Shown here piece after piece: positions 1-64,000 of a DNA stretch of 64,000 nucleotides. The position numbers were made by a program, and so were the translations under genes. This DNA is from Gammaproteobacteria bacterium. GTDB lineage: Bacteria > Pseudomonadota > Gammaproteobacteria > Eutrophobiales > Eutrophobiaceae. Where the stretch lies: positions 1 to 64,000 of the forward strand of contig JAPOQU010000079.1 in NCBI GenBank assembly GCA_026710545.1. Direction: 5' to 3'. The stretch's first letter is position 1, and the number at the start of each line of letters is the position of its first letter. The notes beneath the pieces are model-generated. The model did not search any database, had not been told where the DNA came from, and was given only the letters and a program-made list of their open reading frames with translations.

Positions 1-13
1 CGGTAGAGTGTGA
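1..13 (+). CDS. 3' end of an upstream gene (possibly hyuA), partial
   Basis: The window opens with codons Gly-Arg-Val followed by TGA at 11-13, and this TGA overlaps the ATG of the next gene (13-15). Such an overlap is typical of co-translated hydantoinase/oxoprolinase A and B subunits, so the missing upstream gene is probably hyuA. With only three codons visible this is an inference from context. Confidence 0.25.
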
Positions 14-2307
14 TGACTGATAATACTGATTACGTACTGGGGCCGGCCATTGCCGACTGGGAGGTTTTGAAGAAACCTCTGGCCGTGGACCCTGTCACCT
101 TTGAGATCATCCGCCACAAGCTGGCCGCGATCAATGAAGAACAGGCCCTGGCCCTGAAAGCGGTATCGGTCTCTCCCATCGTCGCCGGCGCCGGCGATTT
201 CAATAATGCGCTGTTCACGGCTGACGGCAGGCTGGCATCCATGGGTCCCCAGGTGGTGTTTCACTCCGGCGCCATGCCGGTCATCCTCAGGCACGTGATG
301 GCAGACTTTGCCGATGAAGAGTTTGCCGAAGGAGATATGTATATCGTCAACGATCCCTACAAAGGCACCGTACACCACCCCGACGTGAGTATTATGGCCC
401 CGTTGTTTTTTCAGGGGCGGCTGGTTGCCTGGGCCGGTGTCACCGCGCACCAGGTGGATATGGGCGGCATGGCCGTCGGTTCCGTCTCGGTGCGGGCTAC
501 GGAAAAGCAGCAGGAAGGCCTGATGATGCCGCCCATGCGTATCGTCGAAAAGGGCAAACTGCGCAAGGACATCTGGCGCATGATCATGAACATGCCCCGC
601 CAGCCGCAAATGGTCGGGCTGGACCTCAGCGGGTTTATCGCCTCCAACGTGGTAGCCCGGGACCGGCTGACCGAACTCATGGAGCAGTACGGCGCGGACA
701 CCGTTTTGACCGTGATGGAAGAGTTGATCCGTTATTCGGAACGAAAAACCCGGGAACACCTGCAAACATTGCCCGATGGCGAGGTCAGGACCTGCGGCTA
801 CCTGGATCATGACGGCAGGGAAAACAAGGTTTACCGCACCGACGTCAGGATTATCAAGAAAGGTGACAGGTTGACCATAGACATGTCCGACTCATCGCCG
901 CAGGCGTCCGGTTATATCAATTGCACGGAGGGTTGCCTGGTAGGCGCCATCTTCGGCGGCGTGGCGCCCCTGTTGGGGTCCGGCATACCCTGGAACCAGG
1001 GCATCCTGAACAGTATCGAGGTGATTGCGCCCAAGGGCCTGATCTGTAACGCCATTGCACCGGCGGCTACCGGCGCCGCAACCATCGGCCAGGGTTGGGT
1101 GATTACGTTGACGACCGCACATGCCATATCGAAGTTGCTGGCGCTGTCCGAGGAGAGCCGGAAACATTCCCAGGGCGTGACCCACGGCACCATGGCGGCG
1201 CTGTTCACCGGCGATACCAACCAGCACGGCGAGCCTTTCGGCAACCAGTTGATCGACGCGCAGGTTGGTGGCGGCGGCGCCAACCCGTTCGCGGACGGCC
1301 TGGACCAGACCGGCTGTTTCGTCTCGCCCAGACCCCACATCCCGAATATCGAATACAATGAGATACACAGCCCGATGCTGTTTCTTTACCGCTCATTCTT
1401 CCCGGACACGGGGGGGGACGGTGAACAGCGCGGCGGCCGCGCGGCCGGCACCGCCTGGACACCCCACGGTGTGGAACGCCTGCGCTGTTCCCTCACCTCC
1501 CACGGCGTTGAAGTGCCGATATCATACGGCCAGTTCGGCGGTTTCCCCGGGGTGTGCAGCAATGCCATGATCATTCATGAGTCGGATATCAGGAGCAAAT
1601 ATGCCCAGGGCGAATTGCCCTTGAAGCTGGAAGACGTGCTCGCGCCTATAGACCTGGATAAGCTGGGAGGGCAGCCGCAGGTACTCGCGGCCAAACAGGA
1701 TGAACTGCCCCTGTTTCCGGGCGACATTGTGCAATATACCTGGCAGGGCGGCGGTGGCTACGGCGACCCGTTACAGCGCGCACCGGAGGCGGTGGCAGCC
1801 GACGTGGCGGCAGGATACATCTCGGCGCGGCGGGCGCTGGACGTGTACGGCGTCGTACCCGGCGAGGACACGGGAAAAACCGGATCGCGTCGCAAACGGA
1901 TGCGGCAACACCGTCTGGCAAACGCCCACCCGCCTTCCCGCACATCAGGCAACCAGCGTGGCACAGGCGCTCCGCTTTCCCGTTTCGGCGCCGGCCTGAT
2001 CCTGGCTCACACGAAAACGGAAGAACTGCAATTCGAATGCGAGTGTGGTCACATCTTCTGTAGCGCCAGGGATAACTGGAAAGATCATGCTGCATATCAC
2101 AGCCTGGAAAGCGATGAGCTCCCGGCAGGGATAAGACTGCATGAGACGATGGAACTGGTCGGGTACTTATGTCCTGCGTGCGGCCGGCAACACTCACTCG
2201 ACGTAAAGCAGAAGGACGCTGCACCGTTGCACGACCTGAAGATAACCCGCTGGGCGGACCGGGAAGAACATCCTGCCGTCATTCCTGCGAAGGCAGGAAC
2301 CCAGTAG
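13..2307 (+). CDS. Hydantoinase B/oxoprolinase-family protein with C-terminal zinc-ribbon (acetone carboxylase gamma-like) extension
   Basis: The first ~620 residues match the HyuB/oxoprolinase B family, whose members work with a HyuA partner on ATP-dependent opening of cyclic amides or, in the acetone/acetophenone carboxylase branch, on carboxylation of ketones. Family-like stretches include VNDPYKGTVHHPDV and the C-terminal WQGGGGYGDP. A basic, low-complexity linker (about residues 620-670) leads to a small cysteine-rich domain with Cys at about 677, 679, 684, 721 and 724 (CxC...C and CPAC), resembling acetone carboxylase gamma subunits. The carboxylase branch is therefore favoured, by inference. 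The last residues (PAKAGTQ) are encoded by a dispersed hairpin repeat, so the natural stop may have been lost. GTG at 10 precedes ATG at 13; ATG is preferred because it overlaps the upstream TGA. Confidence 0.82.
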   Translation: MTDNTDYVLGPAIADWEVLKKPLAVDPVTFEIIRHKLAAINEEQALALKAVSVSPIVAGAGDFNNALFTADGRLASMGPQVVFHSGAMPVILRHVMADFADEEFAEGDMYIVNDPYKGTVHHPDVSIMAPLFFQGRLVAWAGVTAHQVDMGGMAVGSVSVRATEKQQEGLMMPPMRIVEKGKLRKDIWRMIMNMPRQPQMVGLDLSGFIASNVVARDRLTELMEQYGADTVLTVMEELIRYSERKTREHLQTLPDGEVRTCGYLDHDGRENKVYRTDVRIIKKGDRLTIDMSDSSPQASGYINCTEGCLVGAIFGGVAPLLGSGIPWNQGILNSIEVIAPKGLICNAIAPAATGAATIGQGWVITLTTAHAISKLLALSEESRKHSQGVTHGTMAALFTGDTNQHGEPFGNQLIDAQVGGGGANPFADGLDQTGCFVSPRPHIPNIEYNEIHSPMLFLYRSFFPDTGGDGEQRGGRAAGTAWTPHGVERLRCSLTSHGVEVPISYGQFGGFPGVCSNAMIIHESDIRSKYAQGELPLKLEDVLAPIDLDKLGGQPQVLAAKQDELPLFPGDIVQYTWQGGGGYGDPLQRAPEAVAADVAAGYISARRALDVYGVVPGEDTGKTGSRRKRMRQHRLANAHPPSRTSGNQRGTGAPLSRFGAGLILAHTKTEELQFECECGHIFCSARDNWKDHAAYHSLESDELPAGIRLHETMELVGYLCPACGRQHSLDVKQKDAAPLHDLKITRWADREEHPAVIPAKAGTQ
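2282..2299. repeat. Short dispersed hairpin (TTCCTGC/GCAGGAA) forming the tail of the HyuB-like gene
   Basis: A 7-bp perfect inverted repeat with loop GAAG. It belongs to the widespread intergenic class that translates as VIPAKAG. Here it lies inside the last codons of the preceding gene. Confidence 0.6.
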
Positions 2308-2321
2308 ATAATATCTTCTTC

Positions 2322-2371
2322 CGCCGCAGGGGACAGACTTCGCCGCAGGGGACAGACTTAAGTCTGTCCCC
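2322..2371. repeat. GGGGACAG-family palindrome with tandemly duplicated left arm
   Basis: Positions 2348-2371 form a perfect 24-nt palindrome whose half is GGGGACAGACTT. The 19-bp unit CGCCGCAGGGGACAGACTT occurs twice in tandem at 2322-2340 and 2341-2359, so the left arm is duplicated. Related palindromes occur at 19837 and 43519. It fills the gap between the HyuB-like gene and the MFS gene and could also act as a transcription-attenuating hairpin. Confidence 0.8.
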
Positions 2372-2430
2372 GGAGGTTGCCCAGCGGACAACGAAGGTGC
2401 CTCAGAGCCTGTCCTTTGTTACCATAAACC

Positions 2431-3690
2431 ATGCAAACAAAACCACAGTTCAAATTCTTCTTCGGCTCAAGCATCGTCCTGGCCTGCTTCGTCGGCATGA
2501 TCGGCAATACGGGAGTGCTCCTGTTTGCCGGGACAGGCGTGCTGATCAAGCCCCTGACCCAGGAGTTCGGCTGGAGTCGCGGCGATGTATCCCTGGCCCT
2601 GACCCTGCTCACCGTCGGCATTGCCGTGGGGGTGCTGGTGAGCGGCAGGCTGATAGACCGCTACGGCGCCAGGCGGGTGCTTTGCGCGTCCATTCTCTTG
2701 TCCCTCCTGGTCATACTGACAGGACCGTTGTACGTCGCCACCCTGCCCCTGTTTTACACCATGATGCTTCTTGCCGCGGTGGTCGGCGCGCCGACCAACA
2801 CGATCGGCTATGCGCGCGTGATTTCCGACTGGTTCGACAAGCGCAGGGGACTGTTCATCGGCATTAATTCAGCCGGGATCGGCCTGGGTTTTACCCTTGC
2901 GCCCCTGGTATGCAACTGGGCCATAGGCATCGGCGGTTGGCGCGCGGGTTATTTCAGCCTGGGCCTGTTCCTGCTGGTTATCGTATTCCCCACGGTTTAC
3001 TTTCTCCTCATTGATAAACCCCAGGACGTGGGCCTGTTGCCGGACGGCGCCCCGAAAAGCACAACCGGCGAGCAGGAGGCTGCGGATACGAACGGTCACC
3101 TGTCGCTGGGCGAGGCGCTCAGGACCCGCGTGTTCTGGCTCATGATCATCATCGTTTCCTGCATCGCCTTTTCGCTGAACGGCATCTTCAGCCAGTTGGC
3201 CGCCTTGCTGACCGACCGGGGCATTGACATGACCACGGCTGCGCTGGTCGTCTCCACCATGGGTATGAGCATGGCCGTCGCCCGCGTAGTTGTCGGTTAT
3301 ATTATCGATAAACTGTTTGCGCCCATGGTGGCGGTCGGCGTTTTTATCTCGGTATTGCTCGGTGTCGGGTTGCTGATCTACGGGCAACACCTGAGCTTAT
3401 ACATTATTGCCGCCATCCTGATGGGGGTCGGTATCGGAACGGAAAGCGACCTCATGGTGTTCCTGACCGGCCGCTATTTCGGGTTGCGCCACTTCGGGAC
3501 GATCTTTTCCTGGGTCTTCATCGCCCACATGACCGGCACCAGCTTTGGGCCTTATATCATGGGGAGTTCCTATGACCTCCATGGCAGCTATATTCCCATA
3601 CTCCAGGTATGCCTCGGCCTGCTGGCTTTGGCTACGGTCCTGTTTGCGTTTCTGGGGAGATACGACCAGTTTACCCGCAGCAAGACGTAA
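2431..3690 (+). CDS. Major facilitator superfamily transporter (monocarboxylate/oxalate-formate antiporter-like)
   Basis: A 419-residue inner-membrane protein with about twelve hydrophobic segments arranged as two six-helix halves around a hydrophilic loop (about residues 200-225). The loop after helix 2 carries SGRLIDRYGARRVL, the typical MFS motif A region (G-x-x-x-D-R-x-G-R-R), and the second half repeats it as VVGYIIDKL. Overall character is closest to the monocarboxylate-porter/OxlT group. A likely role is uptake or export of an organic acid related to the neighbouring HyuB-type or amidohydrolase enzymes; substrate is not readable from sequence. No clear Shine-Dalgarno precedes the ATG, so the start is uncertain by a few codons. 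Confidence 0.85.
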   Translation: MQTKPQFKFFFGSSIVLACFVGMIGNTGVLLFAGTGVLIKPLTQEFGWSRGDVSLALTLLTVGIAVGVLVSGRLIDRYGARRVLCASILLSLLVILTGPLYVATLPLFYTMMLLAAVVGAPTNTIGYARVISDWFDKRRGLFIGINSAGIGLGFTLAPLVCNWAIGIGGWRAGYFSLGLFLLVIVFPTVYFLLIDKPQDVGLLPDGAPKSTTGEQEAADTNGHLSLGEALRTRVFWLMIIIVSCIAFSLNGIFSQLAALLTDRGIDMTTAALVVSTMGMSMAVARVVVGYIIDKLFAPMVAVGVFISVLLGVGLLIYGQHLSLYIIAAILMGVGIGTESDLMVFLTGRYFGLRHFGTIFSWVFIAHMTGTSFGPYIMGSSYDLHGSYIPILQVCLGLLALATVLFAFLGRYDQFTRSKT

Positions 3691-3693
3691 CTG

Positions 3694-4977
3694 CTATTTC
3701 CGGTAAAAAATCTCCCGCTCGTTATCCAGGTCCAGGTAACGATCACGAAGCCGGGTTGATCTTGATGTCATCGGGATAATTTTACCTTTCACGAGCACCT
3801 GCTCTGCCAGGGTCATGATTTCCAGGGGGTCGCCATCCCATATAACCAGGGTGGCCTGTTTCCCCGGTTCCAGGCTGCCTGCCTGGTCGGCAAATCCAAA
3901 TACGGTGGCCGGGTTTAACGTCATGGCCTTGAGCGCGGCTGTCTTATCCATGCCATAGGCAACCGCGTTACCCGCGGCCTGGCGCACCAGGAATGCATTA
4001 TGGGTATGCAGGAAATCCACCCCGGTAAACAATACCGTTACCCCGGCCGCATCCAGCAAGGCTGCCGCATCCAGCCTTGCCGCCAGTTGATCAAAATCTA
4101 TCGGCAGGTTGGCCATGGGGTCGATAATGACCGCGACGTCTGCTTCGGCTAACTTATCAGCCACGCGCCATGCTTCACTGGCTCCGGCGATAACAAGTTT
4201 GAAACCAGATTGCCTTTTCAATTCCAGCAGCACTTCGATATCACTGGCGCGGTGCACATTCACCACCAGGGGTAAATTCCCGTCGATAACGGGTATGAGC
4301 GCTTCCAGGTCATGAACTCCCAGTGACAAGTCCCGCCAGTTACCTGACATTACGGCATGGCGGTTTGTCCTGTACTCTTGTGTATCCGCCAGGGCCTGCT
4401 GCATTTTCAGGTACGAAGATGCCCGGGAGCCTCCTCCCGCTTCGCTGGAACTGCTGCCCAGGCGCGCAAACATTGCCGCTGACTTATTCAAAATCGATGA
4501 CGGCTTGCCAAGTTGAAGAACGATGCCTTGTCCCGCAAACACGCGCTGATTCGATTCGGGCGCGACGACCGCATGGGTCAATCCATGAATCAAATTATGC
4601 GGCAACAATGTTGAACCGGGATTGACGGCAGGAAAAATATTAAACGCCGAGCTGAATTGCTCATCCGCGGTCGATACGTCATCCGTCCCTTCGACCTGAC
4701 TTATTTCCATGACGCCGAGGTAGGTATACGCGTTGATTAAACCCGGTGTGACCTGTTTATCGCTTGCATCTATGACTTTTCCGACGGAGGATGGATCAAT
4801 ATCAGTACCCAAGGCGGCAATGGCTCCGTCTCTAATCAGTATGTCTGCATTTTCCAGGGTCCCGGCGCCGGTCAAGGTATGGATAGAGGCATTTGTTATC
4901 AATATCTCCCCGGCGGGTACAGGAACTGTGAGAAAGACAAAAGCAATGGAAACGATTAGTTTGATGCCGCGTCTCAT
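3694..4977 (-). CDS. Exported amidohydrolase-like protein lacking the HxH metal ligands
   Basis: A 427-residue protein with an N-terminal signal peptide (MRRGIKLIVSIAFVFLTVPVPAG). It has the amidohydrolase fold signature: an N-terminal beta-sandwich segment, ...KQVTPGLINAYTYLGV, and a C-terminal GSLEPGKQATLVIWDGDPLE segment. Where active family members have HxH after the PGL(I/V)D strand, this one has Tyr84-Thr-Tyr86, and later metal-binding His positions also look replaced (VIAGASEAW). It is probably catalytically dead or altered, and may be a structural partner of the intact upstream paralogue. The upstream gene overlaps it by 4 bp (ATGA at 4974-4977), implying translational coupling and equal dosage. 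Confidence 0.8.
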   Translation of the reverse strand: MRRGIKLIVSIAFVFLTVPVPAGEILITNASIHTLTGAGTLENADILIRDGAIAALGTDIDPSSVGKVIDASDKQVTPGLINAYTYLGVMEISQVEGTDDVSTADEQFSSAFNIFPAVNPGSTLLPHNLIHGLTHAVVAPESNQRVFAGQGIVLQLGKPSSILNKSAAMFARLGSSSSEAGGGSRASSYLKMQQALADTQEYRTNRHAVMSGNWRDLSLGVHDLEALIPVIDGNLPLVVNVHRASDIEVLLELKRQSGFKLVIAGASEAWRVADKLAEADVAVIIDPMANLPIDFDQLAARLDAAALLDAAGVTVLFTGVDFLHTHNAFLVRQAAGNAVAYGMDKTAALKAMTLNPATVFGFADQAGSLEPGKQATLVIWDGDPLEIMTLAEQVLVKGKIIPMTSRSTRLRDRYLDLDNEREIFYRK

Positions 4978-6380
4978 AATCGTTCATCCGTCGGGTCGAT
5001 AATGCCAAGATCAAAATCCGTGACGGGCTGCCGGGTCTCATCCAGCCGGTCATAAATCAAAACCCCGTCAATGAATACCTTCTCCGTTTTACTGTAGACA
5101 CTGAAGGGGTCTCCGTCCCATAACACCAGATCAGCCATTTTTCCAACTTCCAGGCTGCCTGTCAGGGCATCGATACCCAATGCCCTGGCAGGATTGCTGG
5201 TAATCCAGTTGATGGCGTGGGCGCGGGTAATGTGATAACCCGCATCGATACCGGCAGCCATTGCCTTTGCCGCTTCCTGGTTCAGATGCTGTACGGTTAT
5301 CGCAGAATCAGAGTGCACGATGGCGCAGGCGCCGGCTGCATCCACCATGGCTACGTTGCCTTCCACCATGTCATAAGCTTCGTGCTTGAAACCCCACCAC
5401 TCCGGCCACATCGCCGCGCAAATATCATGCTCGGCCAGGAGATCTGCGACCTTGTACGCCTCAACGGCATGGTGAAAAGCCGTAACCTTGTAATTAAACT
5501 CCCTGGCGATATCGATCATCACCGCCATCTCTTCACCCCGGTAACAATGATTGTGCACCAGGATGTTTCCGCGTAAGACTTCGGCCAGGGTTTCCAGCTG
5601 CAGATCTCTCAGTGGCGGGTCAGTTTCTTCTCCTTGCGCCTGTTTCCCGGCATAGGATTCCTGTTTGTTGACGTAGTCTGAAGCCTCTATCCATGCCGTT
5701 CGATAACCGGCAACATTAGCCATCCTTGATGCCGGCGTCTGTTTCAGCTCTCCGCCATAGACACGCTTGGGATTTTCACCGCAGGCCATCTTCAAACTGT
5801 AAGGCGCGCCCGGGAATTTCATCTCCTGGACGGTACGTGAAGGAATGTTTTTCAGGGTAACTCCCCTGCCGCCAAACAGATTCGCGGAACCCGGCAGGAT
5901 TTGTAACGTGGTAACCCCGCCGGCCAATGCCAGGGTAAATTGCGGGTCCTGCGTCCAGACGGAGTGTTCCGCATAGACCTGGGCCGTATTCGGACTGGTA
6001 ATCTCATTACCATCGAGGTTCCCTTCATGGCTGGGCGCCGGATAAACGCCAAGGTGCGAATGTACGTCAATCAATCCCGGTGTTATCCACTTGCCCGAAG
6101 CGTCGATGACAACGGCGCTCCCGGGCGCATCGATTTCCCGCCCTATGGCGCTGATCTTTCCATCAATGAGTAAAATTGATGTGTTATCAAGCCGGCTGCC
6201 GGTTCCGGTCAGTAACGTAGCATTACTCAACAGGACCGGGCTGGTTGCTGCCGGTGTGTAGGTGCTGGGGAAAGGGTCTTCCTGCCCGGTAATGACATCG
6301 GGTTTATCCGTGCATGCGCTATTCAACGCCAATGCAAGCAATAAGGCACAGAATCCTGGTATTCCAGGCTGGTTATTCAT
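4974..6380 (-). CDS. Amidohydrolase (imidazolonepropionase-like), predicted lipoprotein
   Basis: A 468-residue metal-dependent hydrolase with a lipoprotein signal (lipobox LNSAC, Cys23), so it is likely anchored on the periplasmic face. The first metal motif is intact: GLIDVHSHLGV with His107 and His109. Further candidate ligands occur in ILVHNHCY, AFHHAVEAY and IVHSDSA, in the order expected for the amidohydrolase superfamily. The C-terminus GSLEVGKMADLVLWDGDPFSVYSKTEKVFIDG is diagnostic. Substrates of this periplasmic group are often dipeptides or cyclic amides, but none can be named here. It is the first gene of a two-gene operon with its degenerate paralogue. Confidence 0.88.
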   Translation of the reverse strand: MNNQPGIPGFCALLLALALNSACTDKPDVITGQEDPFPSTYTPAATSPVLLSNATLLTGTGSRLDNTSILLIDGKISAIGREIDAPGSAVVIDASGKWITPGLIDVHSHLGVYPAPSHEGNLDGNEITSPNTAQVYAEHSVWTQDPQFTLALAGGVTTLQILPGSANLFGGRGVTLKNIPSRTVQEMKFPGAPYSLKMACGENPKRVYGGELKQTPASRMANVAGYRTAWIEASDYVNKQESYAGKQAQGEETDPPLRDLQLETLAEVLRGNILVHNHCYRGEEMAVMIDIAREFNYKVTAFHHAVEAYKVADLLAEHDICAAMWPEWWGFKHEAYDMVEGNVAMVDAAGACAIVHSDSAITVQHLNQEAAKAMAAGIDAGYHITRAHAINWITSNPARALGIDALTGSLEVGKMADLVLWDGDPFSVYSKTEKVFIDGVLIYDRLDETRQPVTDFDLGIIDPTDERL

Positions 6381-6466
6381 AACTTATTATCGCTTTCCTT
6401 TCATGGTAAATCAAAAGGTGGCCTGTCCGAACAGCCATGAAGTCCTGTTATTTGACATGGCGGGAT

Positions 6467-7567
6467 TTAACGTTTTCCCCGCAACCCCTTCTCCTCCAAC
6501 CTGGGCAGCACCTCGTCACGGAAATAGGGGAACTCCCCGACAAAGTCCACGAACGACAGGGTGGCGCCGGCACAACCGATCTCATGGAGTCTTTCCAGTT
6601 CGACCACGACCTTGTCCGGCGTTCCGACCAGCGGCATCCCGCCATGCCCGCCGGCCATCCTCTCGCGTAACATCTTGATCACCTCCTTGGGAAAGGATTC
6701 GGCGTTGGCGAACATCAGTTCGATTACGCGGTCCACAGCGGTCCAGTCGGCATTGTCACGGGCGTAATAGTCGTGGAACTCGTCCGCTTCCTTTTGCGTG
6801 GGGCGGCAGACAACGTAGGTCAGGGCGAAAACACCAACCTCCCTGCCTAACGCCCTGGCCTGCTGTTTCAGTTCCCGGATGTCTGTTCTTGATTTCTCAT
6901 GCTCGATCACCGGTGTAAACAGGTAGTTCGCGTTCCGGGTGGCAAACGCCTTGCCTTCTTTGGAACCACCGGCATTAAAAATGGGGATAGTACCGTTGAC
7001 CGGTTTGGGGAAACTGTGGACGCCCTTGAGCTGGTAGAACTCGCCGTCCCAGTCAAAATCCCCCGTGCTGTCCGACCAGCATTTTTTTACAATGTCGTAC
7101 CACTCCTGTCCCAGCCGATAACGTGTCTCGTGATCGCCGGGCAGTTTAAACCCCAGTGCTTCATACTCCGGTTTGTTCCAGCCGCAGACGATATTGACGC
7201 CGGCGCGTCCGTGGCCTATCTGATCCAGGGTAGCCAGTTGTTTCGCGGCAATGACGGGGTTGTGGAAACCGGTGTGTGTCGTGGCAAATATTGTGATGTT
7301 CCTGGTCCGGGCCAGCAGGCCCGCGGCCCAGGTCAGGGTCTCCAGTACGTTGTGTTGAAAATTGGTCGCGCCGCCGTAACCGATCCAGCGGGCGATGGGC
7401 AACTGGAATTCCAGGCCGGCCGCATCAGTGAGTTGCGCCTGTTTCAGGTTGTTGTCCCAGGAACTGTCCCAGCGTTCCTCGATCCCGGTCATGGCCTGGC
7501 CGCTGGAGCAGTTTGCGGAAAAGATCCCCAGTTTTAATTTGTTTTTGCTGTCGAGTAAGGCGGACAT
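6467..7567 (-). CDS. LLM-class flavin-dependent monooxygenase (RutA-like)
   Basis: A 366-residue TIM-barrel flavoprotein of the bacterial luciferase-like family. It shares with RutA-type pyrimidine monooxygenases the stretch from YGGATNFQHNVLE through ITIFATTHTGFHNPVIAAKQLATLD to GRAGVNIVCGWNKPEYEALG, which covers FMN-binding and active-site loops, plus a late insertion and FVDFVGEFPYF near the end. It would use FMNH2 from a separate reductase and O2 to open or oxidise a small heteroatom-containing substrate. No reductase gene lies beside it. Its co-location with HyuB-type and amidohydrolase genes suggests nitrogen-compound catabolism; that link is inference. Confidence 0.85.
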   Translation of the reverse strand: MSALLDSKNKLKLGIFSANCSSGQAMTGIEERWDSSWDNNLKQAQLTDAAGLEFQLPIARWIGYGGATNFQHNVLETLTWAAGLLARTRNITIFATTHTGFHNPVIAAKQLATLDQIGHGRAGVNIVCGWNKPEYEALGFKLPGDHETRYRLGQEWYDIVKKCWSDSTGDFDWDGEFYQLKGVHSFPKPVNGTIPIFNAGGSKEGKAFATRNANYLFTPVIEHEKSRTDIRELKQQARALGREVGVFALTYVVCRPTQKEADEFHDYYARDNADWTAVDRVIELMFANAESFPKEVIKMLRERMAGGHGGMPLVGTPDKVVVELERLHEIGCAGATLSFVDFVGEFPYFRDEVLPRLEEKGLRGKR

Positions 7568-7655
7568 GAAACCGTACCAGGATACGGCGTTACTAAACCA
7601 GACTCCGGGATGAGGTAGTTCCGTTTACCGGATAATCAGGATAAATCATCTACCG

Positions 7656-8042
7656 TTACCACAACCTATTGACGCCGTAGCTGTCGAACACCGCATCGAC
7701 GGATACAACCGCCAGTTCACGCGCCAAGGCCTGGGCAATGAGCATCCGATCAAACGGGTCGCGATGAGGACCGGGCAAGCGTCCGGCGCTTTCAGCATCA
7801 GCGACGCTGATTGCCAGTTCCTCAAAACCCTGGCCGGCGATGTGACCGGCGACGTCGACCGCCACGACTTCACCGCCGGGAAGTCTGCCAATACGGAATT
7901 TAGTGGCAATTTCCCAGGCGGATACTGCACTGACGATGATGTCGTTTTCCTCGTCCAGGATCAAACGACGCGCCGTTTCGGAAAGACGCCCACTATCCGC
8001 GATCCACCACAGAAACGCGTGGGTATCCAGCATGACTCGCAC
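7656..8042 (-). CDS. PIN-domain toxin (VapC-type ribonuclease)
   Basis: A ~125-residue PIN-domain protein beginning near MLDTHAFLWW, with the acidic residues of the family (Asp in LDTH, Glu in SAWEIATK, Asp in HRDPFDRMLIAQA). PIN toxins are Mg-dependent RNases that cleave tRNA or rRNA. Start choice: a GTG at 8042-8040 follows the antitoxin stop (8047-8045) by two bases, and an ATG lies at 8033; a longer reading from 8060 would overlap the antitoxin. Pairing with the upstream Phd-type gene indicates a type II module. Confidence 0.85.
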   Translation of the reverse strand: MRVMLDTHAFLWWIADSGRLSETARRLILDEENDIIVSAVSAWEIATKFRIGRLPGGEVVAVDVAGHIAGQGFEELAISVADAESAGRLPGPHRDPFDRMLIAQALARELAVVSVDAVFDSYGVNRLW

Positions 8043-8044
8043 CG

Positions 8045-8278
8045 CTATTGGCCTTCCCACTCAGCCAGTTCATAGTCCGGCAACGGCTCGAAGAAGCTGT
8101 CAGGAATGACGACCTTCCCCTTGAGAACGTCAGCCTGCCGTTTACTCCGGGGCTTGCAGCCGACGAGACGCGCGACGGGCTCGCCCCGACGGGCTATAAC
8201 GACATCCTCGCCGGCCTCGACCCGCGCCAACAGTCGGGAAAGCTGGGTTTTGGCTTGATGAACATTAACGACGAACAT
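8045..8278 (-). CDS. Phd/YefM-family antitoxin
   Basis: A 77-residue antitoxin starting MFVVNVHQAKTQLSRLL, the classical Phd/YefM N-terminal DNA-binding and dimerisation fold, followed by ARRGEPVARLV and an acidic C-terminal toxin-binding tail (FFEPLPDYELAEWEGQ). The ATG at 8278 fits the family better than the in-frame ATG four codons upstream. It lies immediately upstream of the PIN toxin on the same strand, and normally such proteins repress their own operon. Confidence 0.88.
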   Translation of the reverse strand: MFVVNVHQAKTQLSRLLARVEAGEDVVIARRGEPVARLVGCKPRSKRQADVLKGKVVIPDSFFEPLPDYELAEWEGQ

Positions 8279-8341
8279 GACGCTCCACATCGGCTGTGAC
8301 TAACCTAGCTAATAAAGTAGCCTAAATTTGGGATAAATTCA

Positions 8342-8458
8342 AGGGAGATTGGGGTCAGGGAGATTGGGGTCAGGTCGCACATTGCACATACGAAGGTCTA
8401 TCACGTTCTGATATTTATCGCTTGTTTGTGCAATATGCGACCTGACCCCAATCTCCCT
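8342..8458. repeat. Long GGGGTCAG-family hairpin with duplicated left edge
   Basis: Arms 8357-8388 and 8427-8458 are complementary over 32 bp with a single mismatch, around a 38-nt loop. The outer 15 bp of the left arm (AGGGAGATTGGGGTC) is tandemly duplicated at 8342-8356. Relatives occur at 22412 and 60472. It fills the space between the divergent toxin-antitoxin pair and hsdM, so it marks the left edge of the defence island. Confidence 0.85.
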
Positions 8459-8493
8459 ACACTATTGTTGACTATCATCCCTGTCAAGCCATA

Positions 8494-10098
8494 ATGCTGA
8501 TTATGGAAAAAAGCTCCTCAACAAAACCCGTGGATAACGGCGCCACTACAGGCTATGAGGCTGAACTATGGCGCATGGCCGATACCTTGCGCGGCAGCAT
8601 GGATGCGGCTGAATACAAGCACGTCGTCCTCGGCCTTATCTTCCTTAAATACATCTCAGACGCCTTCGAGGAAGTACACGCACGCCTCGAAGACGAAATA
8701 GAGCAAGGCGCTGATCCGGAGGATCCGGACGAATACCGCGCAGATAACATCTTCTGGGTGCCGCAAGGAGCCCGTTGGACACACCTCAAGGATCAGGCGA
8801 AGCAAGCTACAATTGGCCAGTCCGTTGATGAAGCCATGGCTTTGATCGAGCGCGATAATCCGGCGCTCAAGGACGTACTGCCCAAGGACTATGCCCGTCC
8901 CGCGCTGGACAAGCAACGGCTAGGTCAAATCATCGACATGATCAGCAACATCACGGTCGGCGATGAAGATGCCCGTTCCAGGGACGTTCTCGGACGCGTT
9001 TACGAATACTTCCTGTCACAATTTGCCAATGCAGAAGGCAAGAAAGGCGGTGAGTTCTACACGCCGCGCTGCGTGGTCAAGCTGCTGGTAGAGATGCTGG
9101 AACCTTATAACGGTCGTGTCTATGACCCTTGTTGCGGTTCATCAGGTATGTTCGTACAGTCTGTCGAGTTCATCCGCGCCCACCAGACGGGTAATGGCAA
9201 CGGCGGGAAGGCGCCTGGAAGCATCAAGGCCGATATTTCGATCTACGGCCAGGAGTCGAACTATACAACCTGGCGGCTGGCTAAGATGAACCTTGCCATT
9301 CGCGGCATTGAAGGGCAGGTCGCCCACGGCGACAGCTTCCACAACGACTCACATCCCGACCTCAAGGCGGATTTCATCCTGGCCAATCCGCCGTTCAACG
9401 TCTCCGACTGGGGTGGTGAACGCCTCGCGGAAGACCAACGCTGGCAATACGGCGTTCCTCCCAAAGGCAACGCCAACTTTGCCTGGGTGCAGCATATCGT
9501 CCACCACCTGGCGCCGGGCGGCAACGCCGGTTTTGTGCTTGCCAACGGTTCGATGTCTTCAAACCAGTCGAATGAAGGCGTCATCCGCAAGAGCTTGATC
9601 GAAGCGGACCTCGTTGACTGCATGGTGGCGCTGCCGGGGCAGTTGTTTTACTCAACCCAAATACCGGCGTGCCTGTGGTTCCTGGCCCGTGACCGCAAAG
9701 ACGGCAGGTTCCGCAACCGGCGCGGTGAAATATTGTTCATCGACGCTCGCAAGCTGGGACGCATGGTTGACCGCACTCACCGCGAGTTTACCGATGAAGA
9801 TATCATCCGCATTGTCGACACTTACCATGCTTGGCGTGGTGAGAAAGATGCCGGTGAATACGCCGACGTTCCTGGCTTCTGCAAGAGTGCGAATCTGGAG
9901 GAGACACGCAAACACGGCTATGTATTAACTCCAGGGCGCTATGTAGGCGCAGAACCACAAGCTGATGACGGTGAACCGTTTGAGGACAAGATGAAACGAC
10001 TAACTACAAAATGGAGAGAACACCATGCAGAAGCGCAACGGTTGGATGCAGCCATTTCTGAAAATCTAGAAAAACTAGGATTTGGTACGGAGCGGTAA
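8494..10098 (+). CDS. hsdM: Type I restriction-modification DNA methyltransferase subunit
   Basis: A 534-residue N6-adenine methyltransferase. It has an N-terminal HsdM helical domain ([34 protein letters not shown]), the SAM-binding motif [10 protein letters not shown] (about residue 211) and the catalytic NPPF (about residue 298). HsdM2S methylates hemimethylated sites and, with HsdR, cuts unmodified DNA. It begins a same-strand array reaching 19253. ATG at 8503 (MEKSS) is an equally plausible start. Base composition resembles hsdR and the chromosome, unlike the AT-rich genes between hsdS and hsdR. Confidence 0.96.
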
Positions 10099-10130
10099 AC
10101 TATGTCCATTAACATGGGCTTTATCTTCTA

Positions 10131-11500
10131 ATGCACCAATTCCTAGTAGCCAGCCATCGGGCAAATGATATGAAAAATGTGAGTCAATGGAGCAGAGTAG
10201 CTTTGGATAATGTAATTGACCTAAGGCTAAGCAGTGTGGATAAGAAGTCTAAAGAAAATGAATGTCCTGTTTTACTCTGTAACTATATGGATGTTTATAA
10301 CAATAGTTTCATCCACTCAGAATTGGATTTCATGACAGCTACAGCAACTGATCAAGAGATAGACAAGTGTTCATTGGTCGCAGGTGATGTAATTATTACG
10401 AAAGATTCAGAAAAAAATATGACGACATTGGTGTTCCTGCATTCGTAAGAGAAGTAATACCGAATCTTGTCTGTGGATACCACTTGGCAATCCTTCGTCC
10501 TCGCATATCAGAAATCGATGGGGCATATCTTTTCTATGCATTAAATACAAACGAAACTCAACAACAATTTCATTCATTTGCAAACGGAATAACTCGATTT
10601 GGATTGAGGAAATATGATATAGGCTTAGTCGAAATTCCACTGCCTCCCCTTCCCGAACAACGCGCCATAGCCGATATCCTCGGCACGCTTGACGACAAGA
10701 TTGAGTTAAACCGGCGCATGAATGAAACACTGGAGGAAATGGCGCGTGCGCTGTTCAAATCCTGGTTCATCGATTTCGACCCTGTCCGTGCCAAGCTGGA
10801 AGGCCGCGATACCGGCCTACCGAAACACATAGCCGACCTTTTCCCTGACCGGACGATTAGCTCCGAATTGGGAAAAGTACCTAAAGGATGGGGCATTGAA
10901 AATCTCTCCAATCACTTCGAGATCGTGAAAGGCGTTAGTTACAAAGGTAGCGGTCTTGGTAAAGATGGAATACCTCTACATAATTTGAATTCGGTTCACG
11001 AAGGCGGTGGATACAAGTATGAAGGAATCAAATATTACTCCGGTGAGTATGCAGACCGTCATGTTGTGCGCCCAGGAGATATAATCGTCGCTAATACTGA
11101 ACAGGGACATCATCGGTTTCTCATCGGGTACGCAGCCAAAGTTCCGAGTCTCTTTGGACATTATGGCATTGCAAGCCATCACATCTATCGTCTTAGGCCT
11201 AAACCGAGCAGTCAACTTTCGACTACATACCTATATTACCTCCTAAATTCACCACAAATGCACGATATAGTGAGTGGTTACGCTAATGGCACGACCGTAA
11301 ATATGCTCCCAATAGATGGATTACAAAAGCCGCCAATTGTTTGTCCTCCACGGTCGTTAGTATCAACTTTCGACATATTGACCAAAAAGGTCGATCAGCG
11401 TTGTGATGAATTAGTTTCGGAATCCCGCATACTCACCACCCTACGAGATGTACTGCTTCCGAAACTCATTTCAGGTGACGTAAGACCAAAGAACGCCTAG
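10131..11500 (+). CDS. hsdS: Type I restriction-modification specificity subunit, split by a -1 frameshift
   Basis: Two target-recognition domains separated by the conserved spacer are visible. TRD1 starts at 10131 (or ATG 10170), the first conserved helix region is PLPPLPEQRAIADILGTLDDKIELNRRMNETLEEMARALFKSWFIDFDPV, then TRD2, then a second coiled-coil ending LPKLISGDVR. The reading frame breaks at a run of seven A (10411-10417): the first frame stops at 10446-10448 while the rest of TRD1 (DDIGVPAFVREVIPNLVCGYHLAILRPR) continues in the -1 frame through 11500. One more A, or -1 slippage, restores a ~456-residue HsdS of normal length. Without correction only half-length fragments are made. The gene is AT-richer than hsdM. 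It follows hsdM by 32 bp. Confidence 0.88.
10411..10418 (+). other. A7 homopolymer / candidate slippery site in hsdS
   Basis: Seven consecutive A residues followed by T give A-AAA-AAT (10412-10418) in the upstream reading frame, matching the X-XXY-YYZ form of a -1 slippery heptamer. Slippage here rejoins the two hsdS frames. It could equally be a phase-variable tract, a fixed mutation or an assembly error. Confidence 0.55.
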
Positions 11501-11520
11501 TCCACTATTTGAAACCTGAT

Positions 11521-12099
11521 ATGACAACTAAACCAAGAATTCCGTACCGCAATGAAGGACTACCGGCACTGCGAATAATATTGGTACTAAGCAGCCTATC
11601 TCCACTATTTATTTTGTGGGCTATCCGAGGTAACTGTCTCATTCCAGATTCGTGGTTTTTAAGCGCATGCATAGTAATCGTAATTGTGCCAAACATTTTT
11701 CTATTGTGTCGGATACGTTCAGCTCGAAGGAATTCCGACACGAAGACTATACGCGCAGGTTTGGTGGATGAGCATCAGAGCCAGATTTTGGTTTATCTTT
11801 TTGCAACACTCCTGCCATTTTACCGGGAAGAGATTGCCACCTATCGAGACCTGGCAGCAATGATTGTAGCCTTGATGTTTATCGTATTTTTATTTTGGCA
11901 CCTTAGACTTCACTACATTAATATAATGTTTTCTATTTTTAAATATCAAGTGTTTACTGTACATTCGCCAGATGATGGCAACCCCTACACCGGGAAAGAA
12001 CCCTTCGTTCTCATAACACGTCGCCGACACCTACAACCAAGTGAAGATTATACCGCTTATCGTTTGAGTGACACCGTTTATATGGAGATGAATTCGTGA
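11521..12099 (+). CDS. kwaA: Kiwa-type membrane protein KwaA
   Basis: A 192-residue protein with four hydrophobic segments (near residues 16-36, 42-63, 88-102 and 112-133) and a hydrophilic C-terminal part (about 145-192) ending RLSDTVYMEMNS. Length, topology and pairing with a DUF4868-type gene match KwaA of the Kiwa anti-phage system, an inner-membrane sensor that assembles with DNA-binding KwaB. An in-frame TTG at 11509 would add four residues; ATG 11521 is preferred. The stop overlaps the GTG start of the next gene (12096-12099), indicating coupling. The identification rests mainly on topology and partner. Confidence 0.75.
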   Translation: MTTKPRIPYRNEGLPALRIILVLSSLSPLFILWAIRGNCLIPDSWFLSACIVIVIVPNIFLLCRIRSARRNSDTKTIRAGLVDEHQSQILVYLFATLLPFYREEIATYRDLAAMIVALMFIVFLFWHLRLHYINIMFSIFKYQVFTVHSPDDGNPYTGKEPFVLITRRRHLQPSEDYTAYRLSDTVYMEMNS

Positions 12100-13019
12100 A
12101 TCTTAATTTCGATCCATTAAATGTTACGTCTACAGAATTCGGCGTAGGCCGGGGTTCTGGTGATGAACGTGAATATATCTCAGTGCCTGTTGATACAACG
12201 GTCCAGGATGCGCTTATCGAGATGGTAACGATGACTTGGGACAAAATGCAAAATAACTACGGACAAAATGATGGAAACGTACCACCCCGATATGAGCCAT
12301 CCGAGAAATACGAAAGTAATGAATACGTCTATATAGAGGCAACTGAGCCAATGGTTAAACCACTCGCCAATTTACATAAGGCAGATAATCTGCAGGTGTC
12401 TGTTAATACAATGCAAAATCTGAACACGATTTCGTGTTATTTCGTGCGGTTAACTGACAATGAGGGAAACCGTTTGACAGGATTGAGACAAGCAACTTAT
12501 TTCAAGGGCGTCTTAAATAAAAAACTTATACGAATTATTGACGATGCATTGATGCTTTTGGAAGATAAAGTTTTCAAACTCGATAATGACTTCGACCTGC
12601 TTATCGATTCCGACCGTCTGCACATTTGGAGGCCAAAAGCATTCGAAATCTTGAACGAGATGAAACAATCGCTTCTAGACGCGGCACAGACACACATTGA
12701 TGCACTTCAACAAGAGGTACCGAATGTAGATTTTGGAGCAATCGGAATTTATGCATCATCACATCCACGTGCCGCCCGTTATCTGGCTTCGATTCGTAAG
12801 CAAAATATAAAAGACATTGACTCTGATCGACTTCGAGACCTTTGCGACAGGACGGGTGTAGAATATGATGAGGTCGATGGTAAGATGAATATTGGTGATA
12901 AGCATATCATGGGTTTCCTTGAGATCTTGGACCGCCGGAGATATGGAATCGAATTGATACAAGATTCCCCAGAATTCTACAAAGCGGCTAGCCGTCAAAA
13001 GCTTAGGATTTCGCGTTGA
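12096..13019 (+). CDS. kwaB: Kiwa-type effector KwaB (DUF4868)
   Basis: A 307-residue soluble protein. Its central/C-terminal region carries the DUF4868 pattern: a tyrosine/phenylalanine-rich strand, KVFKLDNDFDLLIDSDRLHIWRPKAFEILNEM, then alternating helices to a C-terminal domain (DKHIMGFLEILDRRRYGIELI). KwaB binds DNA and, with KwaA, blocks phage replication and transcription after injection is sensed; that mechanism is known from the family. Start is GTG, overlapping the kwaA stop by 4 bp. Sequence is markedly AT-richer than hsdM and hsdR, consistent with acquisition of the pair as a module. Confidence 0.8.
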   Translation: MNLNFDPLNVTSTEFGVGRGSGDEREYISVPVDTTVQDALIEMVTMTWDKMQNNYGQNDGNVPPRYEPSEKYESNEYVYIEATEPMVKPLANLHKADNLQVSVNTMQNLNTISCYFVRLTDNEGNRLTGLRQATYFKGVLNKKLIRIIDDALMLLEDKVFKLDNDFDLLIDSDRLHIWRPKAFEILNEMKQSLLDAAQTHIDALQQEVPNVDFGAIGIYASSHPRAARYLASIRKQNIKDIDSDRLRDLCDRTGVEYDEVDGKMNIGDKHIMGFLEILDRRRYGIELIQDSPEFYKAASRQKLRISR

Positions 13020-13055
13020 AGCACCAAGGCTATTTCATAAGGTGAACAGTCTAAG

Positions 13056-13505
13056 ATGACAGATATCAAAATTACTCAAGCCGAGGCCGATGCGCTGATT
13101 GCTCTGGAGAAGCGTCGATTAGATGATACATTGTGGAGTTACCCGAGCTCCAGAGGATGTGTTTCAGTACCTTTAGTCTCTGTTGACGGGCGTGAGTCAT
13201 TTCTTCTTGATCTACGCAGGGCACGAATCGACCTTGCTAAGGGGACATACCAAAACCGTGCTCGACAGGTAGTTATCTTAGCAAGACTGGATTTTGGCTC
13301 TGCGCCACATCGTAACCCTGATGGAAAGGAAATCGATTCACCACACCTTCATATTTATCGCGAAGGATATGATGATAAGTGGGCATCTCCAGTTCCAGCT
13401 GATAAATTCTCGGACTTGGCCGATCCATGGCAAATGCTCACAGACTTCATGGGATTTTGCAATATCATTCAGCCGCCAGTTATACAACAAGGGGTATTCA
13501 AATGA
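13056..13505 (+). CDS. DUF6978-like protein of unknown function
   Basis: A 149-residue soluble protein. It contains a compact beta-rich core with [34 protein letters not shown], followed by [28 protein letters not shown], which resembles the pattern I recall for DUF6978 (R-rich strand, then H-x-H-x-Y-x-E-G). No catalytic motif is established. Its stop overlaps the start of the next gene (ATGA at 13502-13505), so the two proteins are probably made together. Within a defence island this is a candidate antitoxin, toxin or sensor; I cannot choose between these. Confidence 0.7.
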
Positions 13506-14266
13506 TCAATGAAATAGAATCCCTTCTAGATCAGTATTGGGTTTGGCTGAAAGATCGTACAAGCATTCGTCAAATTGATGATTGGATAGAGATCACCACA
13601 CCTTACATTGATAGACATAACGATTACATGCAGATCTACGCCAAAAAGGCTAACGGCGGTTTCATGTTGACCGATGACAGATACACGATTGAAGACTTAG
13701 AACAAAGTGGTTGTAAACTCGAAAGCACTAAACGTCAGAACCTTCTCAAGGTAACACTTCAAGGTTTCGGTGTGCAACTCAATGAAAAGGCCCTGGAAGT
13801 CCGGGTGACTGCGGAAAACTTTGCTTTACGGAAACATAATCTCGTACAGGCAATGCTTGCTGTCAACGATCTTTTCTACCTATCATCGCCCACAATCGCG
13901 AGCCTATTCTATGAAGATGTTGTATCTTGGCTTGACCTATGTGATATTCGCTATACGCCAAGTGTAAAATTCACAGGTAACAGCGGTTACGACCACCGGT
14001 TTGATTTCGTTATTCCAAAGTCTCGGCAACAGCCCGAGCGTATAGTTCGAACTATTAATCGTCCTAGCCGCGATACTGCCCAAGCGATGGCTTTTTCATG
14101 GATTGATACCAGGGCAGTACGCGCGCCAGAATCGCGCTCTTACGCTATGTTGAATGACTCTGAACACACAGCCTCATCAGATGTTATAGATGCCCTGCGA
14201 AGCTATGAAGTAAATCCTGTGCTCTGGAGTCAACGAGACACAGTCCGTGAAGAACTAGCGGCGTAA
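13502..14266 (+). CDS. DUF1828/DUF1829-type protein
   Basis: A 254-residue protein starting [18 protein letters not shown]. The N-terminal ~90 residues carry the DUF1828 pattern ([43 protein letters not shown]), and the C-terminal part (about 150-245) resembles DUF1829 ([25 protein letters not shown]...[13 protein letters not shown]). The ATG at 13502 overlaps the upstream stop by 4 bp; an in-frame ATG at 13427 lies inside the previous gene and is unlikely. Family function is not known to me; such proteins occur in phages and accessory islands. It pairs with the DUF6978-like gene. Confidence 0.75.
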
Positions 14267-14330
14267 AATGGACACATTGGCATTGATTAAAGAGAAAACT
14301 TGACTATAAGAGCAGAGGTTCAGGCAACTC

Positions 14331-15440
14331 ATGGCTAAGCTGGAAAGCCTTACTGTACGTGGCTTCAAGTCGATCCGCTCGCTAGAAGACTTCAAGCCTG
14401 GACGTCTGAATGTCCTTATTGGGGCGAATGGCGCCGGCAAGAGTAATTTCATCAGCTTGTTCCACATGCTGGCTCGCGTTGTAGAGAAGCGCCTTCAAGT
14501 TTATATTGCTGAACAGGATGGGCCGGATGCATTGCTTTTTGGAGGCAGAAAGCGAACTGGAGGTATAGAAATCATATTGTCCTTTGGTGGGGACGACAAC
14601 GCTGGCTTAACCGGCAGAAACTCCTATAGTTTCTCCCTTGTTCCAACAGGAAATCGCCTAATATTCGACCAGGAAGAACGACACTTCGGAAATAGCGTTG
14701 CATTTGATTTAGGCAGCGGCCATGATGAATCAAAACTGGAGATACTGGATGAAGAAGTGGAGGATAGCTTTGCCCACTATATACGTTCAGCGATTGCCGA
14801 ATGGCGTGTTTACCACTTTCACGACACCAGCACAGCAGCTCCAATTCGCCAGTTGCTGGCAGTACGCGATAACCTTTTGCTCAAATCTGGCGGGGATAAT
14901 CTGGGACCATATTTGCGCCAGCTGCATGAACAATATCCGGACCACTATCTTAAAATTGTCGAAACGGTTCAGCTTGCAGCTCCATTCTTTGGGGGGTTTG
15001 TCTATCGCAAGGACCTAGACGAAAATATGGAGTTGGAATGGTTTCAAGCGGATGATCCGGACACGGTATTGGGGCCACGCCAGCTTTCAGATGGGACCCT
15101 GCGTTTCATCTGCCTCGCAACTCTACTCCTCCAACCGGCACAACTGCAACCTGAACTTATTCTCATCGACGAACCGGAGTTGGGTTTGCATCCTTATGCG
15201 CTTACCTTGCTCGCGGAGATGCTACAACAGGCCAGCGATGCTCGACAGCTAATAGTCTCGACGCAATCTGCGGACCTTATCAGTCATCTTGATCCTGAAA
15301 ATGTTGTGGTAGTTAATCGCAAGGATGGGGCATCCATATTCGAAAGACTGGACGAGGAGGATTTAAGTGACTGGTTAGAGGATTACTCCCTTGGCGAGTT
15401 GTGGAAGATGAACATATTTGACGGCAGGCCCGCAGAATGA
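14331..15440 (+). CDS. AAA (AAA_21/OLD-like) ATPase
   Basis: A 369-residue ABC/SMC-type ATPase that starts with the typical LESLTVRGFKSIRS strand, Walker A GANGAGKSN (31-39), signature-like region LSDGTLRFICLATLLL, Walker B LILIDEPELGLHPYAL (about 277-292) and a switch His-like STQSADLISHL. This layout is that of OLD/RecF-like defence ATPases such as PARIS AriA, which sequester or activate a Toprim effector. The next gene, overlapping by 4 bp, encodes the Toprim-like DUF4276 partner. It is closer to hsdM in composition than the kiwa genes are. Confidence 0.87.
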   Translation: MAKLESLTVRGFKSIRSLEDFKPGRLNVLIGANGAGKSNFISLFHMLARVVEKRLQVYIAEQDGPDALLFGGRKRTGGIEIILSFGGDDNAGLTGRNSYSFSLVPTGNRLIFDQEERHFGNSVAFDLGSGHDESKLEILDEEVEDSFAHYIRSAIAEWRVYHFHDTSTAAPIRQLLAVRDNLLLKSGGDNLGPYLRQLHEQYPDHYLKIVETVQLAAPFFGGFVYRKDLDENMELEWFQADDPDTVLGPRQLSDGTLRFICLATLLLQPAQLQPELILIDEPELGLHPYALTLLAEMLQQASDARQLIVSTQSADLISHLDPENVVVVNRKDGASIFERLDEEDLSDWLEDYSLGELWKMNIFDGRPAE

Positions 15441-16114
15441 CGAAGATAATAATCGTCTGTGAGGGCCAGACTGAAGAAGCTTTCGTAAATAATATCCTGA
15501 GACAGCACTTCACACACCAGGATATATTTGTGCAGCCCAGGCTCATCGCGACATCCCAGCGCGCAAAAGGCGGGGCGCTAAGCCGCCAACGGGTGCTGCG
15601 CTTTCTTCGCAATACCCTCTTGGAACGGCGGAATACTTACGTTACAACGTTCTTCGATTTGTATGCCTTGCGCTCGGATTTTCCAGGCCGGTCTGAGGCT
15701 GCTATACACTCAGATCCTATCGAACGAGCTACAGCCATAGAAGTCAAATTCCAGGAGACCGTCCTGGAAGAAGCGAAATGCCTCCCGGGCCGTTTCCTTC
15801 CCCACATTCAGCCTTATGAGTTCGAGTCTCTGTTGTTCTCAGATATTGGGCGCTTCAGCGAAGCAGAGTCAGCTTGGCAACCGTTTATCAGTCAACTGGA
15901 GGCTGCCAGACAGTCGGCTGCTACCCCGGAACATATCAATGACGGGTTTGAAACACATCCATCTGCCCGCCTGCAAAGCCTCCTTCGTCCCCGTTACAAT
16001 AAAGTTCGCCATGGCGTGGTTGTATCCGGCCGCATTGGTCTGGATCGCATTCGCGCCGAGTGCACTCATTTCGACAAGTGGATTGCGCGCATGGAAGCTC
16101 TCCCGCCATTGTGA
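15437..16114 (+). CDS. DUF4276 family Toprim-like protein
   Basis: A 225-residue protein starting MTKIIIVCEGQTEEAFVNNIL. The EGQTE motif at the end of the first strand is the Toprim/DUF4276 acidic site; FFDLYALRSDFPG and LPHIQPYEFESLLFSD supply further acidic residues. Toprim partners of AAA ATPases act as nucleases or are released to act as effectors in OLD and PARIS systems; by analogy this is the likely effector of the pair. ATG overlaps the ATPase stop (15437-15440). hsdR begins 16 bp downstream, so the pair sits inside the restriction operon. Confidence 0.85.
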   Translation: MTKIIIVCEGQTEEAFVNNILRQHFTHQDIFVQPRLIATSQRAKGGALSRQRVLRFLRNTLLERRNTYVTTFFDLYALRSDFPGRSEAAIHSDPIERATAIEVKFQETVLEEAKCLPGRFLPHIQPYEFESLLFSDIGRFSEAESAWQPFISQLEAARQSAATPEHINDGFETHPSARLQSLLRPRYNKVRHGVVVSGRIGLDRIRAECTHFDKWIARMEALPPL

Positions 16115-16130
16115 CTGACAGAGTAATGCC

Positions 16131-19100
16131 ATGACGGTATTTTCTGAATCCGTCGTGGAAGACGCCGCTCTCGATTGGCTTCGGGGATTGGGATACAACG
16201 TCATCGCCGGGCCTGATATGCCGCCAGGCCCCCATGCACTGCGTGAAGATTATTCTGATGTTTTTTTTGCTTCAACCGTGCGAGGCGCTTTGGGACGCCT
16301 CAACCCGAACCTCCCAAACGGATCCCTGGATGATGCTTTTCGCAGGCTGACCCGCCCGGAAGGTTCCACGCTGGAAGCCCGCAACCGGGCTTTTCATCGC
16401 ATGCTGGTGGATGGCGTCACGGTGGAATATCGCAATGCTGAAGGCGCCGTTCAGGGAGCGCAGGCACGGGTGATTGATTTCGATGACCCGGAAAGGAATG
16501 ACTGGCTTGCAGTCAACCAGTTCACCGTCATTGAGAATAAACATGAGCGCCGTCCAGACATCGTGTTGTTTATAAACGGCCTGCCGCTTGCGCTGATTGA
16601 ACTCAAGAACCCGGCAGATGAGGATGCCACTGTCTGGAGCGCCTGGCAGCAGTTTCAGACGTATAAAAACGAGTTGCCGACCTTGTTTGCTTTCAATGCC
16701 GCCCTCATCGTCTCGGACGGCGTGAATGCGCATATTGGTTCACTGACGGCAGGAAGGGAGTGGTTCAAGCCTTGGCGAACAATTGGCGGGCAGGAACTGG
16801 CGCCTGTGTTTCTCCCGGATCTCCAGGTATTGATCGAAGGGGCACTGGAAAAACGCCGTTTTCTCGCTCTTCTGCGTGACTTCATTGTATTTGAGGACGA
16901 CGGCAGCGGCATACTGGTGAAGAAGATGGCAGGTTACCACCAGTTTCATGCGGTAGAGGTGGCGGTTGCGGAAACCTTGCGGGCTGCCGAATTCAAGCAG
17001 GCTGATGACCCCGGGCGGTATGAATCGGGCAGCAAACCGGGTGGCGGGAAGGGGGACCGTCGCATCGGTGTAGTCTGGCATACCCAGGGTTCAGGTAAGA
17101 GCCTGACCATGGCTTTCTATGCAGGACGTATCATCCGCGAGCCGCTAATGGGAAACCCGACCATCGTGGTAATGACTGACCGCAACGATCTGGATGATCA
17201 ACTTTTCGGTACGTTCTCAAGATGTAGGGACCTGTTACGCCAACCACCGGTACAGGCGGAAAACCGGGCGGATTTGCGCGCAAAACTCTCCGTGGAATCA
17301 GGCGGCGTAGTATTCACCACCATCCAGAAGTTCTTCCCGGAAGATAAAGGCGACCACCACCCGGTACTGTCCGGACGGCGCAATATTGTGGTGATTGCCG
17401 ACGAAGCGCACCGCAGTCAATATGATTTCATTGACGGCTTTGCGCGGCATATACGGGATGCGCTCCCCAGGGCCTCTTTTATAGGTTTCACCGGAACTCC
17501 GATCGAACTTCAGGATGCCAGCACCCGCGCGGTGTTTGGGGATTACATCAGCATTTACGACATTCAGCGGTCAGTACAAGATAAGGCGACTGTTCCCATC
17601 TATTACGAGAGCAGGCTTGCCAGGCTTACTCTTGATGAGAACGAGCGCCCGAATATAGATACCGGTTTCGAGGAGGCCACTGAAGGGGAAGAAATCGCGC
17701 GCAAGGAAAAGCTCAAGACCAAGTGGGCTCAACTCGAAGCAATAGTAGGTTCTGACAAAAGATTGGCGCTTGTTGCCAAAGATATCGTCGCGCATTATGA
17801 GGCCCGCCTTGAAGCCATGGAAGGCAAAGCGATGATTGTTTGCATGAGCAGGCGCATCTGTGCCGATCTATACCGTGAACTGGTACGGCTTCGTCCTGAA
17901 TGGCACCATGATGACGATGTTGAGGGCAGCATTAAGGTCGTGATGACCGGCGCTGCCTCAGATCCGCCGGACTGGCAGGTGCACATACGTAACAAAACAC
18001 GACGCGAGGCGCTGGCGAAACGGTTCCGGGACCCCGATGATCCTTTCAGGATGGTGCTGGTCCGGGACATGTGGCTGACCGGTTTTGACGCGCCCAGCCT
18101 CCATACCATGTACGTCGATAAGCCGATGCGCGGGCATGGGTTGATGCAGGCAATCGCGCGGGTCAACCGTGTGTTTATGGACAAACCCGGCGGGCTGGTC
18201 GTTGATTACCTGGGTCTTGCCCATGAACTCAAACGGGCGCTCGCGACCTACACGGAAAGCGGCGGCACCGGGCAGACGGCGCTCAACCAGGAGGAAGCAG
18301 TAGCGGTGATGCTTGAGAAATACGAGATTTGTTGTGGATTGTTCCATGGCTTTGATCGTTCCCACTGGATCTCCGGCTCATCGACAGAACGGCTGACCCT
18401 CCTGCCTGCCGCGCAGGAACACATCCTGGAACAGGAGAATGGCAAGGAACGTCTTATACAGGCGGTGCGCGAACTATCCCAGGCCTTCGCCCTGGCTGTG
18501 CCCCATGATGAAGCGATCCGCATTCGCGACGACGTGGCGTTCTTTCAGGCTGTCCAGTCGGTCTTGGCCAAGCGCGCTTCGACCGAGGCGCGGCCCGAGA
18601 AGGACCTGGATCATGCCGTCCGGCAGATCATCTCCCGCGCGGTGGCCTCGGAAGGAGTGATCGATATTTTTGCCGCCGCCGGATTGGAAAAACCCGATAT
18701 CTCTATCCTGTCTGATGAGTTTCTCGCAGAGGTGCGCGGCATGCCGCAGCGTAATCTCGCGGTTGAACTTTTACAAAAGTTGTTGAAGGGCGAGTTGTCT
18801 GCCCGGCGTAGAAAGAATATCGTCCAGGCCCGTTCTTTCGCAGAGATGCTGGAACAGACTCTCCGCCGTTACCAGAACCGCGCCATTGAGGCCGCACAGG
18901 TCATTGAAGAATTGATCCAGCTCGCTCGGGACCTGCGCGAGGCCAATGCCCGTGGCGAAAAGTTGGGGCTGGAGGAAGATGAACTTGCTTTCTATGATGC
19001 CCTTGAGACCAATGACAGCGCAGTTCAGGTGCTGGGCGATGAGACTCTCAGGGCAATAGCGCGTGAATTGGTAGAGACCGTGCGCGGCAACGTCACTATC

Positions 19101-19253
19101 GACTGGACGCTACGCGAGAACGTGCGCGCCCATCTCCGCAGGTTGGTCAAACGTATCCTGCGCAAACATGGTTATCCTCCCGACAAGCAGGAAAAAGCGA
19201 CACGGACGGTGCTTGAACAGGCGGAAGTGTTATCTGCCGGATGGGCTGTTTGA
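16131..19253 (+). CDS. hsdR: Type I restriction endonuclease subunit R
   Basis: A 1040-residue translocase-nuclease, the length of type IC HsdR. The N-terminal PD-(D/E)xK nuclease is seen as Asp in RRPDIVLF (about 143) and ELK (157-159). The SF2 motor follows: Walker [10 protein letters not shown] (about 316-324), motif Ia [19 protein letters not shown] (424-427), FTGTPI, and motif [12 protein letters not shown]. The C-terminal helical domain (~820-1040) binds HsdM. It translocates DNA and cuts at collision sites. It is 6 kb downstream of hsdM, separated by inserted gene pairs, but in the same orientation. Confidence 0.97.
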
Positions 19254-19279
19254 AGGGATAAGGAAGATTGTTTAACTGG

Positions 19280-19326
19280 ATTCCCGCTCCCCGCTTACGA
19301 CATGCGGGGACAAGCTTCGCGGGAAT
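19280..19326. terminator. Nested hairpin repeat between convergent hsdR and mccA, possible bidirectional terminator
   Basis: Outer stem ATTCCCGC (19280-19287) pairs with GCGGGAAT (19319-19326) and inner stem TCCCCGC (19288-19294) with GCGGGGA (19304-19310). It is a dispersed-repeat type hairpin located exactly between two convergent genes. There is no T-tract, so Rho-independent termination is uncertain. Confidence 0.5.
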
Positions 19327-19340
19327 GGTAGTAGTAGTTC

Positions 19341-21455
19341 CTACTTGTCAGTAAGCACTAACAGTTCCACCCCATCTTCCACCATGTCCCCGGCCCGGTA
19401 GTGTATGGCCTGCACCGTACCGTCGCGGGGCGCGACAATGGTGTGTTCAATCTTCATGGCCTCCAGTACCAGCAGCGTATCGCCTTTCCTGACCTGCTGT
19501 CCTTCGCCTGCCATCACTTCGATGATCGTGCCGGGCATAGGGGAGATGAGGTTGCCGGTTGCTTCCTCATCTATGGAATCGCCGCCACCTGATAGCCGTT
19601 TCAACCGGAAGGTATTTCCCGCTTCAAAGATTACCAGGTGGTCATGGTCTTCAACCACGTCGGCGCGCCGTTGCGTCCCGTCCATGATCGCCGTCAGACT
19701 GCCGTCCGCTTCCAGCCGGCCGGATGCGTAAATCAATTGGCCGCCAGCCCTGATGATGTAAGCATCTGCGGCATAACCCGGCGCCTGGCCCGGCATATTA
19801 TGAGACGAGAGCAGGGGCGTCGAATTATTTTCTGCCGGGGACGGACTTAAGTCCGTCCCCCGACCTGCGCCTGCGTGATTACCTCGGCCTGCCCGTATGA
19901 TGCAGACCTTTGACTCCCCGGTTCCGTCGTGGAAACTGAAGCGCTCTTCTTCAACCAGGTTGGGCCGCCAACCGTCCGTTGCCCACCAGGGAGAAGTGGG
20001 GTCGGCTGAAGATGCCGCTTTTTGCGCGGCCAGGGATGCGCGCCGAAGAACGTGGTACAGCGCGGCCAGGCCGAGGACATCGGAGGGCGCAGGCGTTTTT
20101 TCAGGAAACAGGTCGACGTTATGACGCTCGATAAAGCCGGTATCGAAGTCCGCCGCCCGGTATGCCTCGTGGGAGATGACCGATACGAGAAAATCAATGT
20201 TGGTCATAACCCCGACAACCTGTGTCCGGCCCAGGGACTCAAGCGCGCGCCGCAGACAGTCTCCCCGGTCATTGCCCCAAACGATCAGTTTCGCGATCAG
20301 CGGATCATAATGCACGGAGATGGAGTCTCCTTCCCGCACCCCGGTATCTACCCGCACGTTGGATGTTTCAGCCGGAAAGCGCAGGTGTCTCAGGCTACCG
20401 GTGGACGGCAGGAAACCGTTATCCGGGTCCTCTGCGTAGATACGCGCCTCCAGCGCGTGGCCGTTGATGGCAAGCTGGTCCTGGCTTGCCGGCAGGCGTT
20501 CGCCTGCGGCGACCCGCAGTTGCCATTCGACCAGGTCCAGGCCAGTGATGAATTCGGTCACCGGGTGCTCGACCTGCAGGCGGGTGTTCATTTCCATGAA
20601 ATAGAACGCGCCGTCCGAATTGACGATGAACTCGACCGTGCCGGCCCCGGTGTAATCGATGGCCCGGGCTGCGCTGATTGCAGCGTCGCCCATTGCGCTG
20701 CGCGTTTCATCCGTCATGCCGGGCGCCGAGGCTTCTTCCAGTACCTTTTGATGGCGGCGCTGGATCGAGCAGTCCCGTTCAAACAGGTGTACCGCATTGC
20801 CCTGTTGATCGCAGAAGATCTGTATCTCGATGTGCCGGGGCTGTTCCAGGTATTTTTCCAGCAGCATCCTGTCGTCATTGAACGCGCCCAGCGCTTCCCG
20901 CTTTGCCGAACGCAGCGCTTCGCTGAATTCCGCCGCGCTGTTCACTACCCGCATGCCCCTGCCGCCGCCGCCTGCGGATGCCTTGAGCATGACCGGAAAA
21001 CCGATTTTTTCCGCCTCGCCCAGGAAGAACGCTTCCTCCTGGTTGTCGCCGTGGTAACCGGGGACAAGGGGGATGCCGGCCTGCTGCATGATGGTTTTGG
21101 CCGCGCTTTTGGATCCCATGGACTCGATTGCCCGGGGTGACGGACCGATGAAGGTGATACCGGCGCCCCCGCAGGCTTCGGCAAAACCGGCATTCTCCGA
21201 GAGGAAACCGTAGCCTGGATGGATCGCCTCCGCGCCGCTGCGTTCAGCCGCCCTAATCAGTTTTTCCGCGGCCAGGTAACTGTCCCGGGCCGGCGCCGGC
21301 CCGATGGCGACGGCTTCATCGGCCAGATTCACATGGCGCGCATTGACGTCCGCCTCGGAATACACCGCGACCGTCCCGACACCCAGCCTCTTTGCGGTAT
21401 GGATAATGCGGCAGGCAATCTCGCCGCGGTTGGCGATTAATATCTTGTCGAACAT
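19341..21455 (-). CDS. liuD: Methylcrotonyl-CoA carboxylase biotin-containing subunit (alpha)
   Basis: About 704 residues from MFDKILIANRGEIACRI, the conserved start of biotin carboxylases; a longer reading from 21485 is unnecessary. It contains the biotin carboxylase domain (1-450; GGGGRGMRVV ATP loop, EMNTRLQVEHPVTE), a linker/BT domain and a C-terminal biotinyl domain with VLEAMKIEH (biotin Lys about 668). It carboxylates biotin and, with LiuB, converts 3-methylcrotonyl-CoA to 3-methylglutaconyl-CoA in leucine catabolism. The linker around residue 540 includes GTDLSPSP, encoded by an in-frame palindromic repeat (19837-19860). Last gene of the liu operon. Confidence 0.93.
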   Translation of the reverse strand: MFDKILIANRGEIACRIIHTAKRLGVGTVAVYSEADVNARHVNLADEAVAIGPAPARDSYLAAEKLIRAAERSGAEAIHPGYGFLSENAGFAEACGGAGITFIGPSPRAIESMGSKSAAKTIMQQAGIPLVPGYHGDNQEEAFFLGEAEKIGFPVMLKASAGGGGRGMRVVNSAAEFSEALRSAKREALGAFNDDRMLLEKYLEQPRHIEIQIFCDQQGNAVHLFERDCSIQRRHQKVLEEASAPGMTDETRSAMGDAAISAARAIDYTGAGTVEFIVNSDGAFYFMEMNTRLQVEHPVTEFITGLDLVEWQLRVAAGERLPASQDQLAINGHALEARIYAEDPDNGFLPSTGSLRHLRFPAETSNVRVDTGVREGDSISVHYDPLIAKLIVWGNDRGDCLRRALESLGRTQVVGVMTNIDFLVSVISHEAYRAADFDTGFIERHNVDLFPEKTPAPSDVLGLAALYHVLRRASLAAQKAASSADPTSPWWATDGWRPNLVEEERFSFHDGTGESKVCIIRAGRGNHAGAGRGTDLSPSPAENNSTPLLSSHNMPGQAPGYAADAYIIRAGGQLIYASGRLEADGSLTAIMDGTQRRADVVEDHDHLVIFEAGNTFRLKRLSGGGDSIDEEATGNLISPMPGTIIEVMAGEGQQVRKGDTLLVLEAMKIEHTIVAPRDGTVQAIHYRAGDMVEDGVELLVLTDK
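19837..19860. repeat. GGGGACGG palindrome inside mccA/liuD
   Basis: A perfect 24-nt palindrome with half-site GGGGACGGACTT, read in frame as Gly-Thr-Asp-Leu-Ser-Pro-Ser-Pro in the carboxylase linker. It is the same family as 2348-2371 and 43519-43542. Confidence 0.85.
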
Positions 21456-21460
21456 TAATT

Positions 21461-21578
21461 TAGCCACAGAGAACACAGAGTTCACAGAGTAGTCCGTGGT
21501 TGTCGTATGATTTCATTGCCGGCCTGTTTATCCTGCCCATCCATATTAATCTCTGTGGTCTCTGTGCCCTCTGTGGCA
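21461..21578. repeat. CACAGAG-type inverted repeat between liuC and liuD
   Basis: The left arm at about 21461-21490 (GCCACAGAG, ACACAGAG, TCACAGAG units) is imperfectly complementary to the right arm at about 21549-21578 (CTCTGTGG, CTCTGTG, CTCTGTGGC units). The same type of element lies in the liuA-liuB gap. It occupies nearly the whole intergenic space inside the operon. Confidence 0.7.
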
Positions 21579-21583
21579 AATTA

Positions 21584-22372
21584 TCACTTCAACCACGCCG
21601 GTTTGCGCTTTTCCAGGAAGGCGGACAGGCCTTCTTTCCCTTCTTCCGAGGCGCGTATATTCGCAATGCTCTCACTGGTCTGTTGCAGGAGTTCCGGGGT
21701 TACCGGCTTGCCCGCTACGTCAAACACCAGTTGTTTTGCCTCTTTCACCGCTTCGGAACTGTTGGCCAGTATGAGATCGATAGTCTTTTCGACGGCCTCA
21801 TCCAGTGCGGATTCATCCATGACCTCGGATATCAAGCCAATCTCTTTTGCCCGTTCGGCGCCGAAACGTTCCGCCGTCTGGAAATAGCGGCGCGCCTGTT
21901 TTTCGCCGATTGCGCGTATCACGTAGGGGCTGATTGTAGCGGGTACCAAGCCAAGTTTTACCTCACTGAACGCAAAGGCGGCAGTGTCCGCGGCCAGTGC
22001 TATATCACAACACGCTACCAGGCCGCAACCGCCGCCCATGGCCGCGCCCTGCACCCTGGCAATGGTGGGAACGGGAAGAAAATTGAGCCTGTAAAGCAGT
22101 TCCGCCAGGGCATTCGCATCGCGCACATTCTCTGCGCGTGTGTACCCGGCCATGCGTTTCATCCAGTCCAGGTCCGCGCCGGCGGAGAAATTTTTGCCGT
22201 TGGAGCGCAATACCATCAGCTTGCAGTCCCGGTCCTGGCGGATTTCATCAAGGGCACGGCTCAGTTCTGCAATAAAATCCTCGTTAAAGGCATTGTGTTT
22301 GTCAGGACGGTTCAGGGTAACCGTGGTTACGCCCCGTTTATCGGTGCTACAGGTGATATATGTGTAAGTCAT
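21584..22372 (-). CDS. liuC: Enoyl-CoA hydratase/isomerase family, probable 3-methylglutaconyl-CoA hydratase
   Basis: About 262 residues from MTYTYITCSTDKRGVTTVTLNRPDKHNAFNEDFI. It has crotonase motifs SNGKNFSAGADLDWM (first oxyanion-hole strand) and VQGAAMGGGCGLVACCDIALAA (second), followed by SEVKLGLVPATISPYV with the catalytic Glu region. It hydrates 3-methylglutaconyl-CoA to HMG-CoA. A reading extended to 22495 runs through a hairpin repeat (22412-22451) and is rejected; ATG at 22372 gives the normal family length. Position between the carboxylase subunits' genes supports LiuC. Confidence 0.9.
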   Translation of the reverse strand: MTYTYITCSTDKRGVTTVTLNRPDKHNAFNEDFIAELSRALDEIRQDRDCKLMVLRSNGKNFSAGADLDWMKRMAGYTRAENVRDANALAELLYRLNFLPVPTIARVQGAAMGGGCGLVACCDIALAADTAAFAFSEVKLGLVPATISPYVIRAIGEKQARRYFQTAERFGAERAKEIGLISEVMDESALDEAVEKTIDLILANSSEAVKEAKQLVFDVAGKPVTPELLQQTSESIANIRASEEGKEGLSAFLEKRKPAWLK

Positions 22373-22411
22373 GTCATTCAGCGTATCGGTGTCTATACAT
22401 TCCCAGTTCCC

Positions 22412-22451
22412 GATATTTGGGGTCAGAGCAATAGCTCTGACCCCAAATATC
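22412..22451. repeat. Perfect GGGGTCAG hairpin between liuB and liuC
   Basis: Arms of 18 bp (GATATTTGGGGTCAGAGC and its complement) around the 4-nt loop AATA form a perfect stem. It lies in the gap between mccB and the enoyl-CoA hydratase gene. In RNA this would be a very stable structure within the liu mRNA and could affect relative expression. Confidence 0.9.
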
Positions 22452-22478
22452 TCACTGTACGTGTTGCGTTCAGTATTG

Positions 22479-24077
22479 TTACATGCGGAACACACCGAAC
22501 CGGGTGTCTTCCCGGGGTGCGTTCAAGGCCGCGTAAATGCCCAGGCCAAGGACCCGGCGGGTGTCCCGCGGCGCGATAATCCCGTCGTCCCACAACCGGG
22601 CGCTGGCGTAATACGGGTGCCCCTGGGTTTCGTACTGCTGGCGTATGGCCGCTTTGAACGCTTCCTGCTCCGTTTCGGGCCAGCTATCCTTCACGTTGTC
22701 CAGTTTTACCTGCGCCAGCACGTTAGCGGCCTGTTCGCCGCCCATGACCGAGATCCTGGCGTTGGGCCAGGTCCACAGGAAGCGCGGACTGTAGGCGCGG
22801 CCGCACATGCCGTAGTTCCCGGCGCCGAAACTGCCGCCGATTATCACGGTAAATTTGGGCACGGAGGTGGTGGCTACCGCGGTCACCATCTTGGCGCCGT
22901 CCTTGGCAATGCCGCCGGCCTCGTACTTTTGTCCCACCATGAAACCGGTGATGTTCTGCAGAAACACCAGGGGGATGTGCCGCTGGCTGCATAATTCGAT
23001 GAAATGCGTTCCCTTGAGGGCCGACTCGGAGAATAAAATGCCGTTATTGGCGACAATGCCCACCGGACAGCCGTAAATATGGGCAAACCCGCAGACCAGG
23101 GTGGTCCCGTACAAAGACTTGAACTCGGCAAATTCGCTGCCGTCCACGATCCGGGCTATGACTTCACGGACATCGAAAGGCTTGCGCGTGTCCGGCGGGA
23201 TGATGCCGTCAATCTCGTCGATTGCGTATGCCGGTTCCTCCGTATCCCTGACCTCGATTCCCTTATGCTTACGGAGATTGAAGTGAGCGATAGACCGTCT
23301 TGCCAACTCCAGGGCATGTCGGTCATTCAGCGCATAATGATCCGTCACGCCGGACCGGCGCGAATGAACCTCCGCGCCACCCAGGTCTTCTGCGCTGACC
23401 ACCTCGCCCGTTGCCGCCTTGACCAGGGGGGGGCCACCGAGAAATATCGTCCCCTGGTTTTTGACTATGATGCTTTCGTCGGACATGGCCGGCACATAGG
23501 CGCCACCGGCAGTACAGGAACCCATGACCACGGCAAGCTGGGGTATACCCCTGGCCGACATGTTGGCCTGGTTGTAGAAGATGCGGCCGAAGTGGTCCCG
23601 GTCCGGGAAGACTTCATCCTGTTTCGGCAGAAATGCGCCGCCGGAATCAACCAGGTAAACACACGGCATGTGGTTCATCCCGGCTATTTCCTGGGCGCGC
23701 AGGTGTTTCTTTACCGTGAGCGGGTAATAGGTGCCGCCCTTGACAGTGGCGTCGTTGGCCACGATCACACACTCGCGTCCGGCGATACGTCCGATACCGG
23801 TAATGATGCCCGCGCCCGGCACGACATCGTCATACATGCCCCAGGCGGCAAGTTGCGACAGTTCCAGGAAGGGCGAACCCGGATCGCACAAGTGTCTTAT
23901 CCGATCACGTGGAAGCAGTTTCCCGCGCCCCAGATGTTTCTTCCTGGCCTTTTCATCGCCACCCTGCGCCACGGTACTGACCTTGTCGTTCAGGTCATCA
24001 ACCAGGGACTGCATGGCTGCAGCATTGGCCTTGAACTCCCCGGACTGGGTATTAACAGATGTCTTAATGATAGTCAT
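22479..24077 (-). CDS. liuB: Methylcrotonyl-CoA carboxylase carboxyltransferase subunit (beta)
   Basis: A 532-residue acyl-CoA carboxyltransferase of standard length. Motifs include [15 protein letters not shown] near the N-terminus, [38 protein letters not shown] (oxyanion loop), [14 protein letters not shown] and the second-domain [12 protein letters not shown] and [20 protein letters not shown]. These are specific to the MCC/geranyl-CoA carboxylase branch rather than propionyl-CoA. It transfers the carboxyl group from biotin on LiuD. Second catabolic gene of the operon, 117 bp after liuA. Confidence 0.95.
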
Positions 24078-24084
24078 GATTAAT

Positions 24085-24189
24085 GTTTGCTACAGGGAAC
24101 ACCGGGATCACAGAGCAGTGTGTTGTGAAAATTTGAGAGTGATATTCATTCCGTCTTTTTCTCTGTGTCCTCTGTGCCCTCTGTGGCCA
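24085..24189. repeat. CACAGAG-type inverted repeat between liuA and liuB
   Basis: A degenerate left arm (about 24090-24117, ending TCACAGAG) and right arm (24159-24189: CTCTGTG, CTCTGTG, CTCTGTGGC) form an imperfect inverted repeat of the same family as 21461-21578. It fills the gap between isovaleryl-CoA dehydrogenase and the carboxyltransferase gene. Confidence 0.6.
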
Positions 24190-24194
24190 TCAAT

Positions 24195-25367
24195 TCACGC
24201 CGTTTCCTCGAAAAGTTCGCGACCGATGAGCATGCGCCGGATTTCGCTGGTGCCGGCGCCGATCTCGTACAGTTTTGCATCGCGCAGGAGTCGCCCGGTG
24301 GGGAATTCGTTGATGTAGCCGTTGCCGCCCAGGGCCTGAATAGCCTCCAGCGCCATCCAGGTGGCTTTCTCCGCTGCATAGAGAATGGCGCCGGCGGCGT
24401 CCTTGCGGGCCGTCTCTCCCCGGTCACAGGCCGCAGCGACCGCGTAGACATACGCGCGGCAGGCATTCAAGGTGGTGTACATGTCGGCGATTTTCCCCTG
24501 CATCAGTTGAAATTCGCCAATGGGGCGGTTGAATTGCCTGCGTTCGTGCACGTAGGGTATGACCACGTCCATACAGGCCTGCATGAGACCCAGCGGACCG
24601 CCGGCAAGTACGGCCCGCTCGTAATCCAGGCCGCTCATCAGCACCTTGACGCCTTCGTTGACCCTGCCCAGGACATTTTCTTCAGGGACTTCACAGTCCT
24701 CGAACACCAGTTCACAGGTGTTTGAGCCGCGCATGCCCAACTTGTCCAGTTTCTGTGCGGTGGAGAACCCGGTGAAACCACTCTCAATGATAAACGCGGT
24801 GATGCCGCGCGCACCTGCATCGGGGTCTGTCTTTGCGTAGACGACAAGGGTGTGGGCATCGGGCCCGTTGGTGATCCACATCTTGGTACCGTTAAGGATG
24901 TACCTCTCACCTTTGCTGTCCGCCCGCAGGCGCATACCCACCACGTCGGACCCGGCGCCCGTTTCGGACATGGCCAGTGCGCCCACCTGTTCCCCACTGA
25001 TCAGTCCGGGCAGGTATTTTTGTTTTTGCGATTCATTGCCGTTGCGCCGAACCTGGTTGACACAGAGATTGGAATGGGCGCCGTATGACAGGCCGACTGA
25101 AGCGGAAGCACGGCTGACCTCCTCCATGGCGAGCACATGCTCCAGGTAGCCCATCGCCGCGCCGCCGTATTCTTCCTCAACCGTGATGCCCAGCAACCCC
25201 ACTTCGCCGAATTTACGCCACAGTTGCGAGGGAAATTCATTGGTCCTGTCAATTTCTTCCGCCAGCGGAGCGATCTCCATTTGTGCAAAGTCATGTACCG
25301 AGTCACGCAGCATGGCGGCGGTTTCGCCCAGGTTAAAGTTCAATCCAGGGTAATCTGCAGTTCCCAT
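24195..25367 (-). CDS. liuA: Isovaleryl-CoA dehydrogenase
   Basis: A 390-residue FAD acyl-CoA dehydrogenase. Signatures include [29 protein letters not shown] (FAD/substrate loop), [18 protein letters not shown], the IVD-type catalytic Glu region [15 protein letters not shown], and [42 protein letters not shown]. It oxidises isovaleryl-CoA to 3-methylcrotonyl-CoA and passes electrons to ETF. First catabolic gene of the operon; a LiuR-type palindrome (25381-25395) lies 14 bp upstream of its start. Confidence 0.95.
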
Positions 25368-25380
25368 AATGGTCTTATAT

Positions 25381-25395
25381 TTACGTTAACGTCAA
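25381..25395. promoter_or_regulatory. LiuR-type operator upstream of liuA
   Basis: TTACGTTAACGTCAA is a near copy of the perfect palindrome at 25816. It is placed between liuR and liuA just ahead of the liuA start, as expected for MerR-type control of the catabolic genes. Confidence 0.75.
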
Positions 25396-25415
25396 TATTG
25401 CAGAAACTTATTGTT

Positions 25416-25796
25416 TCAGTCCGCATTTTCCAGAAGCTTGTCCAGGCACTTCTGCTCCACTTCATCCATCAGCTTGAGAGTGGCTTCCATAGCGTTCATT
25501 TTTTCCAGTAAAGCGCTCCTGTGCTGAGTGATCTTTTGGCACAGACGTAACAGTTGCCGGGTGTCATCAGATTGCGACGGATCATACATGTCTATGATAT
25601 CACGGCATTCTTCCAGGGAAAATCCGAGCTTCTTGCCGCGCAGGGTGAGCATCAGGCGGGTTTTGTCACGCTCCGAGAAAATGCGGGTCTGGCCTCTCTT
25701 GGCCGGGGCGAGCAAGCCTTTACTCTCGTAGAACCGCAGCGCCCTGTGCGTCACGTTAAACTGGCCGGCAAGGTCTTGTATGGAATAGCCTGTCAT
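25416..25796 (-). CDS. liuR: MerR-family transcriptional regulator LiuR
   Basis: A 126-residue MerR regulator: N-terminal winged HTH with YSIQDLAGQFNVTHRALRFYESKGLLAPAKRGQTRIFSERD, then GKKLGFSLEECRDIIDMYDPS and a C-terminal coiled coil. This is the form seen for LiuR, the regulator of branched-chain amino acid degradation in gamma- and betaproteobacteria. It heads the operon and is flanked on both sides by copies of its expected operator, suggesting autoregulation and separate control of liuA. Confidence 0.92.
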   Translation of the reverse strand: MTGYSIQDLAGQFNVTHRALRFYESKGLLAPAKRGQTRIFSERDKTRLMLTLRGKKLGFSLEECRDIIDMYDPSQSDDTRQLLRLCQKITQHRSALLEKMNAMEATLKLMDEVEQKCLDKLLENAD

Positions 25797-25815
25797 TAAC
25801 CAATACGCAGTTGCT

Positions 25816-25829
25816 TTACGTTAACGTAA
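25816..25829. promoter_or_regulatory. LiuR-type operator upstream of liuR
   Basis: TTACGTTAACGTAA is a perfect 14-bp palindrome 20 bp upstream of the liuR start. Together with the copy at 25381 it fits the reported LiuR consensus (ACGT-AACGT type). Confidence 0.82.
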
Positions 25830-25967
25830 CTATAGTAGTTAATTTCACAAAGAGCAAGCGCTGCTTGAAAAGAACAAATACCACCATAAATACCCGGGTC
25901 CGGTGAAGAATGGAACAGAGAGCTGATCCTCTATCACCCATGGACCGGTACAGCAGCGAGGTTAACT

Positions 25968-26522
25968 TTATTCGGTAGCGATACCCAGTATGATAGCGGT
26001 GGAACAGTGATAAATCGTGCTGGTCTCCATGCCGACACACCAGTTAATGTCATTATTGGAAAAGGCGCGGTAGGGTGGAGTATCGTTTACGTTGTTGTTA
26101 CACAGGCAGCGGCCGCAGGACGTCTTGCCGCAGCAGTCGTTGTAGGAAATGATGTAGTTCAGGTTGTCCGCCGGGTTCCTGCATGTGCCGATCCAGGTCA
26201 TGGGGTTCATACTGGTGCCGGGAGGGCAGGAATTGTGGGTGCCGCCGCAACAACTGCAGAGAAAGCCGTCGATGGCGCAATAGCGCCAGTAATCGCAGGA
26301 TGCGGGATCGCCCGGGTCTGCGTCAGGGTCAGCGCTGGTTTGCGGCGCCACCCCGTGGTAGCCGCTGCCGCCTCCCGTGTCCGCGGCCCGGGCCACCGGC
26401 AACAGGGGGAGTGCCGCACCGCCGGCGAGGGTCAACCCTATTTTCCTCAACAGATGCCGGCGCGAGGTGTTACCGGCAACCCGGCGCGCGAATTTTTCGG
26501 TTATTTTGTCGAACCAATACAT
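25968..26522 (-). CDS. aauA: Amine dehydrogenase light (TTQ) subunit, aromatic-amine-dehydrogenase type
   Basis: A 184-residue periplasmic protein with a twin-arginine signal (SRRHLLRKIG, then a hydrophobic stretch to ARA). The mature part is rich in Cys (disulphides) and keeps the residues needed for tryptophan tryptophylquinone: Trp110 (MTWIGTC) and Trp161 (INWCVG), plus Asp85 (AIDG) and Asp129 (NDCCG). CDYWRYCAIDGFLCSCCGG is closer to aromatic amine dehydrogenase than to methylamine dehydrogenase. It oxidatively deaminates a primary amine, passing electrons to a periplasmic copper protein or cytochrome. The heavy subunit gene is 64 bp upstream; maturation genes are not in the window. Confidence 0.92.
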   Translation of the reverse strand: MYWFDKITEKFARRVAGNTSRRHLLRKIGLTLAGGAALPLLPVARAADTGGGSGYHGVAPQTSADPDADPGDPASCDYWRYCAIDGFLCSCCGGTHNSCPPGTSMNPMTWIGTCRNPADNLNYIISYNDCCGKTSCGRCLCNNNVNDTPPYRAFSNNDINWCVGMETSTIYHCSTAIILGIATE

Positions 26523-26586
26523 TTAACCAGCCTCTTCCATCATGTTAAATCCTGCTCCCGGCGGGGTTGATACGTTTCGGAACCCG

Positions 26587-27735
26587 TCATCTTGAAGCGT
26601 GAAGAATGAACGGCGTCTCAAACGCCCTGCCGCCGATAAAGCGCAACCATTCACCCGTGTCCGCGGAATAAACATCCAGATCCATATTGGCGTTGGTTAC
26701 AACCAGGAATGGTTGCTCTCCCTGGGTCACCTCGATTGAAACACCCCATTCCTTCAGGGTCATGCGTTCCAGTCGCTTTTCTGAAGCCACATCGTAGATC
26801 CAGACCTCGCTGCCGCCGCCTTTATGGGAACCGTTTTCTCCGTCAGGGTGCATCAGCACGAACAAGCGCCTGCTGGCCTCATGGGCGGTAGCAATCTGCC
26901 AGCCGCCGGGACGCCAGTTCGCCTGCCGGTCCTGCTCCTGTAACAATGACCAGGCCTCCGGCATTGCGGGATCTGCTGCATTCATGTCGACCGGATGCAC
27001 CATGCCTTTGAATGAAGGAAAATAATATATTCCGTCTATGACTGCCGGCTTGGCAAAGACAGGATCGGTATCGGCATTGAAGAAAGCGCCGCTACGTTCC
27101 TGTTTCACCTGCTTGCCGTTCTCATCCAGGTGGGTGACCAGCATGGTGTTATCGCCGCACAGGCTGCCGAAACTGCGTTGTTTCGACGGGTAGATCATGC
27201 TGCAGCCGCCTATGGAGACTTCCGCCAGGAACGCGCGTTTATCGATATCAACAACGCTGACCGAAGTGGCGGGCGTAAAGTTGTACAGCAACAGGAACTT
27301 TTCATTGTCCAGAAACTGCAGCGTATTCTTGTGGGTAACGATCATGCCGCGCTTGGCGCCCGGCAGGATGACTTCGCCGATGGGGGCCAGATTGACCTTG
27401 TCGTAGATGCTGATCAGGTCCGTCCTCTCTCCGCGCATCCGCCGGGAATATATCGATTCCGCCACGTACACTTCCGAACGGGTCGCCGCCGCGAGAAACG
27501 ACGGAAAATGGGAGGAAGGCAAGGAACCCTTGTAGTTCCTGTTCTCTGCCGCCACGTCGACCAGCACCACTTTGGCGTCACTCAGCGAGAAAAAATTGGT
27601 GTCGTGGGCAAACACCCAGGTGTCCGGGTAGCTTGACGGCAGGGTTTCTACCTTGGGAATCGTTTCCACCGGCAATTCAGCCATTGCCGCCATGCTGCCG
27701 ATAACCAGCACCAGGCCGAGTATGGCGCGTTTCAT
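26587..27735 (-). CDS. aauB: Amine dehydrogenase heavy subunit (beta-propeller)
   Basis: A 382-residue protein with a Sec signal peptide (MKRAILGLVLVIGSMAAMA). It is a seven-bladed propeller with typical segments SFLAAATRSEVYVAESIYSRRMRGERTDLISIYD, PGAKRG, GGCSMIYP and HPDGENGSHKGGGSEVWIYD, matching methylamine/aromatic amine dehydrogenase alpha chains. It supports the light chain in an alpha2beta2 complex in the periplasm. It lies 73 bp downstream of a TonB receptor gene and directly upstream of the light chain gene, so the three may be one transcript. mauE/mauD/mauG-type genes, usually next in such operons, are missing. Confidence 0.92.
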   Translation of the reverse strand: MKRAILGLVLVIGSMAAMAELPVETIPKVETLPSSYPDTWVFAHDTNFFSLSDAKVVLVDVAAENRNYKGSLPSSHFPSFLAAATRSEVYVAESIYSRRMRGERTDLISIYDKVNLAPIGEVILPGAKRGMIVTHKNTLQFLDNEKFLLLYNFTPATSVSVVDIDKRAFLAEVSIGGCSMIYPSKQRSFGSLCGDNTMLVTHLDENGKQVKQERSGAFFNADTDPVFAKPAVIDGIYYFPSFKGMVHPVDMNAADPAMPEAWSLLQEQDRQANWRPGGWQIATAHEASRRLFVLMHPDGENGSHKGGGSEVWIYDVASEKRLERMTLKEWGVSIEVTQGEQPFLVVTNANMDLDVYSADTGEWLRFIGGRAFETPFILHASR

Positions 27736-27807
27736 ATTGATCTCCCCATTACACGTACATGACTGCCCGGCGGTGCTGCGACCGCCAGGTATGTTTATTA
27801 TGGCATA

Positions 27808-30201
27808 TTAAAAATTATAGGACAGACTGCCCCCTACCCAACGCGGCTTGCCGTAGTATTCCTCGATCCAGCCGAGGACGGCGGCAATATCAAAAGACTG
27901 AACCACGTAATTCTCGTCAGTGATATTTTCGGCAAACACGGCTGCCTCCCACTTTCCATCAGCACTGGTGTACGACAACCGGGCATTGGCTATATGGTAA
28001 CCATCTTCGGTAACGGCGTCCGCCCGCGTCACGGAATGGTAATGCTTAGAGCGGTAATGGATGTCGCCCTGAATGGCCATGGAACCGCCTTTGAACGCCG
28101 GCCACTCGTAACGTACCAGGCCGTTCACGTTCCATTTCGGTGACTGGATAGACGAGGTCTTGCTGCCGTCCGCCAGGGTCACGTCCATATCGTTATAGGA
28201 AAGGCCGAAAACCACGTCCAGCCCTTCAGCCGGAGTCAGGAACAACTCGGTTTCAAAACCGATGCTTTCCGCGTCCGGCGCGCTGACCACGTTGGTCGCC
28301 AGGCTGACGATGGTGAACGCCTGGAAATCCTTGTAATCATTGTAGTAGGCGGACACGTTCAACCGCGCCAGTCCATTCATCAGGGTTGACTTGAAGCCGA
28401 CTTCGAAGGCGTTCAACTCTTCTTCACCGAATGAGAATTGCGCGTCAAACTCATCCTGGGATGATGAAACCCCTTCCGGCTGCGCCAATACCAGCAGGGG
28501 ATTAAGTGGTGCGTTGAAGCCACCCCCTTTCACTCCCCTGTTCCAACTGGCGTAAGCCAGCAAATCATCGTTCGGCCGCCAGTCCAGTTCGACCTTGGCC
28601 GACCACAGGCCTTCATTATAGTCGCCGCCGTAATCAAGCCTCGCCAGGGGCGGATAACCCAGAATTTCGATAAACCCCGCGGTAGGAACGGCAATATTCG
28701 GGTTGCCGTTACGTTCCACACTACCGTCGTTGGGGAACCAGACAACGTTGCTTTCGTAATGGAAATTCACATTCTCGTCAATCCAGCGAAATCCGCCGAT
28801 TACCGTAAACTGGTCATTCAACTCATACTCCATCTGCCCGAACAGCGACCAGGAATCCTTTTGTTGCTGGTAGGGGTTGTCAACACCGACATACGCATCG
28901 GCCGGGTCGGAAAGACCCAGCGCCGGCCCGGAGAGCCCAAACAGTCCTGCCGCAAGAAAGGCGCTGACCGGGTCGAAACCAAAACCCTCAAAAATTCCGA
29001 TCCCGACAGGATTGCCGCCCGTGCCCATACTGTCTGTACCCAGCCCCGGTATCTCCGCACCGTTGGCGTCGGCTATATCGATATCCAGGTAATAAAACCC
29101 GGCCACCCAGCGCAGTGCGTCGGTTTCCCCGTCCAGACGGATCTCGGTGGACCACTGCTCGGCATCGGTATTGAGAAAAAAGTTGAAATCGGCATGGGGG
29201 CTGGCATCCGAATCTTCGATATAGTCGCGTTCCACACCCTGACGGTCCATAATCACGGTCAGCAGGTTGTCGCCCAACTGCCATTTCAGGGTGCCGGTGA
29301 ACCCGTAGGTTTCCAGGTCGTTGTGACCGAGCTTGTCGTAGTCGCCGGCGAAGTTGTCGCCGTCGCCGTCGCAATAGCCGTTGAAGTTCGTGTACTGAGC
29401 GCAATTGTCTTCTTTAACGCCGTTACCCACTGCATCAAGCGAGCCGCTGACGTTCTCAAAGAAACCGGTGCGGATCTCCTGCAGTGAATAACGGGCGTTC
29501 AACAGCAGGGAAAAATCCTCGGTGGGCTCAAACAGCAATTGCATCCTGCCGGCGTAGTCATTGGCATTATTCAGGTCGTTGCCCGGGTCCAGGCGGTTTT
29601 CCACGTAACCGCTGTTATGGTGGGTGGACACGGACAGGCGGGCGGACAGTCCGTCAGTCACCCCGCCGGTAACGGCGCCCTGGAACTTCACCTGGTCGTA
29701 CTCTCCCACGGTGACCTGGCCGTAACCGCCGAACTCCTGATCGGGCTTGTTGGTGACGAAGTGGGCCAGTCCGCCGGTGGCATTACGGCCGTATAAAGTG
29801 CCTTGCGGCCCGCGCAGGATCTCCACCCGTTCCATGTCGAACAGCATGAACCCGGCCCCGGACATCTGCGAGATATACACTTCGTCCACGTAGAGGGAAA
29901 CGGGGCTTTCCTGGTTGGCGACGAAGTCACTGTTGGCCGCGCCGCGGATCGCCAGGGCATAGTTAGCTTCACCGTTGGGCTGGACGGTGTGGACACCGGG
30001 AGCGAGCGCAGTGATCTGCTGGGCGTTGGTATAACCCAGTTGACGCATCTGCTCGCCGGAAAAAGCGCTGATGGCGATACCGACGTCCTGGATGTTCTGT
30101 TCACGTTTTTGCGCGGTGACGATGATCTCTTCCAGCACCTGGGCGTTGACCGGTCCGGCGACTGCAAAAGTCATCAGGATGATTACTATTCTCTTTGCCA
30201 T
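27808..30201 (-). CDS. TonB-dependent outer-membrane receptor
   Basis: A 797-residue receptor with a signal peptide (to NAQ) and a TonB-box region LEEIIVTAQKREQNIQDVGIAISAFSG. A plug domain follows (PGVHTVQPNGEANYALAIRGA, VYISQMSGAGFMLFDMERVEILRGPQGTLYGRNATGGLAHFVTNKP), then a ~600-residue beta-barrel ending in an aromatic residue (SLSYNF). It belongs to the large IVTAQKR group common in marine and soil gammaproteobacteria and sphingomonads that import aromatic or terpenoid compounds. Upstream of the amine dehydrogenase genes on the same strand, so it may import the amine or a related compound; the substrate is not predictable. Confidence 0.93.
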   Translation of the reverse strand: MAKRIVIILMTFAVAGPVNAQVLEEIIVTAQKREQNIQDVGIAISAFSGEQMRQLGYTNAQQITALAPGVHTVQPNGEANYALAIRGAANSDFVANQESPVSLYVDEVYISQMSGAGFMLFDMERVEILRGPQGTLYGRNATGGLAHFVTNKPDQEFGGYGQVTVGEYDQVKFQGAVTGGVTDGLSARLSVSTHHNSGYVENRLDPGNDLNNANDYAGRMQLLFEPTEDFSLLLNARYSLQEIRTGFFENVSGSLDAVGNGVKEDNCAQYTNFNGYCDGDGDNFAGDYDKLGHNDLETYGFTGTLKWQLGDNLLTVIMDRQGVERDYIEDSDASPHADFNFFLNTDAEQWSTEIRLDGETDALRWVAGFYYLDIDIADANGAEIPGLGTDSMGTGGNPVGIGIFEGFGFDPVSAFLAAGLFGLSGPALGLSDPADAYVGVDNPYQQQKDSWSLFGQMEYELNDQFTVIGGFRWIDENVNFHYESNVVWFPNDGSVERNGNPNIAVPTAGFIEILGYPPLARLDYGGDYNEGLWSAKVELDWRPNDDLLAYASWNRGVKGGGFNAPLNPLLVLAQPEGVSSSQDEFDAQFSFGEEELNAFEVGFKSTLMNGLARLNVSAYYNDYKDFQAFTIVSLATNVVSAPDAESIGFETELFLTPAEGLDVVFGLSYNDMDVTLADGSKTSSIQSPKWNVNGLVRYEWPAFKGGSMAIQGDIHYRSKHYHSVTRADAVTEDGYHIANARLSYTSADGKWEAAVFAENITDENYVVQSFDIAAVLGWIEEYYGKPRWVGGSLSYNF

Positions 30202-30267
30202 TGGACACCCCCTGGGATGTTGATTCGATAATAATCGTGCATAAGAACACGATCACCAGGTCAAGTT

Positions 30268-30300
30268 TAGGACAAATGTCTAATTAGGTCAATAGTCCTA
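30268..30300. promoter_or_regulatory. Candidate TetR operator in the divergent promoter region
   Basis: Between the divergent TonB receptor and TetR genes, GACAAATGTC (30271-30280) is palindromic in its outer four bases, and TAGGAC (30268-30273) is repeated inverted as GTCCTA (30295-30300). Placement suggests the TetR protein controls itself and the receptor/amine dehydrogenase genes. Confidence 0.45.
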
Positions 30301-30435
30301 TACAAATTTATGATAAATATTTCCGATCTTCTGATATATTTCCCGGATCGCAGCAAAAACACCACGCAGACACCCATGTTAATTCGCCAGCGCGAGGCCC
30401 TGAACCGTTACGGTACTGCTACCCAGGAGAAGGGT

Positions 30436-31026
30436 ATGGCCCGTCTGATCAGTATCCTGGATGCGGCCCGGGAACTGTTCATGGAAGCAGGTTATGGCGG
30501 CTTCACCATGCGTAAAGTGGCCGGCCGCGCCGGTATCACGATCGGCAATCTCAATTACTACTACCGCACCAAGGAAGACTTGTTACGGGATTTACTGGAA
30601 TACGTCATCAATGATTACCTGGAAGAATTTGACCGGCGCCGGCAAATCGCCGGTCATTCACCGGAAAAACAACTGCTGGCGGTGCTGAAATTCTGGATTG
30701 ACGACCTGAATACTGCGGAAACGACTTCGTTCTTCCCGGAACTCTGGGCACTGGGAAACCATGATCCCTATATCGCCGACCTGCTCGATGACCTGTATGC
30801 AAAGGCCCGGTTGCCGTTGAACGAGTTAATCCCGCAAATCAACCCGACCCTGACCCGGAAAGAGGCGGAACGCATGGCGCTGTTCATGTGCGCAGCGATG
30901 GAAGGTCTGACCGTGTTCGTGGGAAATGAGAAGGCCTGGGCGGATCAGCTGGAAGAAATAAAACGAATTACCATCAGAAATTTCCTGGATATGATCAAGA
31001 ACACGAAAGGCAAGCGCAAGAATTAG
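30436..31026 (+). CDS. TetR/AcrR-family transcriptional regulator
   Basis: A 196-residue regulator from MARLISILDAARELFMEAGYGGFTMRKVAGRAGITIGNLNYYYRTKEDLL, the TetR helix-turn-helix. The C-terminal domain has the TetR_C pattern (EERRRQ-type helix, SFFPELWALGNHDPYIADLLDDLY). Start choice: ATG 30436 has a strong AGGAGA 5 bp upstream (30425-30430) and gives the usual family length; ATGs at 30310 or 30376 would add an unusual N-terminal tail. Divergent from the TonB receptor/amine dehydrogenase genes, which it may regulate. Confidence 0.87.
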   Translation: MARLISILDAARELFMEAGYGGFTMRKVAGRAGITIGNLNYYYRTKEDLLRDLLEYVINDYLEEFDRRRQIAGHSPEKQLLAVLKFWIDDLNTAETTSFFPELWALGNHDPYIADLLDDLYAKARLPLNELIPQINPTLTRKEAERMALFMCAAMEGLTVFVGNEKAWADQLEEIKRITIRNFLDMIKNTKGKRKN

Positions 31027-31113
31027 GAATTAGGAATTGATTATATCTTGCCTTATCAACCATCTGTGACACACTACGCACCTTTAATAATGGCAACATA
31101 AGGGATTCCCGAC

Positions 31114-32484
31114 ATGACCGACTCAACCAAATACCTGTTACAGGAAGCCGACATACCCACGGCCTGGTACAATATCGTTGCGGATTTACCCGAACCGCTG
31201 CCGCCGGTACTGCATCCCGGGACCGGCCAACCCATTACGCCGGATGATCTCGCCCCGCTGTTTCCGATGGCAGTGATCGAGCAGGAAGTCAGCAGCGAAC
31301 GTTATATCGACATACCGGACCCGGTAAGGGATATTCTCAAGCAATGGCGGCCATCACCCCTGTACCGGGCGCGCCGGCTGGAACAAGCCCTGGATACGCC
31401 TGCGCGTATCTATTACAAGTACGAGGGCGTGAGTCCGGCCGGGTCCCATAAGCCCAATACCGCGGTGGCCCAGGCGTTTTATTCGAAACAGGAAGGTGTG
31501 AAACGGATCACCACGGAAACAGGCGCCGGCCAGTGGGGCTCGGCGCTGTCCTTTGCCGGCGCATTTTTTGACCTGGAAATCGAAGTGTACATGGTGAAGG
31601 TGAGCTTCAACCAGAAACCCTACCGGCGCGCCTTCATGGAAACCTTCGGCGCAACCTGCATCGCCAGTCCCAGCGATACCACGCAAGCGGGCCGCGCCGT
31701 TCTCGCGGAAAACCCTGACAGCACCGGCAGTCTCGGCATCGCCATCAGCGAGGCGGTGGAACGGGCGGTACAACGGGACGACACCCGCTATGCTCTCGGC
31801 AGCGTACTGAACCATGTCCTGCTGCACCAGACAGTGATCGGCCAGGAGACCATGAAACAACTGGATATGGCCGGCGACTATCCCGATATCGTCATCGGCT
31901 GCACCGGCGGGGGCAGTAACTTCGCCGGCATCGCGTTTCCTTTCCTGGGAGAGCAGTTGCGCGGCGGGCAGGATGTGCGTATTATCGCCGTGGAGCCAGC
32001 TAACTGCCCCACCTTGACCAAGGGCGCCTATGCCTATGATTTCGGCGACACCGGGCATCTCACGCCGCTGGTGAAAATGCACACCCTGGGATCGAAATTC
32101 GTCCCGCCGGGTTTCCATGCCGGCGGCCTGCGCTATCACGGCATGGGGCCGCTGGTGAGCCAGGTGGTACATCTCGGCCTGGTGCAGCCGCGCTCCTATC
32201 CGCAGTCCGCCTGTTTCGACGCAGGCTTGCAATTCGCCAAGGCCGAAGGGATCATCCCGGCGCCGGAGGCGAACCATGCGGTCGTCGCCGCGATTGAAGA
32301 AGCCATAAAATGCAGGGAAGAGGGCGCCGGCAGGGCGATCCTGTTCAACCTGTGCGGTCACGGGCATTTCGATATGCAGGCGTACATGGACTATTTTTCC
32401 GGCAAACTGTACGACCAGGACTATTCGGAGGAGGAACTCGCCATGGCGCTGTCCGGCCTGCCGTCCGTCGCAACTGCCGCGTGA
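31114..32484 (+). CDS. TrpB2-type tryptophan synthase beta-like enzyme
   Basis: A 456-residue PLP enzyme of the TrpB2 branch, longer than TrpB1 owing to an N-terminal extension and internal insertions. PLP Lys113 lies in AGSHKPNTA; the cofactor phosphate is held by [21 protein letters not shown] matches the substrate-activating loop. TrpB2 proteins form tryptophan from indole and serine, or from other amino acids such as O-phosphoserine, without strong TrpA coupling. No trpA or other trp genes are near, so an indole-salvage or other beta-replacement role is possible. Followed two bases later by an NDH-2-like gene. Confidence 0.9.
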
Positions 32485-32485
32485 T

Positions 32486-33808
32486 GTGATTACGAAACCA
32501 TCTGCCACGCCACAAGCCGGACAGAATATTGTCATTATCGGCGGCGGGGTTGCCGGTATTCACCTGGCAACAAAACTGGGACGGGCCTTTCGTTCCAGGC
32601 CGGATATTTCGGTCATACTTGTCGATGCTGCACTGACCCACGTCTGGAAACCGTCACTCCATGAGTTTGCGGCAGGCTCACGCGGCATCGGCGACGATGA
32701 GATCAGTTTCCTGTCGCACTCGGTGAGGAACAACTATGAATTCCGGCTTGGATACTTCTCCGGGGTGGACACTGAAAAACAGGTTGTCATACTCGACCCT
32801 GTCCTTGATGACGCCGGAGAACCCATTGCCCCGGGACGCACCTTGTCTTACGACACCCTCGTCCTGGCTATCGGCAGCATCTGCTCGGATCTCGGCGTAC
32901 CCGGCGTTTCTGAAAACTGCCTGTTCCTGGATAATCAAAAGCAGGCGCAGAGTCTGCATCGCGAATTCCTGAACCTTTGTTTACGCTATGACAGCGGCGC
33001 CTTGGCGGATGGCGCTGATGCAATCGACATCGCCATCGTCGGCGGTGGCGCCACCGGCGTGGAGTTGGCGGCTGAACTGCGCGAAGCAACCCATAACGGC
33101 ATCGACGCCCTGATACCGCCGGAGCGCGTCAGGATCAGCGTTATCGAAGCAAGTGACCGGCTGGTTCCGGGGTTGCCGGAACGACTGTCGCGCGCGGTTC
33201 GGCGTGAGCTTGAGAAACTGGACATCGGCGTATACCTGAACAGCCGTGTCACCCGCGTAACCCGGCACGGCATAATACTGAATGATGACCGGAGCATTGA
33301 TGCGCATTTGAAGATCTGGGCGGCCGGCATTTCTGCGCCTGATGAACTCAAGGCACTCGGGCAGTTTGAGCATGACCGGATCGGACGCATCAAGGTCGAC
33401 GGAACCTTGCGGGCCGGTGGATTTGACAATATCTTCGTGCTTGGCGACAGCGCCTGTTGTCCCTGGGTTGACGAAAACACGCCGATACCCCCGCGTGCAC
33501 AGGCCGCAATCCAGCAGGCCGCGTTCATGGTGGGGCAGATGCGGCGCCGTCTGGCCGGCAAGCCGCTGCTGGAATTCAAATACAGGGACCGGGGTTCCCT
33601 GGTTTCAATCGCCGATCAATCTGCGGTCGGCACATTGATGGGCAAAGCCTTGGGACTCATAACATTCGAGGGACGCCTGGCGCGCTGGGCCTATTTGTCG
33701 CTTTATCAGATGCACCTGATGTCGGTGCTCGGCATGACGAGAACGATATACCTCATGATCGCAAGCTTCTTCGCGGCGCGCACGCGGCCCCGACTGAAAC
33801 TTCACTAA
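32486..33808 (+). CDS. NAD(P)/FAD-dependent oxidoreductase, type II NADH dehydrogenase-like
   Basis: A 440-residue flavoprotein with two Rossmann motifs: FAD-binding IVIIGGGVAGIHLATKLG near residue 15 and NAD-binding IAIVGGGATGVELAAEL near residue 180. TLSYDTLVLAIGS, KIWAAGI and the late VLGDSACC segment follow the NDH-2 order. The C-terminus (about 385-440) has an amphipathic/hydrophobic stretch typical of membrane-associated NDH-2. Start is GTG directly after the trpB2 stop, so the genes are coupled. It would pass electrons from NADH to quinone. Confidence 0.87.
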   Translation: MITKPSATPQAGQNIVIIGGGVAGIHLATKLGRAFRSRPDISVILVDAALTHVWKPSLHEFAAGSRGIGDDEISFLSHSVRNNYEFRLGYFSGVDTEKQVVILDPVLDDAGEPIAPGRTLSYDTLVLAIGSICSDLGVPGVSENCLFLDNQKQAQSLHREFLNLCLRYDSGALADGADAIDIAIVGGGATGVELAAELREATHNGIDALIPPERVRISVIEASDRLVPGLPERLSRAVRRELEKLDIGVYLNSRVTRVTRHGIILNDDRSIDAHLKIWAAGISAPDELKALGQFEHDRIGRIKVDGTLRAGGFDNIFVLGDSACCPWVDENTPIPPRAQAAIQQAAFMVGQMRRRLAGKPLLEFKYRDRGSLVSIADQSAVGTLMGKALGLITFEGRLARWAYLSLYQMHLMSVLGMTRTIYLMIASFFAARTRPRLKLH

Positions 33809-33857
33809 AGCGGTAAAGCTGACACCCGTACGCTTGAAATTCGGGGCATTAATATCC

Positions 33858-33914
33858 ATTTTACCGGAATAATGCTTGTATAGTTAGCGTTTTTCCGGTA
33901 AAATCGCTAACTAT
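33858..33914 (+). promoter_or_regulatory. Interleaved inverted repeats abutting the start codon of the next gene
   Basis: ATTTTACCGGAA (33858-33869) pairs with TTCCGGTAAAAT (33893-33904), 12 bp perfect. ATAGTTAGCG (33880-33889) pairs with CGCTAACTAT (33905-33914), 10 bp perfect and reaching into the ATG at 33913. The order A-B-A'-B' allows either two overlapping operators or an RNA pseudoknot that hides the start. Confidence 0.7.
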
Positions 33915-35064
33915 GTACACAAGATTACTGCCAAGCCCCGCCCAATCCGTGTTCCTGTTCGGCCCTCGCGGAACCGGCAAGTCAACGTGGATTCGCGCGC
34001 GTTTTCCGAATGCTGTCACTTACGACCTGCTTGATACCGGCGAAGTACTGAGGCTCAATAAAGATCCCCAGGTTTTGTACAGTGAACTTGCAACCTTGCC
34101 TGCCGGTAGCTGGGTAGTTATTGATGAGGTGCAAAAAGCACCTCAACTACTGAATGAAGTCCATCGCCTGATCGAGTCCAACCGCCTCCGGTTCGTGCTT
34201 TCCGGTTCCAGCGCCCGCAAAATCCGGCGCGGCCGTGACGTGAACCTGCTGGCCGGCCGCGCGATTACGACTTCCTTGTTCCCATTGGTATCCGCCGAAT
34301 TGGACTTCAAGCTTGAGCTGGAACGGGTTTTACCCTTCGGCGCCCTGCCGGTAGCGGTCACGGGTGACAACCCACAGGAGTACCTGCGCACATACGCCGA
34401 GACTTACCTCATCCAGGAAGTGCAGGCCGAAGCACTGACCCGCAACCTGGGCGCTTTCGCCCGGTTTCTCGAGATAGCTGCACGCCAGAATGCCCAGGTT
34501 ACCAATCTTACCGGAATTGCCCGCGACGCGGGCATCAATCGTCAGACCGTGCAGAATCATTTTGAGATACTGACAGACACGCTGCTTGGCTACTGGTTGC
34601 CAGCCTGGAAATTGAAATCCTCGACAAAACAGGTACGGCAGAGCAAGTTCTATTTCTTTGATTGCGGAGTAGCACGGGCGTTGACCGGCAGGTTGCCTTA
34701 TCCGCCCGTGACGGAAGAACTGGGACCCTTGCTGGAGACCTTCATCCTGAACGAGTTACGCGCCTGCCTCAGTTATACGGGCAAACACTACCCGCTTTAT
34801 TTCTGGCGCAATTACGACGGCACGGAGGTAGACGTGCTGTGCGAGACGGCGACTGGCTTCGTCACCCTTGAAATCAAGGCCGCAACGCGCTGGGACAAGC
34901 GCTTCAACCGTGGCCTGCACCGGGTCCGGGACGCCCTGGGCAAGGGTAAAACGACTTGTTACGGCATCTACCTGGGTGAGCGCCCCGCGCTCCGGGATGA
35001 TATCCATATCATGCCTGTGCTTGATTTCCTCAAAGGGCTTTGGGGTGGAGAGATTCTTCAATAA
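33913..35064 (+). CDS. AAA_14/DUF4143 ATPase
   Basis: A 383-residue P-loop ATPase: Walker A GPRGTGKST (17-25), Walker B SWVVIDEVQKAP (about 85-96), sensor region RFVLSGSSARKI, then the DUF4143 C-terminal half with a nuclease-like PD-(D/E)xK-type pattern (WRNYDGTEVDVLCETATGFVTLEIKAATR). This architecture is common and of uncertain function; it has been linked to mobile or TA-like loci. The start codon is covered by interleaved inverted repeats, suggesting tight regulation. It is followed 80 bp later by a VapBC pair. Confidence 0.88.
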   Translation: MYTRLLPSPAQSVFLFGPRGTGKSTWIRARFPNAVTYDLLDTGEVLRLNKDPQVLYSELATLPAGSWVVIDEVQKAPQLLNEVHRLIESNRLRFVLSGSSARKIRRGRDVNLLAGRAITTSLFPLVSAELDFKLELERVLPFGALPVAVTGDNPQEYLRTYAETYLIQEVQAEALTRNLGAFARFLEIAARQNAQVTNLTGIARDAGINRQTVQNHFEILTDTLLGYWLPAWKLKSSTKQVRQSKFYFFDCGVARALTGRLPYPPVTEELGPLLETFILNELRACLSYTGKHYPLYFWRNYDGTEVDVLCETATGFVTLEIKAATRWDKRFNRGLHRVRDALGKGKTTCYGIYLGERPALRDDIHIMPVLDFLKGLWGGEILQ

Positions 35065-35116
35065 CTCAGTTCATACTGTGAAAAAAGGGCTACAGAAAGC
35101 CAAATATTTGACATCT

Positions 35117-35137
35117 GATGTATAGTTAACTAACATC
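35117..35137. promoter_or_regulatory. Near-perfect 21-bp palindrome upstream of vapB, likely operator
   Basis: GATGTATAGTTAACTAACATC is palindromic except for two positions on each side and lies 7 bp before the vapB ATG. Autoregulated VapBC modules have such operators at this place. Confidence 0.7.
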
Positions 35138-35144
35138 ATGCATC

Positions 35145-35381
35145 ATGCGTACTACCATCAACATTGCAACGCCGATTCTCGAGGAACTGAGGAAGATCCA
35201 GAGTAAGGAGGGCGGTTCCCTCGGGCAAATTGTTTCCAGGCTGCTGGCTGGCGCACTTAAGGCGCAGCAGCCTCAAGTGAGTGAACCCAGGCCTGAATGG
35301 GTCAGTAAGCCAATGCGCGCGCGCGTAGACCTTGCCGACAAGGATTCCGTTTACGCGCTCCTTGACGAAGATTCTCCTTGA
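35145..35381 (+). CDS. vapB: Ribbon-helix-helix VapB-type antitoxin
   Basis: A 78-residue protein with an N-terminal RHH fold (MRTTINIATPILEELRKIQSKEGGSLGQIVSRLLAGAL) and a C-terminal acidic tail (DLADKDSVYALLDED) that would occupy the toxin active site. The ATG is preceded by a palindromic operator. Its stop overlaps the toxin's TTG start (35378-35381). Confidence 0.87.
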   Translation: MRTTINIATPILEELRKIQSKEGGSLGQIVSRLLAGALKAQQPQVSEPRPEWVSKPMRARVDLADKDSVYALLDEDSP

Positions 35382-35815
35382 GCTACACCATCGACGTCAA
35401 TATCCTGCTCTACGCCTCAGACCGGACCTCGCCGTTCCATGTGGCAGCAGCAGACTTCCTGCGCAAGCGTTCGGATGACCCGGAGATCTTATGCCTGACA
35501 TGGCCAACCATCATGGGGTATATTCGACTGGCGACCCATCCCAGGATATTCGATAATCCCATGAGCCCGCAGGAAGCAATCGACAATATTGCCCGCTTGA
35601 TGCAAATGCCGCGCTGTCGAGTCGTGGTGGAGAGTGACGATTTTATGACGAGTTTTCGTGAAATCATTGCGGGGGTTACAACACGCGGGAACCTCGTGCC
35701 AGACGCGCACCTCGCCGCCCTGATGCGTATCCACGACATTCGCACAATTTATACACACGACCGGGATTTTCTGAAGTTCACTTTCCTGAAGGTCATCGAC
35801 CCGGTCGCTCAATAA
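35378..35815 (+). CDS. vapC: VapC-type PIN-domain ribonuclease toxin
   Basis: A 145-residue PIN-domain toxin: first Asp in YTIDVNILLYASD, Glu/Asp pairs in the middle, and LVPDAHLAALMRIHDIRTIYTHDRDF containing the last acidic residues. It has the form of the TIGR00028-like VapC group. The start codon is TTG, overlapping the antitoxin stop by 4 bp, a common coupling device that keeps toxin levels low. Confidence 0.88.
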   Translation: MSYTIDVNILLYASDRTSPFHVAAADFLRKRSDDPEILCLTWPTIMGYIRLATHPRIFDNPMSPQEAIDNIARLMQMPRCRVVVESDDFMTSFREIIAGVTTRGNLVPDAHLAALMRIHDIRTIYTHDRDFLKFTFLKVIDPVAQ

Positions 35816-35822
35816 CTGCCAG

Positions 35823-35951
35823 ATGAATACACGACTCAGCTTTGTCAGCGACGCCGGTAAAACCTTCATCGCCTGCGCCCTCGGCCACCAGGCCTGCCGG
35901 CAAGGAACACAAGGACACACCTCCCACTGCGGCGAGCCCGTGTGGCCGTGA
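35823..35951 (+). pseudogene. Remnant of an IS21-type IstB helper ATPase
   Basis: A 42-codon reading frame contains AGKTFIACALGHQACRQG, which matches the Walker A helix region of IstB proteins (GKT..ACALG..ACR.G). Sequence before and after this block is unrelated to IstB and the frame ends shortly. It is best read as a short relic of an IS21-family element. No istA piece or terminal repeat was found nearby. Confidence 0.6.
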
Positions 35952-36052
35952 ATACTCCGCCGCCTAAAGGCGGGAAATTTCTAATCCTTTATAAGGTACT
36001 TTAAAAAAGAGCAACGGCTCTGCTTCGGCAGGAAGTAGATACCGGTAGTCGA

Positions 36053-36187
36053 TCACTTGAGGCGTTGACACGCTCGCTGCATTGCTTCGTGCCCCGGAAC
36101 TACTTTGACGTTGCCCTGTTGGTAAGCTTTTTCCTTTGTACTCAAGGAGTGAATTTCCTTTTCTATTCTTTCAATTTCAGTAGTCAT
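36053..36187 (-). CDS. Small addiction-module-like protein, probably truncated
   Basis: A 44-residue frame starting MTTEIERIEKEIHSLSTKEKA and ending QGNVKVVPGHEAMQRACQRLK. Both ends resemble short 'addiction module component' antitoxins, but the middle ~20 residues of that family are missing, so an internal deletion is likely. No toxin partner lies beside it. The surrounding 35952-36280 region shows nothing else recognisable. Confidence 0.45.
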   Translation of the reverse strand: MTTEIERIEKEIHSLSTKEKAYQQGNVKVVPGHEAMQRACQRLK

Positions 36188-36280
36188 GCTCCGATTATAC
36201 CAACTTCTGTAGCAAAATATTTCTGAAACAGAACCACTCTCCCCCGAGCGAGGAGTCCCGTTACCGGGCCGTAATATTCT

Positions 36281-37468
36281 TCAAGCGAGGTCCGGCAGTC
36301 CGCCGAGCGCCCCGGAGCGGTACCTGGGATAGAGTCTGATGTCCCTGCGCAAGCCGGTTATCTCTTGTACGCCATGGACACACGTTCCTCCATCTTCGCC
36401 TTTTTCTACAATGAAAAGCTCTTCTTTCTCGATGTCGTCGAGCAGTCCCACATTGTGTGACGTAACGAACAGTTGTGCATTGTGCCGGTTTGTCTCCCGG
36501 GACTGGAAGCGCTGGAGAATCTGTCTGACAATATCCACGTGCAGGTCTCCGTCAATTTCATCGATGACGGAGGCAACACCGTTATTCAGGGCAATGTATA
36601 TCTGCGGCAGCAGGTAGAACATCCGCTTGGTCCCGCCCGATTCGCCGAACAGGGGAACCGGCGTATCGAGTCCCCGGTGTTCAAACAGGACCTCCTCCTC
36701 TCCCGTTCCGTTCCCTGCGATTCGAATATCCTTGATTGCTATATCGTTGCGTTGAATTTCCTGTATGACCCGTTTTTTTATATCGGGGTATTGCACAAAC
36801 AATTCCACTACTGCTTCGATCGGCAGCATCCAGTTCTGGTGATACACGATATTGGTAGCAGCAAGCATGTGGTCCAGTTTTTCCGTAATCTCCATGACCA
36901 ACGGCACATTGAGCATGGCGAGCGTACCTATTACTGAGGTATCTTTCCGAACTGCCTTCAGGCGGTTGTCCTTGGGCGTAATTCCGAGATCGCGGGATAC
37001 ATAGACAGGTTCACCGGGTCGGCCCCGCTCGAAAATACGGCGCAAACGGCCCTTGGGAAAGTGGTAAAAGGCTTCATACAATATCTGGTCGGCATTAGTG
37101 GAAACCTCATAGCGGAATAATCTCGATGAACTGCCGGGAGACCAGTTCGCTTCAAACTCTATACAAAACCGGCTTGGCTTGTTCCAGGCAGCACTGGAAA
37201 AAAAGGGAACAACCGTTTTGATCGGTATTTCCTGGGATCTCCATGGATTACAGGCAATGCGGACTATGGTGGTTATCGCACGGAGCAATGTCGTCTTGCC
37301 CGAACCGTTAGGACCCATGAGTACGACGACCGAGGGGAGCCTGATATCCGGTTTGACCTTGCTTGGCCGGAACCGCTCGTAATCAGGAGAAGTCTTCGGT
37401 ATACGCAGGTCGAGGACCGTCTCTTCCCGTATCGAGTGGTAGTTAGTTACCGAAAGATAATGAATCAC
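36281..37468 (-). CDS. AAA family ATPase (AAA_15/AAA_21-like), stand-alone
   Basis: A 395-residue ABC-like ATPase: MIHYLSVTNYHSIREETVLDL start strand, Walker A GPNGSGKTT (52-60), signature-like LFGESGGTKRMFYLLPQI, Walker B ASVIDEIDGDLHVDIV, and LFVTSHNVGLLDD switch. This is the RloA/AbiLi-like type often found as the ATPase half of abortive-infection pairs. No Toprim, DUF or kinase partner is adjacent: the next gene on this strand, 88 bp upstream in transcription, is HMG-CoA lyase. It may be an orphan defence ATPase or act alone. Confidence 0.82.
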   Translation of the reverse strand: MIHYLSVTNYHSIREETVLDLRIPKTSPDYERFRPSKVKPDIRLPSVVVLMGPNGSGKTTLLRAITTIVRIACNPWRSQEIPIKTVVPFFSSAAWNKPSRFCIEFEANWSPGSSSRLFRYEVSTNADQILYEAFYHFPKGRLRRIFERGRPGEPVYVSRDLGITPKDNRLKAVRKDTSVIGTLAMLNVPLVMEITEKLDHMLAATNIVYHQNWMLPIEAVVELFVQYPDIKKRVIQEIQRNDIAIKDIRIAGNGTGEEEVLFEHRGLDTPVPLFGESGGTKRMFYLLPQIYIALNNGVASVIDEIDGDLHVDIVRQILQRFQSRETNRHNAQLFVTSHNVGLLDDIEKEELFIVEKGEDGGTCVHGVQEITGLRRDIRLYPRYRSGALGGLPDLA

Positions 37469-37556
37469 ATGCCGATCTTAACAATAATATGTTGAGATCG
37501 CTATTTATCATAAACAGCATTTCGTATTTGTATCAGTCCGCGCCTCACCTGTAGTG

Positions 37557-38465
37557 TTACGCGGCTTTTGCCGATGGAAACACGCCGGCGCGTGTGACCA
37601 TGGCCGGCATGGGAGTCCCCAGCGGGCCCTCCAGCCATTTTGCCGTCTCGATTATCCTGTCGATATCGACGCCCGTCTTCAGCCCCATTCGATGGATCAT
37701 GTACAGCAGGTCTTCCGTTGCCACGTTGCCCGTTGCCGCCGGGGCGAAGGGACACCCGCCGACGCCGCCGCAGCTTGCATCAAAAATTTTAACCCCCTCC
37801 TGTATGGCCGCATAGGTGTTTGCCACCGCCGTGTTACGGGTATTGTGGAAATGGCAGCTCAGGCTCAGTCCGGGCTCAAGTGTCCTGATGCGTTTTATCA
37901 TGCCGGCCACGTCTGAAGGTCCCGCGGCGCCGATGGTATCCGCCAGGGAAACGTGGTCATAGCCCATTGCAGCCAGGCGCTGAACCAGGCCTGTCACCTT
38001 TTCCATCGGCATCTCTCCCTCGAAGGGACACCCGAACGCGGCGCTGACGGTCACTCCCAGTTTCTTGCCGGCAGCCCGGGCCTCACGGGTAATCTCCCGG
38101 ATCAGCTCCATGGTCCCTTCCGTGGTGGTCCCCTGGTTACGCAGGTTGAAGGTGTCCGAAGCCACTACCGCGCAGTTGATCTCGTCTATGTCGCAGGCGA
38201 TGGCCCGCTCGAAACCGCGCAGGTTCAGCACCAGTCCGATAAACGTCACGTCGTCCCGCTGCGGCAGGCCGCGTACCACCTCCTCGGCATCCGCCATCTG
38301 CGGCACCCGCTTGGGGTTGACGAAGCTGACTGCCTCCATGCGCCGTATCCCGGCGTCAATCAGGCGCTTGATCAATTCCAGTTTGTGTTCGACGCCGAGC
38401 AGTACCGGCTGGCTTTGCAGGCCGTCCCGGGGGCTGACATCGATGATTTCTATGAAGTCCGACAT
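37557..38465 (-). CDS. liuE: Hydroxymethylglutaryl-CoA lyase
   Basis: A 302-residue DRE-TIM metallolyase. The start IIDVSPRDGLQSQ is the HMGL variant of the DRE motif (SPRDGLQ). EAVSFVNPKRVPQMADAEEV, the metal His pair in SCHFHNTRNTAVAN, and the Cys loop ASCGGVGGCPFAPAATGNVATED (signature of HMG-CoA lyase) are present. It cleaves HMG-CoA to acetyl-CoA and acetoacetate, completing the leucine pathway begun by liuABCD 12 kb away. No LiuR palindrome was noticed just upstream of it, so co-regulation is uncertain. Confidence 0.93.
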   Translation of the reverse strand: MSDFIEIIDVSPRDGLQSQPVLLGVEHKLELIKRLIDAGIRRMEAVSFVNPKRVPQMADAEEVVRGLPQRDDVTFIGLVLNLRGFERAIACDIDEINCAVVASDTFNLRNQGTTTEGTMELIREITREARAAGKKLGVTVSAAFGCPFEGEMPMEKVTGLVQRLAAMGYDHVSLADTIGAAGPSDVAGMIKRIRTLEPGLSLSCHFHNTRNTAVANTYAAIQEGVKIFDASCGGVGGCPFAPAATGNVATEDLLYMIHRMGLKTGVDIDRIIETAKWLEGPLGTPMPAMVTRAGVFPSAKAA

Positions 38466-38537
38466 GACGATTTCTCAAATATTCGACCAGCTAATAATAT
38501 ATCATAGCCTGGCAAGCCGATTCTGCGGGAGCTACTT

Positions 38538-40016
38538 ATGGTCATCAAGCAACTGTCTCGTCGTCAATTCTCCATCATGGCCGGCCGGTTATGCGCGGGT
38601 CTCGCTGCGTTCTTTTCATTCGGCGGATGCTCCGACCCTTCCCCCGCCAGCAAGGTTTTCGGTAAGTTACAGGAAAAAATCAGCGGTGATGTAATTACCA
38701 AAGACCGTGCGGATTATGCTGCCCGGGTAAACAGCTTAACCTGGCAACTGCGCAAGACAAGCCGTCAACCGGACGCAATAGTCCAGGCAAAATCGGCGGA
38801 CGACGTGGCCGGCACATTGAAGTTTGCCGGCCGCAACGGGATGAAAGTGGGTGTTCGTACCGGCGGTCACAGTTGGGTGTCTTCGGCAGTACGGGACGGC
38901 GGCGTGACGTTGGACATGAGCCGGTTTCGCGACCTTGAGATCGATACCGAAAATAAAACGGCCGTCGTCGGACCGGCAATCTACGCCCGGGAGCTGACAG
39001 CTGTGCTCGGCCGCCAGGGCCTGGGTTTTCCCACGGCCCATTGCAGCACCATACCCATGGGGGGTTACCTGCTGGGCGGCGGCCAGGGCTGGAACTGGGG
39101 GACCTGGAACGGGGTCGCCTGCAACAGCGTTCTGGGCTTCGACGCGGTCACCGCGCAAGGGGAGCAGGTACGCGTCGACGAAGACAATTATCCCGACCTG
39201 CTGTGGGCTGCGCGCGGGTCCGGCCCGGGTTTTCCGGCCGTCGTAACCAACTACCACCTGAAGTTATACGACCTGCCGCCGGCGATACACCTGAGCAGCT
39301 ATACCTGGCCGTTGCAGGATACCCTGGCTGTCTCGGAATGGTTGCCGGAGGCCGGTCTGGCCCTGGATGACACGGTCGAGTTGTTCATGTTCCTGTCAGG
39401 CCTGCCGGAACCGGTGGACGGCGTGACAAAGGTCGTTAACGTGACAGCCGTTGCGTTCGCAGACACGGAAGACGAGGCAACACACCTCCTGTCACCCGTG
39501 CAGGCGGCCCGTTCAATAGCGCAACCTGTTTCGGTGGAAGAGGTCAAACCCGCCTCTTTCGACGACTTGTTCAACCTTGTCGATCTGTCATTCCCGCCGT
39601 GCCGGGCGGCAGCCGATACGTTTTTCTTCGATATCTCCATGCGTGAGGTCATGGAACAATTCGTCGACCACTTTGCCGCCGCACCGTCGCCGATGAGCAA
39701 CGTGTTGTGCGAAGTCAAACCCAAGCCCATCAACCTTTACGACACCGCGTACTCCATGCGGCGCCGCACGTTCCTGTCCCCCTATTCCTTCTGGATGGAT
39801 GAAAAGGAGGATGAGCAAAACCTTGCCTGGTTGAAGCGTACGCAGGAGATACTGGCGCCGTTATCTGCGGGGCATTTCATCAGCGAGGCCGATCTTGAGG
39901 CAAGCCCGGAGCGCTCGGAACGTTCTTTCAGCAGGGCGAACTGGGAGAGAATACAGGCTGTCAGAGACAAGTACGACCCCGACGGGGTGTTCCATACCTA
40001 CCTCGGTCACGGTTAA
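38538..40016 (+). CDS. Exported FAD-linked oxidoreductase, berberine-bridge-enzyme-like
   Basis: A 492-residue VAO/PCMH flavoprotein with a Tat-like leader (SRRQFSIMAG) and a possible lipobox (SFGGC, Cys31). His111 in RTGGHSW and Cys168 in TAHCSTIPMGGYLLGGG align with the two residues that bind FAD bicovalently in berberine bridge and gluco-oligosaccharide oxidases. The C-terminal YDPDGVFHTYLGH is the BBE domain. Such enzymes oxidise alcohols, sugars or amines using O2. Neighbours give no clear substrate. Divergent from the HMG-CoA lyase gene. Confidence 0.88.
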   Translation: MVIKQLSRRQFSIMAGRLCAGLAAFFSFGGCSDPSPASKVFGKLQEKISGDVITKDRADYAARVNSLTWQLRKTSRQPDAIVQAKSADDVAGTLKFAGRNGMKVGVRTGGHSWVSSAVRDGGVTLDMSRFRDLEIDTENKTAVVGPAIYARELTAVLGRQGLGFPTAHCSTIPMGGYLLGGGQGWNWGTWNGVACNSVLGFDAVTAQGEQVRVDEDNYPDLLWAARGSGPGFPAVVTNYHLKLYDLPPAIHLSSYTWPLQDTLAVSEWLPEAGLALDDTVELFMFLSGLPEPVDGVTKVVNVTAVAFADTEDEATHLLSPVQAARSIAQPVSVEEVKPASFDDLFNLVDLSFPPCRAAADTFFFDISMREVMEQFVDHFAAAPSPMSNVLCEVKPKPINLYDTAYSMRRRTFLSPYSFWMDEKEDEQNLAWLKRTQEILAPLSAGHFISEADLEASPERSERSFSRANWERIQAVRDKYDPDGVFHTYLGHG

Positions 40017-40057
40017 GCCGTACCGATCACTGAACAAAGCGTGATTTACCGGTCTGA

Positions 40058-41080
40058 ATGAAGATTTGCGTGATCATGCTCGCCAAGAAGTTCGGCGGGG
40101 CAGAGCGATTCTACGTGGATTTGACCAACGGCCTGGCCCGGCGCGGCCATGACGTCCTCGCCATCTCCAATGCCCGTTCGAAAGCCGCGCTGCATCTTGA
40201 AAAACTGCCGAACATCAACCGTGCATCGGTACGGGTGCTGGGTCCTTGGGACCCGCTGGCGCCCCGGCAGATCACGAAACTGGCGCGCGCGTTTGCACCC
40301 CAGGTCATACAGACATCTCTGAGCCGCGCCGCACACCTCGCGGGTCCGGCTTCACACCGGCTCAACATCCCCCTGGTTGCCCACACCCATGATTTTGTCG
40401 ACCTGAAATATTTCAGGCACGCGGGCGTTTTCACCCCTACCACTGCAGCGCAACGGGATTACCTGATCAGGGGGGGGATTCCCGCACAGGGGGTACGGTG
40501 GATTCCCAATTTTTCCAGTTTCCGGACCGTTACTGCCATCCACTGCAGGGACAAGGTGACGAAGATAGTCGCGCACGGCAGGTTCGTGCATAAAAAAGGC
40601 TTCGACCTGCTGCTACACAGCCTCAGCCGGCTGGAGACAGACGATATCCACCTGTACCTCGCCGGGGACGGTGTTGAACGGCAACGGATGATGGACCTGG
40701 CGGCAGCTTTAAACATCGATAAAAAAGTTCACTTCGCCGGCTGGCAGGATGATATACGCAGTTTCCTGCTGCAAGGCGACCTCTTCGTGCTGCCTTCCCG
40801 GTATGAACCATTCGGCATCGCAGTCCTGGAGGCAATGGCCTGCGGCTTGCCCATCGTTGCGACGAAATGCCACGGTCCGGTTGAAATACTGGATGACGGC
40901 AGCGCCTGGCTGTGCGACGCCGACGAGGATTCGTTGACCGGCACGCTGAGAACGGCAATCACCGACGCGCACGGCCGCAGGCAGCGCGCGCAGGCGGCGT
41001 GGTCATCGTTTCAGGAAAACTATGCTGCGGACGTGGTGGTGCCGAAGTTTGAGAGCCTGTATGAAGACATGCTCGGCTGA
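40058..41080 (+). CDS. Glycosyltransferase family 4
   Basis: A 340-residue GT-B glycosyltransferase. N-terminal AKKFGGAERFYVDLTNGLARRGHDV and C-terminal EPFGIAVLEAMACGLPIVATKCHGPVEIL carry the family 4 donor-binding motif (E-x7-E). HGRFVHKKGFDLLLHSL is the usual inter-domain segment. No signal peptide. Likely acts in lipopolysaccharide or capsule synthesis together with the convergent O-antigen ligase-like gene. Confidence 0.92.
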   Translation: MKICVIMLAKKFGGAERFYVDLTNGLARRGHDVLAISNARSKAALHLEKLPNINRASVRVLGPWDPLAPRQITKLARAFAPQVIQTSLSRAAHLAGPASHRLNIPLVAHTHDFVDLKYFRHAGVFTPTTAAQRDYLIRGGIPAQGVRWIPNFSSFRTVTAIHCRDKVTKIVAHGRFVHKKGFDLLLHSLSRLETDDIHLYLAGDGVERQRMMDLAAALNIDKKVHFAGWQDDIRSFLLQGDLFVLPSRYEPFGIAVLEAMACGLPIVATKCHGPVEILDDGSAWLCDADEDSLTGTLRTAITDAHGRRQRAQAAWSSFQENYAADVVVPKFESLYEDMLG

Positions 41081-41118
41081 GGCACCCCCAGCGTAAAACA
41101 CACGGGCGCGTACTGAAA

Positions 41119-42372
41119 TCAGCCGGCCCGGGTGGACGCGGCCGCCAGCACGGCACAGGATACCAGCAGCCACATGAAACCGCTCCAGTAGGAACCGTAA
41201 AACGCCAGGTGCGCGTTCAGCGGGAACGTCCCGGCCAGCAGTGTCGCGGTCCAGGCGCCGGTTATCGTGGAATGTCTTCCCCGCCACCAATAGCGGAGCA
41301 GGGTGATGTAGAACAGGATAAACCCCACCAGTCCTATCACCCCTGTTTCAACGGCGATCTCCAGAAAAACCATGTGCGGATGGGTCTGACCCTCCTGCCC
41401 CCGGCGGACGAAGTAGTTGTCTTCATCCGCATACGTTCTGTAAGCATAGCGGAAGCCCCTGGGGCCTACCCCGTTTATCCAGTTATCCTGCAGCATGTTA
41501 TAGGCCGTGTCCCAGATCGGCGTGCGCCTGGACGTCGCTTTTTCGGCCAGGTATTCATTGCTCAGCATGCCCGTCAGCAGGTCGATCCTGCGATTGATGT
41601 CGGGACTGTAGAAATACACCCAGCCGACCAGCAACACGGAGACGCACAGTGCTCCCGTGATGATATATCTTGCCCTGGTTGACAAGGACAGGACGACCAG
41701 GGGGAGGTAGGCCGACAACCCGATAATCAGCATGAGCCATGCGCTTCTCCGGCCGCTGAGCAGCACCACTACGGTGAACGGAATCAACAACAGCCACGGG
41801 AACAGGCTGTCCCTGTTGACATTCCTCACCGTCTCCAGGGCAACGGGTACCAGCACAGCCAGTATGATGCCCAGGCGCAGTTTCGGATAAAACATGCCGC
41901 TCAGCATGCCGTCCTGGTAGGGGTAGCCGAGCAGGTTTTTCCCGTTCGCATACTGGACCAGGCCATCCACACACCAGAAGATGACAACGGCCAGCAACGC
42001 CAGGGACAGGCGGCGCAGGTTTCCCGGGCGCGCCAGTTCCCGCAGGATGAAAATCCCGCAAAACAGGTACAACGGGTACAGCGCTGCGATCTTCGCCGAA
42101 CGCGCCAGGTTCACGGCGCCGATGAGCGAGACCAGTTGCGGCAGCCACAGGCACAAAAACAGGCCCACCAGTACCCGCACCGTGCTGTCACGGTAGACCG
42201 CATCCGGGTAGCGGCCGACATGGTAAAGCCCCAGCGCCGCCATGATAACCTGGGGAACCAGGGACAGGGTTTCGGTAGACAACAGCAGCAGCGCAGCGGC
42301 AACCAGCAACCAGGCATGGTTGTCGGCGATAAGCCGGCCAGGGGAACCAACACTGTCCAGAGTCATTTTCAT
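41119..42372 (-). CDS. O-antigen ligase/polymerase-like membrane protein (Wzy_C/WaaL)
   Basis: About 417 residues from MKMTLDSVGSPGRLIADNHAW, with around ten to twelve membrane helices and a large periplasmic loop (roughly 265-345). The loop contains RRTPIWDTAYNMLQDNWINGVGPRGFRYAYRTY and HPHMVFLEIAVETGVIGLVGF, the latter matching the H-x-H-N-x-x-L-x-x-x-x-E-x-G-x-x-G pattern of Wzy_C ligases. It transfers or polymerises O-antigen on undecaprenyl carriers. A reading from 42492 adds an implausible hydrophilic tail and is not used. Confidence 0.85.
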   Translation of the reverse strand: MKMTLDSVGSPGRLIADNHAWLLVAAALLLLSTETLSLVPQVIMAALGLYHVGRYPDAVYRDSTVRVLVGLFLCLWLPQLVSLIGAVNLARSAKIAALYPLYLFCGIFILRELARPGNLRRLSLALLAVVIFWCVDGLVQYANGKNLLGYPYQDGMLSGMFYPKLRLGIILAVLVPVALETVRNVNRDSLFPWLLLIPFTVVVLLSGRRSAWLMLIIGLSAYLPLVVLSLSTRARYIITGALCVSVLLVGWVYFYSPDINRRIDLLTGMLSNEYLAEKATSRRTPIWDTAYNMLQDNWINGVGPRGFRYAYRTYADEDNYFVRRGQEGQTHPHMVFLEIAVETGVIGLVGFILFYITLLRYWWRGRHSTITGAWTATLLAGTFPLNAHLAFYGSYWSGFMWLLVSCAVLAAASTRAG

Positions 42373-42406
42373 TGGTTTTATCGCGTGTTGTTTTTCTCTG
42401 TGCCCG

Positions 42407-44570
<2,164 letters not shown>

Positions 44571-44648
44571 GGCTGTTGAGTCTAGCAAGAAACGCCAGGC
44601 AAACCATGTTTTCTGTTATACTTGCCGGCCCTTTATTTCCTCAGCAAA

Positions 44649-44735
44649 GCCGGGGTGGCGGAACTGGTAGACGCGCCGGATTCAAAATCCGGTTCTGGCA
44701 ACAGAGTGAGAGTTCGAGTCTCTCTCCCGGCACCA
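44649..44735 (+). tRNA. tRNA-Leu (anticodon CAA)
   Basis: A class II tRNA with acceptor GCCGGGG pairing with TCCCGGC (one G-U), D-arm GGCGGAACTGGTAGACGC, anticodon stem CCGGA/TCCGG with loop TTCAAAA (CAA at 34-36), a long variable arm, T-arm GAGAG-TTCGAGT-CTCTC and encoded CCA. A possible -10 TATACT lies at 44617-44622. Its 3' 23 bp and three following bases are repeated at 47917. Confidence 0.95.
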
Positions 44736-44738
44736 TTT
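44713..44738 (+). other. Attachment site copy 1 (in tRNA-Leu)
   Basis: The 26-bp sequence beginning TTCGAGTCTCTC and ending CACCATTT spans the T-loop, T-stem, acceptor and CCA of tRNA-Leu plus TTT. It is identical to 47917-47942. Confidence 0.75.
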
Positions 44739-44775
44739 CTCCTATTCGAGGAAAAAATTTAACTGGATTAGCAAC

Positions 44776-45225
44776 ATGTTTTTTCAACCGCATTCCATAG
44801 TATTCCACTTATTATTATTTTTAATGTTGGCGGCAATTCCAGTCTATATTAGAGCAGATCTTATCAGTGGATTGGAGAATTATTTACAGATTGTGAAAGG
44901 AGAAGGAGACATAAAAAATCTCTCACCTAATGAGGTAAAAGAAGTTCTTGAAATCCATGAGCGACTTAAGAGTTTTGGAACAAATACTGCGATTACTGAT
45001 GGATGTGAAGCGGTTATCGAATCTCAAATTGACGGCGAATTTAGCGGATGGGAAGGGGAGACGATATTCAAACTTATAAACGGGCAAATTTGGCAACAAA
45101 GCTCGTATTCCTATACTTATCATTACGCTTATATGCCAGAGGTTATAATTTATCCATCAGGAGGGTCTTGTAAACTCAAAGTTGAAGACGTTGACGAAGC
45201 GATATTTGTGTATAGGCTCAAATGA
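44776..45225 (+). CDS. Secreted hypothetical protein
   Basis: A 149-residue protein with an N-terminal hydrophobic signal (IVFHLLLFLMLAAIPVYIRA). The C-terminal ~75 residues (GCEAVIESQIDGEFSGWEGETIFKLINGQIWQQSSYSYTYHYAYMPEV) form a compact beta-rich module seen in conserved hypothetical proteins of varied bacteria. No enzymatic motif. First gene inside the tRNA-Leu element; AT-rich codon use differs from the chromosome. Confidence 0.75.
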   Translation: MFFQPHSIVFHLLLFLMLAAIPVYIRADLISGLENYLQIVKGEGDIKNLSPNEVKEVLEIHERLKSFGTNTAITDGCEAVIESQIDGEFSGWEGETIFKLINGQIWQQSSYSYTYHYAYMPEVIIYPSGGSCKLKVEDVDEAIFVYRLK

Positions 45226-45273
45226 GATTTCAAATATATAATTAGGTCCAAACAACTTATTTGGAAACAGACT

Positions 45274-45726
45274 ATGAGACAGAAATTGAATACTGGGATT
45301 AGGGCGGCTATATATCTTGTTATCCTGTTACTAGCGGGGTGTGCAACCAGCTATCAACCTAAGGGATTGACTGGCGGCTTTTCGGAAATTCAAATTGCTG
45401 AAGGCACTTATCAAATTACCTTTGAAGGGAACGCGTATACCGACAAAAGAAAAACCATTGATTTCACCCTGTTACGTAGCGCTGAAATCACGCTTGAGAA
45501 CGGTTATAGATATTTTGTTATAACTGATTCTGGAGCCGAAAGGGATTATAGGCAGCGTGACAGGGTATTACATGCGTCTGGTGCTGTTTCATTCATTGTC
45601 AAAAAACCGAGCGCCTCTAATACCATAATCTGTTTTCGTGAGGATGTGAAATCTGAGCCTGATTTTTATGACGCCAAATACGTTGCCGAGTCTATCAGGA
45701 AGAAATACGGGATAGGGGGGTATTGA
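45274..45726 (+). CDS. Lipoprotein, CC0125/CC1285-like family
   Basis: A 150-residue lipoprotein with lipobox LLLAGC (Cys23). The mature part reads GFSEIQIAEGTYQITFEGNAYTDKRKTIDFTLLRSAEITLENGYRYFVI, the typical pattern of the CC0125/CC1285 lipoprotein family (GYSE..., V.F.GN.., LLR.AE.T...G). Function of the family is unknown to me. It follows the secreted hypothetical gene in the same orientation, so the two may be cargo acting at the envelope. Confidence 0.8.
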   Translation: MRQKLNTGIRAAIYLVILLLAGCATSYQPKGLTGGFSEIQIAEGTYQITFEGNAYTDKRKTIDFTLLRSAEITLENGYRYFVITDSGAERDYRQRDRVLHASGAVSFIVKKPSASNTIICFREDVKSEPDFYDAKYVAESIRKKYGIGGY

Positions 45727-45842
45727 GGGGGAGGTCACTTGTTGAGGTCACGTATTAACTGATAAGAAACCTGACTCTTGTAAACCTTCACTCTTGAGGG
45801 AGAATCTTGTGAATGTCAAATGTGAGAATAAAATAATCAAAC

Positions 45843-46349
45843 TCAGGCCGTTATACCTTCAGCTCTCAATAGTTCAGTCAGGTCATAGTGCCTAATCCCC
45901 TCACGGCTACAAAGCTCTGGAATCCTGATTTTCTTTTGGCTCGGCTGGCGATACGGCTTTTCCATGCTCATTACCGAAAGACCTAATGTTTTAGCTAAAC
46001 AAACTATTGAGCAATCATTGAGGCTTATCGTTCCCTTTCGATTTCCGTTATATTCAGAGATGTAATCTTTATACTTGGTTCTCATTAGCTCAACATATTC
46101 CAAGTATTTTTGCCAAGGCCAATCTCCAATTCCTACCTCAAAGCAAACAATTTCGTTGGAAAACGATAAACATTCTCCGATTTCTCCTGAGACAGAGGGC
46201 GAAAGTTCATTCCATATATCCATATTCCAGCAAAATACGCCGTCCTCTATTAATCTCATAATTTCACGCCAGAGCGAGACATGGACATCAGGCGGCATAT
46301 CTAGTAATGGATTTGTAATTCCAGATGTATCTAAGCAATAGCGCGGCAT
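45843..46349 (-). CDS. DUF4411 family PIN-like protein
   Basis: A 168-residue protein starting MPRYCLDTSGITNPL, the DUF4411 form of the PIN-domain first strand (LD-T/S), with later acidic residues (GTISLNDCSIVCLAKTLG). It is likely a ribonuclease toxin. It begins immediately after the stop of the ImmA/IrrE gene (TAA then ATG), so they form one unit; DUF4411 next to XRE-ImmA proteins is a recurrent toxin-antitoxin-like arrangement. Confidence 0.85.
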   Translation of the reverse strand: MPRYCLDTSGITNPLLDMPPDVHVSLWREIMRLIEDGVFCWNMDIWNELSPSVSGEIGECLSFSNEIVCFEVGIGDWPWQKYLEYVELMRTKYKDYISEYNGNRKGTISLNDCSIVCLAKTLGLSVMSMEKPYRQPSQKKIRIPELCSREGIRHYDLTELLRAEGITA

Positions 46350-47546
46350 TTAACCCACTAAATTTCGGCGTATATCATCAAGATGAGCTACATTTTTTAT
46401 GCCCATAAATTCAGCTGCATTATGGCTTGATATCGCACCGGTTTCCCACGCCTCAACCACGAGACCCGTGTAATAAGTTCCAAGACTGTTTTTGTAACGA
46501 GATCCATAGTAAGACGGGCGCATTGGAGGAGATTTGAAATTTTCTTCTTCATCTAAATAAATCGGACGCTTGATCCTCCAATAAAAACCAGGCTTTACAT
46601 AGCCAAGATTGACAAGGCGAATGAGCATAGCGTGACGACTCACCGAAAATCGCGTGGCAAGCAAATCAAGCACAGAATCTTCAAGCTCATCTTTAGGTAC
46701 ATCCGGCCTAGCTATTAAATTGTCAAGAGCCTGTCGTGGAATTAAAAAAGACGCCGCAAAACGATTACACCAACCCTCAATTGATTTCCCTCTGCTAGTA
46801 GTGTTACCAAAACGTGGTCCACCACTGATAGCACTTTGCCTTAATAGGATATGGCCAAATTCATGTGCAATTGTAAAGGCCTGAGCACTTGGTGCCTCGT
46901 TACCGTAAACTATTATTGGTAGAGGTTCTGCAAATAGGCAGATCCCTCTCGTTCTAGCCTTATGTAGATCACTATGCTTCAGAATAAGAACACCACATTC
47001 ACTTAAACAGGATCGTAGAATATCTGGGAGTCGCCTTTTCTGGTTGGAATTGAGTTTAAATTGAGCCTCGATGGGTAATTGAACAAATTCTCGTGCTTTT
47101 TGTGCAGCCTTATCCACTTCCATTTCAAGGCTTGTATAAAGCTCTAGAGGGAATTTTGGTGTTATATCGCCCATAATTTCAAAGAGGTCTAGAGCATTTA
47201 ACCTTTGTTCTTCCGCCCATCTTTGTATTTTTCTGAGCGCAATGAGTTCTATCTCAAAAGGAGGAACACGATGAAAACGAAAGTCTGGAACAAGTTGAAC
47301 TGGCAGAACATTTGGAATCTCAGACGCGAAAAACTCTAAAAATGGCCTTTCATATAGGGCAGCTAGTTTTCTACCCTGCTTGACGGTTGGTCGTCGTGTA
47401 GCCTCTGGATTTTCCCAATCAATAAGCCGTTCAATGCTTGTATGAATACGCTTTGCAGCTGTTTCTATTGGAATTCCAATTCTTTCCCTGGCCCAGCGAA
47501 GAACCTCTGGGTTAAATGGTAATGGTTCTGATCGCGAAGCAGTCAT
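46350..47546 (-). CDS. XRE-like HTH plus ImmA/IrrE (M78) metallopeptidase
   Basis: A 398-residue protein: N-terminal helix-turn-helix (NPEVLRWARERIGIPIETAAKRIHTSIERLIDWENPEATRRPTVKQ) and a C-terminal zinc peptidase with HEFGH (228-232) and CNRFAASFLIP supplying the third ligand region. Proteins of this COG2856 type repress operons and cleave a partner regulator on stress. It is upstream of and abutting the DUF4411 gene, so it is the presumptive antitoxin/regulator. Confidence 0.87.
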   Translation of the reverse strand: MTASRSEPLPFNPEVLRWARERIGIPIETAAKRIHTSIERLIDWENPEATRRPTVKQGRKLAALYERPFLEFFASEIPNVLPVQLVPDFRFHRVPPFEIELIALRKIQRWAEEQRLNALDLFEIMGDITPKFPLELYTSLEMEVDKAAQKAREFVQLPIEAQFKLNSNQKRRLPDILRSCLSECGVLILKHSDLHKARTRGICLFAEPLPIIVYGNEAPSAQAFTIAHEFGHILLRQSAISGGPRFGNTTSRGKSIEGWCNRFAASFLIPRQALDNLIARPDVPKDELEDSVLDLLATRFSVSRHAMLIRLVNLGYVKPGFYWRIKRPIYLDEEENFKSPPMRPSYYGSRYKNSLGTYYTGLVVEAWETGAISSHNAAEFMGIKNVAHLDDIRRNLVG

Positions 47547-48160
47547 TTCTGTCTACTTAATAATTGCTATTGATCCAGAGCTTGTTTTTAGAATTGGCCT
47601 TTCAAAACAGGCAAATTTGTCATGTAAGATTACAGACTCCAACAACTTAGTCAATGTAATAGGTTAGCGAGTCGGAGTGAATGAGTTCGTCCGACTATGG
47701 AAGTTATATTTATTTGCTTCATGATGTCGAAATCAGGCATGGTGTTTTCCATAAGGCGATGTCGACTATCATGAATCGTACATGGATCAACACTACTCAA
47801 TCAAGGGTGAAAACCAATATTAGACACGTTTAAAAGAAAATTATGGGGGGGGAAATCGTTGGAATATATTGGATATTAATTATTTTATTCTTTAAAAATA
47901 ATAAGTTATTCGTAGCTTCGAGTCTCTCTCCCGGCACCATTTATTACTTTGGTATTAATAAGTTAATTCCTGTGGCCCAGTAGAAATTCATTGACCGGCT
48001 TCAATCAACGGCCTTTGTCCATTGCCCAAAGGCATCTCTCCTGAGTTTTCTGTAATGCGTAGCTGATGATAGCGGGTGGAAACCGGTGAAGTTTGTATGT
48101 GTTCATTCCCGCATTATCCATTTTCGGGAGTTATTTTGTCAAAATCACGCAGATTGAAAA
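47547..48160. other. Intergenic region holding attachment-site copy 2
   Basis: No gene is supported in this stretch. It contains an inverted repeat AGTCGGA (47671-47677)/TCCGACT (47691-47697), AT-rich sequence near 47820-47910, and the second att copy at 47917-47942. From 47943 to 48160 nothing further is recognisable. Confidence 0.6.
47917..47942 (+). other. Attachment site copy 2 (tRNA-Leu 3' end duplicate)
   Basis: Exact 26-bp copy of the tRNA-Leu 3' end plus TTT, with no tRNA sequence in front of it. It marks the distal end of the element. Confidence 0.78.
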
Positions 48161-48556
48161 TCAGCGACGATCATGAATATTGTCTTTCGCCCTGCTACGC
48201 CGAAGAAAAGCTGCAAGCTCCGTTTCCTCAACGATACCCTGGGCTGCTTTTATGACCATATCCCCAAGGGTTTTTATATCGTACTCAAGCTGAATACCAT
48301 TCAGTTTCAGGATGACCTGCATGGCCGTATGCGCGGTTCTTTTATTGGCATCGTGAAAGCAGTGGCCGACGGCAATATAGCAGGTGTAACAGGCGGCAAG
48401 ATCATAAACATCACCGATAAGTCCATAGGCAAGGCGGTTTTCGATCCTGCCAATCACGGCCTCAACAGGTCGCTCGCTCACTATGCCCTGTAACTCGTCA
48501 CGCAATATTACTCGTTCATGTATGGCGACGACTTGCTCAGCCGTGATATAGCGCAT
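48161..48556 (-). CDS. doc: Doc-type Fic-fold toxin
   Basis: A 131-residue death-on-curing protein from MRYITAEQVVAIHERVI, with the Doc/Fic active-site motif HCFHDANKRTA (His65). Doc phosphorylates EF-Tu at Thr, arresting translation. The ATG at 48556 overlaps the antitoxin TGA by one base (TGATG). Typical length and N-terminus for Doc rather than AMPylating Fic. Confidence 0.92.
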   Translation of the reverse strand: MRYITAEQVVAIHERVILRDELQGIVSERPVEAVIGRIENRLAYGLIGDVYDLAACYTCYIAVGHCFHDANKRTAHTAMQVILKLNGIQLEYDIKTLGDMVIKAAQGIVEETELAAFLRRSRAKDNIHDRR

Positions 48557-48804
48557 CACTTGTCTTTGAGGTAGTCGTTCACCGCCAGTGCGTTATCATC
48601 GAGAGTGTCCAGCGCAGCCATCACTTCGTCTGTTTCGCACACACTGAAATCAAGTTTTTCCACGGCACTCGCCGGGACGAAATATCCCACCACATTCGAA
48701 CGATTGAGAACTGCCACAGGTTTGGAGCCTGCCTTGTCAATGACTTTCCTGGGTTCGCGTAGCTCGGTTACCGATACGGTCTTATTGGTCAGAAGGGTCT
48801 CCAT
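48556..48804 (-). CDS. phd: Phd/YefM-like antitoxin
   Basis: An 82-residue antitoxin with an N-terminal Phd fold (KTVSVTELREPRKVIDKAGSKPVAVLNRSNVVGYFVPASAVEKL) and a C-terminal tail carrying DNALAVNDYLKDK that would bind Doc. A GGAG lies about 12 bp upstream of its ATG. Overlaps the doc start, forming a standard type II operon. Confidence 0.88.
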   Translation of the reverse strand: METLLTNKTVSVTELREPRKVIDKAGSKPVAVLNRSNVVGYFVPASAVEKLDFSVCETDEVMAALDTLDDNALAVNDYLKDK

Positions 48805-49258
48805 GGTAAGCTCGTCTCCAATGTGAATGTCAATATATGATACACAATTAAAAGTGCTTTTAAAATAAAGTATGACAAATCAAGAAATCCTTGATGTTAT
48901 ACTTAACTTGTCAAGACCGAAAGTTTGACGCTGTACCCTCTCTGCTGCGCAGACGTTGTGCACATGCGCCAGACTCAGTAAACTGCGTATTTCTTTTAGT
49001 TAATGCCCAGAGCCCTGTCCAGAATGCCTGCTTCTGCCAACAAGTCATATACAAGCTGTGTAATCCGTTCATAAACCAAGCCATTCACGGCGCTCAAAAA
49101 ATTTCTGTAGTTTCCTCTGGAAATATGCGTTGAAAATTTTTCTTTAACCACTCGTGAATCAGAAATTCTCATGCAACCTTATGTTTTATTTTCACCTCCA
49201 TAAAATGTAGGTTAGAATGTAAAGGCCCCTAGTTGATCAGACTAGGGATCTTGCTTAT
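48805..49258. other. Intergenic region without a supported gene
   Basis: AT-rich just upstream of phd (48830-48900), where the phd promoter should lie. A 7-bp hairpin CCCTAGT (49227-49233)/ACTAGGG (49241-49247) precedes the tRNA-like sequence. An 80-codon frame at 48891-49133 has no recognisable features and is not called. Confidence 0.5.
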
Positions 49259-49345
49259 GCTCAGGTGGTAGAACTGGTAAACACAGGAAGCTAGCACTTC
49301 CCACGTCTCGCAGGCTTGCGGGTTCGAATCCCGCCGCCTCCACCA
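49259..49345 (+). tRNA. Degenerate tRNA-like sequence (Leu-like 5' half, Ser-like 3' end), likely pseudo-tRNA
   Basis: The D-arm (GGTGGTAGAACTGGTAAACA) resembles that of tRNA-Leu, an anticodon stem GGAAG/CTTCC is present, and the T-arm GCGGG-TTCGAAT-CCCGC and terminal CCA are intact. However, the 5' acceptor (GCTCAGG) does not pair with the 3' acceptor (CGCCTCC), and the anticodon loop is only six bases (CTAGCA). It looks like a recombined or captured tRNA/ssrA-type 3' end rather than a working tRNA. Confidence 0.45.
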
Positions 49346-49495
49346 CATTGGCGTATGTATATTATTGTTTTTTCTCCATTTTATGGAAAACTGAACAAAT
49401 TAGCTATCACCTTAGGCATCAGTGCCTTGCTGCGCATGGCCGTCGTATGGGAGAGTTGCTGCCACAACAAGAGGTGAAGGCGGAGGTCGCACACA

Positions 49496-51523
49496 ATGGT
49501 TGATTATCTCGTCGTGACATTCATCCGAGAGGAGTATGAGGCAGTCCTGCGGCAGTTTCGGGATCCTGACGATAACACTGTTTCGGGAGTCCCCGGCGAT
49601 ACCCGAGTAGTACGGGTGACGGCGAGGAGCGGCCAAGGTGTCGCCGTCGCAATCGCGAGGACTGCTTGCGAGGGCAATGTATCAGCGCAGGACGCGGTGC
49701 TTGAACTGATCACTGCGCAGCAGCCGAGGCTAGTCCTTGCCGTGGGTATTGCGGGTGCAGTGCCTACAAGCGATGTCTTCTTGGGCGACGTCGTGCTCGC
49801 AAAGGACATCCACGACCTGACGCGCGGTGCCGAGACTGCTACCGGTAGAGAGGAAGCAGCGGCGAGTTCCTACTTGATGAACGCTGTCAAGGATTTCGTC
49901 ACGAATGTGACGACGCACGACTTTAAGAAATGGCAGGATTGGGCCGCTTCCATCGCTCGACCCGAAGTGGAAGGAATTGGGAACTCATGGACCGATGATG
50001 AAGATTGGGACAAGAAGATAAACGGGACCCTTGAGGACAACCGGAAACGTACGCTGCCGATAGTCGTCGACGGTGTGATTGCCAGCTCCGATCATCTCGT
50101 GAAGTCAGAAGATTTCATGGAAAACCGGCTACTTGTCGACCGTCGCATACTGGCCAATGACATGGAGTCAGCGGGCGTGGCAAAGGCTTGCGAGAGGAGA
50201 CACGTACCACTGCTCATTCTCCGTGCCATAAGTGACATCGTTGGGCATGCCAGGAGTGATGATTGGAAGCGTTATGCATGCGAAATCGTTGCGGGGTGTG
50301 CGCGGGAGGTCGTGTATCTCGAGTCTGTCGACACTATCGAAAGCAAGCTCAAGAAAGGAGAGCCGGGACTTTCAGGTGCCACAAAAGGCATCATTGACTC
50401 GTTGGACGACACACTCGTTCGGATAAGGCGCGGTGTGACCAGCGAATATGCGTCGGCATGCCAAGAGGCATTCGACCGGTTTCGGGAGCTTCCAGAAAAG
50501 CTAAAGAGGCGATGGGCTCCCGACCTGTTTGAAACTCTTGATCGACCGATGAAGTACTTGGGTGACAAGAAGCTCGTTCTAGATGTTGCTAAAGCGTGCA
50601 TTGAGTGCTGTAGCGGTGTGGACTTGGACGATAGGACAGCAGAATGTCAGGCGAGGGCCAGGATATGCGGCACATCATGGGTCTACCAAAGGACGGGTAA
50701 CTTGGGGTTGGCTGAGCAAGAAGCGCTAAAGAGCGTACGCATCAGCGAAGGAGTCAGCTCGCGCAAAAACCTCGCGTTTTGCAAGAAGTGTCTAGGACGA
50801 CTTAAACGATTGCGAGCTGAGGCGGAATCCAACCCGGAAGTAAAGCGCGCGTTCTTCAAGGATAGTGTGCAGTGCCTTGAGGAAGCCATTTCTTTGTTTC
50901 GCGATCTCGATCACGACCGGGAGGTTGGCGATTGCTACAGCCTGTTGGGGAGGACGTACCTCAGTAAAGGGGATATCCGCACGGCAAGCGAGTGCGTCGA
51001 GGAAGCGATGCGTCGGATCGACCCCGATTCAAAGGACTACCTAGATCTCCGGATTTTGGAAGGGGACATCTGCTTGGCCGCGGGAGAGCACGCGAAAGCT
51101 TTTGAGGCGTTCGGAGAGGTGATCGATTTGTCATCGGAGCAGGACTACCAGATATCAGAGATTGTGGCTAGGGCTCACCGTCAAAGAGCGTGGACGTTGA
51201 TGCGAGTGGGTCGAAACGCAGAAGCGGAAATTGCGTTCGCCAAGGCGCAGAGGATCTGGGAGTACTACGGAGAGGACAACTTTGCCGCTGAGGCGGAATG
51301 GGGTGGAATTCTCGCATCCGAGATATTGGAACGGCGGACGAAGTTGTTGCTGGAAGCGGAAGACTCACTAGTGCGCTGCGAGGCCGTGAGGCTCTACAGG
51401 GAAGAGCAGTCCAAGCGTAGGCCAAGAGCTGTGGCACAGAGGGGCCGGGCTGATAACACGGTCTGGAAAAACCTTATCAAGGAGGCGAAACGACTGCAGG
51501 CACTAGGCTCTGGGTCGGACTAG
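49496..51523 (+). CDS. Nucleoside phosphorylase-domain/TPR protein
   Basis: A 675-residue two-part protein. Residues 1-275 form a PNP/MTA-SAH nucleosidase-type domain: VDYLVVTFIREEYEAVLRQF, LVLAVGIAGAVPTSDVFLGDVVLAKDI (phosphorylase GI/GAL loop), and DMESAGVAKACERRHVPLLILRAISDIVG, the conserved M-E-x-x-G and R-x-I-S-D motifs that bind the nucleoside. Residues ~310-640 are helical repeats of TPR type (GTSWVYQRTGNLGLAEQEAL, YSLLGRTYLSKGDIRTASECVEEA). PNP domains appear as N-terminal effector/associated modules of NLR- and TPR-based bacterial conflict proteins. The next gene, a protease, begins at the very next base. Role as nucleotide-depleting effector is inference. Confidence 0.85.
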   Translation: MVDYLVVTFIREEYEAVLRQFRDPDDNTVSGVPGDTRVVRVTARSGQGVAVAIARTACEGNVSAQDAVLELITAQQPRLVLAVGIAGAVPTSDVFLGDVVLAKDIHDLTRGAETATGREEAAASSYLMNAVKDFVTNVTTHDFKKWQDWAASIARPEVEGIGNSWTDDEDWDKKINGTLEDNRKRTLPIVVDGVIASSDHLVKSEDFMENRLLVDRRILANDMESAGVAKACERRHVPLLILRAISDIVGHARSDDWKRYACEIVAGCAREVVYLESVDTIESKLKKGEPGLSGATKGIIDSLDDTLVRIRRGVTSEYASACQEAFDRFRELPEKLKRRWAPDLFETLDRPMKYLGDKKLVLDVAKACIECCSGVDLDDRTAECQARARICGTSWVYQRTGNLGLAEQEALKSVRISEGVSSRKNLAFCKKCLGRLKRLRAEAESNPEVKRAFFKDSVQCLEEAISLFRDLDHDREVGDCYSLLGRTYLSKGDIRTASECVEEAMRRIDPDSKDYLDLRILEGDICLAAGEHAKAFEAFGEVIDLSSEQDYQISEIVARAHRQRAWTLMRVGRNAEAEIAFAKAQRIWEYYGEDNFAAEAEWGGILASEILERRTKLLLEAEDSLVRCEAVRLYREEQSKRRPRAVAQRGRADNTVWKNLIKEAKRLQALGSGSD

Positions 51524-52252
51524 ATGGCTCGGCGAAACTATTGGCAAACTGCCGCAGCGCAACGCGTGAGACAGGTCGCTGGACTGAAGGATATCGATCA
51601 GGCCATCACGAAGATCACTGAGGACCTGGTGGATGGACTGGGCGGTCCTCCGACCGACTTGGAGGCGCTGGCCCGCAGGGTCGACGTTATGGATATCCGT
51701 CTAGACGACACGATGTTGGTGCCCGGAGAGCTACGAGAGCTGAGTGAGGGGCTGGTCGTGTTTCTGTCACCTAGCCTGACCAAGACTCGGCGCCGGTTCA
51801 CGCTTGCGCACGAGCTCGGCCATGCCTTCTTTGAGGGGACTGGGCGACGGCCGCACCCGAGTCGAGAGCTTGAACGGCTCTGTGATAAGTTTGCTGCCGA
51901 GTTCTTGATGCCTCGACGCGTGTTTGTCTCGTATGCGGGTCGGCACCCAGATCTTCCGCGTGTCCATGAACTTTGCCAGAGATTCAAGACGGGTCTGTTG
52001 GCGACGCTCGGGCGAGTCTCAGACATTTATCGCTACCGTGCAATTGAGTTGTGGGACAGTAAAGTAGTTTGGCACCGTAGATTGAGTGTGCCGGTGTTAC
52101 ATCAAGTCAGTGACCAGCTGAAGGCGTTGTACGGTGAGGCAGGAAACGAGGTCATCGAATTGTACGAGGGAGGAGGATACTCGAGGTGGAATCTTGAATG
52201 GGAGCCTCTCGGAGGAGAGAACCACAGAATAGGATTGTTGTATCCAGCATAG
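51524..52252 (+). CDS. ImmA/IrrE-family metallopeptidase
   Basis: A 242-residue protein with an M78 zinc peptidase core: TRRRFTLAHELGHAFFE (HELGH 96-100) and CDKFAAEFLMP (Glu126 as third ligand region). The N-terminus has a short helical segment rather than a clear XRE HTH. ImmA/IrrE proteases are activated by DNA damage or other signals and cut a repressor or partner. It starts immediately after the stop of the PNP-TPR gene (TAGATG), so the substrate or regulator is most simply that protein. Confidence 0.88.
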   Translation: MARRNYWQTAAAQRVRQVAGLKDIDQAITKITEDLVDGLGGPPTDLEALARRVDVMDIRLDDTMLVPGELRELSEGLVVFLSPSLTKTRRRFTLAHELGHAFFEGTGRRPHPSRELERLCDKFAAEFLMPRRVFVSYAGRHPDLPRVHELCQRFKTGLLATLGRVSDIYRYRAIELWDSKVVWHRRLSVPVLHQVSDQLKALYGEAGNEVIELYEGGGYSRWNLEWEPLGGENHRIGLLYPA

Positions 52253-52457
52253 AATAAACGTGACGCGGCGTTTTGAAGGATGTGGAAGTCATGCCTCTTG
52301 GCCATGACTGGCACAAGAACGGGGAGAGGGTCATCTCCAGCAAATCCGGGGCGATTCAGTCTGATTTCATGGAAGCTGATTTGGCAGGCAGCCTTTGTTA
52401 CAACCAGACGGATTTTACCGGGGCTGTTTCAACCGGTGCCAAGCGGCATATGTAGAG

Positions 52458-53105
52458 TCAGATTTTTTTCGCCGCGATTCCCACAGCCGCGGCATTTGTA
52501 ACCATTCGATAAGCACTCTGCCTACTCGCCTGAGAACACAGTAATATCACGCTGATAAGCACAAGCAACGACCAATGCCCCAAGGAAGATAGTGATACGT
52601 AGACAGCCAGATATTGCCATAAGAGCATAGCTGTCAAAAGGACGAACAGCCCCGAGACCGCATCACGATACAACAGAAAACTACGATGCGCCTGTAAGAC
52701 CTCCCGGGTATCTTTCACCGGCGAGAAAATCTCCTTGTACCAGTAGGCGTTCTGAGACACCTCTGCCATGTCATGTACAAACAACTCAGGCCATTTTTCC
52801 TGTAACAACACCATGGAAAGACGCTGGTCATTGGCACACAGCGTCTTACACCGGTGGCCTGGAAGTACATTGCTAATCCGAAGGAATAGCAATGCATGTT
52901 TCACGGAATTGGGAAGGATATGTGACAGCAACGCGCCAAAACTGGTGATAGCAGCCATGACAAATGACTGTTTGAACAACTGGTCGGTAAACGCAAAAGC
53001 CTCTAATACACCCCATTGAACCAGAACCATAAGAGTCAATGTCCCGACGTAGATTGCTGTCAGGGGAACAGTGTTCTGTGATTTCAGGTCTTTCTCTCTT
53101 GACAT
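52458..53105 (-). CDS. Four-helix membrane protein paired with an MBL hydrolase
   Basis: A 215-residue protein with two N-terminal hydrophobic segments (about 15-38 and 47-65) and two C-terminal ones (about 148-168 and 175-195) around a soluble middle region. This 2+2 arrangement recalls membrane effector modules in bacterial conflict systems, but no named family (such as SLATT) can be assigned with confidence. Its ATG follows the stop codon of the MBL gene directly (TAAATG), so the two are co-translated. The 52253-52457 stretch downstream holds no supported gene. Confidence 0.7.
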   Translation of the reverse strand: MSREKDLKSQNTVPLTAIYVGTLTLMVLVQWGVLEAFAFTDQLFKQSFVMAAITSFGALLSHILPNSVKHALLFLRISNVLPGHRCKTLCANDQRLSMVLLQEKWPELFVHDMAEVSQNAYWYKEIFSPVKDTREVLQAHRSFLLYRDAVSGLFVLLTAMLLWQYLAVYVSLSSLGHWSLLVLISVILLCSQASRQSAYRMVTNAAAVGIAAKKI

Positions 53106-54200
53106 TTATTTTTCATCCTCATAAACCCAGTAATATTGATCTGAGACCACTGCATTCCAACCCCACCGACAAGGGGCATTATATGCGTATCGTGTCGTCT
53201 TTCCCCTAGTAGCCATCGCATTCACACCCCGGTGTGTCAATGCGTTCATAACAGCCTTGTACGGATGCTTCGGGTCCCCTTTGCTGGCTGTTGATACGAC
53301 GGCAAACACGTTGCGTGTCATTCCAGGTGGTAATGGCGTACCAACCAAGCGGTTTAGTATTGTCGGACCGACATTTCTTCGACTCCCATGATGTGGGATT
53401 TGTATGAGCGCCCATTGAGCCAGTTGTGAAGACCAAACCATATTGTCCAACGCATGAGATAACGCGGTGATGCCCGCATCACCCGTGAACAGTAACCGTC
53501 GGCCTTCCACAACCAACTGGGTTATAACACTTGTCTTGTTCTTTGCTGAGGTGGCGTCCTCATCATCAAGTGCATCTACACCCCAATTGGAAAAGAACAA
53601 TTTTTTCGATTGTGAATCAATTTCCATGAGCACTTCTGCAAGACTTCTTACAGGCTTTTTGACTTCAGGCATCCCGTCAAATTCAGGGATGAGACTTTCA
53701 TAATAATCCTTGTTCGGCCCTAGAATCTGTAAATGATTTTCGTCATATAACGAAGTTCCAGTGAAGGGCTCAATGATATGAATACTTTTTTGCTAAGCTT
53801 TGGCGACTAGATTGCTTGCCGCATCCAGGCTTTCACACAAGCGATTCCCGATGCTGGCATCCGTGACTCGCCCATCCATAAATTTACCCGCTAAACCTGA
53901 GTTGTGTTTCCATGGCTGATGTATCCAAAGTTCTCGTACAAGTAAACTATCAAGCACGACATCTAGCCCGCTGATGTGATCCAGGTCCGGATGGGTTGAT
54001 ATGACCGCGTCAATCATGTCAGTCCCATAATACCTGGTAACATGATTAACCAATTCTTGTCCTGAATCGCGAAAACCTCCATCAATAATAACGACTCGCT
54101 GTTCCTCACGTTGACCGTGTAGATTCCCCCAGCGGAGCGCTATGGCATCGCCGCTTTTGGATTCCTGGCCGACTCCGATGATGTCTACCTCATATCCCAC
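53106..54200 (-). CDS. ComEC-like MBL-fold hydrolase interrupted by an in-frame amber codon
   Basis: The reading frame spans 364 codons with one TAG at 53795-53793 (after residue 135) and continuous, sensible MBL sequence on both sides in the same frame. The N-terminal part carries STHPDLDHISG (His70, Asp72, Asp74, His75 metal site); the C-terminal part has SVITQLVVEGRRLLFTGDAG and IQIPHHGSRRNVG, as in ComEC/Rec2-type beta-lactamase folds. Across the stop the text reads ...VAKA-stop-QKSIHIIEPFTG. No signal peptide or membrane segment. Either a fresh nonsense mutation, a sequence error, or readthrough. Pairs with the following membrane protein. Confidence 0.8.
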
Positions 54201-54727
54201 TATTCGTATCCCGCCTCAAATCTTACCGACCACCAAGTTTTACCGTGTTGTTGTTATTCCGATGCTCGAGTAATTACCTGCCGGGGTCCCTCAGTCGCCA
54301 GTAAACCCGCTATGGCAAAACCTGCCTGAGTTAAAGCAGTATACCTGCTTGACCTCAACGATTTGCACCGTATCAGCCCGTTCAGCTACACTAGGACGCG
54401 ACTAATATCGAATTATAATAGAAAATAGAATGTCTGAATTCATGCTGTCCGGACATCGCAGCCGTAATGTTTTCGGTCCCCTGGTTCGTTTCCGCGGCAA
54501 CCCGTCAGGGACGGATGGGACAAGGACTAGAGGATGCAGGTCGCCCATACGGATCTCGGAGCAGGACGCCATGGGATCTGCGTTGCGCCAACCTTTTCCG
54601 GGTCAGCCGCTCGCATCGCAGCCTCTTCATCAGCTCCCGTCCGGACCAGAAACTGTAGCATGGAAAGATTGACGCTCTGCCATTTCTTGATTGAACTATC
54701 CTGATTTACTAGACTCCCGGATCGATT
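54201..54727. other. Intergenic region without a supported gene
   Basis: About 530 bp between the accessory MBL gene and the chromosomal ABM gene. It contains a small palindromic segment GCAGTATACCTGC near 54339 and a GC-rich stretch at 54480-54660 with repeated GGGAC/GGATG words. A frame at 54430-54672 has no recognisable features. This is the right boundary of the accessory region. Confidence 0.5.
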
Positions 54728-55063
54728 ATGTCCCAAATCCTGAAGAATCTGCCGGTGGGCAGCTATGCTGTAGTATTTCCGTCGATCAGCAGCGGCGTCG
54801 ATGAGGAGGGGCACGAAAAAATGCTTGCTGAATTGTACGGCCGGGTCCAGGAAATCGAAGGTTTTCTGGGTCTGGAATCCGCCTCAAGCAGCCCCTTCAA
54901 GCTTGCTGTTGCATATTTTGATTCCCTTGAGTCCATAGCTGCCTGGCGGCGAAACAGCACGCATATCGCCGCCAAGAACAAGGCCCGTTCCACCTGGCTG
55001 GATGACTGGCAGATACGAATCTGCAAAATTGAGGATATATACGGAAAACAGTCAAATGATTAG
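54728..55063 (+). CDS. Antibiotic biosynthesis monooxygenase (ABM)-domain protein
   Basis: A 111-residue dimeric alpha/beta-barrel type protein. The late segment VAYFDSLESIAAWRRNSTHIAAKNKARSTWLDDWQIRICKIEDIYG is the standard ABM pattern (W.s.eal.aWr....H..a...gr..w...y...i..v). Such small proteins oxidise quinones or degrade haem, or have no known activity. It converges on, and overlaps by 12 bp, the nnrU-like gene. Confidence 0.82.
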   Translation: MSQILKNLPVGSYAVVFPSISSGVDEEGHEKMLAELYGRVQEIEGFLGLESASSSPFKLAVAYFDSLESIAAWRRNSTHIAAKNKARSTWLDDWQIRICKIEDIYGKQSND

Positions 55064-55624
55064 CGGTACGCCAATCAACCGGCTGTGCAATATAAACAGG
55101 AACAGCGCGTAAATTCCCAGGCCGGCCACAACGGCAATAAGGTCGTTTGCAGCCGTTTCAGAAAATCCGGGTGCCGGACGCGGCCGGCGGTGTTTCATGG
55201 AAATACGCCCGGCGACCGCCCAGGCCAGAAAGCAACCGAACAGCAGCACATCGGCAAGGGCGCCGTTAACCAGCAAGTGCGCAAACGCCCAGATCTTGAC
55301 CGCGGTAAAAGCCGGATATTTCACTGCGGCTTTGATGCGCCCCGGTAAAAAAACCGCCAGCAGCAGCGGGAATACGAACAGCATCAGGAGAAAGTTGACG
55401 TGCCGCAGCCAATCCGGCGTTGTATAGAGGACTACAGGAACATTCCTTGCGATTCCGTAACCCCATACCAGCAACACCAGTCCGCCAAGTGAAGCCAGTC
55501 CATGAAGGACTCTCCATGGGCGTTCACCCAGCCGTTGCGCCATGTCGTCGCGCCAGGAGTCACTGATGATGGAGATGGAATGTACGGCAAAAAAAAGTAT
55601 CAGCCCGGTAATGAATAACAGCAT
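55052..55624 (-). CDS. NnrU family membrane protein
   Basis: A 190-residue integral membrane protein with about five to six helices. LILFFAVHSISI at the start, LGERPWRVLHGLASLGGLVLLVWGYGIAR and KIWAFAHLLVNGALADVLLFGCFLAWAVAGRISMKHR match NnrU, a haem/nitric-oxide-metabolism associated protein also related to isoprenoid-type methyltransferase folds. No denitrification genes are nearby, so the role here is unassigned. Confidence 0.88.
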   Translation of the reverse strand: MLLFITGLILFFAVHSISIISDSWRDDMAQRLGERPWRVLHGLASLGGLVLLVWGYGIARNVPVVLYTTPDWLRHVNFLLMLFVFPLLLAVFLPGRIKAAVKYPAFTAVKIWAFAHLLVNGALADVLLFGCFLAWAVAGRISMKHRRPRPAPGFSETAANDLIAVVAGLGIYALFLFILHSRLIGVPLII

Positions 55625-55809
55625 AAATGCTCGCCTCAGTGGAAATTACATGGCAGTTTATGTGACATCAATCCTGAACAAATATACACGCAATCACCGG
55701 GGTTGAAGAGAGGAACCTGTTATGTAACGGCCCGTTATTGTTACATCAACCGATTCTGCTGTAGACTTCATGAATTATTTTTCCTGTTCCTCAACCTGGG
55801 GGGTTCCCT

Positions 55810-56112
55810 ATGGATATCAAGGACATTTGCGCCGACATGGCGCAGAAAGCCACCACTATCGACCCGCTCGGGAAGACATTGAAATTCTGCCTCGACGACG
55901 AAATCATGTTGATAGACGGAACCGGTGAGCAGAACGAGGTGTCGATAATTACCGGGAATGATATTGAATCCGACTGTACCGTTACCATGTCGCTGGAAAC
56001 CTACGGCAAGCTGCAGCGGCGGGAAGTGAAGCCCTTCATGCTGGTTGCATCCCGCAAGATCAAGGTGAAAGGCGACTTGTCGATAGCAGCCAGGCTGAAA
56101 CAGTTGACGTAA
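55810..56112 (+). CDS. SCP2 sterol-binding domain protein
   Basis: A 100-residue single-domain SCP2: GKTLKFCLDDEIMLIDGTGEQNEVSIITGNDIESDCTVTMSLETYGKLQRREVKPFMLVASRKIKVKGDLSIAARL. The D-CTVTMSLETY and KIKVKGDLS segments are diagnostic. It would bind lipids, sterols or acyl-CoA. It starts a three-gene same-strand group with a sulfotransferase (3-bp gap) and a DUF1214 protein, suggesting lipid or steroid handling. Confidence 0.9.
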   Translation: MDIKDICADMAQKATTIDPLGKTLKFCLDDEIMLIDGTGEQNEVSIITGNDIESDCTVTMSLETYGKLQRREVKPFMLVASRKIKVKGDLSIAARLKQLT

Positions 56113-56115
56113 CCG

Positions 56116-57375
56116 ATGTACGAATCGAGCCTGGCGATAAAACGTTCGGGCATACTCAAGACGTTAAACCGCGCAGGTTTTCTCGCCAACAGCCTCGGGA
56201 TCCGACTTTTCGAGCTTGATCAAAACAAAATTCTGCAGCATGCGGCCCGGGTGGCAGGGTTTGAATTCAGGGATGAGCCTATGGAACAGGGACTGGCGCG
56301 CCTGATCACTTCTATCCGGTCCGATGCGCGTCTGAATACGGTCGGCAAGCTGGCGCTGAAACGCAATATCCAAAGGGCCGCGGACCACCGGTTCCTGGTA
56401 GAGCGCAGCCTTGCCGAAAACCCGTCAATTCGCCGCTCCGCGATCAGGACCCCGCTGTTTGTGATCGGGATGCCGCGCACCGGGACGAGTATCCTGCAGG
56501 CACTGCTCTATCGCGATCCGGCGCACCGTTCTCCCTTATCGTGGGAATGCCTGATGCCGCATCCGGCGCCGCAACCGGATAACTATGCCGATGACCCTCG
56601 TGTCAAGCGAATTCAATCGGAGTTCTCGCAACTGTTCACCCTGGTACCGGATTTCAGAAAAAAACACTACATGGAAGCGGATTCACCACAGGAATGCGTG
56701 GGGATTACCGCGCTGAACTTCACCAGTTTCCAATACCTGACGCAGTGTTTTATCCCGGCATATCACGAGTGGTTTGCCAACCAGGCGGACCAGGTCGCAA
56801 ACCTGCGCTGGCACAAGTCCTTTCTTCAGTTTCTGCAATCGGGGGGCGTCAGCACCGAACGCTGGCTACTCAAATCGCCTGTGCACCTGTGCCGTTTGCG
56901 GGCGCTGTTTGAGGTCTACCCGGACGCCCGGATAGTCATGACGCACCGCCATCCGGCGAGTATCGTGCCCTCCGTGGCGAGCCTCCTCACGTCAATTCGC
57001 TCCCTCTATTCCGACCACGAGGACAGCGCAAGGACCGCAAGGGAGAACCTGCAAATCTGGTCGTCGTATTTCAACCGCTTTGTCGAAGACAAAAGCCTGC
57101 TTGGCAAGGACGATCAGATCATCGACCTGCAGTTTGAAGACTTTGTCCGGGACCCCCTGGGCGTGGTCAGGTCAATATACCGGCGTTTCGGCTGGGAACT
57201 GGGTGACGTTGCTGAACAGAACATGCAGGAATTCCTGCTTCAGGAACAGAAAGACAAGCACGGCAGGCACGAGTATTCTCTCGAACAGTTTGGACTCAGC
57301 GAACAGGACGTGGCAGACTGCTTTCGCGTATACCTGGACTTCCTGGACGAGAGAACGACGGCTGACGCTGCCTGA
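56116..57375 (+). CDS. Sulfotransferase family protein
   Basis: A 419-residue protein. The PAPS 5'-phosphosulfate loop is FVIGMPRTGTSILQALL (about 114-130) and the 3'-phosphate loop is VMTHRHPASIVPSVASL (about 273-289). The N-terminal helical region and LHLCRLRALFEVYPDARI core match the Sulfotransfer_3/LPS-sulfotransferase group common in gammaproteobacteria and mycobacteria. It sits 3 bp after the SCP2 gene, hinting at a hydrophobic acceptor such as a sterol or lipid. Confidence 0.92.
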   Translation: MYESSLAIKRSGILKTLNRAGFLANSLGIRLFELDQNKILQHAARVAGFEFRDEPMEQGLARLITSIRSDARLNTVGKLALKRNIQRAADHRFLVERSLAENPSIRRSAIRTPLFVIGMPRTGTSILQALLYRDPAHRSPLSWECLMPHPAPQPDNYADDPRVKRIQSEFSQLFTLVPDFRKKHYMEADSPQECVGITALNFTSFQYLTQCFIPAYHEWFANQADQVANLRWHKSFLQFLQSGGVSTERWLLKSPVHLCRLRALFEVYPDARIVMTHRHPASIVPSVASLLTSIRSLYSDHEDSARTARENLQIWSSYFNRFVEDKSLLGKDDQIIDLQFEDFVRDPLGVVRSIYRRFGWELGDVAEQNMQEFLLQEQKDKHGRHEYSLEQFGLSEQDVADCFRVYLDFLDERTTADAA

Positions 57376-57435
57376 GGCGCGCCCGGCCGCGCTTGCCATC
57401 ACCCTGAAAGCTAATACTGATTAACAGGTTAAAGA

Positions 57436-58491
57436 ATGGAAAGCAAACTAGCCTTCAATGAATTCCTGGAGATGCTGAAGGAGGCGGACCAGACGTTCCT
57501 GGACCCGGAGGCCAACCTGGACGAGCAGGGCAAAGTCGATGGTTACCGGCACTTCTTCCACCTCATGCATGCCGCCGTTGACTTCTACCTGTTCAACGAC
57601 CCATTGAAACCGCGCTTCATGCCGCTCACCAACAGTGGCCGAAAACTGTTTGGCGACAACGTCGATGCGGTTTACTACTTCACCCAGTTACGGGGAGACC
57701 AGGAGTACGTCATAAAGGGGCGCCGTTTTGACAGTTGCTATCTCAGCTTCTGCATCTACGGTGGTGACCCGCACGGGGAACTGGCGGACCGGGTCACGCT
57801 GGACATAAACCAGCGCGATATTCAATTTGAGGAGGATGGTTCATTCGAAATCAGGCTCACTCCCGACCCGGATCCGGGGAATCCCAATGAATTCAAACTC
57901 GAGCCGGATTCGGTGAACATGTTTACCAGGGAGTATTTCTTCGACCGCCCCAATTCCACCGAAAGCGAACTGTCCATCGTGAACACCAATCCGCAACCGC
58001 CAGGTATGCCGTTGACCGATGAACAACTGGCCCGGCACATTCGGACGATGGCCATGTTCTTCCAGTGCACGACCTGGATTGCGCCACTGCCCGTGGAACT
58101 CCCCGTGAATGAGTTTTTGCCGGCGTTCGAGTTCGACCCCGAGCAGGGCGGCTGGGGTACGCCCGACAACATTTATTGCTTCGCCCGTTTCCGGGTCGAG
58201 GAAGATGAGTACCTGAACATCAAAATCCGCTCCCCTGACTGTTGCTATTGGGGAATCCAGACCTGGAACTTCCTGATGCAATCGACGAATTACGCCGACT
58301 TCCCGGTATGCGTAAACAACGCGACGGCAATACCTTCGGAGGACGGTAGTGTTGAAGTGGTTCTCAGCCACCGGGAGGCGCCCCGCAACTGGATGAGTAC
58401 CGCGGGGTACCGCGAAGGAGTCCTGTTCTGCCGCTGGCTGCTGGCGGATGAACTGCCCGAACCTCCCGGGATTACCGTTTTGAAGTGGTAG
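57436..58491 (+). CDS. DUF1214-type protein
   Basis: A 351-residue soluble protein. The C-terminal part has the DUF1214 pattern (DCCYWGIQTWNFLMQSTNYADFPVCVNNATAIPSEDGSVEVVLSHREAPRNWMSTAGYREGVLFCRWLLADELPEPPGITVLK). Mid-protein FCIYGGDPHGELADRVTLDINQRDI matches relatives usually found with sulfotransferases. No catalytic role is known to me. Third gene of the SCP2-sulfotransferase group. Confidence 0.82.
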   Translation: MESKLAFNEFLEMLKEADQTFLDPEANLDEQGKVDGYRHFFHLMHAAVDFYLFNDPLKPRFMPLTNSGRKLFGDNVDAVYYFTQLRGDQEYVIKGRRFDSCYLSFCIYGGDPHGELADRVTLDINQRDIQFEEDGSFEIRLTPDPDPGNPNEFKLEPDSVNMFTREYFFDRPNSTESELSIVNTNPQPPGMPLTDEQLARHIRTMAMFFQCTTWIAPLPVELPVNEFLPAFEFDPEQGGWGTPDNIYCFARFRVEEDEYLNIKIRSPDCCYWGIQTWNFLMQSTNYADFPVCVNNATAIPSEDGSVEVVLSHREAPRNWMSTAGYREGVLFCRWLLADELPEPPGITVLKW

Positions 58492-58502
58492 TTTTTTGCC
58501 TG

Positions 58503-59000
58503 ATGACAGATTACCGATACCAGACCCTGCTCCTGCAACTCAGTGAGCAATTGATACACCAAAACAAGATGCTGGTCACGGCCGAGTCCTGCACCGGCGG
58601 GGGCGTCGCCTATGCCATAACGGAATTGCCGGGCAGTTCGGGGTGGTTCGAGCGGGGGTTCGTGACCTACTCCGACCTTGCCAAGCAGGAACAGTTGGGC
58701 GTTGCCGGGGCCTTGATCACCCGGCACGGCGCGGTCAGTGAAGAGGTCGCGGCAGCCATGGCGCAGGGCGCATTACAGCACAGCCATGCGGACCTCAGCG
58801 TGGCGGTCACCGGCATCGCCGGCCCGGGCGGTGGAAGTGAGGAAAAACCGGTCGGCACCGTCTGTTTCGGCTGGAGCGGACGCAACGGCGATACCAGGAC
58901 CGCCAGGGTAAAGTTTGAGGGAAGCAGGCAGCAGGTGCGGGAGCTCTCGATTTTGACGGCCCTGCAGGGCCTGGCGGACCTGGCAGAGCAATCGTTATAG
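58503..59000 (+). CDS. pncC: Nicotinamide-nucleotide amidohydrolase (PncC/CinA C-terminal family)
   Basis: A 165-residue single-domain CinA-C protein from MTDYRYQTLLLQLSEQLIHQNKMLVTAESCTGGGVAYAIT. AESCTGG, the GFVTYSDLAKQEQLGV strand and VAVTGIAGPGGGSEEKPVGTVCFG are diagnostic. It deamidates NMN to NaMN in the pyridine nucleotide cycle. A start at 58485 adds six residues without support. Followed 4 bp later by thpR. Confidence 0.93.
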   Translation: MTDYRYQTLLLQLSEQLIHQNKMLVTAESCTGGGVAYAITELPGSSGWFERGFVTYSDLAKQEQLGVAGALITRHGAVSEEVAAAMAQGALQHSHADLSVAVTGIAGPGGGSEEKPVGTVCFGWSGRNGDTRTARVKFEGSRQQVRELSILTALQGLADLAEQSL

Positions 59001-59004
59001 TCCA

Positions 59005-59517
59005 ATGAAACGGTTGTTTTTCGCCCTCTGGCCGGACCGCGGGGTGCGCGCCCAACTGGCTGAGCGTGCCGGGTTGCTGCAGATTGATACGGGACGCCCC
59101 GTTCCAGGGGAAAACTATCATGTTACCCTGGTCTTTCTCGGCAATGTGCAGGAGCAGGATATTCCCGGACTGCTTGACGCCGCCGGGCGCTTGAGAATAT
59201 CCCGCTTCCCGTTGCAGATAGACCGCTGCGGCTGGTGGAAACGGGCAAAGGTCGCCTGGCTGGCGCCGGAAACCACGCCGGCGCCGTTGCAGGAGCTGGT
59301 CGAACAGATCAGCCGGTTCAGCATAAACGCCGGGCTATCCATAGATAACCGGGATTACAGCCCCCACCTGACCGTTGCCCGCAAGTTGTCCCGGCCGGTG
59401 ACGGCCATGTCAATCGATCCGGTCCACTGGGATGTCGGGGAGTTCTGCCTGGTTGAATCCATTACCCATCAACAGGGGGCGAGGTACCGGGTAATGAAGT
59501 CGTGGGCGTTATTTTAA
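59005..59517 (+). CDS. thpR: RNA 2',3'-cyclic phosphodiesterase (ThpR/LigT)
   Basis: A 170-residue 2H phosphoesterase with both HxTx motifs: HVTL (His39) and HLTV (His121), in KRLFFALWPDRGVRAQLAE-fold order. It opens 2',3'-cyclic phosphates and may act in RNA processing. Closely spaced after pncC. Confidence 0.94.
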   Translation: MKRLFFALWPDRGVRAQLAERAGLLQIDTGRPVPGENYHVTLVFLGNVQEQDIPGLLDAAGRLRISRFPLQIDRCGWWKRAKVAWLAPETTPAPLQELVEQISRFSINAGLSIDNRDYSPHLTVARKLSRPVTAMSIDPVHWDVGEFCLVESITHQQGARYRVMKSWALF

Positions 59518-59527
59518 TCGATCGCAT

Positions 59528-60445
59528 ATGTCCCTGCCGGCCAAAGAAAATATCAGCGTGTTCCGGTCCCGTACCGGGTTATATGCCTGCCTGGCGCTGA
59601 CCCTTGCCTCGGCGGCCTTTGCGTTTGCCCACGTGGTAGGACGCGGGGTTCATGCCGAAGTCCCGCCAGTTGGGCTGTCTTTCTGGCGCTGGCTGATTGG
59701 AGCGATCGTACTGTGGCCGTTTATTTATCCATCGCTTAAAGCGAATGCGCCGGACATCCGCAAACATATCGGGCCGCTCACCCTGCTCGGCGGGGTTATG
59801 ATCCTGAGCGCGACCTGCCTGATGATCGGCCTGAACTTCACTACTGCGATAAATGCTTCCATTATCAATGCCATACAACCGGTATTCACCGTGTTGCTGG
59901 CCATGCTGATCCTGCACGACAGGTTGCGGCTGTCACAGTCGTGCGGTGTTGCTCTGGGGGTCATCGGCGTGACAGTCATGATTACCAGGATGGACCTGGC
60001 GGCATTGCTCCAGTTGCAATTCAACGCGGGGGACATCCTGATACTGCTGGGTTCAATGGGTTATTCGCTGTATGCCATCAACCTGAGGAAAGTCCCGGAA
60101 TCCCTGGGCCCGTCTGCAGCACTGTTCATGATCATCGTGACAGGCTGTGTAATCGTGCTCCCGTTCTATGTCATCGAAACCATCATCTACACACCGGTGC
60201 CGATCAGCGCGACCGCCATCTACTCCATCATAGCCATGTCATTGGTGTCTACCGTATTCGGGACACTGTTGTGGAACCGGGGAAACCAGCTTATCGGGCC
60301 AAGCCGGGCCGGCATGTTCATCAACCTGATCCCCATCTTTGCGGCCGTCATGGCAATACTGTTCCTGGATGAAAGCCTGACCCTCTACCAGGTGATATGT
60401 GCCGTGCTGATCAGCATCGGCATATTTATGGTGTTACGGCGATAA
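59528..60445 (+). CDS. EamA/DMT-family transporter
   Basis: A 305-residue inner-membrane protein with ten hydrophobic segments in two EamA repeats: GLSFWRWLIGAIVLWPF...INAIQPVFTVLLAMLILHDRL in the first and GTLLWNRGNQLIGPSRAGMFINLIPIFAAVMAILFLDESL in the second. Exports small metabolites of unknown identity. It ends 14 bp before a duplicated hairpin repeat. Confidence 0.92.
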   Translation: MSLPAKENISVFRSRTGLYACLALTLASAAFAFAHVVGRGVHAEVPPVGLSFWRWLIGAIVLWPFIYPSLKANAPDIRKHIGPLTLLGGVMILSATCLMIGLNFTTAINASIINAIQPVFTVLLAMLILHDRLRLSQSCGVALGVIGVTVMITRMDLAALLQLQFNAGDILILLGSMGYSLYAINLRKVPESLGPSAALFMIIVTGCVIVLPFYVIETIIYTPVPISATAIYSIIAMSLVSTVFGTLLWNRGNQLIGPSRAGMFINLIPIFAAVMAILFLDESLTLYQVICAVLISIGIFMVLRR

Positions 60446-60459
60446 AGATATGTGTGGTA

Positions 60460-60557
60460 GATATTTGGGGTGATATTTGGGGTCAGAGTAAAAATACAGG
60501 TGCTGCCGGGAGTTGGCTGCTTTAGTGCTGCGTATTTTTACTCTGACCCCAAATATC
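60460..60557. repeat. GGGGTCAG-family hairpin with duplicated left edge
   Basis: Arms 60472-60497 and 60532-60557 are perfectly complementary over 26 bp around a 34-nt loop. The outer 12 bp of the left arm (GATATTTGGGGT) is duplicated in tandem at 60460-60471. Located between convergent genes; the outer arm is shared with 22412-22451. Confidence 0.9.
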
Positions 60558-60563
60558 CAAATG

Positions 60564-62690
60564 TCAGATCTTGCTGACCTCGCACATCAGCCCTTTCAGG
60601 TTGGTCGAGCCGGATTCAGGCCCGACGTTCAGATCATCGGTGAGGAAGTTGATGTTGCATTCCCTGAAGCCGTAATCCGGCGCTGCCCTCTCCGGATACC
60701 ACCATGCAAACTCGGCGGCCACCACCCGCGGGTCTACGCCGTCGGTGACCTTTGCCTTGTGTTTCACCTTGCCGCGCGGGCTTTCGATGTAAACCCAGTC
60801 GCCGTGTTCTATGTTCCTGGCGGCGGCAGTTTCCGGGTGTATGGACAACAGGGGATAGGGATGCGTTTTGCGCAATAACGGGCTTTGTCGGTGCTCGGAT
60901 CCGAAATACTCCTGGACCCGCGTCCCGGTGGTCAACACCAGGGGGTATTTTTCCACGAACTCCGGTTCCCTGGCCGGGCTTTCCGGCGGTTCCTGGTGGA
61001 ACGGCAACGGGTCGTAGCCCCAGTCCTTGTTCTGTTGTATGTAGAAATCCAGCTTGCCGGATTTGGATTTAAACCCTTCGGTTTCGTGTTTCCGGTACCT
61101 GGGTTCATTGCGCAGGTAATCCATGTCCTTGAATTCTTCCCAGGTCACACCGGCGGGTTCGAGAATATAGTCCAGGGATTCTTCGTAGTCCTCCCAGAAT
61201 GAATCCTCAAAACCCAATTTCTTGCCCAGTTCGTTGAGAATCTCGACGTCAGCCATAGCCTCGCCCGGGGCATCCACGATCTTCGGCCTGGGGAAGATAT
61301 AGCCGTGGGATTTCCAGTAGTCCGCGATATTGTCGAACTCGATCCAGGTCTTTGCGGGAAGGACGATGTCCGCAAGTTCCGTTGTCGGGGTGGGAAAGAT
61401 GTCCGCCACCACCAGGAACTCGACCTTCTTCAGCGATTCGTACACCCGCGAGGTATTCGCCCTGACCACCAGCGGGTTGCTGCCCATGATCAGCATTGCC
61501 CTGACCGGGTAGGGTTCGCCTGTCTCGATGGCATCCCAGATGACATGGGGTGTAATGCGGTTGATGGATGCCGCCAGCCGGTAGCGGGTGCCGCCGAGCA
61601 TCTTGTCGATACTGTCCAGGAACTGGTTGCCGCAGAATTCCATACGCGGCAGGCCGGGAGGGGGACCGAACATGACGTTGCCGCCCGGGACATCCAGGTT
61701 GCCGGTCAGCGCCGACATGTAAATGAGCACGCGGTCCGAGTTCGAACAATTGACGCCGTGCTCGATGCCGACACCCCACTGGATGGCCGCAGGTTTGGTC
61801 TGTGCGAACAGGCGCGCCGCTGCTATGATCTTTTCCCTGGGCACCCAGGATATTTCCTCGCCGACCTCGGGCGGGTACTCCTCCAGGCGTTCACAGAACT
61901 TGTCGAACCCCGTGGTGTAGTTGTCGACAAAATGGCGGTCGTACAGGTCTTCCTTGACCATAACGTGCATCATGGCCATGGCGAGCGCGACGTCCGTGCC
62001 GGGCCGGAGTTGCAGCCAGATATCGGCCTTTTCCGCAAGCTGGGTACGTTGCGGATCGACCACGATGTAACTGGGCTTGCGTTTGAGACTCAGACCCAGG
62101 TTGACGCCTATGTATTCATCTGGGTTGGATTTTATGGTGTTGCTGCCCCAGGACATGACGCACTGGGGATTGTTGTCGTAATCCACGATGGGGACAGACA
62201 TGCCCAGTTGCTTGGACACGGCCAGCCTCGGCAGGTAGCAGACATGGCCGTTCGCCAGCACGTTGGGCGAACCGAACATGTTTGCGACCCGGTAGACAAA
62301 GCGGTGATGGCTGCGACCCGTGCCGTGCCCGAAGATGACTGATTCCGGCCCGTTCTCTTCCTTGATCCGGTTGAATTTGTCGGCAATAGTACCCAGCGCT
62401 TCTTCCCAGCTGATCCTTTCCCACTTGCCCTCGCCGCGTTCGCCGACCCGTTTCTTTGGGTACAGCAGGCGGTCCTTGTGGTACTGCAAATCGGCGATGA
62501 AACCTCTTGCCTTCCGGCACAGGTAACCCTTGCTGATGGGATGCTCCATATCGCCCCTGATCTTGACCGCCTTGCCGTCTTCCAGCGTGACAAACACGCC
62601 GCAACCGGCATGGCCGCAGGCGCGGCAATTGGTGCGGACAACTTCCGTCTTGGTTTCCTGGCCGTCTATCGGGGTTGCTTGCATGTCCAT
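60564..62690 (-). CDS. Molybdopterin-dependent oxidoreductase catalytic subunit
   Basis: A 708-residue DMSO-reductase-family protein. It has an N-terminal [4Fe-4S] site (Cys22, Cys25, Cys30, Cys58), the bis-MGD binding domains (SWGSNTIKSNPDEY, GMSVPIVDYDNNPQ, LQLRPGTDVALAMAMMHVM) and a C-terminal molydop-binding domain (LTTGTRVQEYFGSEHR...IHPETAAARNIEHGDWVYI). The likely metal ligand is Cys151 in GHVCYLPR; formate dehydrogenases have Cys/Sec-His here. No Tat signal, so cytoplasmic, and no FeS or membrane subunit is adjacent. Substrate is unassigned; polysulfide-, acetylene-hydratase- or aromatic-type branches are all possible. Confidence 0.9.
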   Translation of the reverse strand: MDMQATPIDGQETKTEVVRTNCRACGHAGCGVFVTLEDGKAVKIRGDMEHPISKGYLCRKARGFIADLQYHKDRLLYPKKRVGERGEGKWERISWEEALGTIADKFNRIKEENGPESVIFGHGTGRSHHRFVYRVANMFGSPNVLANGHVCYLPRLAVSKQLGMSVPIVDYDNNPQCVMSWGSNTIKSNPDEYIGVNLGLSLKRKPSYIVVDPQRTQLAEKADIWLQLRPGTDVALAMAMMHVMVKEDLYDRHFVDNYTTGFDKFCERLEEYPPEVGEEISWVPREKIIAAARLFAQTKPAAIQWGVGIEHGVNCSNSDRVLIYMSALTGNLDVPGGNVMFGPPPGLPRMEFCGNQFLDSIDKMLGGTRYRLAASINRITPHVIWDAIETGEPYPVRAMLIMGSNPLVVRANTSRVYESLKKVEFLVVADIFPTPTTELADIVLPAKTWIEFDNIADYWKSHGYIFPRPKIVDAPGEAMADVEILNELGKKLGFEDSFWEDYEESLDYILEPAGVTWEEFKDMDYLRNEPRYRKHETEGFKSKSGKLDFYIQQNKDWGYDPLPFHQEPPESPAREPEFVEKYPLVLTTGTRVQEYFGSEHRQSPLLRKTHPYPLLSIHPETAAARNIEHGDWVYIESPRGKVKHKAKVTDGVDPRVVAAEFAWWYPERAAPDYGFRECNINFLTDDLNVGPESGSTNLKGLMCEVSKI

Positions 62691-62818
62691 AACAGTGTCA
62701 ATAACCTGGTAATTCAGCCTTGTAATTCTAGTTTAAGTCGTCCTGCCTTTCCAGTGACTTTTGACCGCCGGTCTCGTGTGACGGATATAAGCGTGCCCTC
62801 TTACGCAGCACGCGAAGG

Positions 62819-63529
62819 TTACTTGATAGCCAGGAAGCCCTCGAAACTGACGTATTTCATGATCGTCATCACGTCGACAAAACCGGCCCGTTCAAGCAGG
62901 CCCAGGTTGCCCGCCGTTGAGAACGGTTTCAGCACGCCCTTCAGGCTGACCTCCTTGTTCAATATCTCCTCGGAACTGAAGCCCTTGCGTTGTTTGAACT
63001 CCCGGTACAGGCAGGACATCATGTCCTGGAAGCGCGAGTCCGGCGCCCCCACTTTTTCAAACAGGATGAATGCCCCGCCCCAGTTCAGGGCCTGGTATAT
63101 TCTGTCAAACAGCGCCTGCCTGTGTCTTTCCTCGATAAACTGGACCGTGTAATACGCGATAATCAGATCCGATGCGTCCAGCGCGCAGGTCAGTATGTCC
63201 TCGCAACAAAACTCCACCCGGTCCAGGCCGGCACAGGTCTTGCGGGCACGGTCGATCATGTCCTGCTCCTTGTCCAGTCCTATCCAGCGCACGTCAGGTT
63301 TATGCCCGTTGTACTCGGCCAGCACTTTCAGCAGGTCACCGGTTGAGCAACCCAGGTCGTACACGACACTGTCCGGCGCCACGAAGAAATCGCTCAGGTA
63401 ACAGATGAGTTCATGCCCGTCCCGGTACCAGGGGATGGAACGCCTGGCGTGGTCCGGGAATGCTTCCGCCACCTCGGCGCCGAACGACCAGGCGGAACGT
63501 TTTGCAGATATGCCGTCGTCGATGTTCAT
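62819..63529 (-). CDS. CmoA-like class I SAM-dependent methyltransferase
   Basis: A 236-residue Rossmann methyltransferase. It aligns by eye with CmoA over most of its length: SFGAEVAEAFPDHARRSIPWY, VYDLGCSTGDLL (motif I), IGLDKEQDMIDRAR, YYTVQFIEERHRQALFDRIYQALNWGGAFILFEK, FQDMMSCLYREFKQRKGFSSEEI. CmoA makes carboxy-SAM for tRNA wobble uridine modification. However, the segment that reads QKRSMLENVM in E. coli CmoA is NKEVSLKGVL here, and no cmoB is next to it, so this may be a paralogue using plain SAM. Overlaps the next gene by 4 bp. Confidence 0.8.
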   Translation of the reverse strand: MNIDDGISAKRSAWSFGAEVAEAFPDHARRSIPWYRDGHELICYLSDFFVAPDSVVYDLGCSTGDLLKVLAEYNGHKPDVRWIGLDKEQDMIDRARKTCAGLDRVEFCCEDILTCALDASDLIIAYYTVQFIEERHRQALFDRIYQALNWGGAFILFEKVGAPDSRFQDMMSCLYREFKQRKGFSSEEILNKEVSLKGVLKPFSTAGNLGLLERAGFVDVMTIMKYVSFEGFLAIK

Positions 63530-64000
63530 GACGTCATGCCGGGGGACAGCCGCTTCAACACCTTGCCGTCCAGACCCAGGATAGTCGCAGACAGGTCCTC
63601 CGCCGCGGCATTCATCCTGGCGCTGTCAATGCCGCGCAGCACCAGGTTCACTCCCAGCTTGCCCTTTTTGAAATAGGGATAACTGCCCATGCTGACGTCG
63701 GGATATTTTTCCTGAACGGCTTCCAGGCCTGTTGCAATTACGCTTTCGGGAAGGTTGGTCAGGATGTTTTCCGTGAGGATGGGATCACCCCCCACCAGCC
63801 TCCCGGTCAGACCATCGAACATGGCTTCCATGATGGACGGCACACCCGGCAATACAAATACGTTCTCAAGCTGGAACCCCGGCGCGCCGCTCACGGGGTT
63901 GTCGATTAACCGTGCGCCTTCAGGTATATCCGCCATCTTCAGCCTGGCTTCCGTCAGGAGGCCCGGTTCATAATACCGATCCAGGGCATTAACGGCCTCC
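63526..64000 (-). CDS. CinA N-terminal/MoaB-like (molybdopterin-binding) protein, partial
   Basis: The reading frame enters from the right edge and is cut by it. The visible ~157 residues (ALDRYYEPGLLTEARLKMADIPEGARLIDNPVSGAPGFQLENVFVLPGVPSIMEAMF) belong to the MoCF/COG1058 CinA-N family, followed by a C-terminal alpha/beta extension (PYFKKGKLGVNLVLRGID). Members act as ADP-ribose pyrophosphatase-like or competence/damage-inducible proteins. Overlaps the CmoA-like gene by 4 bp, implying an operon. Confidence 0.85.
   Translation of the reverse strand, partial: EAVNALDRYYEPGLLTEARLKMADIPEGARLIDNPVSGAPGFQLENVFVLPGVPSIMEAMFDGLTGRLVGGDPILTENILTNLPESVIATGLEAVQEKYPDVSMGSYPYFKKGKLGVNLVLRGIDSARMNAAAEDLSATILGLDGKVLKRLSPGMTS

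Follow-up and report, generated by a model that had tools for sequence, protein, structure and literature searches.

The window analysed here, a stretch of 64,000 nucleotides from a contig of a Gammaproteobacteria bacterium, carries a 3.2-kb islet at the 3' end of a tRNA-Leu(CAA) gene, which is bounded by exact att repeats without an integrase gene between them and is a clear but ordinary case of a decayed or hitch-hiking genomic islet. The islet was probably inserted site-specifically by a tyrosine integrase which is now absent, and would thus be the CIME-like remnant of a decayed island. The target gene and the repeats are arranged as follows:

44649-44735, forward strand: tRNA-Leu(CAA), the intact target gene (ARAGORN; Rfam tRNA 56.2 bits)
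44713-44738, forward strand: att core copy 1, from the T-loop to the tRNA 3' end plus TTT (exact 26-bp direct repeat)
47917-47942, forward strand: att core copy 2, a displaced 3' fragment of tRNA-Leu on the attR side (exact 26 bp, the rest of the tRNA being absent)
From 47943, the sequence directly past att core copy 2: ATTACTTTGG

The 26-bp core (TTCGAGTCTCTCTCCCGGCACCATTT) consists of the last 23 bp of tRNA-Leu(CAA) followed by TTT, and its second copy lies 3204 bp downstream of the first in the same orientation, which confirms the exact repeats reported in an initial annotation of this DNA. The tRNA gene forms the attL side, and its 3' part is now supplied by the insert. With up to three mismatches allowed, two matches to the tail were found in the window and none in 100 shuffles, and the longest tRNA substring downstream was 26 bp in comparison to 9 to 12 bp in 30 Markov-simulated controls. 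In the genome of the window (a draft assembly of 4.4 Mb in 129 contigs) the core was found exactly twice, both times at the tRNA-Leu islet, while each of five same-genus genomes has one copy, always at the tRNA; the exact 26-mer was also present in two records of the GTDB contigs, with one copy each, one of which is apparently the tRNA-Leu contig of G065. Identity between the repeats begins at the T-loop, which corresponds to the Islander sub-site class J, the insertion point of 1836 of 3919 Islander islands (PMC4383910). What is displaced is the 3' part of the gene, located downstream and on the same strand, in agreement with the Islander configuration rules (PMC4383910). The second core is also flanked by AT-rich 27-bp direct repeats (47882-47908 and 47939-47965), which are identical at 20 of 27 positions in comparison to 18 at best among 60 simulated pairs, with the repeat length chosen post hoc; these repeats could be arm-type sites.

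The locus was compared with those of same-genus genomes. In four of them (G001, G003, G004 and G006) an identical tRNA is followed after about 75 to 120 bp by an EamA transporter gene, with neither the cargo nor the second repeat at tRNA-Leu, while the contig of G005 ends at tRNA-Leu and G002 gave no good match to this gene. In the window, the EamA gene is separated from tRNA-Leu by 14.8 kb:

59528-60445, forward strand: EamA transporter gene, the neighbour of tRNA-Leu in four same-genus genomes

Since the cargo and the second tail are both absent from the four genomes and EamA is 14.8 kb away, the 3.2-kb unit is real but forms only the outermost layer, on the tRNA side, of a variable region that extends further. 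The search for an empty site, as proposed in the initial annotation, was answered in part: the absence of cargo and second repeat was seen in the four genomes, but the exact junction between the tail and the old flank is not visible, because the flank past the second repeat is also absent from the same-genus genomes. The pattern that had been named beforehand as speaking against integration, in which the cargo is absent and the second repeat present, was seen in none of the four. The islet is neither common to the same-genus genomes nor native in composition, its GC and GC3 both being foreign.

The GC content of the islet (44736-47942) is 0.40 in comparison to 0.55 in positions 1-44600 of the window, and the GC3 values of the cargo genes are 0.30 to 0.41 in comparison to 0.70 to 0.74 for queA/tgt. 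Four intact ORFs lie between the repeats, in line with the four AT-rich cargo genes described earlier:

44776-45225, forward strand: orfA, 149 aa, with an N-terminal hydrophobic stretch and no family assignment
45274-45726, forward strand: orfB, 150 aa, a CC0125/CC1285-family lipoprotein (NF047637 89.1 bits, cut-off 40)
45843-46349, reverse strand: DUF4411 PIN-domain toxin, VapC52-like (PF14367 37.2 bits, cut-off 23.5)
46350-47546, reverse strand: HTH-Peptidase_M78 antitoxin, VapB52-like (PF06114; PDB 9vzy, E=5.6e-27)

The C-terminal half of orfA has weak relatives in 8 of 274 genomes of the class (own genome excluded) and also on Vibrio and other plasmids, and orfB, which carries the lipobox LAGC, also has relatives on plasmids. 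No integrase was found in the islet, the window or positions 64001-84000 of the contig by Pfam, a genome-wide PF00589 scan and tblastn, which upholds the earlier statement that a recombinase is lacking; over the final 0.9 kb of the contig, which is 84.9 kb long, only the family search extended. Relaxase, packaging and regulator genes were likewise not found among the four islet genes in Pfam and PHROG searches. The claim of site-specific integration at tRNA-Leu has good support from the intact tDNA and the displaced 3' fragment in the same orientation, and further by the foreign composition and the absence of cargo and second repeat in the same-genus genomes.

The antitoxin stop codon directly abuts the ATG of the toxin gene. 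The acidic residues D7, E48 and D112 of the toxin are kept and do not vary when it is aligned with three plasmid homologues, while the antitoxin carries the motif HEFGH at residue 228 and aligns with PDB 9vzy over nearly its whole length. A DUF4411 PIN toxin with its acidic residues and an adjoining antitoxin combining HTH and HExxH, the features of a VapBC52-like system, are thus both present, and judged from these sequence features the pair is a predicted VapBC52-like toxin-antitoxin system in which both active sites are intact. The toxin-like pair noted earlier is thereby confirmed and refined to a VapBC52-like one (DUF4411 PIN plus HTH-M78). The annotations of plasmids from Bradyrhizobium, Methylorubrum and Leptospira include this gene pair as well. 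VapBC52 is a tRNA-cleaving system, and Mycobacterium smegmatis that overexpresses its toxin was reported to be protected from phage D29 (PMC13273310).

The 14.8-kb stretch between tRNA-Leu and EamA consists of the islet, about 10 kb of defence-like genes and then relocated native genes. The features beyond the islet are:

48161-48804, reverse strand: Doc/Phd-type toxin-antitoxin pair, just outside the 3.2-kb unit (TIGR01550 62.8 bits, over the cut-off; PF02661)
49258-49345, forward strand: degenerate class-II tRNA-like sequence with a tmRNA-like 3' end (partial Rfam tmRNA match at 49318-49334; not called by ARAGORN)
49496-52252, forward strand: PNP-TPR protein and second M78 protease, a defence-like pair
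52458-54200, reverse strand: membrane protein and two-piece metallo-beta-lactamase genes, PDC-M48B-like
55052-59517, strand unspecified: block with NnrU-like, PncC and ThpR genes, located elsewhere in same-genus genomes

The block at 55052-59517 appears to be native DNA that was moved to its place between the island and EamA, as judged from three traced genes. A third copy of the tail was not found at the end of the larger variable region, where the best match had six mismatches, as in shuffles. In the defence-like pair at 49496-52252, the PNP-TPR fusion gene is directly followed by the M78 protease gene and the two resemble PADLOC effector and CapP models and are a possible defence pair. Close to the EamA gene, a perfect inverted repeat of 26 bp around a 34-nt loop was observed at 60472-60557 (GATATTTGGGGTCAGAGTAAAAATAC); a related copy is located at 22435 and one more occurs further on in the contig, and the element is REP-like.

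In the tRNA-like sequence at 49258-49345 the acceptor arms are unpaired and the final 28 nt match the tmRNA 3' end of two same-genus genomes at 89% identity, and it is possibly the scar of another insertion. Two near-identical class-II tRNA-like genes of about 98 nt were observed elsewhere in the same genome (L095, G000:C98, 3036-3133 and 8274-8372); they score about 52 bits with the Rfam tRNA model, were missed by ARAGORN and have the anticodon loop CTGCCAA. They lie in direct repeats of more than 200 bp around a 5.2-kb stretch, which holds an NYN-like protein, a toxin-antitoxin-like pair and an AAA plus DUF3226 pair, next to a 322-aa tyrosine recombinase. Integrases homologous to this recombinase occur in same-genus genomes, where the tRNAs are absent. 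The assignment of the sequence at 49258 to a conserved integrase-plus-tRNA family was dropped, because the homologous integrases in same-genus genomes are without such a tRNA.

Among the 19 loci of the family that were examined, a second copy of the own tail was found in the genome of the window only. The tRNA-Leu(CAA) gene is disturbed, independently of the window's islet, in three further family loci (G012, G014 and G015). In G015 (L051, C12:313000-332500) a displaced 48-nt tRNA fragment lies 6.6 kb downstream, a second tRNA-Leu is present in degenerate form, and the islet between the tRNA copies contains XRE-M78 and Fic genes and gave no Pfam integrase match. The 3' tail of this displaced fragment is interrupted by a hairpin-like sequence of about 46 bp. 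In G012 and G014, which represent two genera (L052 and L053), an insertion of about 1.4 kb splits tRNA-Leu at the anticodon loop and leaves a displaced 5' half plus a complete tRNA; it carries only an integrase of about 395 aa, and the two are 84% identical to each other. Judged from the sequences at these loci, tRNA-Leu(CAA) is a likely insertion hotspot between queA and EamA. It is very doubtful that the family maintains a split system beside queA, in which integrase-only insertions (G012 and G014) and integrase-less islets (G000 and G015) would be combined and the islets moved in trans by transient integrases.

The most probable course of events begins with a tyrosine integrase that would have recombined a circular attP, bearing the ~23 bp at the tRNA 3' end, with tRNA-Leu(CAA), so that the insert would restore the tRNA and the original tail would be displaced to 47917-47942. 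The larger integrase-bearing island would then, most likely by deletion, have lost its integrase, and a CIME-like islet would remain as the newest layer of the insertion hotspot between queA and EamA. The intact VapBC52-like pair and the two envelope-protein genes persist in it; the pair would be expected to cut tRNA when the cell is stressed or attacked by phage, and also to stabilise the islet. We infer the mediation by an integrase, the loss of that integrase by decay and the activity of the toxin-antitoxin pair. CIMEs are att-flanked elements without recombination genes, of a classical size of 1.2-13 kb, which are very prevalent and of which many sit at a tRNA-Lys 3' end (PMC7563491). The islet keeps both att sites with identical 26-bp cores and has no recombination, conjugation or mobilization genes. 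A related ICE or IME that could be its parent was not found in tandem or elsewhere, and no integrase-bearing relative of the islet was found, so the decay was not traced.

The initial annotation read the islet as a satellite or a miniature island of defence genes that is mobilised in trans. Its site-specific integration, the lack of a recombinase and the toxin pair stand, but the movement in trans is unsupported: an integrase-less, satellite-like hitch-hiker, excised and integrated by an enzyme which a different element with this core supplies, is unlikely. The two att cores are identical and undamaged and would permit recombination, the unit is compact with all four genes open, and the G015 islet is a second one without an integrase match at the same tRNA. 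These points are countered by the search for a helper, which showed no integrase-bearing island with this core in the own genome, so that the proposed check for the same core beside integrase islands elsewhere returned only the two copies described above. None of the seven non-Xer integrases of the genome is beside tRNA-Leu(CAA), one of them adjoining tRNA-Lys, and the core is absent from IMG/VR viral contigs. A DNA search of 369 class genomes returned the own locus only, plus tRNA tails and short stretches, and protein scans of genome contigs and viral contigs found no other islet copy. The four genes include no packaging, relaxase or regulator gene, and no phage satellite or PICI-like gene (integrase, replication, packaging-hijack) by Pfam and PHROG. 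With no helper carrying the core in the genome or in viral contigs and no second islet copy, decay or accretion is ranked above movement in trans. CIME-like integrase decay is documented as common and explains the same data (PMC7563491).

It is also rather improbable that the second tail marks an older and larger island (47943 to ~54.5 kb) and that the 3.2 kb were pieced together from several acquisitions instead of forming one unit. The foreign-looking DNA does continue past the repeat with another toxin-antitoxin pair, the remnant resembling a tRNA and genes of defence type, GC rises stepwise, and the gene block beyond the larger region is relocated; however, the two repeats bound the most AT-rich part, and the four inner genes all have low GC3 (0.30-0.41) in comparison to 0.45 and above outside. 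An assembly error or illegitimate recombination, of which the second repeat would be a by-product, is highly improbable: the genome is a draft and the contig of G005 ends right at tRNA-Leu, but the repeat ends fit an integrase sub-site that is already known, the repeats are correctly oriented, and a shift in composition coincides with the boundary.

Decay of an integrase-bearing island is thus retained as the preferred reading. The results show that displaced tRNA fragments mark islets which are overlooked by integrase-based island finders, and they tie a VapBC52-like toxin-antitoxin pair to an integrase-less islet at tRNA-Leu. If the movement in trans were true, a minimal hitch-hiker at a tRNA site would be added.

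With CIMEs the islet shares the kept att sites, the absence of recombination genes, a cargo islet in the 1.2-13 kb range and the stacking with variable DNA at a gene 3' end, and it differs in that no related ICE or IME was found, so that its descent from one is presumed (PMC7563491). As in Islander tDNA islands, there is an intact tRNA with a 3' fragment that lies downstream, correctly placed and in the same orientation, and with identity from the T-loop/J sub-site, but the interval contains no integrase gene and therefore does not pass the Islander filter (PMC4383910). The IntY islands at tmRNA (such as I55) resemble it in the insertion at an RNA-gene 3' end, with repeats reaching 3 bp past the RNA gene, and in defence-type cargo without transfer genes, whereas those islands bear their own integrase and alpA and extend over tens of kb (PMC12595487). 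In comparison to VapBC52 of M. tuberculosis, the predicted islet pair differs in its toxin, which is about 20% identical to plasmid DUF4411 homologues, while the DUF4411 PIN toxin, the HTH plus HExxH peptidase antitoxin and the adjacency of the two genes are shared (PMC13273310).
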